Assembly: GCA_945860225.1 (NCBI GenBank)
Contig: CAMAPT010000025.1
Span: forward strand, 1 to 37,243
DNA from: Chitinophaga pinensis
GTDB lineage: Bacteria; Bacteroidota; Bacteroidia; B-17B0; Aurantibacillaceae
Reading direction: 5' to 3'
Length of the DNA: 37,243 bases
The position numbers were made by a program, and so were the translations under genes. The first letter of the stretch is position 1. Every line of letters begins with the position of its first letter. The notes under the pieces were generated by a model. It saw nothing but the letters and a program-made list of their open reading frames with translations. It searched no databases and was not told the DNA's origin. Below, piece after piece: positions 1 to 37,243 of the stretch.

Positions 1-127
<127 letters not shown>

Positions 128-141
128 AAAAGTAATTTGAT

Positions 142-159
142 CTAGATATTCATATCTAG
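142..159 (-). repeat. Perfect 8-bp inverted repeat in the 16S leader
   Basis: CTAGATAT-TC-ATATCTAG lies 15 bases upstream of the predicted mature 16S 5' end. In RNA a 2-base loop is too tight, so the inner pairs would open. It could be a leader hairpin or part of the precursor processing region. The partner strand of a 16S processing stem would lie beyond the left edge, so this cannot be tested here. Confidence 0.4.
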
Positions 160-272
160 GAATGTCTGTTCAGGGTCTAGCATGTATTTTAAAAAACAAG
201 TATCACTACTCATTCCATTCAGATGTACTCTCTTTTCAGAGTTACCTGCTACATTTTTTGGTTTCAATATTT

Positions 273-281
273 TCAAAGAAC
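273..281 (-). promoter_or_regulatory. boxA-like antitermination element in rRNA leader
   Basis: The reverse strand reads GTTCTTTGA about 145 bases upstream of the 16S 5' end. It resembles the boxA element of rRNA leaders (E. coli TGCTCTTTAACA), which loads NusB/S10 for antitermination. Its place between the promoters and 16S is right. The call rests on motif resemblance only. Confidence 0.5.
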
Positions 282-406
282 TTTAACTTATCTACCAATC
301 CTAAAATCAATAAACAAATCAATATTTTTAAATAATCTCAGTCTATCTCTAAACTTTAATCACTCTCAATCTCTTAATGAACTTCCGCTCTTTCGTTTGC
401 GGGTCG

Positions 407-437
407 CAAATGTAAATGCTTTTTTCTTATCCACCAA
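407..437 (-). promoter_or_regulatory. rRNA promoter P1 (proximal)
   Basis: The reverse strand has TTG (435-437), a 20-base spacer, and TACATTTG (407-414). This matches the Bacteroidota primary-sigma consensus TTG-N17..23-TAnnTTTG exactly. Transcription should start near 400-402, leaving a leader of about 275 bases before 16S. A GCGACCC block follows the -7 element and resembles the GCGGCCC found at P2 and P3. Confidence 0.75.
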
Positions 438-515
438 ATTTATTTTAAAATTTCTTAAAAATAAATTTACTAAATATCCAACCACTCCTCCCAACTTCAC
501 TCTCTAAAAACATAT

Positions 516-640
516 CCTCAAACAACGGGCCGCAAATGTAATAACTTTTTTGTCGTAAACAAGAATATTTTAAATAATTTTTAAAATAATTTTATTCTTT
601 ATTATCTTTCAAAAAGTACCTCAAACAACGGGCCGCAAAT
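516..640. repeat. 22-bp direct repeat around rRNA promoters P2 and P3
   Basis: CCTCAAACAACGGGCCGCAAAT occurs at 516-537 and again, identically, at 619-640. Each copy covers the downstream part of a -7 element and the initially transcribed bases. A shorter relative (GGGTCGCAAATGTAA) sits at P1. This suggests duplication of a promoter unit, or selection on the initially transcribed sequence. Confidence 0.85.
533..562 (-). promoter_or_regulatory. rRNA promoter P2
   Basis: The reverse strand has TTG (560-562), a 19-base spacer with an A6 tract, and TACATTTG (533-540), followed by GCGGCCCGTTGTTTG. It shares a 22-base identical block (516-537) with the P3 region (619-640). The perfect -7 element, correct spacing and repetition make it a convincing rRNA promoter. 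Confidence 0.8.
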
Positions 641-665
641 TTAACAAGTTTTTTATTACCCACAA
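636..665 (-). promoter_or_regulatory. rRNA promoter P3 (distal)
   Basis: The reverse strand has TTG (663-665), a 19-base spacer with an A6 tract, and TAAATTTG (636-643), followed by the same GCGGCCCGTTGTTTGAGG block as P2. P2 and P3 are 103 bases apart. The very AT-rich sequence upstream could act as UP-element-like DNA. Confidence 0.78.
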
Positions 666-1065
666 GAAGATACATCATATTTTTTTTAAAAATCTTATCA
701 ATTAAAAGCAATGTGCTGATTTACAATAACTTATTTTTCATTTAATACAATCCTTATTTTATTCCATAAACCTTATTAACAAACTTATCATAGCAATTAC
801 CGCATCTTAACACACAAATCCATGCTACCAGCAATAATTACCAATCTCTTAATAAAACAAAATCAATTATAATTTAATATTCTATTTATGTTGAATAGAA
901 AAATGAATCTTTTTAATTCATTATAATATTTAGAAAACAATTTCATTTTTTTCATAAAATTATTGATAGTTTTGATTATATTAAAGTCAGATTTTTAATG
1001 GCCAAAACTAATTTTTATTAATGTGATTATATATTCACTTTCTTCACTCATACTCTTAGAGGCAT
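666..1065. other. AT-rich intergenic region between rRNA promoters and mutA
   Basis: About 400 bases of very AT-rich DNA separate the divergent rRNA operon and mutA. I see no gene, tRNA or clear terminator. One forward TAGTTTTG (967-974) fits the -7 consensus for mutA, but no TTG stands at the right distance, so I do not call a promoter. A weak AGAGG (1058-1062) precedes the mutA start. Confidence 0.6.
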
Positions 1066-2325
1066 ATGCAAAAATTATTTAATGAATTTACTTCTACAAC
1101 AGCTGCTCAATGGAAAGAGCAATTAGTAAAAGATTTAAAAGGAATTGATTACAATACTTTAGTTTGGAAAACAAGCTCTGGAATTGACGTTCAACCTTTC
1201 TACACTAAAGAACATTTAAATGCGAATCCTACTCCTTTGTTTACTAAAAACGACTGGGCCATTTGCGAAAATGTTTTTGTCATCGATGCTAAAACTGCCA
1301 ATACTCAAGCCTTAAATGCTTTACGAAATGGAGCTTCTGGCATAGTGTTCCATATCATTCAAAAAACCGATTTTGCAATTTTATTAAACGATGTTTTATT
1401 AGAATATATTTATACTTTGTTTATTGTAACTCCTGAATTTGAAAAAGATTTATTTACATTTTTAAGTTCTATTTCTACCGGAGACAACTGCTTTGTTGAG
1501 TGCGACACAACCTTAAATGGAAAATTGGAATTACATAATACCTCTTCTATATGTATTAGCACTAATTTGTATCAAGAAGCAGGTTTAAATTCAATGAATG
1601 AATTAGCTTTTTCAATCGCTCAATTAAACGAATATTTAAATATTGCTAAAACTGCAATTAAAACCATTCATTTAAATGTTTCTGTTGGCGGAGATTTTTT
1701 TATGGAAATTGCCAAACTAAGAGCCTTAAGAAAATTAACGAACTTCTTGTTAAGTCAATACGACATTAAAGCTATAGTTCACATTCATGCTCAAACCACT
1801 TTGATAAACAAAAGTATAGTTGATAGTTACAATAATATTTTACGTTCTACAACTGAAGCCATGAGTGCTTCTATTGGTGGTGCCAATAGTATAGTAGTTT
1901 TACCTTTTGATATAGAGTTTAATGAGCAAAACGATTTCAGTTCACGTATGGCTCGTAACCAGCAATTAATTTTAAAAGAAGAAAGCTATTTAAACATCGT
2001 TTCGGATATGTCAGCCGGTTCTTACTACATAGAAACCTTAACTGAAACACTTTGCGAAAAAGCCTGGGAACAATTTAAATTAATAGAATCGAAAGGAGGT
2101 TTATTAGCGTGCTTAAAATCAAATTATATTCAAGGTCTGATTTCTAAAGATGCTGAAACATTGATTCAACAGTTTAAAGAAGGGAAATTAGTTTTAGTTG
2201 GCGTCAATAAATTCCAAAATAAAAACGAAGAAGTAAAAGTAATTAAGAAAAAAAAAGCTTTACATCCTTTTGGAATTAAAGCCATTAATTTGAGTGAATC
2301 TTTAGAACAACCATTAGCTAATTAA
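1066..2325 (+). CDS. mutA: Methylmalonyl-CoA mutase small subunit
   Basis: This is the non-catalytic partner of the adenosylcobalamin-dependent methylmalonyl-CoA mutase, which interconverts succinyl-CoA and (R)-methylmalonyl-CoA in propionate metabolism. The 419-aa product has the mutase TIM-barrel fold; the C-terminal third is recognisable ([11 protein letters not shown], then [15 protein letters not shown] and [12 protein letters not shown], matching blocks in the large subunit). It lacks the C-terminal B12-binding domain with DxHxxG, as small subunits of heterodimeric enzymes do. The ATG at 1066 has AGAGG 4 bases upstream. The stop is followed after 2 bases by mutB, so the two are surely cotranscribed and probably translationally coupled. 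Confidence 0.93.
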
Positions 2326-2327
2326 TC

Positions 2328-4460
2328 ATGAGAAAAGATTTTTCAAACATATCATATCAAAGTTATAATGTCACGCAGAGCGGAGTCGAAGCGTCTGAAA
2401 AATTTACCACAGCCGAACAAATTACCCTAAATACAACATATACTTTAGCCGACACCAAAGACTTCGAACACTTAAATTTTGGCGCTGGTACACCACCATT
2501 TTTACGTGGCCCCTACTCTAGCATGTATGTTCAAAATCCATGGACAGTCAGGCAATATGCTGGTTTTAGCACAGCCGAAGAAAGTAATGCCTTTTATCGA
2601 AGAAATTTAGAAGCTGGACAAAAAGGTTTATCTGTTGCTTTTGATTTAGCTACTCACCGTGGTTATGACAGTGATCATGAACGAGTAGTTGGTGATGTTG
2701 GGAAAGCTGGTGTGGCGATTGATTCTATTTTGGATATGAAAATATTATTCGAACAAATTCCTCTCGACCAAATGAGTGTGAGTATGACGATGAATGGTGC
2801 AGTATTACCAATTTTAGCTTTCTACATTGTAGCGGCCGAAGAACAAGGAGTTTCAATGGATAAATTATCAGGTACCATTCAAAATGATATTTTAAAAGAG
2901 TTCATGGTGCGCAATACCTACATTTATCCGCCAGAGCAATCCATGAAAATTATTGCGGATATTTTTGAATTCACGTCGCAAAAAATGCCAAAGTTTAATT
3001 CTATTTCAATTAGTGGCTACCACATGCAAGAAGCAGGCGCAACAGCAGATATTGAATTAGCTTATACCTTAGCCGATGGATTAGAATATATTAGAACCGG
3101 AATTAAAGCAGGATTAGATATTGATGCCTTTGCTCCTCGTTTATCATTCTTCTGGGCAATTGGGATGAACCATTTTATGGAGATTGCTAAAATGCGCGCC
3201 GGACGAATGCTTTGGGCAAAGATAGTCAAACAGTTTAATCCAAAATCTGCAAAATCAATGGCATTGCGCACACATTGTCAAACGAGCGGATGGAGTTTAA
3301 CAGAACAAGATCCTTTTAATAATGTGACTCGTACGTGTGTAGAAGCTTTAGCGGCTGCAATGGGTCATACACAAAGTTTACATACCAATGCTTTAGATGA
3401 AGCGATTGCTTTACCGACCGATTTTAGTGCACGCATTGCGCGTAACACACAATTGTTTTTACAAAATGAAACCAACGTTTGTAAAGTTGTTGATCCTTGG
3501 GCTGGTTCTTATTATATAGAAACCTTGACGCACGAATTAGCTCACAAAGCTTGGGATTTAATTGAAGAAGTTGAGAATTTAGGTGGTATGGCTAGAGCTA
3601 TCGAAACTGGAATTCCTAAAATGCGTATTGAAGAAGCGGCAGCTCGCAAGCAAGCTCGCATTGATGGCGGAAAAGATGTGATTGTTGGTGTGAACTTATA
3701 CCAAACTAACGAAAAAACAAATATCGACATTTTAGATGTTGATAATGCTAAAGTTAGAACACAACAATTAGAACGTTTAGCAAAATTAAAAGCTGAACGT
3801 AATCCTAAAGAAGTAGAAGTTGCCTTATCTGCCTTAACTGAAGCGGCTAAAACAGGCAAGGGAAATTTATTGGAACTATCTATTAATGCAGCTCGTGTGC
3901 GTTGTAGTTTAGGGGAAATCTCTTACGCTTTAGAAATTGTATTTGGAAGATATAAAGCTAACATCAGAAGTATTGCCGGAGTTTACAGTAAAGAAATTAG
4001 TATGGATAAAAACTTTTTAAAAGCAAAAGAATTAGCCGATCAGTTTGCAGAAATGGATGGTCGTCGCCCACGAATCATGATTGCAAAAATGGGACAAGAC
4101 GGGCATGATAGAGGGGCAAAAGTTATTTCGACTAGTTTTGCCGATATGGGATTTGACGTGGACATTGGTCCTTTGTTTCAAACACCCGCAGAAGCAGCTA
4201 AACAAGCCGTAGAAAATGATGTGCATATTTTAGGCGTTTCTTCATTAGCCGCTGGACACAAAACTTTAATTCCTCAGGTGATTGAAGAGTTAAAAAAATA
4301 TGGAAGAGATGATATTATGGTCATTGCCGGAGGAGTTATTCCTCAGCAAGATTATGATTTTTTATACAAAGCCGGTGTTTCCGGTATATTTGGACCAGGA
4401 ACCGTCATTAGTATTTCTGCTATTGATATTTTAGAAAAGTTAATCGAAAGAAATAAATAA
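2328..4460 (+). CDS. mutB: Methylmalonyl-CoA mutase large (catalytic) subunit
   Basis: This is the catalytic B12-binding subunit of methylmalonyl-CoA mutase, 710 aa, full length. The N-terminal barrel has the conserved [21 protein letters not shown] block, whose Tyr belongs to the substrate pocket, and [13 protein letters not shown]. The last 130 residues form the cobalamin-binding domain, with [11 protein letters not shown] supplying the axial His at residue 593 and [11 protein letters not shown] and GGVIPQQD further on. It starts 2 bases after mutA. In the family the holoenzyme needs a MeaB/ArgK G-protein chaperone and an epimerase; neither is in this window. Strongly conserved. Confidence 0.98.
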
Positions 4461-4464
4461 GAAA

Positions 4465-4818
4465 ATGAACAAAGGGCTTTCAACGATACTTCTCTTAATA
4501 GCTTCCAATACATTTATGACCATAGCCTGGTATGGTCATTTAAAATTTAAACAACCAAATATGCTCTTAACTATATTTGTAAGTTGGGGTATAGCTCTAT
4601 TAGAATATACCTTAATGGTTCCTGCAAATAGACTTGGGAGTTCTTTGCACGGAGGTCCTTTTAATATATTTCAATTAAAAATCATTCAAGAAGTAATTTC
4701 CATCAGTGTATTTATAATCTTTACATTATTGGTTTTTAAAACAGAAAACCTACGATGGAATCATATCATTGGTTTTTTATTTTTATTTATTGCGGTGTAT
4801 TTCTTTTTTAAAAAGTAA
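4465..4818 (+). CDS. DUF486 (DMT-like) small membrane protein
   Basis: A 117-aa membrane protein with four hydrophobic segments. The pattern of a Trp-rich first helix end (IAWYGHLKF), a middle ALLEYTLMVPANRLGS block and FNIFQLKIIQEVISISVF matches the DUF486 family, which is distantly related to small drug/metabolite transporters. No substrate is established for it as far as I know. It starts 4 bases after mutB and ends 12 before holA, so it is likely in the same transcript; I see no functional link to either neighbour. Confidence 0.85.
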   Translation: MNKGLSTILLLIASNTFMTIAWYGHLKFKQPNMLLTIFVSWGIALLEYTLMVPANRLGSSLHGGPFNIFQLKIIQEVISISVFIIFTLLVFKTENLRWNHIIGFLFLFIAVYFFFKK

Positions 4819-4830
4819 TTTTGGAACTCT

Positions 4831-5907
4831 ATGAAAGAAGTGACTCAAATACTCACCGATTTAAAACGAAAAATTTTTAAACCTGTTTATTTTTTAAGCG
4901 GTGAAGAAGCTTACTACATTGATTTAATTAGCGATTACATTGAAAAAAATGTATTAGATGAGAGCGAACAAGAATTTAATCAAACTATTTTATACGGAAA
5001 GGATGCCGATTTAAACACTATAATTTCTGCAGCAAAGCGCTTTCCAATGATGAGCGAATACCAAGTGGTCATTGTAAAAGAGGCTCAAAATTTAAAAGAA
5101 TTAGGAAAAAGTTCGGGCAACTCTGAGGATGACGAATCTGAAACAGATGTTAAAACAAAAAAATCTTCTAATACCTCTAATGCTCTCGCCAATTACTTAC
5201 AACATCCTCAAGCATCAACTATTTTAGTATTTTGTTACAAATACAAAACCTTAGATAAACGAAGTGTTATTTACAAATCTTTGCAAAAAAATCAGGTTTT
5301 TTTGGAAACGAAAAAACTTTATGACAACCAGCTACCAGATTGGATTACAACATTTGTTCAAGATCGTAAATTTAAAATTGGCCCAAAAGCATCTTTTTTA
5401 TTAGCGGAATTTTTAGGAAATGATTTATCAAAAATCACAAATGAAGTAGAAAAATTACTCATTAATTTAAAGGAGGGAGAAGAAATAACTCCTGAATCTG
5501 TTCAAGATAACATCGGTATCAGTAAAGAGTTCAATATATTTGAATTACAAGACGCGTTGGCAAAAAAAGACATCTTAAAAGCCAATCGTATTATCAACTA
5601 TTTTTCATCTAATGAAAAGGAGCATCCTAGCGTCATGACATTAAGTTCATTATATGGTTATTTCTCAAAAATTTTACTTTACCATTTTTCCCCAGATAAA
5701 TCCAAATTTGCAGTAGCTCAAACTTTAGGAGTTAATCCTTTTTTTGTAGACGGCTATGCTAAAGCTGCACAAAATTATGGTACTGCAAAACTAAAAGCCA
5801 TTTTTAGCTATCTAAAAGAATATGATTTAAAAACAAAAGGCGTTGATAATGTCGGTGTTGGAAATTCTGAATTAATGAAAGAACTGATTTTTAAAATTTT
5901 ACATTAG
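4831..5907 (+). CDS. holA: DNA polymerase III subunit delta
   Basis: The delta subunit of the clamp loader opens the sliding-clamp ring during DNA replication. The 358-aa product has the family hallmarks: KPVYFLSGEEAYYIDLISDYI at the N-terminus, FPMMSEYQVVIVKEAQNL in the first domain, and SKITNEVEKLLINL with the final helical collar domain (FNIFELQDALAKKD onwards). Between residues about 91 and 116 there is an acidic Ser/Asp/Glu-rich insertion, probably a disordered loop. The stop codon overlaps that of the convergent folP by 4 bases. Confidence 0.93.
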   Translation: MKEVTQILTDLKRKIFKPVYFLSGEEAYYIDLISDYIEKNVLDESEQEFNQTILYGKDADLNTIISAAKRFPMMSEYQVVIVKEAQNLKELGKSSGNSEDDESETDVKTKKSSNTSNALANYLQHPQASTILVFCYKYKTLDKRSVIYKSLQKNQVFLETKKLYDNQLPDWITTFVQDRKFKIGPKASFLLAEFLGNDLSKITNEVEKLLINLKEGEEITPESVQDNIGISKEFNIFELQDALAKKDILKANRIINYFSSNEKEHPSVMTLSSLYGYFSKILLYHFSPDKSKFAVAQTLGVNPFFVDGYAKAAQNYGTAKLKAIFSYLKEYDLKTKGVDNVGVGNSELMKELIFKILH

Positions 5908-6752
5908 GATAAATTACCTGTATGTTTATAAAATTCAAGCAAATCAATAGTCTGTTGGGCCTCTTTCACATCATGGACTCTGAGTATAGTTGCTCCATTT
6001 TGTAAAGCTATTGTATTTAAAACTGTTGTCCCGTTTAATGAGGTTTGAGGAGTTGTTTGAATGACCTTGTTAATCATCGATTTTCGCGACAATCCAGCTA
6101 AAATAGGAAATCCAAGGTCACTGAATTTGTTAAGATTTTTGAGCAATTGATAATTATGCTCCAATGTTTTACCAAATCCAAAACCTACATCAAATATTAA
6201 TTTTTCAAATCCTAAAGCTTTACATTTCTCTATTTTAGAAATAAAAAAATTAAATACCTCTTTTACAACATCATCGTAGTGAGGATTATTTTGCATCGTT
6301 TGTGGTGTACCTTTCATATGCATCAAAATATAAGGAATTTGATATTTTGCCACTAAATCTATCATTTTGGTATCTATTTCTCCACCCGATATATCATTGA
6401 TGATATCTGCACCTTCTTCTATGGCAAACTGTGCAACTTGAGAATGAAATGTATCAACGGATATGAAAATATCAGGAAATTGTTTTCTTATTTCAATAAG
6501 TGGTAATCTTAATCTATCAATTTCTTCTGCAACGGTTACTATTTCGGCATTAGGTTTTGAAGAAGCGGCACCCAAATCAATAATGGTAGCACCTTCCTGA
6601 TTTTTTTTTTCTACACTTTTTAAAATATCAGGTACCGTAGATAACATTCCGCCATCATAAAAACTATCTGGAGTTAGATTTATAATGGCCATGACCTGAG
6701 CTTTTTCAAAATTTAGTTGTTTGCCGTTATTTGTCGGATATGTTTTATGCAT
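5904..6752 (-). CDS. folP: Dihydropteroate synthase
   Basis: Condenses 6-hydroxymethyl-7,8-dihydropterin pyrophosphate with p-aminobenzoate in folate synthesis; the sulfonamide target. The 282-aa protein has the expected blocks: VMAIINLTPDSFYDGG near residue 20, GATIIDLGAASSKP, SVDTFHSQVA, DIINDISGG, ILMHMKGTPQTMQ, and FDVGFGFGKTLEHNYQLL for pterin binding. AGLSRKSMI and RVHDVKE close the barrel. It converges on holA with overlapping stop codons and is divergent from the DUF1599 gene, an arrangement I know from other Bacteroidota. Confidence 0.96.
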   Translation of the reverse strand: MHKTYPTNNGKQLNFEKAQVMAIINLTPDSFYDGGMLSTVPDILKSVEKKNQEGATIIDLGAASSKPNAEIVTVAEEIDRLRLPLIEIRKQFPDIFISVDTFHSQVAQFAIEEGADIINDISGGEIDTKMIDLVAKYQIPYILMHMKGTPQTMQNNPHYDDVVKEVFNFFISKIEKCKALGFEKLIFDVGFGFGKTLEHNYQLLKNLNKFSDLGFPILAGLSRKSMINKVIQTTPQTSLNGTTVLNTIALQNGATILRVHDVKEAQQTIDLLEFYKHTGNLS

Positions 6753-6767
6753 TTTTGATTAAATTAG

Positions 6768-6792
6768 CACGATAAAATTATAAAATATCGTG
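6768..6792. promoter_or_regulatory. Inverted repeat in folP/DUF1599 divergent region
   Basis: CACGATA (6768-6774) and TATCGTG (6786-6792) form a perfect 7-bp inverted repeat with an 11-bp AT-only spacer, 15 bases upstream of folP and 55 upstream of the DUF1599 gene. The position and two-turn symmetry would suit an operator for a dimeric repressor. No regulator can be named from the sequence. Confidence 0.35.
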
Positions 6793-6847
6793 TTCAAAAT
6801 AAGGGAATAATAAAAAACTAAATATTCTCACATACTCTTACATCTAA

Positions 6848-7381
6848 ATGACTCATACTTCGCAACAATACGACGCTACTATTAAACTATGTAAAGATCT
6901 TTTTCTAAAAAAAATGAAAGATTACGGAACTGCTTGGAGAAACTTAAGACCGACATCTCTGACTGACCAAATTTTCATTAAAGCCCAACGCATTAAGAGT
7001 ATTGAAGAAAAAGGAACTCAAAAAATTAACGATGATATTAAAGGGGAATATATCGGAATTATTAATTATTGTATCATTGCCTTGATTCAACTTGAATTGA
7101 AGACTGACTCCAGACTTGAACTGCCATACGAAGAGGTTGAGTTATTATATAATAAATATGCTAAACAAACCAAACAATTAATGGAAGACAAAAACCATGA
7201 TTATGGAGAGGCTTGGCGTGATATGCGTATCAGTTCTTTAACAGATTTAATTTTAATGAAAATTTTCAGAGTCAAACAAATTGAAGACAACAAAGGGCAA
7301 ACTATTGTCAGCGAAGGCGTTGATGCTAATTATATGGATATGCTAAATTATTCTGTATTTGCGTTAATAAAACTTACATAA
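6848..7381 (+). CDS. DUF1599 protein with two tandem domain copies
   Basis: A 177-aa soluble protein of the DUF1599 family, later grouped with nucleotide-modification-associated domains. It holds two copies of one domain of about 75 residues. Copy 1 (about 10-85) and copy 2 (about 100-177) share the pattern K-DYG-AWR-x-R-x(2)-SLTD, then (I/R)K-IE, then a Y-x(5)-NY-x(4)-ALI block. The repeated acidic and His/Tyr residues recall all-alpha NTP-pyrophosphohydrolase-type folds, but this is inference. It is transcribed divergently from folP. Function unknown; a nucleotide or pterin-nucleotide role is possible given the neighbour. Confidence 0.8.
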   Translation: MTHTSQQYDATIKLCKDLFLKKMKDYGTAWRNLRPTSLTDQIFIKAQRIKSIEEKGTQKINDDIKGEYIGIINYCIIALIQLELKTDSRLELPYEEVELLYNKYAKQTKQLMEDKNHDYGEAWRDMRISSLTDLILMKIFRVKQIEDNKGQTIVSEGVDANYMDMLNYSVFALIKLT

Positions 7382-7475
7382 ATAGTTAAACTGTTGCATA
7401 TTACTATTTTATATAGCCTCAAAATTTCAAAATAACCACTATTTTATTTACTTTTTTACAAATTATTATCAAAGC

Positions 7476-8360
7476 ATGAAAAATTCTAGAATCTTTTTGT
7501 TTTCTCTTTTGGTGGGCCTAAACTCTTATCATGCCCAAACACTTACCTTACAACCTGATGCAACAGCTGGTAAAGATGCTTTTATAAACAGTTTACAACC
7601 ATCAACCGTCGGCGGAACTGTAACAGATCTAGATGCCTTAGCGTGGACAAATTCCGGAAATCCTTCCACTGTAAGAGGGCTTATTGATTTTGACCTAAGT
7701 CAAATACCTACTGGAGCAGTTATCAATAGTGCTACTTTAACCTTATATCATAATCCTACATCAAGTAATTCAAGCGCTAAACATCAATCACTTTCAGGAT
7801 CAAACGAAGGCCTAATAAGTAGGGTCATTTCTACTTGGGATGAAAATACGGTTACCTGGAATACTCAACCTCAAACCACAACTCAAAACGAGGTTATAAT
7901 TCCTCAAAGCACAAGCGAAAATCAAGATTATTCACTTGATGTTACGGACTTAATTAAAGACATGATTAATAACCCTTCCTACAGTTATGGTTTTATGATT
8001 CGTCTTAAAACGGAACAATACTATAGATCACTAGTATTTGCCTCTAGCGATAATTCAAATGCATCTAAACATCCAAAACTAGAAATATCGTATTCTACAA
8101 ATGTAACTGGCATTCAAGAAATGGCAAATTCAAAGATTATCATATTTCCAAATCCTACGAGCGATTATGTAAATATCAATATTCCAGAACAACTACTTGG
8201 ACATGTTTATCATATCTATGACAATAACGGTAAAAAAGTAAAAGAGGGAATCTTAGTGGGAAAAGAACAAAAAATAGGTATCGATAATTTTTCAAATGGT
8301 ATCTACACCATAAAAGTAAATAATGAAACCCAGCATTCGTTCCGAATACTCAAAAAATAG
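7476..8360 (+). CDS. Secreted DNRLRE-domain protein with T9SS sorting domain
   Basis: A 294-aa secreted protein. Residues 1-20 are a Sec signal peptide ending near SYHAQ. Residues about 24-208 form a DNRLRE-type beta domain: QPDATAGKDAFINS, RGLIDFDLSQIPTGAVINSA, then STWDENTVTWNTQP, LDVTDLIKDMINNPSYSYGF and SSDNSNASKHPKLEISY. These are usual in cell-surface proteins and polysaccharidase-associated modules. Residues about 220-294 are a type A T9SS C-terminal sorting domain (IIIFPNPTSDYVNINIP, GIYTIKVN). It should cross the outer membrane by type IX secretion and become attached or released. No enzyme domain is present. Confidence 0.9.
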   Translation: MKNSRIFLFSLLVGLNSYHAQTLTLQPDATAGKDAFINSLQPSTVGGTVTDLDALAWTNSGNPSTVRGLIDFDLSQIPTGAVINSATLTLYHNPTSSNSSAKHQSLSGSNEGLISRVISTWDENTVTWNTQPQTTTQNEVIIPQSTSENQDYSLDVTDLIKDMINNPSYSYGFMIRLKTEQYYRSLVFASSDNSNASKHPKLEISYSTNVTGIQEMANSKIIIFPNPTSDYVNINIPEQLLGHVYHIYDNNGKKVKEGILVGKEQKIGIDNFSNGIYTIKVNNETQHSFRILKK

Positions 8361-8922
8361 TTATCCCAATTTAAGGACTAGACGAAAACCAACAGAAAAT
8401 TAAAAAATATGAGTTACGACTTAATGGTATTTAGAAAAGAAGCGGCTCCAAAAGCAAGGACTGACTTTATGAAATGGTATCAAGACCAAACCGAATGGAC
8501 AGAAGAACATAGCTATAACGACCCCGCAAACACTTCGGCTGAATTACGAAATTGGTTTATGGAAATGATACAGACTTTTCCTGCCATGAATGGACCGTTA
8601 GCAAGTGACGATGACGATAATTCAAATGTTTCTGACTATAGTATTGGAAAGGATGTTATCTATGTTGCTTTTGCATGGTCATTAGCTGAACAGGCTTATA
8701 ATAAAATGTTAGAACTTGCCGAAAAACATGGAGTTGGGTTCTTTGATGCTAGTAGCGATAACGGAGATATATTATTTCCAGATAACGGAAAATTAAAATC
8801 CATTGACTATCCGAATAAAAATTATAACAGTTCAACAACTGGACTAGAAACTAAACCTTGGTGGAAATTTTGGTAAATTTGACAACAAAAATCTACTTTA
8901 ACGAAAGAAAAATTTGGGATAA
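8361..8922. repeat. 9-bp inverted repeat flanking the MSYDLMVF gene
   Basis: TTATCCCAA (8361-8369) and its reverse complement TTGGGATAA (8914-8922) bracket the gene at 8409-8876, with similar T/A runs just inside. No target-site duplication or transposase is visible. It may be chance or the trace of a small inserted cassette. Confidence 0.35.
8409..8876 (+). CDS. Conserved hypothetical MSYDLMVF-type protein
   Basis: A 155-aa soluble protein I recognise only as a scattered conserved hypothetical family whose members begin MSYDLMVF and contain FMKWYQDQTEWTEEHSY, WFMEMIQTFPAMNGP, YSIGKDVIYVAFAWS and LAEKHGVGFFDAS. There is no signal peptide or membrane segment. It ends in the aromatic tail KPWWKFW. 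I know of no demonstrated function; patchy single-gene occurrence would fit an immunity-like or accessory role, but that is speculation. A 9-bp inverted repeat lies on either side (8361-8369, 8914-8922). Confidence 0.75.
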   Translation: MSYDLMVFRKEAAPKARTDFMKWYQDQTEWTEEHSYNDPANTSAELRNWFMEMIQTFPAMNGPLASDDDDNSNVSDYSIGKDVIYVAFAWSLAEQAYNKMLELAEKHGVGFFDASSDNGDILFPDNGKLKSIDYPNKNYNSSTTGLETKPWWKFW

Positions 8923-9059
8923 AAGCACCTACAATAAATTGGCGGTTCAATACTCTGCAAACACATCTTTAATTAATCAAAGTTAGTTTCTCTACATCAA
9001 CATTTGTGGTAAAATAGCCAACTTCTTGCAGCTGACAAAAGTTATCCTTACCAAAAACT

Positions 9060-9091
9060 AAATCCGATTTCAATATGAGGTCGGATTTTTT
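9060..9091 (+). terminator. Rho-independent terminator
   Basis: AAATCCGA (9060-9067) pairs with TCGGATTT (9081-9088) around a 13-base loop, and the T6 run begins inside the stem's right arm (9086-9091). It lies 184 bases after the + strand gene ending at 8876 and 12 bases beyond the end of the convergent yggS. The T-run favours the + direction; it could also slow transcription leaving yggS. Confidence 0.6.
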
Positions 9092-9103
9092 CATCAATGA
9101 AAA

Positions 9104-9742
9104 CTATCTTTGGCCAAAAATACTACTTCCTACTCTTATCATATTACTTCCTTCCTCTATCGCTATTTGATAATCGCTACTCATACCATAACTTAAAATC
9201 GAATGGTTTGAAAATTCTTTACTAAAATCATGAATTGACTTAAATTCTTTTCTTATCTGACTAGAATCTTCTGTGTTCGATGCCATTGCCATAAATCCTT
9301 TTATCAAGACTGATTTCAAGTCTTTAAAATTTTGAGACCTTAAAATTTCTTTGGCTTCCAAAAGGCTAAATCCAAATTTAGTATCTTCTTGAGCAATATG
9401 TATCTGTAGCAAGCAGTTTATAATCCTGTTGTGTTTTTCTGCTTGTTTATTAATTTCCTTTAATAGTCCAAAACTATCAACTCCATGAATTAAATGCACA
9501 AATGGAGCAATGTATTTCACCTTATTACTTTGCAAATGTCCAATAAAATGCCAACAAATATCCTTGGGTAGCTGCTGAGATTTGTCAACCAATTCTTGCA
9601 CATAATTTTCACCAAAATGTCTTTGCCCAGCATCGTATGCTTGCATTAATAGATTATTTGGTTTTGTTTTAGAAACGGCAACTAAGGTCACATAATCAGG
9701 TATTTGCGACTTAATTTGATTTAGATTATCTGAAATTAACAT
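9104..9742 (-). CDS. yggS: YggS-family PLP homeostasis protein (PLPBP)
   Basis: A PLP-binding protein with an alanine-racemase-like barrel and no known catalytic reaction; the family keeps free pyridoxal phosphate and amino/keto-acid pools in balance. The 212-aa product has the PLP Lys in LVAVSKTKP (Lys25), then FGENYVQEL, WHFIGHLQSNK, LLQIHIAQEDTKFGF, and the phosphate-binding end SYGMSSDYQIAIEEGSNMIRVGSSIFGQR split across the last 30 residues. It starts 28 bases after the DUF1015 gene and is the last gene of the leftward run from aspC. Confidence 0.93.
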   Translation of the reverse strand: MLISDNLNQIKSQIPDYVTLVAVSKTKPNNLLMQAYDAGQRHFGENYVQELVDKSQQLPKDICWHFIGHLQSNKVKYIAPFVHLIHGVDSFGLLKEINKQAEKHNRIINCLLQIHIAQEDTKFGFSLLEAKEILRSQNFKDLKSVLIKGFMAMASNTEDSSQIRKEFKSIHDFSKEFSNHSILSYGMSSDYQIAIEEGSNMIRVGSSIFGQR

Positions 9743-9770
9743 GTTTGAAATATAACTACCGTAATGACTA

Positions 9771-11018
9771 TTAATCTTCTAAACTATATACAATCAATCC
9801 ACTCCTCATTTTAGGTTCAACCCAAGTAGATTTTGGCGGCATGATGTTATTTGTATCAGCTATCCATTTCAAATGTTCCATGGTTACAGGATATAAACCA
9901 AAAGCAACTAACGCTTTTCCTTCGTCCACCTGTTTTTTTAGCTCCTTACTTCCTTTAATACCTGGAATAAAAGCAATGCGTTTATCTGTTTTTAAATCAT
10001 GTATATCAAAAATAGGAGACAAAATATAGTTAGTTAAAATAGCTGCATCCAAACTATCTATAGGGTCTTGCGAATTAAAATGTGCATTTTTTATCTTTAG
10101 TGAATACCATTTACCATCGACATACATAGAAAACTCATGTTTTTCAGTTGGTTTAAAATCGAGGTCATTTATTCCGGAAATAATAAAATTTGATGACAAC
10201 TGATCTATTAATTCATTTACAGATAATCCATTCAAATCTTTTACAACTCGGTTGTAATCATAAATTTTTAATTGTGATTCAGAAAAAAAGACACCTAAAT
10301 AATAATTAAATGCTTCATCTCCTGTAAATGTATTTACTGAATCTCTTCTTGATTTTCCTAGAAGTGTAGATGATGCTGAACGATGATGACCGTCGGCTAT
10401 GTAGATATTTGGTATTTTAGAAAAGCGTTCAGCTATTAGGTTTACGTTTTCTTGGCTGCTAATTACCCAAACAGAATGCCTCACGCGATCCGTGGTTGTA
10501 AAATCATAATCAGGTCTCTGCATAGCCACATTGTCTGATATTTGATCAATTGTAATATCATTTGGATAACAAAATAACACAGGCTCTGCATTAAATCCAC
10601 ATATATCCAAATATTCCTTTAATTTTTCTTCTCGCGAAGTAAGGGTTTGTTCGTGTATTTTTATGACCCCATTCATATAGTCATCAATACTGGTACAAGC
10701 TATTATACCGATAAACTCATCACCATTCTTAATTTGTCTGTATAAATAATAAGACGGTGATTCTTCTATTAAAAAAATTTGTTCGTTAACAAACTGTTTA
10801 AATCGAGCCTTTACCTTAAATAAACGTTCTTTAGAGCCAGGTTTTGTTTTAATACCATCTTCAAAATCAGGATTAATAACATGCAAAAAAGAGTAAGGGT
10901 TTGCTGCTAATTTATCTTTAATTTCAGAAGTATTGTAACCGTCAACGGACCTCGATGCTACTAAATGCACTTTATCAGTTTGAGGCCTTATTGCCTTAAA
11001 TGGAATCACTTTAGCCAT
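9771..11018 (-). CDS. DUF1015 family protein
   Basis: A 415-aa member of DUF1015, a soluble family annotated as putative HTH or kinase-like (SerK-related in archaea); the bacterial role is unproven. The N-terminus MAKVIPFKAIRPQTDKVHLVASR is the usual family start, so the ATG at 11018 is preferred to the upstream in-frame ATG at 11075, which would add 19 unconserved residues. Other blocks are PYSFLHVINPDFEDG, YLYRQIKNG, the signature IYIADGHHRSASS, and IAFIPGIKGSKELKKQVDEGKALVAFGLYPVT. The DGHHR motif resembles a nucleotide or metal site. It lies between ubiE and yggS. Confidence 0.9.
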   Translation of the reverse strand: MAKVIPFKAIRPQTDKVHLVASRSVDGYNTSEIKDKLAANPYSFLHVINPDFEDGIKTKPGSKERLFKVKARFKQFVNEQIFLIEESPSYYLYRQIKNGDEFIGIIACTSIDDYMNGVIKIHEQTLTSREEKLKEYLDICGFNAEPVLFCYPNDITIDQISDNVAMQRPDYDFTTTDRVRHSVWVISSQENVNLIAERFSKIPNIYIADGHHRSASSTLLGKSRRDSVNTFTGDEAFNYYLGVFFSESQLKIYDYNRVVKDLNGLSVNELIDQLSSNFIISGINDLDFKPTEKHEFSMYVDGKWYSLKIKNAHFNSQDPIDSLDAAILTNYILSPIFDIHDLKTDKRIAFIPGIKGSKELKKQVDEGKALVAFGLYPVTMEHLKWIADTNNIMPPKSTWVEPKMRSGLIVYSLED

Positions 11019-11079
11019 ATTGGTTAAATGAATTTTAAAATTAATACGATATTTTTTGCTAAGTAATGATAGCAAAAAA

Positions 11080-11802
11080 TTACTTTTCTGCCAAATAAAT
11101 AGCAGCTAATCCTAATCCTACAGATTTATAAGAGGCTTGTTTATATCCAACTTTTTCAAGAATAGCCGTTAGTCGCTCATTATCAGGGAAAGCTTTAATC
11201 GATTCGGGTAAATAGCTGTAAGCTCTGGCATCTTTAGAAAAAAGCTTACCAAGTGTAGGAGTAATATATTTGAAATGAAACATATAAAATTGTTTCACTG
11301 GAAATTTACGAGGCGAAGAAAATTCGAGAATGCATAATTGGCCTCCCGGTTTTAAAATGCGCAACATATTCGTTAAGCCTTTTTCTAAATTTTCAAAATT
11401 TCGAACTCCGAACCCAACGGTAATAGCATCAATCGAATTATCAGGCAAATCGCATGTTTCAGCGTCGCCATATTGCAACTCAATCGTTTTATCAAGGTTT
11501 AACTTTTGTAATTTTCCCCTACCAAACTTCATCATCCCCTCACTTATATCTATACCTATTATTTTTTTAGGTTGTAATTTCACAGCCTCAATAGCAAAAT
11601 CAGCCGTTCCGGTGGCTACATCCAAAATAAAAGCAGGCTTTTTGCCAGCAATTAATTTAATGCATTTTTTTCTCCATCCTTTATGAATACCAAGTGATAA
11701 TAAAGAGTTTAAAAAATCATATCTAAACGCTATGTTATCAAACATTTGAGCAACTTGATCCTTTTTAGAATCGGATGTATTATAAGGTGTGATATGTGAC
11801 AT
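11080..11802 (-). CDS. ubiE: Demethylmenaquinone methyltransferase
   Basis: A SAM-dependent C-methyltransferase performing the last step of menaquinone synthesis (demethylmenaquinone to menaquinone); in Bacteroidota there is no ubiquinone, so the MenG role is the relevant one. The 240-aa protein has MFDNIAFRYDFLNSLLSLGIHKGWR, SAM motif I ILDVATGTADFAIEA (about 59-73), GIDISEGMMKFGR, AITVGFGVRNFENLEKGL, and LRILKPGGQLCILEFSSP, all typical. It sits between the heptose kinase and DUF1015 genes in one leftward run. Confidence 0.95.
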   Translation of the reverse strand: MSHITPYNTSDSKKDQVAQMFDNIAFRYDFLNSLLSLGIHKGWRKKCIKLIAGKKPAFILDVATGTADFAIEAVKLQPKKIIGIDISEGMMKFGRGKLQKLNLDKTIELQYGDAETCDLPDNSIDAITVGFGVRNFENLEKGLTNMLRILKPGGQLCILEFSSPRKFPVKQFYMFHFKYITPTLGKLFSKDARAYSYLPESIKAFPDNERLTAILEKVGYKQASYKSVGLGLAAIYLAEK

Positions 11803-11884
11803 AAAGAAGTTTAAGTAATCAATTACGGTATCTTGTCATAATAACCAAAATATGTATGGTATGTTTGACACAAAAGCGATTTTA

Positions 11885-12901
11885 TTATTGAACAAATTCC
11901 AATTTCAAGGACTCTTCCAATAATTGTGCTTTACTAACAGGCACAACGCCAATTTGTTCGCATACTAAGCCACCTGCTAAATTAGCAATAGATGCCATAA
12001 CAATTGGATGTACATGCAAGGCCACTAAAAGCGATGCCACACTTATCACCGTATCCCCTGCCCCACTCACATCTGCTATGCTTCTAATATGAGCCGGTGT
12101 ATGTTCTTTTATAGAACGAGAATTAATAATCACCCCTTTTTCGGCCAAAGTAACTAAAGCCATTTCAAATTTTTGTTTTACCCTAAAACTACTAATCGCT
12201 CTTTGTAACTCATTAATGTTATCAGTTCCAATGTCCATTTTTAAACCTTCTCGTAATTCTTTCAAATTTGGTTTAAACAAGGTAACACCTTTATAAGCGT
12301 TGAAATTTTTCTTTTTAGGATCTACACATGTAGGAATTCCTTTACTTTTAGCCAATTCAACTACTTTTGAAATAAGTTTTGGCGTAATTAATCCTTTATT
12401 ATAGTCTTCAAAAAGAATAACGTCAATTTTATCATGTTGAATAATGTACGAAATTAAGGTAATTAACTGCTGTGTTTCTGAAGGAGTGATATCCTCTTCT
12501 ATCTCTTCATCAATTCTTAACAATTGATGATTATTACCAATAACTCTTGTTTTTTGGGTAGTAATTCTAGATCTGGATTTAAGGATTCCTTTTTGACTTA
12601 ATTTTTGTTTTTTTAATAAATCTAAGAAACTTTGGCCTTCATAATCTATTCCGATTACCGAACATAAAATAGGATTTGCTCCCATGGCCTGAATATTTAA
12701 AGCCACATTAGCAGCTCCTCCTAAACGTTTTTCTTTTTTATTGACTGCAATAATAGGAACAGGTGCTTCTGGAGAAATCCTGTTGACCTTACCCCACATA
12801 TAACTATCAATCATCACATCTCCAATAATCAACACATTTAAATTACTGAAAGACTTAAAAATTTCCCGAATGTGTTCTTTTTTTACAGATATTTTTTTCA
12901 T
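11885..12901 (-). CDS. rfaE1: Heptose-7-phosphate kinase-like PfkB sugar kinase
   Basis: A PfkB-family kinase closest to the N-terminal kinase part of HldE/RfaE, which phosphorylates D-glycero-D-manno-heptose 7-phosphate for LPS core heptose. The 338-aa protein has NVLIIGDVMIDSYMWGKVNRISPEAPVPI near residue 22, LGGAANVALNIQAMGA, FEDYNKGLI, and the catalytic signature DVSGAGDT with Asp283 as base. The cytidylyltransferase half is absent and must be a separate gene, which is common in Bacteroidota. It starts 62 bases after the aminotransferase gene, in the same direction. Confidence 0.88.
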   Translation of the reverse strand: MKKISVKKEHIREIFKSFSNLNVLIIGDVMIDSYMWGKVNRISPEAPVPIIAVNKKEKRLGGAANVALNIQAMGANPILCSVIGIDYEGQSFLDLLKKQKLSQKGILKSRSRITTQKTRVIGNNHQLLRIDEEIEEDITPSETQQLITLISYIIQHDKIDVILFEDYNKGLITPKLISKVVELAKSKGIPTCVDPKKKNFNAYKGVTLFKPNLKELREGLKMDIGTDNINELQRAISSFRVKQKFEMALVTLAEKGVIINSRSIKEHTPAHIRSIADVSGAGDTVISVASLLVALHVHPIVMASIANLAGGLVCEQIGVVPVSKAQLLEESLKLEFVQ

Positions 12902-12963
12902 TCTAAAAAACAGTTATTTGAGATTTGCTCTTTTAAATTATATAACACCAAAAACTAAAAACC

Positions 12964-14157
12964 TTAACTCAATTTACTAATTGCTTCTTTCATTCTTTTT
13001 AAGGCTTCTATCAATTTATCTTCAGAGGTAGCATAAGAGAAACGAATGTATTTATCATCTCCAAAAGCTGCACCAGGCACTAGTGCCACATGAGCTTCAT
13101 CTAATAAATAGATCGTCAAATCGGTTGCATTGTTTATTATGAAGCCATTATATGATTTCCCAAATAATGATGAAACTTCCGGATAAATATAAAATGCTCC
13201 ATCAGGCACATTCGTTTTCATGCCTGGAATATCTTGCATTAATTCCAACACTAAATTTCTTCTTTTCAAAAAAGCGTCCCGCATATAATGAGTACTTTCA
13301 GCCGGCATATTCATCGCAGCATGCATCGCTTTTTGAGTAATGCTACATGTTGCCGATGTAAACTGACCTTGCATTTTATCGCAAGCCTGCGCTATCCAAC
13401 GAGGCGCTGCCATAATTCCACCTCTCCAGCCTGTCATAGCAAAACCTTTTGAAACACCATTGATAGTAATGACACGGTCTTTTATATCCGGAAACTGCGC
13501 CATGCTTTCGTGACCACCCACAAAATTAATGTGTTCATATATTTCATCACTAACAATATATAATTCATCATATTGTTTTACAACATCAGCAATGGCTCTT
13601 AATTCTTGCTTATTGTAAACCGTTCCTGTTGGATTACAAGGGGTACTAAACATCATCATCCTAGTTTTAGGGGTGATGTGAGCTTTTAATTGATCTGCCG
13701 TTATTTTAAAATTATTTTCGATGGTCGTATCGATAATAACAGGTACACCTCCGGCCAATTTTAAAATTTCTAAATAACTGACCCAAAAAGGAGCCGGAAT
13801 AATGACTTCATCTCCCGGATTAATTAGAGAAAGTACCGCATTAGCGATGCTTTGTTTAGCTCCTGTTGATACAACAATATCATCAGCAGTATAATCTAAA
13901 TAATTATCTCTTTTAAATTTATCTGCGATGGCCTGTCTTAGTTCCACATAACCACTTACATGTGTATAATAGCTATAGTTATCATTAATAGCGTTGATAG
14001 CAGCTTGTTTTACGACATCAGGAGTTGCAAAATCAGGTTCTCCTAAGCTTAAGCTAATAACATCGATACCCTGCGCCTTTAATTCTCGACTTTTACGAGC
14101 CATGGCAATGGTTTGTGATTCTGAAATAAGATTGACTCTATCGGATAAATGTGTCAT
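12964..14157 (-). CDS. aspC: Class I/II pyridoxal-phosphate aminotransferase (aspartate-type)
   Basis: A 397-aa fold-type I aminotransferase, most like the AspB/AspC Igamma group that transfers amino groups from aspartate (some also act as prephenate aminotransferases). Visible blocks: SLSLGEPDFATPD, STGAKQSIANAVLSLINPGDEVIIPAPFWVSY, STPCNPTGTVY, IVSDEIYEHI, and the PLP-Lys motif GVSKGFAMTGWRGG with Lys237. IRFSYATS near the end holds the substrate-carboxylate Arg. It is the first gene of a leftward run and has a well-formed promoter at 14181-14210. Substrate specificity cannot be fixed from sequence alone. Confidence 0.9.
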   Translation of the reverse strand: MTHLSDRVNLISESQTIAMARKSRELKAQGIDVISLSLGEPDFATPDVVKQAAINAINDNYSYYTHVSGYVELRQAIADKFKRDNYLDYTADDIVVSTGAKQSIANAVLSLINPGDEVIIPAPFWVSYLEILKLAGGVPVIIDTTIENNFKITADQLKAHITPKTRMMMFSTPCNPTGTVYNKQELRAIADVVKQYDELYIVSDEIYEHINFVGGHESMAQFPDIKDRVITINGVSKGFAMTGWRGGIMAAPRWIAQACDKMQGQFTSATCSITQKAMHAAMNMPAESTHYMRDAFLKRRNLVLELMQDIPGMKTNVPDGAFYIYPEVSSLFGKSYNGFIINNATDLTIYLLDEAHVALVPGAAFGDDKYIRFSYATSEDKLIEALKRMKEAISKLS

Positions 14158-14180
14158 TCAATAATTTTTAAAAATGCAAA

Positions 14181-14210
14181 CAAATCTAATAAATACTACA
14201 ACATCTCAAA
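14181..14210 (-). promoter_or_regulatory. Promoter of the aspC-rfaE1-ubiE-DUF1015-yggS run
   Basis: The reverse strand reads TTTG (14207-14210), an 18-base spacer, then TAGATTTG (14181-14188), a full match to the Bacteroidota consensus. Predicted start near 14175, giving a leader of about 18 bases before the ATG at 14157. Confidence 0.7.
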
Positions 14211-14253
14211 CTTATTTTCCATTTATTTATGGGCAATTTGTTATCAATTTCTT

Positions 14254-14284
14254 TTGGTTAACAGGGTTGTTTTAGGTACTTTCA
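14254..14284 (+). promoter_or_regulatory. Probable promoter of the EVE-domain gene
   Basis: TTG (14254-14256), 20-base spacer, TACTTTCA (14277-14284), which differs from TAnnTTTG at one base among six fixed positions plus the last base. Predicted start near 14290, about 40 bases before the ATG at 14329. It supports the short form of that gene. Confidence 0.45.
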
Positions 14285-14328
14285 AATCATTAATTACAAC
14301 TCAAATACATTTAACTTATTTATTGAAA

Positions 14329-14736
14329 ATGAATTATTGGCTTATCAAATCAGAACCTTTTAAATACAGTTGGGAACAGTTTAAAAACGACAAAGTGACT
14401 TTTTGGGATGGTGTGAGAAATTATGCCGCGCGAAATAACCTTAAAGCCATGAAAAAAGGAGATTTGGCCCTTTTTTATCACAGTAACGAAGGATTATGTA
14501 TTGTTGGTATTGCCAAAGTGGTAAAAGAATTTTACCAAGATCCAACCACAACAGAAACTGCTTGGGTAGCGGTTGACTTTGCCCCTTTTAAAACATTAAA
14601 AAAAACGGTAAGCTTGGCAGAAATTAAAAATGACGAATATTTAAAAGACATGCAATTGGTAAAACAACAACGTTTATCGGTAAGCGCCGTAAAGCTAGAA
14701 GAATTTGACAGAATTTGTCTTTTGGGCGGATTGTAA
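14329..14736 (+). CDS. EVE-domain protein
   Basis: A 135-aa single EVE (PUA-like) domain, the fold that binds modified bases in nucleic acids and is related to YTH readers. The start MNYWLIKSEPFKYSWEQF is the canonical family N-terminus; FWDGVRNYAARNNLKAMKKGDLALFYHSN and GIAKVVKEFYQDPTT follow, and KLEEFDRICLLGGL ends it. An open frame extends upstream to 14149, but that part overlaps the divergent aspC start and carries no family sequence, so the ATG at 14329 is chosen. No partner gene (restriction, McrBC or toxin) lies nearby, so a housekeeping RNA- or DNA-modification reader role is more likely than defence. Confidence 0.93.
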   Translation: MNYWLIKSEPFKYSWEQFKNDKVTFWDGVRNYAARNNLKAMKKGDLALFYHSNEGLCIVGIAKVVKEFYQDPTTTETAWVAVDFAPFKTLKKTVSLAEIKNDEYLKDMQLVKQQRLSVSAVKLEEFDRICLLGGL

Positions 14737-14854
14737 TTATTATAAAATTTTAAAGATAGAAACTCTGTACAATAACCATCGTTTTTAAAATGACCTTATA
14801 AATTGTGAATTAACTTCGTTTAATAAATTATAAATTCGCACAAAAATTAATATT

Positions 14855-16015
14855 ATGTCTGATTTTTCGAACCATAAATTTGGCACTAAAGCCATTCACG
14901 CAGGTGCAGAACCCGATCCTTCAACAGGGGCTATTATGACACCTATATTTCAAACATCTACCTACGTTCAAGAATCGCCCGGAAAAAATAAGGGGTTTGG
15001 TTATGCTCGTGGAAAAAATCCTACCAGAGAGGCTTTGCAAAAAAACATTGCAGCGCTTGAAAATGGGAAACATTGTATTTGTTTTGGAAGCGGAATGGCA
15101 GCTACCGATGCGGTGATGCGTATGCTAAAACCTGGAGATGAAGTAATTACCGGTGACGATTTGTATGGAGGTTCGTATCGTTTGTTTACAAAAATTTATG
15201 AAAATTACGGCATCAAATTTCATTTCATCAATTTAACCGATGCTTCAAATATTGAAAAATATATTAATTCAAATACCAAACTCATTTGGGCCGAAACTCC
15301 TACTAACCCAACTATGCAAATTATAGATATTGCTGCTTGTTCTAAAATAGCAAAACAGCATCATTTATTGTTAGCGGTTGATAATACTTTTGCATCTCCT
15401 TATCTGCAAAATCCATTAGCTCTTGGTGCAGATATTGTAATGCACTCGGTTACTAAATATTTAGGTGGACACAGTGATGTGGTAATGGGTGCATTAATAG
15501 TAAATGAAGATAAATTACACGAGCAATTATATTTCATTTTAAATAGTTGCGGCGCTAATCCGGGGCCAATGGATTGCTTTTTGGTAATGAGAGGTATTAA
15601 AACGTTACATTTACGTATGGAACGCCATTGTTATAATGGAAGAAAAATAGCCGAATACCTTAAAACCCACCCTAAAATTGGAAAAATTTATTGGCCAGGT
15701 TTTGCAGAACATCCAAATCATGAAATAGCTAAAGAACAAATGCGAGATTTTGGAGGAATGATATCGATTGTTTTAAAAGGTGCTTCTTTAGAAGAAACCT
15801 TTAAAATAGCATCATCTTTTAAAGTTTTTTCTTTGGCTGAGTCTTTAGGAGGAGTTGAATCCTTAATCAATCATCCTGTTACTATGACACATGCGTCTAT
15901 TCCTAAAGCAGAACGCGAAAAAGCTGGTGTTGTAGATAATTTATTACGTTTGAGTGTGGGTGTAGAAGATGTCGAAGATTTAATTGAAGATTTAAATCAA
16001 GCACTCAGCAACTAA
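14855..16015 (+). CDS. metB: Cys/Met metabolism PLP enzyme (cystathionine gamma-synthase/lyase type)
   Basis: A 386-aa fold-type I PLP enzyme of trans-sulfuration. Blocks in order: KAIHAGAEPDPSTGAIMTPIFQTSTYVQ, GFGYARGKNPTREALQKNIAALE (phosphate-binding Tyr/Arg), FGSGMAATDAVMRMLKPGDEVI, WAETPTNPTMQIIDI, AVDNTFASPYLQNPLALGADIVMHSVTKYLGGHSD with PLP Lys201, and SLGGVESLINHPVTMTHASIP near the end. These fit cystathionine gamma-synthase and gamma-lyase equally well; the two are hard to separate without phylogeny, so the symbol is provisional. A strong terminator follows. Confidence 0.88.
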   Translation: MSDFSNHKFGTKAIHAGAEPDPSTGAIMTPIFQTSTYVQESPGKNKGFGYARGKNPTREALQKNIAALENGKHCICFGSGMAATDAVMRMLKPGDEVITGDDLYGGSYRLFTKIYENYGIKFHFINLTDASNIEKYINSNTKLIWAETPTNPTMQIIDIAACSKIAKQHHLLLAVDNTFASPYLQNPLALGADIVMHSVTKYLGGHSDVVMGALIVNEDKLHEQLYFILNSCGANPGPMDCFLVMRGIKTLHLRMERHCYNGRKIAEYLKTHPKIGKIYWPGFAEHPNHEIAKEQMRDFGGMISIVLKGASLEETFKIASSFKVFSLAESLGGVESLINHPVTMTHASIPKAEREKAGVVDNLLRLSVGVEDVEDLIEDLNQALSN

Positions 16016-16070
16016 GCGAATAAGGTATTACCAAATTTAATTTTTCTAGAAAGATTTTCTTTTCCTAAAA

Positions 16071-16111
16071 AACACAAAATGCTTATACAACATAAGCATC
16101 TTGTGTTGTTT
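16071..16111. terminator. Strong bidirectional terminator between metB and sbtA
   Basis: AACACAA-A-ATGCTTAT (16071-16086) pairs with ATAAGCAT-C-TTGTGTT (16092-16107) around the loop ACAAC: 15 pairs with one internal A/C mismatch. An A-run precedes it and GTTTTA follows, so it can end transcription of metB (+) and the convergent permease (-). Confidence 0.88.
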
Positions 16112-16125
16112 TATGTCATTTTGTT

Positions 16126-17088
16126 TTAGATACTTTGCACTACTAAAAAATATAAAGGCATTCCTATCGTAATATTTATAGGAAAAGTAACCGCTAGAGC
16201 CATAGGTAAAAACAAACCCGGATTTGCTTTTGGAACCGATATTTTCATAGCTGCCGGAACTGCAATATAAGAAGCACTAGCCGCTAAAATGGCAAACATA
16301 AACCTATTTGATAAATCGTTTGTAACTAGCGAACTTAAAACTGCAAAAACGCATCCGTTCAACAATGGTATAACCACTGCAAAAATGACGGGAAACCATC
16401 CGAATGAAAAAAATGCTTTAAGTTTTTTACCGCTTGTTATACCCATATCTAATAAAAAAATGGCTAAAAAACCTTTAAAAAGGTCATTTGTAAAAGGCTT
16501 TATGCCTTCGGCTTGTTTAGCATTGGCAATGTAACCAATAACCAAACTGCCAAGAATAAGTAATACACTCCCATTTGTAAAGGAATGTTTTATGACAGCA
16601 CTTTTTTGAATTGAATTGGTCTCCTCTTTATTAAAGATAGATATTAATACAAGTCCTATGATGATGGCGGGTGATTCCATAAGAGCCATGATAGCTACCA
16701 TGTGTCCATGCAAACTTAATTGCTGAGCCTCGAGATAAGAAACAGCCGTTACAAATGTTACAGCACTTACAGAGCCGTATGCTGCCGCTATTGCTCCAGA
16801 ATCAAATACAGTCAATTTGTTTTTTAAAATAAAGAATGTATAGAGTGGAATGATTAATGAAATCGTAATTCCTAATAGCATTGACCATCCAATTTCGCTT
16901 GAAAATGTTTCGTGAGATAACTCCTGCCCCCCTTTAAATCCAATAGCAAATAATAAATAAAGGGAGATAAACTTTGACGAGTTAGCTGGAATTTCTAAAT
17001 CACTTTTTAGGTAAACTGCTATAATGCCTAAAACAAAAAATAGTAATGCCGGATTTGTAAGATTGTCTATCAATAAATTAAAATTCAT
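16126..17088 (-). CDS. sbtA: SbtA-type sodium-dependent bicarbonate permease
   Basis: A 320-aa membrane protein with about ten hydrophobic segments in two related halves, matching the SbtA family (former DUF897), known in cyanobacteria as a high-affinity Na+/HCO3- symporter. Recognisable blocks are LFFVLGIIAVYLKSDLEIPAN, ISLYLLFAIGFKGGQEL, AYGSVSAVTFVTAVSYLE, MALMESPAIIIGL, LLDMGITSGKKL and ASASYIAVPAAMKISVPKANPGLFLPMALAVTFPIN. In heterotrophic Bacteroidota, bicarbonate supply to carboxylases is a reasonable role but unproven. It follows pyrC in direction after a 208-base gap, so it may have its own promoter. Confidence 0.9.
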   Translation of the reverse strand: MNFNLLIDNLTNPALLFFVLGIIAVYLKSDLEIPANSSKFISLYLLFAIGFKGGQELSHETFSSEIGWSMLLGITISLIIPLYTFFILKNKLTVFDSGAIAAAYGSVSAVTFVTAVSYLEAQQLSLHGHMVAIMALMESPAIIIGLVLISIFNKEETNSIQKSAVIKHSFTNGSVLLILGSLVIGYIANAKQAEGIKPFTNDLFKGFLAIFLLDMGITSGKKLKAFFSFGWFPVIFAVVIPLLNGCVFAVLSSLVTNDLSNRFMFAILAASASYIAVPAAMKISVPKANPGLFLPMALAVTFPINITIGMPLYFLVVQSI

Positions 17089-17119
17089 ATGTAGATATTT
17101 ATTATTTTTCAGTTGTCAT

Positions 17120-17133
17120 ATGGTATACGCCAT
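17120..17133. promoter_or_regulatory. Candidate operator upstream of sbtA
   Basis: ATGG-TATACG-CCAT forms a short inverted repeat 32 bases upstream of the sbtA start. Related GCCATG/CATGGC hexamers recur at about 17129 and 17164, and a near match at 17270. The same gap holds an unusual GC-alternating tract (17152-17161). A LysR- or other regulator site is possible; evidence is thin. Confidence 0.25.
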
Positions 17134-17296
17134 GTATCTTAATTTGTGTTTGCGCGCGCGGCACATGGCTATTTCATATATAGGTATTATTTGTTTTTTC
17201 AATTAATTAGATTTTTTGAGTTAATGCAAGGAATGTTTTTCAATTTCGTACTTGTGTATTTGGTAACATGCCATCTCAAATATATATTTTAAGGTT

Positions 17297-18643
17297 TTAT
17301 CTGATTTTTGAAAATTTTAATCTTAATCCTGTTTTAGTTTCGTTAAAAATACCATCATCATAAACTAAATGGCCATTGACAAATGTTTTTAAAATTTTGC
17401 TTTTAAATGTTTGGTTTTCAAGTGGCGACCAATTGCAAGCATAAAGTAGATTTTTCTGATTTACCATATGTGACTGGTTCAAATCCAACAAAACCAAATC
17501 GGCATAATAACCCTCTCTCACATAGCCACGTTCTTTAATCTTGTAAATCTCAGCAACATGATGACACATTTTTTCAACTATTTTTTCGAGGCTTATTTTT
17601 TGTTGATGATACAGTTCTAGCATAATAAGTAATGCATGTTGCACCAAAGGTCCGCCAGACATCGCCTTAAAATAATTTCCGCTTTTTTCTTGAACGGTAT
17701 GCGGCGCATGATCCGTAGCTATGATATCGATTTTATTTTGTAATAAAGCTTCTAAAAGTCCATTTTTATCATTTTCGGTTTTAATAGCCGGATTCCATTT
17801 TATTTTTGCGCCTAATTGTTCATAATCTTTATTTGAAAACCACAAATGATGAACACAAGCTTCAGCTGTAATCCGTTTTTTGTTTACCGGAGTATTATTA
17901 TCAAACAAATTAGCTTCTGATGCGGTCGAAATATGAAATAAATGAAGTCGATTATCATATTTTTTAGCAATTTCTAAAACTCGTTTTGTGGCAGTTAAAC
18001 AAGCCTCTTCACTCCTAATTAAATGATGAACACTTAAAGGAATATTATCCTCATAAATTTTACGGTATTCGTTGGCGTTTTTTTTAATAATAGAATCATC
18101 TTCACTATGCAAGGCAACCAACGTGCTTGTTCTTGAAAAAAGTTTTTCAAGAAACTCAGGATAATTAGCTAAAATTCCTTCATCGTTATTAAAATACAAA
18201 CCATCATCCGTTATCCCACATACTGTTTCAGTATCTGTTTTTAATGCTTCTTCCAAATTTTGCTGATTGATTCCCATAAAAAAAGAATAATTTGCTAAGG
18301 AAGTTTTTGATGCCATTTGATATTTTTCTTCAAGCAACTCTTGAGTTAATGTGTTAGGAATAGTGTTGGGCATATCCATAAAAGAAGTGATTCCTCCCGC
18401 AACAGCTGCTTTCGCCTCAGAATAAATAGTTCCCTTGTGGGTTAAGCCAGGTTCCCTAAAATGTACCTGATCATCAATAACTCCTGGAAATAGATAAAGG
18501 CCTTCAGCATTAATAATGGTTGCATTGATATTTGAAATGTGATTCGAAATTTTTTCAATTCTTTCACCAACAATTAATACATCGGCCAATGTGATTGTAC
18601 CTTCATTTACAATATATGCTTGTTTTATAATTATTTTGTTCAT
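17297..18643 (-). CDS. pyrC: Dihydroorotase (class I-like)
   Basis: Amidohydrolase that cyclises carbamoyl-aspartate to dihydroorotate in pyrimidine synthesis. The 448-aa protein has LFPGVIDDQVHFREPGLTHKG, GGITSFMDMPNT, VALHSEDD, LHLFHISTA, EACVHHLWF, and IATDHAPHTVQEK, the last giving the catalytic Asp. The usual HxH metal pair reads QVH here: the first His is Gln (codon CAG). The longest frame begins at 18673 inside the upstream gene; the ATG at 18643, 10 bases after the DUF6671 stop, gives the family-like start MNKIIIKQAYIVNEG, so it is preferred. Probably cotranscribed with DUF6671. Confidence 0.92.
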   Translation of the reverse strand: MNKIIIKQAYIVNEGTITLADVLIVGERIEKISNHISNINATIINAEGLYLFPGVIDDQVHFREPGLTHKGTIYSEAKAAVAGGITSFMDMPNTIPNTLTQELLEEKYQMASKTSLANYSFFMGINQQNLEEALKTDTETVCGITDDGLYFNNDEGILANYPEFLEKLFSRTSTLVALHSEDDSIIKKNANEYRKIYEDNIPLSVHHLIRSEEACLTATKRVLEIAKKYDNRLHLFHISTASEANLFDNNTPVNKKRITAEACVHHLWFSNKDYEQLGAKIKWNPAIKTENDKNGLLEALLQNKIDIIATDHAPHTVQEKSGNYFKAMSGGPLVQHALLIMLELYHQQKISLEKIVEKMCHHVAEIYKIKERGYVREGYYADLVLLDLNQSHMVNQKNLLYACNWSPLENQTFKSKILKTFVNGHLVYDDGIFNETKTGLRLKFSKIR

Positions 18644-18653
18644 GGATAAATTT

Positions 18654-19490
18654 TTAAGGGTTACAAACATCACAATACATAGGGTCCTCTTTCATTTTAC
18701 CGTGAGGATATTTTACTTCTTTGATATAGGAACATGTTTTACATTCATATACATAACTTAAAGTACTGCGGGTAGCAAAATTGCATAATGCACAAGGTAA
18801 ACCGGCTTTAGCATTTACGATACCAAACCCGGGTGTTTGGCAATTGGGGCAACATGACTTTATTTTTTCAATCAATCGAAAGGTGGCTTTTTCAATTACC
18901 TGCATTCGAGTTGGATTAAACATAGCACGCATATCTGTTTCAATATAAACAGATCCATATTGATTCATGAAACGATTAAACTCATCATGTAATTTTCCCC
19001 AATCAATAATCCCTTTTACCTGATCAGTAAAATCCTCTTTTGTTTTTCTAATGATTAAACCATGCGATGGGAATTGAACTTTATTTGCAAATTCTAAGAG
19101 CTCTGTTTCAGTTTTAACTTCTGATCCGTAAAAATTAGTATTCGTACTTATTTCTCTAACAATAACTTCTAATTGATTTGTTTTGTCGATAAAAATTAAA
19201 AATTCATCATCTGCCGAAACAAAAAACATATCAGGGTGTGGCCCAAAAGAGCCTTCATTAGCGATCGCCAAATCTGCATCAGCTAATTCCATTGCCATTA
19301 AGCATTTTTTTCTTACAGTTGTAATAGGGTCATCTGTTCTCTCTATTTCGCCACTAAAAGTTCCGAGTACATCTGAATCAAAATCATCTAGAACATAACA
19401 CTTTACATCCAATTCTTTTTCTAACAAAGGAGCAATTACTTGCTCCTTTTTATGTTTAGTGGCTATCAATAATTTTCTCCCTTTAAACAC
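18654..19490 (-). CDS. DUF6671 zinc-ribbon protein
   Basis: A 278-aa soluble protein of the family known as DUF6671. The N-terminal part (GRKLLIATKHKKEQVIAPLLE, then TVRKKCLMAMELADADLAIANEGSFGPHP) looks like a compact alpha/beta domain; the C-terminal 70 residues carry four CxxC knuckles (CPNC, CALC, CKTC, CDVC), enough for two zinc sites. Function is not known to me. It begins with GTG at 19490: the sequence GTGTTTAA is both its start and the end of the 98-aa gene upstream, an 8-base overlap, and the next in-frame ATG lies about 65 codons further, so the GTG is convincing. It is translationally coupled to both neighbours. Confidence 0.87.
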   Translation of the reverse strand: MFKGRKLLIATKHKKEQVIAPLLEKELDVKCYVLDDFDSDVLGTFSGEIERTDDPITTVRKKCLMAMELADADLAIANEGSFGPHPDMFFVSADDEFLIFIDKTNQLEVIVREISTNTNFYGSEVKTETELLEFANKVQFPSHGLIIRKTKEDFTDQVKGIIDWGKLHDEFNRFMNQYGSVYIETDMRAMFNPTRMQVIEKATFRLIEKIKSCCPNCQTPGFGIVNAKAGLPCALCNFATRSTLSYVYECKTCSYIKEVKYPHGKMKEDPMYCDVCNP

Positions 19491-19779
19491 TGTTCTTTTT
19501 TGATTTTGAAAAAGTTATTTTTATTTCTGATAATATTTCTAAGGTTTCGTTGTTCTTTTTAGCTTTATCAATAATTTTTGATGCAACTAGCATACTTTTT
19601 TTTAATTGTGTTATTCTTTTCAAAGCCGTTTTACTTTCTTTTCCAAATCGTTCTTGAGAACTAAAATTCTTCATTTGATGAAAATTTATTTTGTTAGAAA
19701 ATAGGTTAAATAAAATTTCTCTAGCCTCATCTGAAGAATAGTTTCCATTCATTAAAGTCAGTTCTTTAGTATTTTTCAT
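19483..19779 (-). CDS. Small charged hypothetical protein (98 aa)
   Basis: A 98-aa, Lys/Ser/Asn-rich, mostly helical soluble protein with the conserved-looking core NYSSDEAREILFNLFSNKINFHQMKNFSSQERFG, where ERFG and the His may be functional. I recognise it only as a conserved hypothetical of Bacteroidota. The start at 19779 overlaps the end of the 58-aa gene by 14 bases; an ATG at 19752 (89 aa), 13 bases after that stop, is an equally possible start. Its stop overlaps the GTG of DUF6671 by 8 bases. The tight packing argues that it is a real gene. Confidence 0.75.
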   Translation of the reverse strand: MKNTKELTLMNGNYSSDEAREILFNLFSNKINFHQMKNFSSQERFGKESKTALKRITQLKKSMLVASKIIDKAKKNNETLEILSEIKITFSKSKKNSV

Positions 19780-19942
19780 TTTTTTGTATTTTTTTATTAG
19801 GAATTTCTCTCAGTAAATTTGCGCCTACGATAATCAGAATACCTGAAAAAAGCTCTCTATAGATGATGCTGTTGGTTGAAAAAAGTATCATTAAAACGAA
19901 AATAATTAACAATAATCCGATACAAATTTTTAGGCCTAACAT
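19766..19942 (-). CDS. Small two-helix membrane protein (58 aa)
   Basis: A 58-codon frame from ATG at 19942 to TAA at 19766. The product starts MLGLKICIGLLLIIFVLMIL, a clear membrane helix, has a short turn (FSTNSIIYREL), a second hydrophobic segment (FSGILIIVGANLL) and a basic tail (REIPNKKIQKNEKY). Positive charge at both ends suggests both termini in the cytoplasm. It ends 14 bases inside the next gene, the same kind of overlap as the next junction, and is the first gene of the leftward run divergent from LysR. Family unknown. Coding status rests on hydrophobic pattern and gene packing. Confidence 0.62.
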   Translation of the reverse strand: MLGLKICIGLLLIIFVLMILFSTNSIIYRELFSGILIIVGANLLREIPNKKIQKNEKY

Positions 19943-19947
19943 ATTTT

Positions 19948-19978
19948 TTGAGTATTTAATATTGCAAAATTGAGTATT
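19948..19978. promoter_or_regulatory. Direct repeat in LysR divergent region
   Basis: TTGAGTATT occurs at 19948-19956 and at 19970-19978, 22 bases apart, i.e. two helical turns, in the 88-base gap between the 58-aa gene and the LysR gene. This is where a LysR regulator would bind to control itself and the divergent run. It is a candidate site only. Confidence 0.35.
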
Positions 19979-20030
19979 CTAATTCATAATTTTTTATTTA
20001 TATTTATAATGAAAAACATAAAATATTTTT

Positions 20031-20954
20031 ATGAATTACACACTTAATCAGTTACAGATTTTTTTGAAAATTGCTCAAACAAAAAGTATTACAAAAGCAT
20101 CCGAAGAGTTACATTTAACTCAACCAGCAGTTTCAATTCAACTGAAAAATTTTCAAAATCAATTTGAAATTCCTTTAACAGAAGTTATAGGAAGAAAGCT
20201 ATATATAACAGATTTTGGCCTTGAAATTGCCGAAGCCGCTGAAAACATCATCAATCAGATTAGTGCTATCAACTATAAAACCTTGGCATTTAAAGGAAAA
20301 TTAACTGGCAAACTTAAAATTTCAGTTGTATCTACTGGTAAATATGTGATGCCATATTTTCTTTCTGATTTTATGAAACAGCACTCTGGAATAGATTTAA
20401 TGATGGATGTGACCAATAAAAACAAAGTGATTGAAAGTTTAGAAAATAATGAGGTGGATTTGGCGCTCGTTTCGATTTTACCAACTAATCTAAATATTGA
20501 TAAACTTGATTTACTTCAAAATAAATTATATCTGGTAGGAAGCACCATGACAACCTTTAAAACAGATATTAACATCAAAAACATATTTACAGACATACCT
20601 TTAATCTTTCGAGAAAAAGGTTCAGGAACGAGACAGACGATGGAACGTTTTATTGAGCGCCATCAATTATCGGTATCGAAAAAAATGGAACTAACTTCTA
20701 ATGAAGCTGTTAAACAAGCTGTAATCGCTGGTTTAGGATATTCTATTATGCCTTTAATAGGAATAAGAAACGAATTAAAAAATCAACAACTGCAAATCAT
20801 ACCCATAAAAGGATTACCTATTAAAACCAACTGGAGTTTAATATGGCTAAAAAGTAAAAAACATTCTCCAGTTTCTTTGGAGTTTTTAAATTATTTAAAA
20901 AGTAAAAATTCAGCTATTGTGAACGAGCATTTTAGTTGGTATGAGAAATACTAA
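20031..20954 (+). CDS. LysR-family transcriptional regulator
   Basis: A 307-aa LysR regulator. Residues 1-60 are the winged HTH (LNQLQIFLKIAQTKSITKASEELHLTQPAVSIQLKNFQ in two adjoining helices); residues 90-300 are the periplasmic-binding-like effector domain (GKLKISVVSTGKYVMPYFLSDF, NNEVDLALVS, GLGYSIMPLIGI). It is nearest in style to the CysB/CbbR/CmpR group that senses metabolites of carbon or sulfur assimilation. It is divergent from the run that ends in sbtA, so control of that run is likely by architecture; the ligand is unknown. Confidence 0.9.
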   Translation: MNYTLNQLQIFLKIAQTKSITKASEELHLTQPAVSIQLKNFQNQFEIPLTEVIGRKLYITDFGLEIAEAAENIINQISAINYKTLAFKGKLTGKLKISVVSTGKYVMPYFLSDFMKQHSGIDLMMDVTNKNKVIESLENNEVDLALVSILPTNLNIDKLDLLQNKLYLVGSTMTTFKTDINIKNIFTDIPLIFREKGSGTRQTMERFIERHQLSVSKKMELTSNEAVKQAVIAGLGYSIMPLIGIRNELKNQQLQIIPIKGLPIKTNWSLIWLKSKKHSPVSLEFLNYLKSKNSAIVNEHFSWYEKY

Positions 20955-20983
20955 AAATGGCAGGCTTACTTCAGTAGTAATAT

Positions 20984-22468
20984 TTATTGATTAGAATAAG
21001 CCCCTGCATCTGGCTTTGTATTTCTTATTCTTCCTGAAATATCGTTAACCAAAAAAGGGAAAGATAATAAAATGGAAGGATTACCTATTTGTACAGCTGA
21101 AGATGTTGGTTTTATAGTAAAATTATAATTCGCAGAGTTACTAAAATCAGGATTTTTATTATAAATATTTGATGAATTTGTAATCAAAGTATTGGTAATA
21201 GCAGACGAACGCAATAAACAATGGCTAATTGCACATTTTTGGTTACTGTTACCTGATTGCCTAATATCTAATTCTAGTTCATTGGCTTGACTTCCTTCTA
21301 TAATTGAATTCGCTATATAAATACTGTCTGTTCTTATAACATCCTTACCATCAAAATTATCAATATGCAAACATGGTTGTCCGCCTCTACCTCCATCTTT
21401 ATTAAAATAATTAGCAAAAGTTGTATGTAAAAACGTATAATTACCCCCTAAAGTTAAAGCCGCACAATATTCCTTACAATTTGAAAACACGCTATTAGCA
21501 GACCAAACATCAAAATACTGGGTATATAATCCCCACTTTGAACAATTTTGAATAATAGAATTTGTAATTTTTAGTTTTCGAGGCTCGTTTGGATTTGATA
21601 AAATACTTGCCTGAATACCAATAAAATTATTTTTAATAATGGCATAGTTAATGTAATTATTAGTACTTCCTTCATTTATCCAAATTCTATCCCATTGTCC
21701 AGGCAAATCTTTGTAATCTTCCTCTCGCCTATCACCTTGAAATATGACTTCTTTCCCTAAATTACCATTTACTTGCAAAGTACCGTATCTATATATCCAC
21801 AAACCCGCACTTTGATGGAAATAAATTTTAATACCAGGATTAATGACTAATTTTTGAGTAGAATCAACGACCAACCAACCATAAATGACGTGGGGTTTAT
21901 CATCATCAGGCTGTCCTAAAGAGCCTCCACCCCAAGTAACGGTCACATTATTTTGAGAAGCAACAGTAGAATACGGTAAATAACCATTTTTGTACTGAAT
22001 AGCTTTATTAGGCATATGATAATGAGCATCTTGACCCCATGCTTCTAAAGTTACACTCTGCTGATTGCCATTTACATCAAACAAAATTTTATCGTTTATA
22101 ATTAACGGACTAAGTGCATTTGTTGGATTAACATTGACTTGAACGAAAATATAAATACTATCATTTGCCAAAATTTCAACATCATTGACCTGCTTGCCTT
22201 TTATACCATCAACATTTAAAAAAAAATTAGAATTCTGGCCTTTTTCTAATCGTACAGATGAAATATTGATTTTTTGATTATTGTTATTTACAACTCGTAT
22301 TTGTCTGGTAGTTGAACCTATTGTGGTAAAAACCGTATCAAATAATATCGAATCTTGTGAAAAACTAATTTTGGCACTAGGATCAACCAATAATTTATCC
22401 TTTTTACACGATACAAAAAAAAACAAATTACATGTAATTACAATTAAAAAGGAAAATAAACGAAACAT
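20984..22468 (-). CDS. Right-handed beta-helix lipoprotein
   Basis: A 494-aa predicted lipoprotein. The ATG at 22468 gives MFRLFSFLIVITCNLFFFVSCKKD, a lipoprotein signal with Cys at residue 21; an upstream GTG (22477) would add three residues and is not needed. After an N-terminal domain resembling the Ig-like repeats of choice-of-anchor proteins (DSILFDTVFTTIGSTTRQIRVVN), the middle has beta-helix rungs: LVINPGIKIYFHQSAGLWIYRYGTLQVNG, then INYAIIKNNFIGIQ, LKITNSIIQNC, ANSVFSNCKEYCA, IYIANSIIEGS. It ends with ISGRIRNTKPDAGAY, a frequent closing motif. It lies 83 bases after tlpA, probably at the end of the murA run. Envelope-located; no catalytic residues evident. Confidence 0.87.
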   Translation of the reverse strand: MFRLFSFLIVITCNLFFFVSCKKDKLLVDPSAKISFSQDSILFDTVFTTIGSTTRQIRVVNNNNQKINISSVRLEKGQNSNFFLNVDGIKGKQVNDVEILANDSIYIFVQVNVNPTNALSPLIINDKILFDVNGNQQSVTLEAWGQDAHYHMPNKAIQYKNGYLPYSTVASQNNVTVTWGGGSLGQPDDDKPHVIYGWLVVDSTQKLVINPGIKIYFHQSAGLWIYRYGTLQVNGNLGKEVIFQGDRREEDYKDLPGQWDRIWINEGSTNNYINYAIIKNNFIGIQASILSNPNEPRKLKITNSIIQNCSKWGLYTQYFDVWSANSVFSNCKEYCAALTLGGNYTFLHTTFANYFNKDGGRGGQPCLHIDNFDGKDVIRTDSIYIANSIIEGSQANELELDIRQSGNSNQKCAISHCLLRSSAITNTLITNSSNIYNKNPDFSNSANYNFTIKPTSSAVQIGNPSILLSFPFLVNDISGRIRNTKPDAGAYSNQ

Positions 22469-22551
22469 AGTAAACACAATATAACTATTAAAACGATAAT
22501 AATTTGGTTATAGTATTCAAACAATTGATAATCTTAAGTATCGAAAAACAA

Positions 22552-23112
22552 TTAATATAATTCTGATTCCAATTTTTTTTCCAATAACTCTCCTCGCAGA
22601 TTTTTAGCTAAAATAATTCCATTACCATCTACTAATATATTAAAAGGTATACTGTTGATGCTATACATTTTAGCAACCGCATTATTCCATCCCTGAAGAT
22701 CGCTCAAATGATAAGGCCAATTTAATTGGTCTTTTTCTATGGCATGTTTCCATGATACTTCATTTTGATCAAGAGAAACACTTAAGATTTCAAATCCTTG
22801 ACCAATTTTAAATTTTTTATCATGAAACTTTTTGTAAGCCAAAACTAACGAAGGATTTTCTGCCCGACAAGGACCGCACCAACTAGCCCAAAAATCAATT
22901 AATACAACTTTACCTTTTAATGACGATAAAGTAACATCATTCCCATTGATGGAAGCTTGACTAAATTCGGGAGCTTTATTACCCAAATTAAGTCCTTCCG
23001 GAATTTGTAAATCCTTTACAATATTATTATTTTGAACTTGAACTTCTTTTTTTACGCTACAGGAATAAATAAACCATGAAGAGACCAAAAACGTAATTAG
23101 TAAGGATTTCAT
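22552..23112 (-). CDS. TlpA-like thioredoxin-fold lipoprotein
   Basis: A 186-aa periplasm-facing thiol-disulfide oxidoreductase of the TlpA/ResA type. Residues 1-18 are a lipoprotein signal (SSWFIYSC, Cys18). The AhpC/TSA-thioredoxin domain begins near residue 44 (NKAPEFSQASINGNDVTLSSLKGKVV) and carries the redox motif WASWCGPC, Cys79 and Cys82; the cis-Pro lies in INSIPFNILVDGNG. It probably reduces cysteines of envelope proteins or apocytochromes. It starts 3 bases after murA, so it belongs to the same operon. Confidence 0.93.
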   Translation of the reverse strand: MKSLLITFLVSSWFIYSCSVKKEVQVQNNNIVKDLQIPEGLNLGNKAPEFSQASINGNDVTLSSLKGKVVLIDFWASWCGPCRAENPSLVLAYKKFHDKKFKIGQGFEILSVSLDQNEVSWKHAIEKDQLNWPYHLSDLQGWNNAVAKMYSINSIPFNILVDGNGIILAKNLRGELLEKKLESELY

Positions 23113-23115
23113 TTT

Positions 23116-24429
23116 TTAAATGGTATTTTTTCGAACAATTTCTGCTCCAATCGCATTTAATCTTCCATCGATATTTTGATATCCTCTGTCTATTTGATTA
23201 ATGTTAAAAATTGTACTTTTCCCTTTAGCACTCATAGCTGCAATTAACAAAGCAACGCCCGCTCTAATATCAGGAGAAGCCATCTGAATGGCTCGTAATT
23301 GAACCTTTCTATCTAAGCCCATAACAGTTGCTCTATGCGGATCACATAAAATTATCTGAGCTCCCATGTCAATTAATTTATCTACGAAAAACAATCGGCT
23401 TTCAAACATTTTTTGATGAATTAGTATGTTTCCACGAGCCTGAGTTGCTGTTACAAGCATGATACTTAATAAATCCGGGGTAAAACCAGGCCAAATTGCA
23501 TCAGCCACCGTAAGCATGGAACCATCTATAAATGTATCAATTTCATAGTTAGTTTGAGACGGGATATAAATATCATCACCTCTTCTTTCCATTTGAATTC
23601 CTAAACGAGAAAATACCTTTGGAATACAACCTAAATTATCATAAGATACATCCTTAATGGTTAATTCAGATTGAGTCATTGCAGCTAATCCTATAAAAGA
23701 CCCAATCTCTATCATATCAGGTAAAATCCTATGATTTGTTCCTTTTAACGAAGTAACGCCTTCTATCGTTAATAAATTTGAACCAACACCTGATATCTTT
23801 GCACCCATCGAATTGAGCATTTTACACAATTGTTGTAAATAAGGCTCACAAGCAGCATTGTAGATAGTTGTTGTTCCTTCTGCTAAAACAGCGGCCATCA
23901 CAATATTAGCTGTACCAGTAACAGAAGCCTCATCAAGCAACATGTAAGCACCTTTTAACTTATCGGCTGTTACTTTAAAATTTTCATTTTCATAATCGTA
24001 TTCAAATTTGGCTCCCAAATTTTCGAAACCAATAAAATGAGTATCCATTCTTCTACGACCTATTTTATCTCCACCGGGCTTAGGCATATAAGCTCTTCCA
24101 AAACGAGCCAACATAGGACCTATAATCATGGTTGAACCACGTAAACCACCACCTTTCTTTTTAAATTCTTGTGAAATAAGATAATCTACATTAATCTCAT
24201 CTGATTGAAATGTATATTGCTCATGACCAGTTTTTTCAACTTTTACTCCTAAATCACGCAATAAATCAATAAGTTTATTAATATCAACAATATCTGGAAT
24301 ATTACTGATAGTAACTTTTTCAGGAGTCAGTAAAACTGCACATATAATTTGAAGAGCTTCATTTTTAGCTCCCTGCGGAATAATATCTCCTTTTAATTGT
24401 TTTCCTCCTGTAACTTCAAAAATAGCCAT
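23116..24429 (-). CDS. murA: UDP-N-acetylglucosamine 1-carboxyvinyltransferase
   Basis: First committed step of peptidoglycan synthesis: transfers enolpyruvate from PEP to UDP-GlcNAc. The 437-aa protein has the PEP-site GAKNEAL (Lys22, Asn23), GLRGSTMIIGPMLARFGRA, EASVTGTANIVMAAVLAEGTT, LPDMIEIGSFIGLA and the C-terminal SPDIRAGVALLIAA. At the loop position of E. coli Cys115 the sequence is PGGDKIG, Asp121, the substitution that prevents fosfomycin alkylation. It follows DUF4290 by 3 bases and precedes tlpA by 3, a compact operon. Confidence 0.97.
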   Translation of the reverse strand: MAIFEVTGGKQLKGDIIPQGAKNEALQIICAVLLTPEKVTISNIPDIVDINKLIDLLRDLGVKVEKTGHEQYTFQSDEINVDYLISQEFKKKGGGLRGSTMIIGPMLARFGRAYMPKPGGDKIGRRRMDTHFIGFENLGAKFEYDYENENFKVTADKLKGAYMLLDEASVTGTANIVMAAVLAEGTTTIYNAACEPYLQQLCKMLNSMGAKISGVGSNLLTIEGVTSLKGTNHRILPDMIEIGSFIGLAAMTQSELTIKDVSYDNLGCIPKVFSRLGIQMERRGDDIYIPSQTNYEIDTFIDGSMLTVADAIWPGFTPDLLSIMLVTATQARGNILIHQKMFESRLFFVDKLIDMGAQIILCDPHRATVMGLDRKVQLRAIQMASPDIRAGVALLIAAMSAKGKSTIFNINQIDRGYQNIDGRLNAIGAEIVRKNTI

Positions 24430-24432
24430 ATA

Positions 24433-25101
24433 TTATGATGTTGGTCGATTATTATTGGTTCTGTGTTTGAATTTATTTTTATTTTTCTTGTGTCGATTTT
24501 TATTTCCACCAGCACTCACACTGATAGGTGTTTGATTATTATGGTTCTTGTTTTTGAGTTCATTAGCGTGCGTTAATGCTGATGTTTCATCTATCGACAA
24601 TTCATTATTAGTCATTTCCTTAAATTGTTTGAAAATAACATCATCTGTCACTGAATCTTTATTCCAATTGACGTACGATTTTTTCAAATGATTGGCAATT
24701 AAACGAGTAAGCTCTTTCTTTTCTGGACCTTCTTCGTATTTTTTCGCTACATCTATAATTCTCTCAATAGTTTTTCCATAATGCTTGTATCGTATTTTGG
24801 TTGCAGGGTATGGAACTTTTTTAGGCTTTGTTGTAAAAGATTCTGCATTCGGTTTTGGATATGGAGAATCTACATCTAATTTAAATTTAGAAATCAAAAA
24901 CAAGTGATCCCATAACTTATGGGTAAAATCTGATATATCTCGCAAATGGGGATTTAATTGTCCCATTATCTGAATAATTGCCTTCGCACATTTATTACGT
25001 TCTTCCCTATCTTCAATAGTCACGCAATAATCAATCATGACTTGAATGTTTCTACCATATTCTGGAATTTCGAGTTTAGGGAGCTGTGTGTTGTATTCCA
25101 T
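24433..25101 (-). CDS. DUF4290 family protein
   Basis: A 222-aa soluble protein of DUF4290, a Bacteroidota family regularly found directly upstream of murA. It starts MEYNTQLPKLEIPEYGRNIQ; conserved features follow: EDREERNKCAKAIIQIMGQLNP and KLWDHLFLISKFKLDVDSPYP. The last 50 residues are Asn/Lys/His-rich low complexity (HKKNKNKFKHRTNNNRPTS), basic and probably disordered, which could bind RNA or membrane surfaces. Function unknown; its constant partnership with murA suggests an envelope link. Confidence 0.92.
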   Translation of the reverse strand: MEYNTQLPKLEIPEYGRNIQVMIDYCVTIEDREERNKCAKAIIQIMGQLNPHLRDISDFTHKLWDHLFLISKFKLDVDSPYPKPNAESFTTKPKKVPYPATKIRYKHYGKTIERIIDVAKKYEEGPEKKELTRLIANHLKKSYVNWNKDSVTDDVIFKQFKEMTNNELSIDETSALTHANELKNKNHNNQTPISVSAGGNKNRHKKNKNKFKHRTNNNRPTS

Positions 25102-25301
25102 AAGAATTTAAAAAGATAAATGTAAGAAATTATAAGTCAAAAAAATTGTCTTTTTAATGAGATATAAAAACAAAAAGGTTAATAAACTATTGTATAACGA
25201 AACATCAGTATGATAAATAAATTCGAAATTTATTAGAAAAACCAATAAAAAAAATAGGATTATTTTAATGACCTATGTACGTGAAAAAGAAGATTTTTTT
25301 G

Positions 25302-26600
25302 TTATTCTACTTTATCAACTTCAAGAACTCTCAACTTAACTGATTCCACCGTTTGTTTTTTACGCTTCAAAATAGTGATTTCATAACCACCGTATTGTCT
25401 TTTTTCATTAACTCCGGGTATTCTGCCCCATAAAAAATTAATCAAACCTGAAATTGTTTCGTATTTTGGACTTTCAGGTAAAGACATAGGCAACGACTCA
25501 TTTACGTCACTAATATTACTGTGTGCATTAATCAAATATTCAGTTTCACTTTTCTTTTCGACAGTTGGTTTTTCCTCATCATGTTCATCTTGTATTTCAC
25601 CAACTAATTCTTCAATAATATCTTCCATGGTAACAATGCCTGCTGTGGCTCCAAACTCGTTTGTTACAATAGCAATTTGAATATGTAATTTTTGAAAATC
25701 CCTTAATAAATCATTTATTTTCATCGTTTCCGGAACAAAATGTGCCGGGCGCATAATATCCTTTATAGTGCGGAATTTTTTTGAAATCAACTCCTTAAAT
25801 AAGTCTTTTGCATAAATAACGCCTATAATATTATCTATATCTCCAAGATAAATTGGGTATCGAGAAAACCCCTCTTCAGATATTTTTTGAACTATTTCAT
25901 CTCTATTTAATGATTCGATATCAATAGACGTTACTCTATTTTGTGGAACCATAATTTGTTTAACCAAACGATCATCAAAATCAAAAACATTTTGTATTAA
26001 TTCATTTTCACTCGGTTTAATAGCCCCTCCTTCTTCACTTTCAGTTAAAATCAATCTTAGCTCCTCTTCTGTGTGGACATCCTCTTCGCCAAAATTTTTG
26101 ATTCCCAACATTCTCAAGAATAAATTTGAAGATTGATTCAGGAGCCATATGAATGGACTGAAGACAAAGAAAAATATTCTCATTGGCCATGAAATAAAAA
26201 GTACCATTTCTAAAGGATACTTAATGCCAAACATTTTAGGCACTTGCTCACCAATAGTTATATGCAAAAAGGTAATTAATGTAAAAGCAATAGGCACAGT
26301 AACAATGTGAGGGTTAACTTCAAGCTGAATATTATTAAAAAAATCACCGACAATTTGGCTCATAACATGTTCACCAAAAGCACCTAAACCTAAACTTGCT
26401 AATGTGATACCTAATTGTGTGGCAGATAAATAAGAATCTAATTTTTGGACGAGATCTTGAGCAACTTTTGCACGTTTACTTCCTTTTTGAGCTAATAAAT
26501 CAATTTGAGATGAACGGACCTTTACAAGAGCAAACTCAGCAGCCACAAAAAAACCATTCAACAAAACCAATAAAAAAGTAACAAACAAATCCCCTGTCAT
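25302..26600 (-). CDS. CNNM/CBS/CorC_HlyC membrane protein (hemolysin family)
   Basis: A 432-aa membrane protein of the HlyC/CorC group, linked to divalent cation (Mg2+/Co2+) handling. Order: CNNM/DUF21 membrane domain at 1-185 (FVTFLLVLLNGFFVAAEFALVKVRSSQ, YLSATQLGITLASLGLGAFGEH, FLHITIGEQVPKMFGIKYP); two CBS domains at about 200-320 (KQIMVPQNRVTSIDIE, FSRYPIYLGDIDNIIGVIYAKDL, FGATAGIVTMEDIIEELVGEI); and the CorC_HlyC domain at about 345-425. It is the general hemolysin type rather than GldE, whose N-terminus differs. A TATATTTG -7 element lies just upstream at 26616-26623. Confidence 0.92.
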   Translation of the reverse strand: MTGDLFVTFLLVLLNGFFVAAEFALVKVRSSQIDLLAQKGSKRAKVAQDLVQKLDSYLSATQLGITLASLGLGAFGEHVMSQIVGDFFNNIQLEVNPHIVTVPIAFTLITFLHITIGEQVPKMFGIKYPLEMVLFISWPMRIFFFVFSPFIWLLNQSSNLFLRMLGIKNFGEEDVHTEEELRLILTESEEGGAIKPSENELIQNVFDFDDRLVKQIMVPQNRVTSIDIESLNRDEIVQKISEEGFSRYPIYLGDIDNIIGVIYAKDLFKELISKKFRTIKDIMRPAHFVPETMKINDLLRDFQKLHIQIAIVTNEFGATAGIVTMEDIIEELVGEIQDEHDEEKPTVEKKSETEYLINAHSNISDVNESLPMSLPESPKYETISGLINFLWGRIPGVNEKRQYGGYEITILKRKKQTVESVKLRVLEVDKVE

Positions 26601-26615
26601 AGCTATATATATTTA

Positions 26616-26623
26616 CAAATATA
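26616..26623 (-). promoter_or_regulatory. -7 promoter element of the CNNM/CBS gene
   Basis: The reverse strand reads TATATTTG, a full TAnnTTTG match, 16 bases before the ATG at 26600. No TTG is found at the usual -33 distance, so it would rely on the -7 box alone or on an activator. Confidence 0.4.
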
Positions 26624-26735
26624 ATAAACTATTCATCATTATAGCCTATGCAGCAGATACATCATTAACAATGAAATGATGGTAAAATAAGAAACAAAAA
26701 AAACCTAGTGTACAAGGATTTTACTAAATAACAAC

Positions 26736-26747
26736 TGACTAAAGTCA
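26736..26747. promoter_or_regulatory. TGAC-N4-GTCA inverted repeat, candidate CRP/FNR-type site
   Basis: TGAC-TAAA-GTCA, flanked as cTGAC...GTCAa, has the half-site size and 4-base spacer of FNR-type sites (TTGAT-N4-ATCAA). Its centre is about 63 bases upstream of the start predicted from the promoter at 26773-26799, a standard activator position. The operon behind it encodes a CRP/FNR-type effector, so self-regulation is plausible. Confidence 0.4.
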
Positions 26748-26772
26748 ATGAAACAACTGACATTTATCAGCT

Positions 26773-26799
26773 TTGTTAAGAACTCTTCCCATACCTTTG
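26773..26799 (+). promoter_or_regulatory. Promoter of the kinase/response-regulator operon
   Basis: TTG (26773-26775), 16-base spacer, TACCTTTG (26792-26799): perfect -7 element, spacer slightly short. Predicted start near 26805, with a leader of about 46 bases to the ATG at 26851. The short spacer fits a promoter that needs an activator. Confidence 0.55.
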
Positions 26800-26850
26800 G
26801 ATGTTCTTTTTAAAGAAATTAATACCTTGGGAGAAAATAATTCAATAAAA

Positions 26851-28047
26851 ATGGAGAGCTTAAATGCGTTGTTTGAATATACTACCGAAGGTATCATTAT
26901 AGTGGATGCATCTGGGTTCATTGTTCGGGCGAACCCAAGTTCCGAACAATTATTTGGATATGACAGAAATGAATTAATTCATCAAAAAATTGAAGTTTTA
27001 GTTCCTGGAAGATTTTCTCATTCTCACACAAAACAGCGCGAAGAGTATAATAAAAGTCCTCATCCACGATCGATGGGTAAAGGTTTGGATTTGTATGGTA
27101 AAAGAAAAAATGGATCTGAATTTCCGGTGGAAATAAGTTTAAGTCACTATAAAAACAATGGAGAATTATATGTCATCGCTTTCATAATTGATAGAACTGA
27201 ACGTAAAGACGCTGAAGAAAAAATAAAAAAAATTAATGCTGAATTGGAACTTAAAGTTGAAGAACGTACTAAAATTTTAAAAGAAACTTTACATGAATTA
27301 GAAGCTTCAAAAGATGAATTAAGCCATGCTCTTGAAAAAGAAAAAGAATTAAATGACATGAAATCACGATTTGTGACGATGGCATCTCATGAATTCAGAA
27401 CTCCGTTAAGTACTATTTTATCTTCTGCTGCTTTAATCGGAAAATATAAAAATACAGAAGAAGAGGATAAAAGACTTAAACATGTTGATCGCATTAAATC
27501 AGCAGTTACTAATATGACCTTAATTCTTAACGATTTTTTATCTGTAGGAAAATTAGAGGAAGGCAAAATAAGCATAAATATTACCTCTATTAACATACCT
27601 AATTTAATTGGAGAAAGTTTAACCGAATTAACTAACTTTTTAAAAATTGGTCAATATATTAACTATAATCATTCAGGAAAAGAAGATTTTTTATCTGACA
27701 AGCAAATTATAAAAAACATCATCATTAACTTAGTTTCTAACGCTAGCAAATTTTCTTCAGAAGGCAAACAAATTGATGTAACTACCAACCATGAAAGCTC
27801 ACATTTAAAAATTATCGTTGAAGATCATGGTATTGGAATTCCTCATGAAGAACATAAAAATTTATTTGAACGTTTTTTTAGAGCAAAAAATGCATCAAAT
27901 ATTCAAGGAACAGGTTTAGGATTAAGCATCGTTTCCAAATATGTAGAAGTTTTAAATGGAATTATCGAATTTAAAAGTGAATTAAACACAGGAACCACAT
28001 TTTACATTACTTTACCTTTACAAGATGAAAACAATACTATTAATTGA
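26851..28047 (+). CDS. PAS-domain sensor histidine kinase
   Basis: A 398-aa cytoplasmic kinase with no membrane helices. A PAS domain (about 9-120) is followed by a long coiled coil (about 121-174), the phosphoacceptor box MASHEFRTPLSTI with His180, and an ATPase domain with NLVSNASKFS, VEDHGIGIP and GTGLGLSIV. The PAS segment PGRFSHSHTKQREEY...SMGKGLDLYGKRKNGSEFPVEIS aligns without gaps to the FixL heme PAS, with His59 at the heme-ligand position, but the nearby FixL Arg and second His are not kept. The frame is open upstream to a TTG at 26773, but that TTG is itself the -33 element of a promoter; the ATG at 26851 is therefore chosen. It overlaps the regulator gene by 23 bases. Confidence 0.92.
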   Translation: MESLNALFEYTTEGIIIVDASGFIVRANPSSEQLFGYDRNELIHQKIEVLVPGRFSHSHTKQREEYNKSPHPRSMGKGLDLYGKRKNGSEFPVEISLSHYKNNGELYVIAFIIDRTERKDAEEKIKKINAELELKVEERTKILKETLHELEASKDELSHALEKEKELNDMKSRFVTMASHEFRTPLSTILSSAALIGKYKNTEEEDKRLKHVDRIKSAVTNMTLILNDFLSVGKLEEGKISINITSINIPNLIGESLTELTNFLKIGQYINYNHSGKEDFLSDKQIIKNIIINLVSNASKFSSEGKQIDVTTNHESSHLKIIVEDHGIGIPHEEHKNLFERFFRAKNASNIQGTGLGLSIVSKYVEVLNGIIEFKSELNTGTTFYITLPLQDENNTIN

Positions 28048-29092
28048 AGATAACAACGAAGTCAGAGAAAACACCGCTGAAATTCTTGAATTAGCAAATT
28101 ATAAAGTATTACAAGCCGAAAATGGAAAAATAGGTGTTGAAATAGCCAATTCAAATCATATCGATTTAATTATTTGTGATATCATGATGCCCTTTTTAGA
28201 TGGATACGGAGTTATTCATTTATTAAGTAATAATCCTAAAACGACTTCGATTCCTTTTATTTTTTTAACTGCGAAATCAGAAAGGGGTGATTTTAGAAAA
28301 GGCATGGAAATGGGAGCTGATGATTATATTACCAAACCATTTGATGACGTTGAACTACTAAAAGCCGTTGAAAGTCGATTAAAAAAAGCTGAAATATTGA
28401 AAAATGAATATTCCAGAGATATAAAAGGCATAAACACTTTGTTGGAAGAAGCCAAATCTAACGATGAATTAAAGAATTTAAGTAGCACAGCTAAAGTAAA
28501 ACATTACAAAAAAAAAGAGTTAATTTATACGGAAGGTAATAATCCAAATTATTTATACTTATTGCAAAAAGGTAAAGTCAAAATTTTCCGTTCACATGAG
28601 TATGGAAAAGAACTAATAATTGATTTACAAAAAGAAGGTGACTTTTTTGGCTACACAGCTCTGCTAGATGAAACCTCTTATCATGAAAGTGCTGAAGCAC
28701 TTGATGACTCTAGTGTAGCATTGATACCTAAAGAAGATTTTTATGCTTTATTAAATTCTAATCTTAGTATCATGAAAAAATTTGTCAGACTATTGTCTAA
28801 CGAAGTACAAGAAAAAGAAGAACAACTTTTAAAAATGGCATACAGCAGTGTGAAAAAACGAGTAGCTGAGACGTTACTAAAACTTCAAAAAAGCTACCAA
28901 CACAATAACAATACGCCTTTCAGTATTTCAATTTCCAGAGAAGATTTAGCTAACATGGTCGGTACTGCCACAGAATCATTAATAAGAACATTAAGTGATT
29001 TTAAACAAGAAAACTTAGTTGAAGTAAAAGGAAGCACAATTTCTATAATGGACTCTAAAAAACTGGATGATTACTTGAAAAAAAATTACTAA
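28025..29092 (+). CDS. Response regulator with CRP/FNR-type effector
   Basis: A 355-aa fusion. Residues 1-120 are a CheY-like receiver: LLIEDN acidic pair, phospho-Asp52 in LIICDIMMP, Thr82 in FLTAK, Lys104 in TKPF. A helical linker (about 115-150) leads to a cyclic-nucleotide-binding-type beta barrel (about 155-250: KKKELIYTEGNNPNYLYLLQKGKVKIF, GDFFGYTALLDE) and a Crp-type winged HTH (about 265-352) with recognition helix TATESLIRTLSDF. Glu317 and Arg321 match the DNA-reading Glu/Arg of CRP and FNR. The usual cAMP-binding Arg-Ser pair is not evident, so the barrel may just dimerise. It is the partner of the kinase it overlaps. Confidence 0.93.
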   Translation: MKTILLIEDNNEVRENTAEILELANYKVLQAENGKIGVEIANSNHIDLIICDIMMPFLDGYGVIHLLSNNPKTTSIPFIFLTAKSERGDFRKGMEMGADDYITKPFDDVELLKAVESRLKKAEILKNEYSRDIKGINTLLEEAKSNDELKNLSSTAKVKHYKKKELIYTEGNNPNYLYLLQKGKVKIFRSHEYGKELIIDLQKEGDFFGYTALLDETSYHESAEALDDSSVALIPKEDFYALLNSNLSIMKKFVRLLSNEVQEKEEQLLKMAYSSVKKRVAETLLKLQKSYQHNNNTPFSISISREDLANMVGTATESLIRTLSDFKQENLVEVKGSTISIMDSKKLDDYLKKNY

Positions 29093-29272
29093 CAATAACT
29101 TAAAAAACTACAATGTTTTTAATTCTGCTCTAATTGGAATCGTAAGTACAATTCATTAAACCAAACCAGTAGAATATTACTTCGATTTAAATAGATACCT
29201 AATATTTCTCTAAATATAATGAAGAAGCCACCCTTAAATACAATAGAGAAAAGTTAATTGAAAACAAAAAAA

Positions 29273-30673
29273 TTATTTCAAATAACTTAAAATCTTTTCT
29301 ACGCTTGCTTTAGCATCACCATATAACATTTCAGAGTTTGGCTTGTAAAACAACGGATTGTCTTCACCAGAATAACCTGCTGACATAGATCGTTTCATGA
29401 TAATTACTTTTTCTGCTTTCCAAGCTTCGATTACAGGCATACCATAAATTGAACTATTTGGATCGTCTTGAGCACTTGGATTTACCACATCGTTTGCACC
29501 AATTACCATTACCACGTCAGTGTTAGGCATATCATCGTTAATTTCGTCCATTTCCAACACAATATCGTAAGGAACGTTAGCTTCAGCCAATAATACGTTC
29601 ATGTGACCGGGTAATCGACCAGCAACTGGGTGAATAGCGAAACGTACGTTTTTACCTGTTTTACGAAGTGTTTGAACCAAATCATAAATTGGATATTGCG
29701 CTTTTGCAACAGCCATTCCGTAGCCCGGAACAATTACCACTGATTTTGCTTCTTTTAATAAAGCAGCAACCTCTTCATGATTTAATGAAGTAACTTCACC
29801 TTCAATTGCTTTTTTCTCGCCACCTTTTGCAGCTCCATTTCCACTTGCAAAGATAACCGAGAAGAATGAACGATTCATTGCATGACACATGTGCATCGAT
29901 AAAATGGCACCTGAACTACCCACTAATGCACCAGTTACAATTAATAAATCGTTTCCTAACATGAAACCAGCTGCAGATGCTGCCCAACCTGAGTAAGAAT
30001 TTAGCATAGAAACAACTACAGGCATATCACCACCGCCAATAGCCATAACTAAAACAACACCAATGAACGATGCAATTGCCGTCATGATTCCTAGAGGAAG
30101 CATTCCACTTGTACCTTCTGCCATGCAGAAAAATACGCCTAAAACAATACAAGCAATCAATAAAATCAAATTCATTAATTGAAGCCCATTAAAGTTCCAA
30201 GGTTTAGATGGAACTTTACCATCCAATTTAACCCAAGCAATAATTGAACCGGTGAAAGTAATTGTACCAATAAAAATTCCTACAAAAACTTCCACTAAAT
30301 GAATAGAATGCTCAGCACCTGTTAATGCTTGTGTAGCTGGATCTAAATAAGAGCCAAAACCTACCAACACCGCAGCCAAACCTACAAAGCTATGAAGAAT
30401 GGCTACTAGCTGAGGCATTGCAGTCATTTCCACTTTACGTGCAACCATAATGCCGATAACTGAAGCTATGGCAATTGCAGCGATTATGTAGGTATGTCCT
30501 TCAACACCTTTCCCTAAAACTGTTGCTAGAACGGCAATAATCATCCCAACGATTCCATAAATCACACCACGCTTTGCTGATTCCTGAGATGATAATCCGC
30601 TCAAACTTAAAATAAACAAGATACTTGCAAATAAGTATGCTGCTGTTTGTATTTCTTTTGCTATTTCAATCAT
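29273..30673 (-). CDS. pntB: NAD(P) transhydrogenase subunit beta
   Basis: The membrane and NADP(H)-binding subunit of proton-translocating transhydrogenase, which uses the proton gradient to make NADPH from NADH. The 466-aa protein has about nine membrane helices (1-275; e.g. [38 protein letters not shown]) and a soluble domain III (about 300-466) with [58 protein letters not shown] and [11 protein letters not shown], all NADP-site signatures. It follows pntA by 10 bases. Confidence 0.97.
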
Positions 30674-30683
30674 GACTAAAATC

Positions 30684-32231
30684 TTATTTTTTAAACATTT
30701 TCAACATGCGGTGAGTAACTACAAATCCGCCAACAATATTTATACTTGCCACTAAAATTGCTATCGAAGCGAGAATCGTCATGATATTTGAGAAATCGTT
30801 TTTAGTTTGTAATAAACCACCAACGATGATGATTCCACTGATGGCATTGGTAACCGCCATTAAGGGAGTATGTAATGAATGTGACACGTTGGTAATTACT
30901 TGCCAACCTACAAAAACTGCTAATACAAACACTGTAAAATGTTGAATGAATGCAGATGGGGCAAATGCACCAACTAATAACAACAAAGCTCCAACTATTG
31001 CTATACTTATTACAGTTGAAACTGCAGCTTTTTTCGCTTTTTCTTCTTCAGATTGTTTGATTTCTTCAGCTGTTGGTGCAGCCACTTTTTTTGCAGCACC
31101 ACTAGCAGTAGGACTTACCTGAAGAGGAGCCGGAGGCCAGTTAATTTTACCATCATAAGTAACCATAGCACGAGAAACAACCGCATCGTTCATGTCGATT
31201 TTAAATTTCTCGGCTTTGCCCATGTCGTCTAATAAGTGGCAAAGGTTATTTCCATATAACTGAGAAGCCTGATTTGGCAATTGATTTAATTTACCAACAA
31301 TAGTAACACCATTTGGAGTGGTATAAATTTCATTTGGTTTTGTATGAACACAGTTTCCGCCAGTTGATGCCGCCAAATCAACAATTACCGAACCTGGTTT
31401 CATGGCATCGACGTGATAATCTAAAATTAATTTTGGAGCTGGTCTACCCGGAATTTGAGCAGTAGTGATAATAATATCAACATCTTTAGCTTGTTCGAGG
31501 AAAAGTTTCATTTCTGCATCAATGAATTCCTTACTCATTTCTTTTGAATAACCTGAAGATGTTGCGCCATCTTCATCAATTTCAACAGTAAGAAATGATG
31601 CTCCCATGGATTGAATTTGTTCGGCAACTTCTTTACGTGTGTCAAAGGCTCGAACTATAGCTCCTAATGAATTGGCTGCGCCTATTGCTGCTAAGCCGGC
31701 AACACCTGCACCAATTACTAAAATTTTTGCCGGTTCTACTTTACCAGCAGCTGTGATTTGTCCGTTCAAAAAACGCCCGAAATGATAAGAACCTTCAATT
31801 ACAGATCTGTAACCCGCAATGTTAGCCATAGAAGAAAGCACATCCATTTTTTGCGCTCTTGAAATACGCGGAATAGCGTCCATTGCAACAGCATTCACTT
31901 TTTTATCAGCCAGCTTTTGTAAAAGCTCCTGATTTTGCGCTGGCCATAAATAACTTAATAAAACCAAGCCTTCGTGCATTAAAGGAATTTCTTCTGTAGC
32001 AGGTTCTTTTACTTTGAGAACAATATCGCAATTGCCGTAGATTTCGGATGCAGTAGCCACTAATTTAGCTCCAGCTTCTTCAAATTCTTTATCCGAGAAA
32101 TTTGCCTTAATACCAGCACCTTGCTGAATAAACACTTCAAAACCTTGTTTTTGAAGACGTTTGATTGTTTTAGGTGTGGCAGCAACTCTCAACTCATTTG
32201 GAAAAATTTCCGAAGGAATTCCAACTTTCAT
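30684..32231 (-). CDS. pntA: NAD(P) transhydrogenase subunit alpha
   Basis: NAD(H)-binding subunit of proton-translocating transhydrogenase, 515 aa. Domain I (1-380) has [52 protein letters not shown], the Rossmann motif [20 protein letters not shown], and [17 protein letters not shown]. An Ala/Pro/Lys/Glu-rich linker (about 385-415) joins it to the C-terminal membrane part with four hydrophobic segments including the [19 protein letters not shown] block. This is the fused alpha form as in E. coli. The frame is open to 32294, but the upstream 21 residues are outside the family; the ATG at 32231 gives the canonical start. Operon with pntB. Confidence 0.96.
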
Positions 32232-32452
32232 CTTTTTTAATTTTAGTAAAACAAATAACGTAAAAATTAGAGATAAAATCAAAAAAGATTTCAATTCAAA
32301 TGTGTTTTATATAGCTAGAAATCAACATGAAATAACATTTAAAACACTAATAATCAAAATATTACACTTAAAAATATATCCTAATCAAAGTACAAAGCAC
32401 TATACAATGTAAAATTGTAAATAATATAATTATGAATATTTTTTATAAAAAA

Positions 32453-32485
32453 AATGCTCCGTTCATCTTTGATGAACGGAGCATT
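32453..32485 (-). terminator. Terminator of the Cys-rich peptide gene
   Basis: A perfect 15-bp stem, AATGCTCCGTTCATC (32453-32467) and GATGAACGGAGCATT (32471-32485), around a 3-base loop. On the reverse strand it is followed by a T-run (complement of 32447-32454). It lies 17 bases after the stop of the gene at 32503-32736 and also shields pntA from readthrough. Confidence 0.92.
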
Positions 32486-32502
32486 AATATTAACTAACAA
32501 AA

Positions 32503-32736
32503 TTACTTGTTTTCAGTCGGTTTTGAATCAGCAGTTTTTTTAGACTTACAACAAGATTTAACCTCTTTTTTATCAGAAGCACATGCCTTATTCTCTCCAT
32601 CTCCTTTTGCTTTACAACAAGATTTAGTTTCTTTCTTGCATTCTTTCTTACATTTATCTTTATCATCGTTGTTAACAATAGCAGAAACACTACCTACAAA
32701 TCCAAGGAAAGCTAACATTAAAAATACTTTTTTCAT
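32503..32736 (-). CDS. Small exported Cys/Lys-rich protein
   Basis: A 77-aa secreted peptide. MKKVFLMLAFLGFVGSVSA is a clear signal peptide; the mature part of about 58 residues is made of Lys, Asp/Glu and eight Cys residues, in the repeats CKKECKKETKSCCK and CASDKKEVKSCCKSKK, i.e. two copies of a KSCCK unit. Paired cysteines in a Lys-rich background suggest metal binding or disulfide-bonded structure in the periplasm; no family can be named. The frame extends to 32766, but that ATG would lie within the -7 promoter box at 32764-32771, so 32736 is the start. Own promoter and terminator: a single-gene unit. Confidence 0.8.
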   Translation of the reverse strand: MKKVFLMLAFLGFVGSVSAIVNNDDKDKCKKECKKETKSCCKAKGDGENKACASDKKEVKSCCKSKKTADSKPTENK

Positions 32737-32763
32737 AATTGGCGGTTTTTTATTGGTTATATA

Positions 32764-32771
32764 CAAATGTA
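32764..32771 (-). promoter_or_regulatory. -7 promoter element of the Cys-rich peptide gene
   Basis: The reverse strand reads TACATTTG, a perfect TAnnTTTG, 27 bases before the ATG at 32736. Predicted start near 32758. No TTG at the -33 distance. Confidence 0.5.
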
Positions 32772-32844
32772 AGGTTATTTAAAAATAAAAATGATAATTT
32801 AACCGATAATTCTATCAACCGTAATTGTTAAAAATCGTTAGGGT

Positions 32845-32874
32845 ATTAAAAATGTCAGCATTAAAAATGTCACC
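32845..32874. repeat. Two tandem 15-bp repeats
   Basis: ATTAAAAATGTCAGC (32845-32859) is followed at once by ATTAAAAATGTCACC (32860-32874), differing at one base, with a decayed relative after. They lie in the divergent region between the Cys-rich peptide gene and cspA. Either a small slippage product or a tandem regulator site. Confidence 0.6.
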
Positions 32875-32950
32875 ATTGAAAACAATTAAAAATTTCACTT
32901 AAGTTCTTTTATTTTAGTAAGAAAAAGTTTTTTTAGAAATTATTTATTAG

Positions 32951-32958
32951 TAGCTTTG
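32951..32958 (+). promoter_or_regulatory. -7 promoter element of the cold-shock gene
   Basis: TAGCTTTG matches TAnnTTTG fully, 27 bases before the cspA ATG. No TTG at the -33 distance, only an AGTTTTTTT tract. Leader about 22 bases, without the long structured 5' UTR of E. coli cspA. Confidence 0.5.
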
Positions 32959-32985
32959 GGAACAATAAATTTTTAAAAAAATAAA

Positions 32986-33177
32986 ATGAGCACAGGAACA
33001 GTAAAATTTTTTAATGAAACAAAAGGTTTTGGTTTTATTAGAGAGGAAGGATCAGGAAAAGAGTATTTTGTACACGTAACTGGTTTAGTAGACAAAATTA
33101 GAGAAAACGACAATGTTACCTTCGAAATACAAGAAGGTAAAAAAGGATTAAATGCAGTAAACGTAAAACTATCATAG
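32986..33177 (+). CDS. cspA: Cold-shock-domain protein
   Basis: A 63-aa single cold-shock domain that binds single-stranded nucleic acids and melts RNA structure. RNP1 is KGFGFIRE (residues 13-20) and RNP2 is EYFVHVTGL (about 26-34); the Phe/His pattern is intact, with VHVT instead of the usual VHxS. MSTGTVKFFNETKGFGFI is the typical Bacteroidota start. It has its own short leader and a terminator 24 bases after the stop, so it is monocistronic. Confidence 0.95.
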   Translation: MSTGTVKFFNETKGFGFIREEGSGKEYFVHVTGLVDKIRENDNVTFEIQEGKKGLNAVNVKLS

Positions 33178-33201
33178 TTATATAATACCATTTAAATTTT
33201 T

Positions 33202-33230
33202 ATCCCTGGAAATTTCCGGGGATTTTTTTT
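33202..33230 (+). terminator. Rho-independent terminator of cspA
   Basis: ATCCCTGGAA (33202-33211) pairs with TTCCGGGGAT (33214-33223), one pair being a G-U wobble and the innermost pairs opening to give the loop; T8 follows (33223-33230). Confidence 0.88.
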
Positions 33231-33314
33231 GCCCTAAATCGTTGAAAATATATTATTCATTACTAATCAAAAAATGGTATTTTAGCCAATTATTTTAAAA
33301 ACCAAAAATATTTT

Positions 33315-35267
33315 ATGGAACAAACTACTTTGAAGAAAGGACATCCAAAGGGCCTTTACTTGCTATTTTTTACTGAAATGTGGGAACGTTTTTCTTACTA
33401 TGGAATGCGTGCGATTTTCACATTATTCATGGCGAATGCCTTATTATTTGATAAATCACTATCATCAACTATTTATGGAAACTATACTGGTTTAGTATAT
33501 TTAACTCCGCTCATTGGGGGTTATGTAGCTGATAAATATTGGGGTAACCGTCGTTCTATTTTGGTTGGTGGAATTTTAATGGCTATTGGACAATTTTTCA
33601 TGTTCATGTCGGCCTCTTTTTACAGTAACAGTTCTCTGGCAGCAACCTTTATGTTTACTGGTTTAGGATTTTTAATTTTTGGTAATGGTTTTTTCAAACC
33701 CAATATTTCAACCTTAGTTGGTCAATTATATGAAGATGGCGATAAACGCGTAGATTCTGCATTCACCATTTTTTATATGGGAATTAATTTAGGTGCGTTC
33801 TTTGCTCCTTTAGTTTGTGGTGGTCTAGGTGAAGTATACGAAAATGGAGTTATTAATCCTGTGGCATTTAAATGGGGATTCTTGGCTGCTTGTATAGGAA
33901 TGATTGTTAGTACGATTTCATTCGAAATTCTAAAAGGGAAATATTTAGTATCTCCAACTGGAGAAGCTATTGGTGTTAAACCTAAACCAATGGTGATTGA
34001 TGAAAGTGTTCCTAAAGTTAAAACAAGCCCTGCTCAAATTGCATTCTGGAGTATTTTAGCATTAGTATTATTTGTTGTTTTCAAAGGATTTGCTGGATTT
34101 GATACGATTGGTGCATTTATTTATACTGCCTGTATAGTTGCACCTGCTACTATTATTACTGATAAAAGTTTAACGAAAGAAGAAAAAGAAAGAATTTGGG
34201 TGATTTTCATTATTGCCTTTTTCGTTATATTCTTTTGGTCTGCTTTTGAACAAGCCGGCGCCTCATTAACATTTTTTGCCCAAGAACAAACTAATCGTAT
34301 GATTGGTTCTTTTGAAGTAAAAGCAAGCTATTTTCAAAGTATAAATGCAGTAGCTATTGTTATCTTTGCGCCATTGTTTGCTATGCTTTGGACTTCTTTA
34401 GGCAAAAAAAATCGCGAACCGGCATCACCAGTTAAACAAGCAATCGGTTTATTTTTATTATCGATGGGATATTTGATTATCGCCATTGGAGTGAAAGATT
34501 TAGATCCAAGTTTGAAAGTAAGTATGATGTGGCTTGTAACTCTTTATACGGTTCACACTTTTGGAGAACTTTGTTTATCACCAATTGGGTTGTCGATGGT
34601 TGTAAAGTTAGCCCCTGTACGTTTTGCATCTTTGTTAATGGGTGTTTGGTTTTTATCAACTGCCACGGCTAATAAATTTGCCGGAGATTTAAGTGCGCTA
34701 TACCCAGAAGAAGTGAAAATGGAAAGAAGCATTACCGCTTCAAAATTTGTTTTTAACACCACTGATAGCTTAATGAACAAAAATATTGATTTAGATAGTC
34801 TTTTTGTAACGAAACTAGCCCTTATGCATCCTCATACTATCATGAACATAAGCTTAGATAGTGATGATGACGCTAAAGCTCCTGAACCAACATTTATGGG
34901 TAAATTTAAAGCTAACTTATTTGGAGCTGAAGAAACTAGCAAAAAAGATTCATTAATATCTTTATCTCCAGTTAAACCGACAACTGATTCTGTATCTGCT
35001 TTTCAATTAAAACAGATTATACCATCTGATGCCAAATATGCTTATGCTAAATTTTTTAATGAAGATGGAACTAAATTATATGTTTTAAAAAGCACCAAAT
35101 CATTAGAAATATGGAATCTTAGTCCAAAAAAACCATCGTTTATGGGTATTCAAATCAGTAGTTTATATCACTTTTTTATGATATTCGTATTTATGGCGGG
35201 TGGTGCCTCTATTGTATTATTTTTACTTAACAAAAAATTATTAAAAATGATGCATGGCATTAAATAA
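33315..35267 (+). CDS. POT-family proton-coupled peptide transporter
   Basis: A 650-aa major-facilitator peptide transporter (POT/PTR2). The proton-coupling ExxERFxYY motif appears as EMWERFSYYGMRA near residue 22; GGYVADKYWGNRRSI and FYMGINLGAFFAPLVCGGLGE are PTR2 signatures, and FEQAGASLTFFAQEQ is the helix-7 block. Between residues about 460 and 610 a hydrophilic stretch of about 150 residues separates the penultimate and last helices, including a Ser/Thr/Lys-rich part and FFNEDGTKLYVLKSTKSLEIWNL, an unusual position for an extra domain. It imports di- or tripeptides. It is preceded by cspA's terminator, so it has its own promoter, which I could not find. Confidence 0.93.
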   Translation: MEQTTLKKGHPKGLYLLFFTEMWERFSYYGMRAIFTLFMANALLFDKSLSSTIYGNYTGLVYLTPLIGGYVADKYWGNRRSILVGGILMAIGQFFMFMSASFYSNSSLAATFMFTGLGFLIFGNGFFKPNISTLVGQLYEDGDKRVDSAFTIFYMGINLGAFFAPLVCGGLGEVYENGVINPVAFKWGFLAACIGMIVSTISFEILKGKYLVSPTGEAIGVKPKPMVIDESVPKVKTSPAQIAFWSILALVLFVVFKGFAGFDTIGAFIYTACIVAPATIITDKSLTKEEKERIWVIFIIAFFVIFFWSAFEQAGASLTFFAQEQTNRMIGSFEVKASYFQSINAVAIVIFAPLFAMLWTSLGKKNREPASPVKQAIGLFLLSMGYLIIAIGVKDLDPSLKVSMMWLVTLYTVHTFGELCLSPIGLSMVVKLAPVRFASLLMGVWFLSTATANKFAGDLSALYPEEVKMERSITASKFVFNTTDSLMNKNIDLDSLFVTKLALMHPHTIMNISLDSDDDAKAPEPTFMGKFKANLFGAEETSKKDSLISLSPVKPTTDSVSAFQLKQIIPSDAKYAYAKFFNEDGTKLYVLKSTKSLEIWNLSPKKPSFMGIQISSLYHFFMIFVFMAGGASIVLFLLNKKLLKMMHGIK

Positions 35268-35305
35268 TTAACAGATTAAGGCATACGTTTTGATTCATAA
35301 AATGT

Positions 35306-35512
35306 ATGTTCAACTGGAAAGATATATCAATGGCTGGGATTATTATCCTAGCCATTATTTTTTATACATATAAGAAACACGAATATTTGGGGAAATTTGA
35401 AATAAAAAACATTAAAGTTTCTAAAAGGGTATTTAAGCTAAACCATGTAAATGATTCAACCCAAGTACATCATATTGACATACATAAAAACAATGATAAA
35501 CTTTCTATATAG
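35306..35512 (+). CDS. Small single-helix membrane protein
   Basis: A 68-codon frame 38 bases after the peptide transporter. The product has one membrane helix (MAGIIILAIIFYTY, about residues 9-22) and a charged Lys/His/Asp-rich remainder. It lacks a recognisable family and a clear ribosome site. It may be a real small protein cotranscribed with the transporter, or chance; the hydrophobic helix followed by a basic stretch favours real. Confidence 0.4.
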   Translation: MFNWKDISMAGIIILAIIFYTYKKHEYLGKFEIKNIKVSKRVFKLNHVNDSTQVHHIDIHKNNDKLSI

Positions 35513-35555
35513 AAAGAACCATTTTAAAAATTGAAAAAACTGAGAAGGAAAGTTA

Positions 35556-36869
35556 CTAAACTAACTCTCCATACAAATCAAAATCACTGGCATCGTGTAT
35601 TTTTACATTAGCAAAATCGCCTATCCTCACATAATTTGAATCAGTTGCTTTCACTAACACTTCGTTATCAACGTCAGGACTATCAAATTCAGTACGGCCG
35701 ACGAAGTAATCGTTTTCTTTTCTATCAAAAAGTACTTTGTAAGTTTGACCTATTTTCGACTGATTTAGGTTGTATGAAATTTCTTGCTGAATTTTCATGA
35801 CAGCATCTGCACGTTCTTTTTTGACTTTCTCTTTTACATCATCCTTTAATGAAAAAGCATGTGTATTCTCCTCATGAGAATAAGTAAAAATACCTAAACG
35901 TTCAAATTTCGAATCTGCAACCCATTGTAGCATTTCTTCATGATCTTGCTTAGTTTCACCAGGATAACCAGCAATTAAAGTCGTTCTGATTGCTATACCT
36001 GGAACTTTATCTCTCATTTGATTAACTGTGTCAATCGTTTTTTGCTTTGTAATGCCTCTTCGCATACTTTTTAGCATATTATCAGAAATATGCTGCAATG
36101 GCATATCTAAATAATTACAAACGTTACTTCGTTTATTCATCACATCCAACACATCCATAGGGAAACCACTTGGAAAAGCGTAATGCAATCGAATCCAATC
36201 AATTCCTTCTACATCGCTTAATTGGTCGATTAAATTTGCTAGGTCACGTTTTTTATAAATATCTAATCCGTAATAGGTTAAATCTTGGGCTATCAATAAT
36301 AATTCACGCGTCCCTTTACTGGCTAGTAATTTAGCTCTGCTAACCAAGGATTCTATTGGCTCTGAAATATGACCTCCCCTCATCAAAGGGATGGCACAAA
36401 AACTACAAGGTCGGTCGCAACCTTCACTAATTTTAAAATAAGCAAAATGATTGGGTGTCGTTAAAAGTCGTTCTCCAACTAGCTCTTTTTTATAATCAGC
36501 CTTTAATGTTTTTAAAATTTTAGGCAATTCTCTGGTTCCAAAATAAGCATCTACATCCGGTATTTCTTTTTCTAGATCCGCTTTGTATCGTTCACTTAAA
36601 CATCCTGTAACGTACAATTTTTCTATACTCCCTTCTTTCTTTGCATCTACATAACGTAAAATGGTATCAATACTTTCCTGTTTGGCATTTTCAACAAACC
36701 CACAAGTATTAATAATAACGATATGATGATTATCATTTTCGCTCTCGTGTTCAACATCGAAATTATTGGCCTTTAATTGCCCCATTAATACTTCGCTATC
36801 TACTATATTTTTACTGCATCCCAATGTAACTACATTGACGCTGTTTTTTTTTCGAGTTTTTGTTTTCAT
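35556..36869 (-). CDS. rimO: Ribosomal protein S12 methylthiotransferase
   Basis: Radical-SAM enzyme that methylthiolates the conserved Asp of ribosomal protein S12. The 437-aa protein has the three-part layout: N-terminal UPF0004 domain with Cys18 (VVTLGCSKNIVDSE), Cys56 (NTCGF) and Cys90 (VTGCLSERY) for the auxiliary cluster; radical SAM centre CDRPCSFC (Cys151, 155, 158) in FKISEGCDRPCSFCAIP; and a C-terminal TRAM domain (about 370-437). LGCSKN distinguishes RimO from MiaB, which has GCQMN. A TATCTTTG element at 36877-36884 lies only 8 bases before the ATG. Confidence 0.97.
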   Translation of the reverse strand: MKTKTRKKNSVNVVTLGCSKNIVDSEVLMGQLKANNFDVEHESENDNHHIVIINTCGFVENAKQESIDTILRYVDAKKEGSIEKLYVTGCLSERYKADLEKEIPDVDAYFGTRELPKILKTLKADYKKELVGERLLTTPNHFAYFKISEGCDRPCSFCAIPLMRGGHISEPIESLVSRAKLLASKGTRELLLIAQDLTYYGLDIYKKRDLANLIDQLSDVEGIDWIRLHYAFPSGFPMDVLDVMNKRSNVCNYLDMPLQHISDNMLKSMRRGITKQKTIDTVNQMRDKVPGIAIRTTLIAGYPGETKQDHEEMLQWVADSKFERLGIFTYSHEENTHAFSLKDDVKEKVKKERADAVMKIQQEISYNLNQSKIGQTYKVLFDRKENDYFVGRTEFDSPDVDNEVLVKATDSNYVRIGDFANVKIHDASDFDLYGELV

Positions 36870-36876
36870 GAATACA

Positions 36877-36884
36877 CAAAGATA
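36877..36884 (-). promoter_or_regulatory. -7 promoter element of rimO (near-leaderless)
   Basis: The reverse strand reads TATCTTTG, a full TAnnTTTG match, with its 3' end 7 bases before the rimO ATG. If used, the transcript would have a leader of only about 1-4 bases. No TTG at -33. Confidence 0.4.
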
Positions 36885-36994
36885 CCTTTTATATTTATTC
36901 TTATACAGTCTTTGAATTTAATTTTCGAGTTGTCACACATGAAATTTGAATAAAACACTTTAACTTCAAATTTTTCAACTTTTCATTTTACTCT

Positions 36995-37243
36995 ATGGAT
37001 GTATACTTTCAAAAAGAACACTATAATGCCATATTTATGATCATATTATCCTTAATATCAATTGGATTAGGGCTTATTTTTTCACTCATCATTAAGTATA
37101 GTTTTTATATTGGATTAGGCTGTACGTTTATAATTTTTGGATGTTGGGAGTTTCCCAAAGGCTTACCTGCAACCATAAATTCAAATACCCAAAACAATCA
37201 AATTGAATTAGTTTTTAAAAAAATCAATAAATTACCTAATAAT
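36995..37243 (+). CDS. Membrane protein, 3' truncated by window edge
   Basis: A frame open to the right edge, 83 codons seen. The product starts MDVYFQKEHYNAIFMIILSLISIG and holds two membrane segments (about 13-32 and 37-52) joined by a very short turn, then FGCWEFPKGLPATINSN and a soluble part. I do not recognise the family. It is divergent from rimO with 125 bases between. The start could differ, since no ribosome site is seen. Confidence 0.6.
   Translation, partial: MDVYFQKEHYNAIFMIILSLISIGLGLIFSLIIKYSFYIGLGCTFIIFGCWEFPKGLPATINSNTQNNQIELVFKKINKLPNN

Follow-up and report, generated by a model that had tools for sequence, protein, structure and literature searches.

The window analysed here is a stretch of 37,243 nucleotides from Chitinophaga pinensis (GenBank assembly GCA_945860225.1, contig CAMAPT010000025.1), which constitutes an entire contig (C25) of a 2.9 Mb draft genome in 47 contigs. 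Its first 127 positions carry, on the reverse strand, the 5' end of a 16S rRNA gene (Rfam RF00177, 85.8 bits), and the contig stops within this gene. An Rfam search of positions 1-1100 at E values up to 1 returned the 16S gene and no further match. A 16S search over the whole genome gave no match, though cmscan detects the 127 nt in the window. Positions 128-1065 form the upstream region of this rRNA (rrn) operon, on the opposite side of which lies a divergent pair of methylmalonyl-CoA mutase genes (Pfam). The pre-16S leader contains, at 264-281 of the reverse strand, the boxA-like element GTTCTTTGAAAATATTGA, read off the sequence.

Three promoters are stacked ahead of the 16S gene on the same strand, and each of them matches both boxes of the Bacteroidota sigma-ABfr / sigma-A promoter (-33 TTG and -7 TAnnTTTG). 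As located by a motif scan, the inner promoter, P1 (407-437), comprises TTG at 437-435, a spacer of 20 nt and TACATTTG at 414-407. The middle promoter, P2 (533-562), has TTG at 562-560, a spacer of 19 nt and TACATTTG at 540-533, and the outer promoter, P3 (636-665), has TTG at 665-663, again a 19-nt spacer, and TAAATTTG at 643-636. One A6 tract lies in each spacer (420-425 in P1, 546-551 in P2 and 649-654 in P3, all on the reverse strand). The original prediction of three reverse-strand TTG-N19/20-TAnnTTTG promoters with an A6 tract in their spacers was accurate in all its coordinates. Three such motifs never occurred together in 2000 first-order Markov sequences with the composition of window positions 1-1065 (one strand of 1065 nt each; no motif in 1835, one in 157 and two in 8), and the strict motif was found seven times in the whole window (1 forward, 6 reverse), three of these being P1-P3. 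Sequence and position both agree with tandem rRNA promoters of the primary-sigma type.

Immediately past each -7 box lies a GC-rich stretch of the kind found in the discriminator of E. coli rrn P1. Counted from the box, offsets 1-7 on the reverse strand read CGACCCG in P1 (400-406) and CGGCCCG in P2 (526-532) and P3 (629-635), with predicted starts at the G in positions 400, 526 and 629, respectively. A claimed identity of P2 and P3 over 22 bases was also found on comparison, as ATTTGCGGCCCGTTGTTTGAGG at 516-537 and 619-640 of the reverse strand, within surroundings that are 75% alike over 80 nt (D1 family). P1 shares TTTGCGACCCG with this block and then diverges, and TTTGCG-CCCG is common to all three promoters. 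The block had been said to cover the bases transcribed first, which would apply to its downstream, CCCGTTnTTTGA-like part. GCGGCCC itself would be mostly discriminator and start point, at about -6/-5 to +1/+2, because the usual gap between box and start is 4-5 nt (PMC6847099, in the portion of the article available).

The second rrn copy that can be read in the draft genome, which may contain more, is on contig C16. Its bases 1-147 equal window positions 417-563 exactly, from the P1 spacer through P2 and the -33 TTG of P2, after which the two diverge. The C16 copy (L013 1-150) therefore carries an identical P2 with its GCGGCCC and the -33 box of P1, and the contig stops before the -7 box of P1 and the 16S gene; an Rfam search of L013, a contig that begins inside P1, found no rRNA. 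Over the 460 bases scanned on C16, P2 had no other TTG-spaced box ahead of it. P3 is therefore missing there, and the number of promoters differs between the two copies. Absence of the boxes before other rrn copies had been named as the outcome that would count against the prediction; at C16, P2 with its GC block and the -33 box of P1 were retained and P3 was absent. C16 bases 85-219 align at 72% with window positions 605-738, the P3 region, pointing to duplication as the source of the outer promoters. Recent duplication as the sole cause was rejected, since the discriminator is kept at rrn promoters in 12 families despite the resemblance of P2 to P3.

This conservation was established on rrn upstream regions collected by a conserved 16S start, which was matched in 7 of 20 genomes of a genus set, 23 of 51 of a family set and 86 of 391 of a phylum set. 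Of 96 upstream loci, 40 of which were retrieved individually, seven shorter than 200 nt and two redundant over their final 400 nt were dropped. The remaining 87 regions come from 79 genomes, eight of which gave two copies each. All of these genomes belong to the class of the window, the 'same phylum' genomes having no 16S match to the search pattern. A promoter was defined as TAnnTTTG with TTG 17-22 nt upstream, and a CC discriminator as CC occupying offsets 4-5 or 5-6 past the box. By these definitions, CC followed 168 of 183 boxes with TTG; the corresponding counts were 8 of 44 where TTG was missing and 3 of 43 for the opposite strand. The register to the box is fixed: C stands at offset 1 in 171 of the 183 promoters and at offset 5 in 175, A at offset 2 in 133, C or T at offset 4 in 181, and C or G at offset 6 in 177, giving the class consensus C-A-N-Y-C-[C/G]. 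The spacer is N19 or N20 in 154 of the 183.

At least one promoter with both TTG and CC was present in 83 of the 87 regions (one in 27, two in 32, three in 20, four in 3 and five in a single region), and the discriminator occurs at rrn in 12 families (f1-f6 and f8-f13). The four regions with none are L032, for which 299 nt were available, L139, whose CAGTCCC box lacks a TTG within the set spacing, together with L082 and L143. The last two are both of the rrn upstream regions of G441, a genome of 1.2 Mb, and there the GC discriminator is absent. Mean GC content over offsets 1-7 was 0.79 at rrn promoters and 0.29 in 31 promoter-like sites picked for having no CC (the sample is described below). 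Judged by comparison of sequences, the GC block of the window is a local instance of a class-wide discriminator of ribosome genes, rather than private to one operon. GCGGCCC, for which a comparison with other rrn copies had been suggested, is present unchanged at P2 of C16, and across the class a block of the form C-N-N-Y-C-[C/G], mostly with A as its second base, recurs at rrn promoters. The near-exact block TANNTTTGCRGCCCGTTNTTTGAGG had seven matches in the genome collection, all in metagenome-assembled genomes (MAGs; Bacteroidetes or Bacteroidia bacterium): two are followed by a 16S gene at a distance of about 350 nt (L053, L054), and four lie within about 155 nt of one end of the available stretch, with no rRNA in that stretch. 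The remaining match, a promoter block with CAGCCCGTTCTTTGAGG at L052 2601-2625, stands about 146 nt ahead of a tmRNA gene.

Conservation past the start is lineage-limited. Within the window's family, sequences like CCCGTTnTTTGA occur at 16 of 50 promoters, and in all 16 cases a further box lies closer to the 16S gene; inner promoters of this family often read CCCGCAAAnGAAA. Across the class, A or T predominates at +9/+10, and the information content of columns +11 to +20 is 0.08-0.54 bits, with a purine-rich tendency. A second TTTG, 8-12 nt past the box, is present in 45 of the 168 rrn promoters with CC (6 on average and at most 13 after shuffling), chiefly in f1 (22/49) and f5 (15/54); outside f1 it was found in 23 of 119, compared with a shuffle mean of 1.1. 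It is possibly a sigma-dependent pause element. The spacer A-tract is general to rrn promoters of the class, beyond P1-P3: A occupies the positions 8-11 nt upstream of the box in 77-88% of the 168 promoters vs 35-42% of the 31 non-CC sites, and AAAA lies in the spacer of 120 of the 168 vs 10 of the 31. As both the discriminator and the A-tract differ from ordinary promoter-like sites, P1-P3 do not provide the clear reference set for the primary sigma factor that had been proposed, and rrn promoters are unsuitable as a neutral sigma-A consensus.

The same discriminator is found at other genes of ribosome synthesis. In the window's own genome, TANNTTTGNNNCCC has 26 matches, vs 17 for the reversed pattern; four are at rrn, 14 in reading frames and eight intergenic. 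The intergenic matches precede rpmB, tig, the HU gene, a tRNA on C13, a tRNA cluster ahead of tuf, fbp, a gdh-like gene and a transporter-like gene. Those before fbp and the gdh-like gene have no TTG at the proper spacing, and the match in the tuf region is the promoter of the tRNA cluster, also included among the tRNA counts below. The rpmB gene gave 41 matches in 40 of 41 genomes (own and relatives), and 260 nt upstream were analysed at 30 loci: TAnnTTTG was present at 19, with CC in 18 of the 19 (15 of 16 where TTG was also present), and no TAnnTTTG lay within the 260 nt at the other 11, most of these outside the family. For tRNA genes, 30 loci each were taken from the own genome (31 found) and from the complete genome G263 (60 found), and 23 and 18 of the loci taken are first in their cluster. 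TTG and box stood before 16 and 13 of these, with CC in 11 and 8, respectively; CC is absent from 10 of the 29, several of which read CACTCG, one letter off.

For comparison, twenty 20-kb stretches were drawn from each of these two genomes (2 x 400 kb) and scanned for TTG-N18-21-TAHHTTTG upstream of a frame or tRNA. This gave 41 sites (23 own, 18 G263), some of which are surely not promoters; the ORF caller used was simple. Positions of the own-genome stretches were chosen by hand, and previously seen sites fell within those on C2, C3, C9, C11 and C16, among them the HU site on C9 and rpmB and tRNA-Asp on C11. CC was present at 10 of the 41: before rpsF, rpsO, queA, tRNA-Met and tRNA-Cys in G263, and before rpmB, tRNA-Leu, a secDF-like gene and a DUF3050 gene, and at one site inside a topA-like frame, in the own genome. 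The 31 sites without CC include those of rpsL (box followed by CCTTTC), rplU (CGGACT) and tRNA-Asp, and most of their genes encode neither ribosomal proteins nor tRNA. The names rpsL, rplU, gdh, secDF, topA, ileS, lspA and others were assigned by eye. The tRNA-Asp promoter (L009 1603-1645, on C11) has TTTGGTGGATAAGAAA in common with P1, comprising the -33 box and the start of the spacer (28 nt, 93%), and reads TACTCG in place of the CC discriminator.

Genes for ribosomal proteins or tRNA make up 6 of the 10 CC sites vs 3 of the 31 others (Fisher p 0.003), or 5 of 9 vs 2 of 28 when the C11 stretch containing rpmB is removed (p 0.005). Set against 4 of 32 other sites, CC is enriched at tRNA (19/29, p 2e-5), rpmB (15/16, p 5e-8) and rrn promoters (168/183, p 4e-20), values that are optimistic because related genomes, and the two copies from each of eight genomes, are not independent. 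In the window's class, the discriminator is far more frequent at promoters of rRNA, at most of the tRNA promoters sampled and at several promoters of ribosomal-protein genes than at other promoters. It is present at rpsF and rpsO and at most promoters of rpmB and tRNA genes, and rpsL, rplU and tRNA-Asp are exceptions.

The position of the block bears on where transcription would begin. Many starts in F. johnsoniae lie 4 or 5 nt past the box (PMC6847099) and the box of F. psychrophilum is placed at -12 to -5 (PMC9723704), which, as far as the available text of both articles goes, puts the usual start at offset 5 or 6. In B. thetaiotaomicron, the preferred first bases are A (45%) and G (41%) (PMC7366714, likewise available in part). 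Among the non-CC sampled sites, 25 of 31 have a purine at offset 5 or 6 and 20 at offset 5, vs 63 and 4, respectively, of the 183 rrn promoters. With C at the usual start and a preference for purines, rRNA synthesis would begin on C or else be displaced to the first purine. Counted from offset 5 onwards, this purine falls within offsets 6-8 in 159 of the 168 rrn promoters with CC. From this base content, initiation is predicted probably to shift downstream, the usual start position being C.

On balance, the locus is probably best described as three stacked rrn promoters of the primary-sigma type, each with a GC-rich discriminator that would serve growth-linked (stringent-type) control. The control part of this reading is drawn by analogy, because rrnB P1 of E. 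coli, whose start lies nine bases from the -10 element via scrunching, and the DksA/ppGpp-sensitive promoters of that organism also possess GC-rich discriminators (PMC7822876, in the part available). Membership of the discriminator class rests on comparison, and its regulatory effect would follow from several steps. The GC-rich stretch may give a short-lived open complex, and with C at the usual start position the polymerase would probably begin at the first purine past the C run. Output would then be sensitive to (p)ppGpp, the supply of initiating NTP, or both, and several promoters in tandem would raise the maximal output.

The likeness to E. coli rrn P1, known here from sequence, extends to a GC-rich stretch directly past the -10/-7 box, a first purine farther downstream than usual and a kind of discriminator common to other ribosome genes. 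The sigma boxes and the discriminator letters differ. E. coli rrn P1 is controlled by DksA/ppGpp and initiating NTP. In the genome studied here, the DksA domain has one match, to a 352-aa protein at 25.8 bits, a weak score against a cut-off of 24.9, and with this as the sole match a DksA/ppGpp route would be uncertain. The protein is encoded at L281 1468-2526 between ileS-like and lspA-like frames; its N-terminal part is long and charged, and its zinc-finger region has few cysteines. CarD was considered as a stabiliser and rejected: the only CarD-domain match per genome, in eight genomes, is in a frame of 1,116-1,167 aa, which we take to be the length expected of Mfd.

Four other explanations of the block were weighed against growth-linked control. 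The C run could act chiefly as a sensor of the initiating nucleotide, whereby a start with CTP, or switching between C and a purine, would let rRNA synthesis read the supply of CTP and GTP. C at offset 5 in 175 of 183 rrn promoters falls where a box-to-start gap of 4-5 nt (PMC6847099, accessible part) would place the start, and the first purine follows closely, at the offsets of 6 to 8 noted above. The preference of B. thetaiotaomicron for A and G as first base (PMC7366714, accessible part) argues against a start with CTP, and a role chiefly as nucleotide sensor appears unlikely. The original prediction had taken conservation downstream of the start to mean control by initiating nucleotides or by a bound factor. 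The former is possible at P1-P3; the latter has the lower probability, given that the motif and the box stay in constant register even on genes that are not homologous. A separate DNA-binding protein recognising GCGGCCCGTTGTTTGAGG over the start would account for the reach of the P2/P3 identity to about +10 and for the CCCGTTnTTTGA-like sequences at 16 of 50 family promoters and before the tmRNA gene of a MAG. However, the part conserved across the class is short, non-palindromic and locked to the box on unrelated genes, and neither P1 nor the rpmB and tRNA promoters examined have the downstream part, so that such a protein seems very improbable.

A function of the block as RNA, through leader folding, processing or boxA-type antitermination, would have the block form the first bases of the pre-rRNA if transcription started at offset 1-3. 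The usual start 4-5 nt past the box (PMC6847099, on the text available) and the presence of the same block on tRNA, rpmB, rpsF and rpsO promoters, whose transcripts are unrelated, leave hardly any weight on this explanation. A more ordinary account would make TTTGCNNYCC part of the general sigma-A consensus, or a product of recent promoter duplication. Duplication of the outer promoters is indeed likely, given the 75% similarity around P2 and P3 and the 72% similarity between the P2 flank on C16 and the P3 region, and the published F. psychrophilum sigma-A sub-motifs could contain TTTGCNNYCC. Yet CC is present in just 10 of 41 sampled promoter-like sites, the motif is conserved at rrn in 12 families although spacers vary, and the alignment of 241 F. 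johnsoniae promoters gives TAHHTTTG as the near-invariant element (PMC6847099, in the part available). This ordinary account is therefore given little credence.

The F. psychrophilum sub-motifs, SM1-SM3, are variants around TAnnTTTG that are possibly regulatory, and section 15 of that article, the part available, describes them with neither a GC discriminator nor a link to rRNA or tRNA (PMC9723704). On this partial text, some overlap with the CC discriminator is possible. Compared with general Bacteroidota sigma-A promoters, those of rRNA have two additional features, a spacer A-tract and a GC-rich discriminator whose register to the box is fixed. No description of a discriminator at Bacteroidota rRNA promoters was found in the titles and abstract openings searched, a coverage that leaves out most subscription journals. 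A 2009 study reportedly compared the 16S expression signals of B. thetaiotaomicron and E. coli.

The Bacteroidota are abundant in guts, soils and seas, and their promoters and sigma factor are unlike those of model bacteria. A more far-reaching proposal, which we put forward tentatively and with more doubt than conviction, is that the Bacteroidia have a start-site code of their own for ribosome synthesis, in which CANYC[C/G] after TAnnTTTG blocks the normal start with its C residues and forces rRNA initiation downstream or onto CTP. Ribosome production would then respond, by way of RNA polymerase itself, to (p)ppGpp or to nucleotide pools, through a device evolved independently of proteobacterial rrn P1, to which a second TTTG may add a sigma-dependent pause in two families. 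The best reading of the discriminator of P1-P3, made by analogy, is as the counterpart of the E. coli rrn P1 discriminator, and it looks like a switch that would tie ribosome production to growth. A seven-base signature that marks promoters of rRNA and of many tRNA and ribosomal-protein genes across the class would yield a list of candidate growth-regulated genes for any genome, and it would offer a small mutational target for stringent or nucleotide control.
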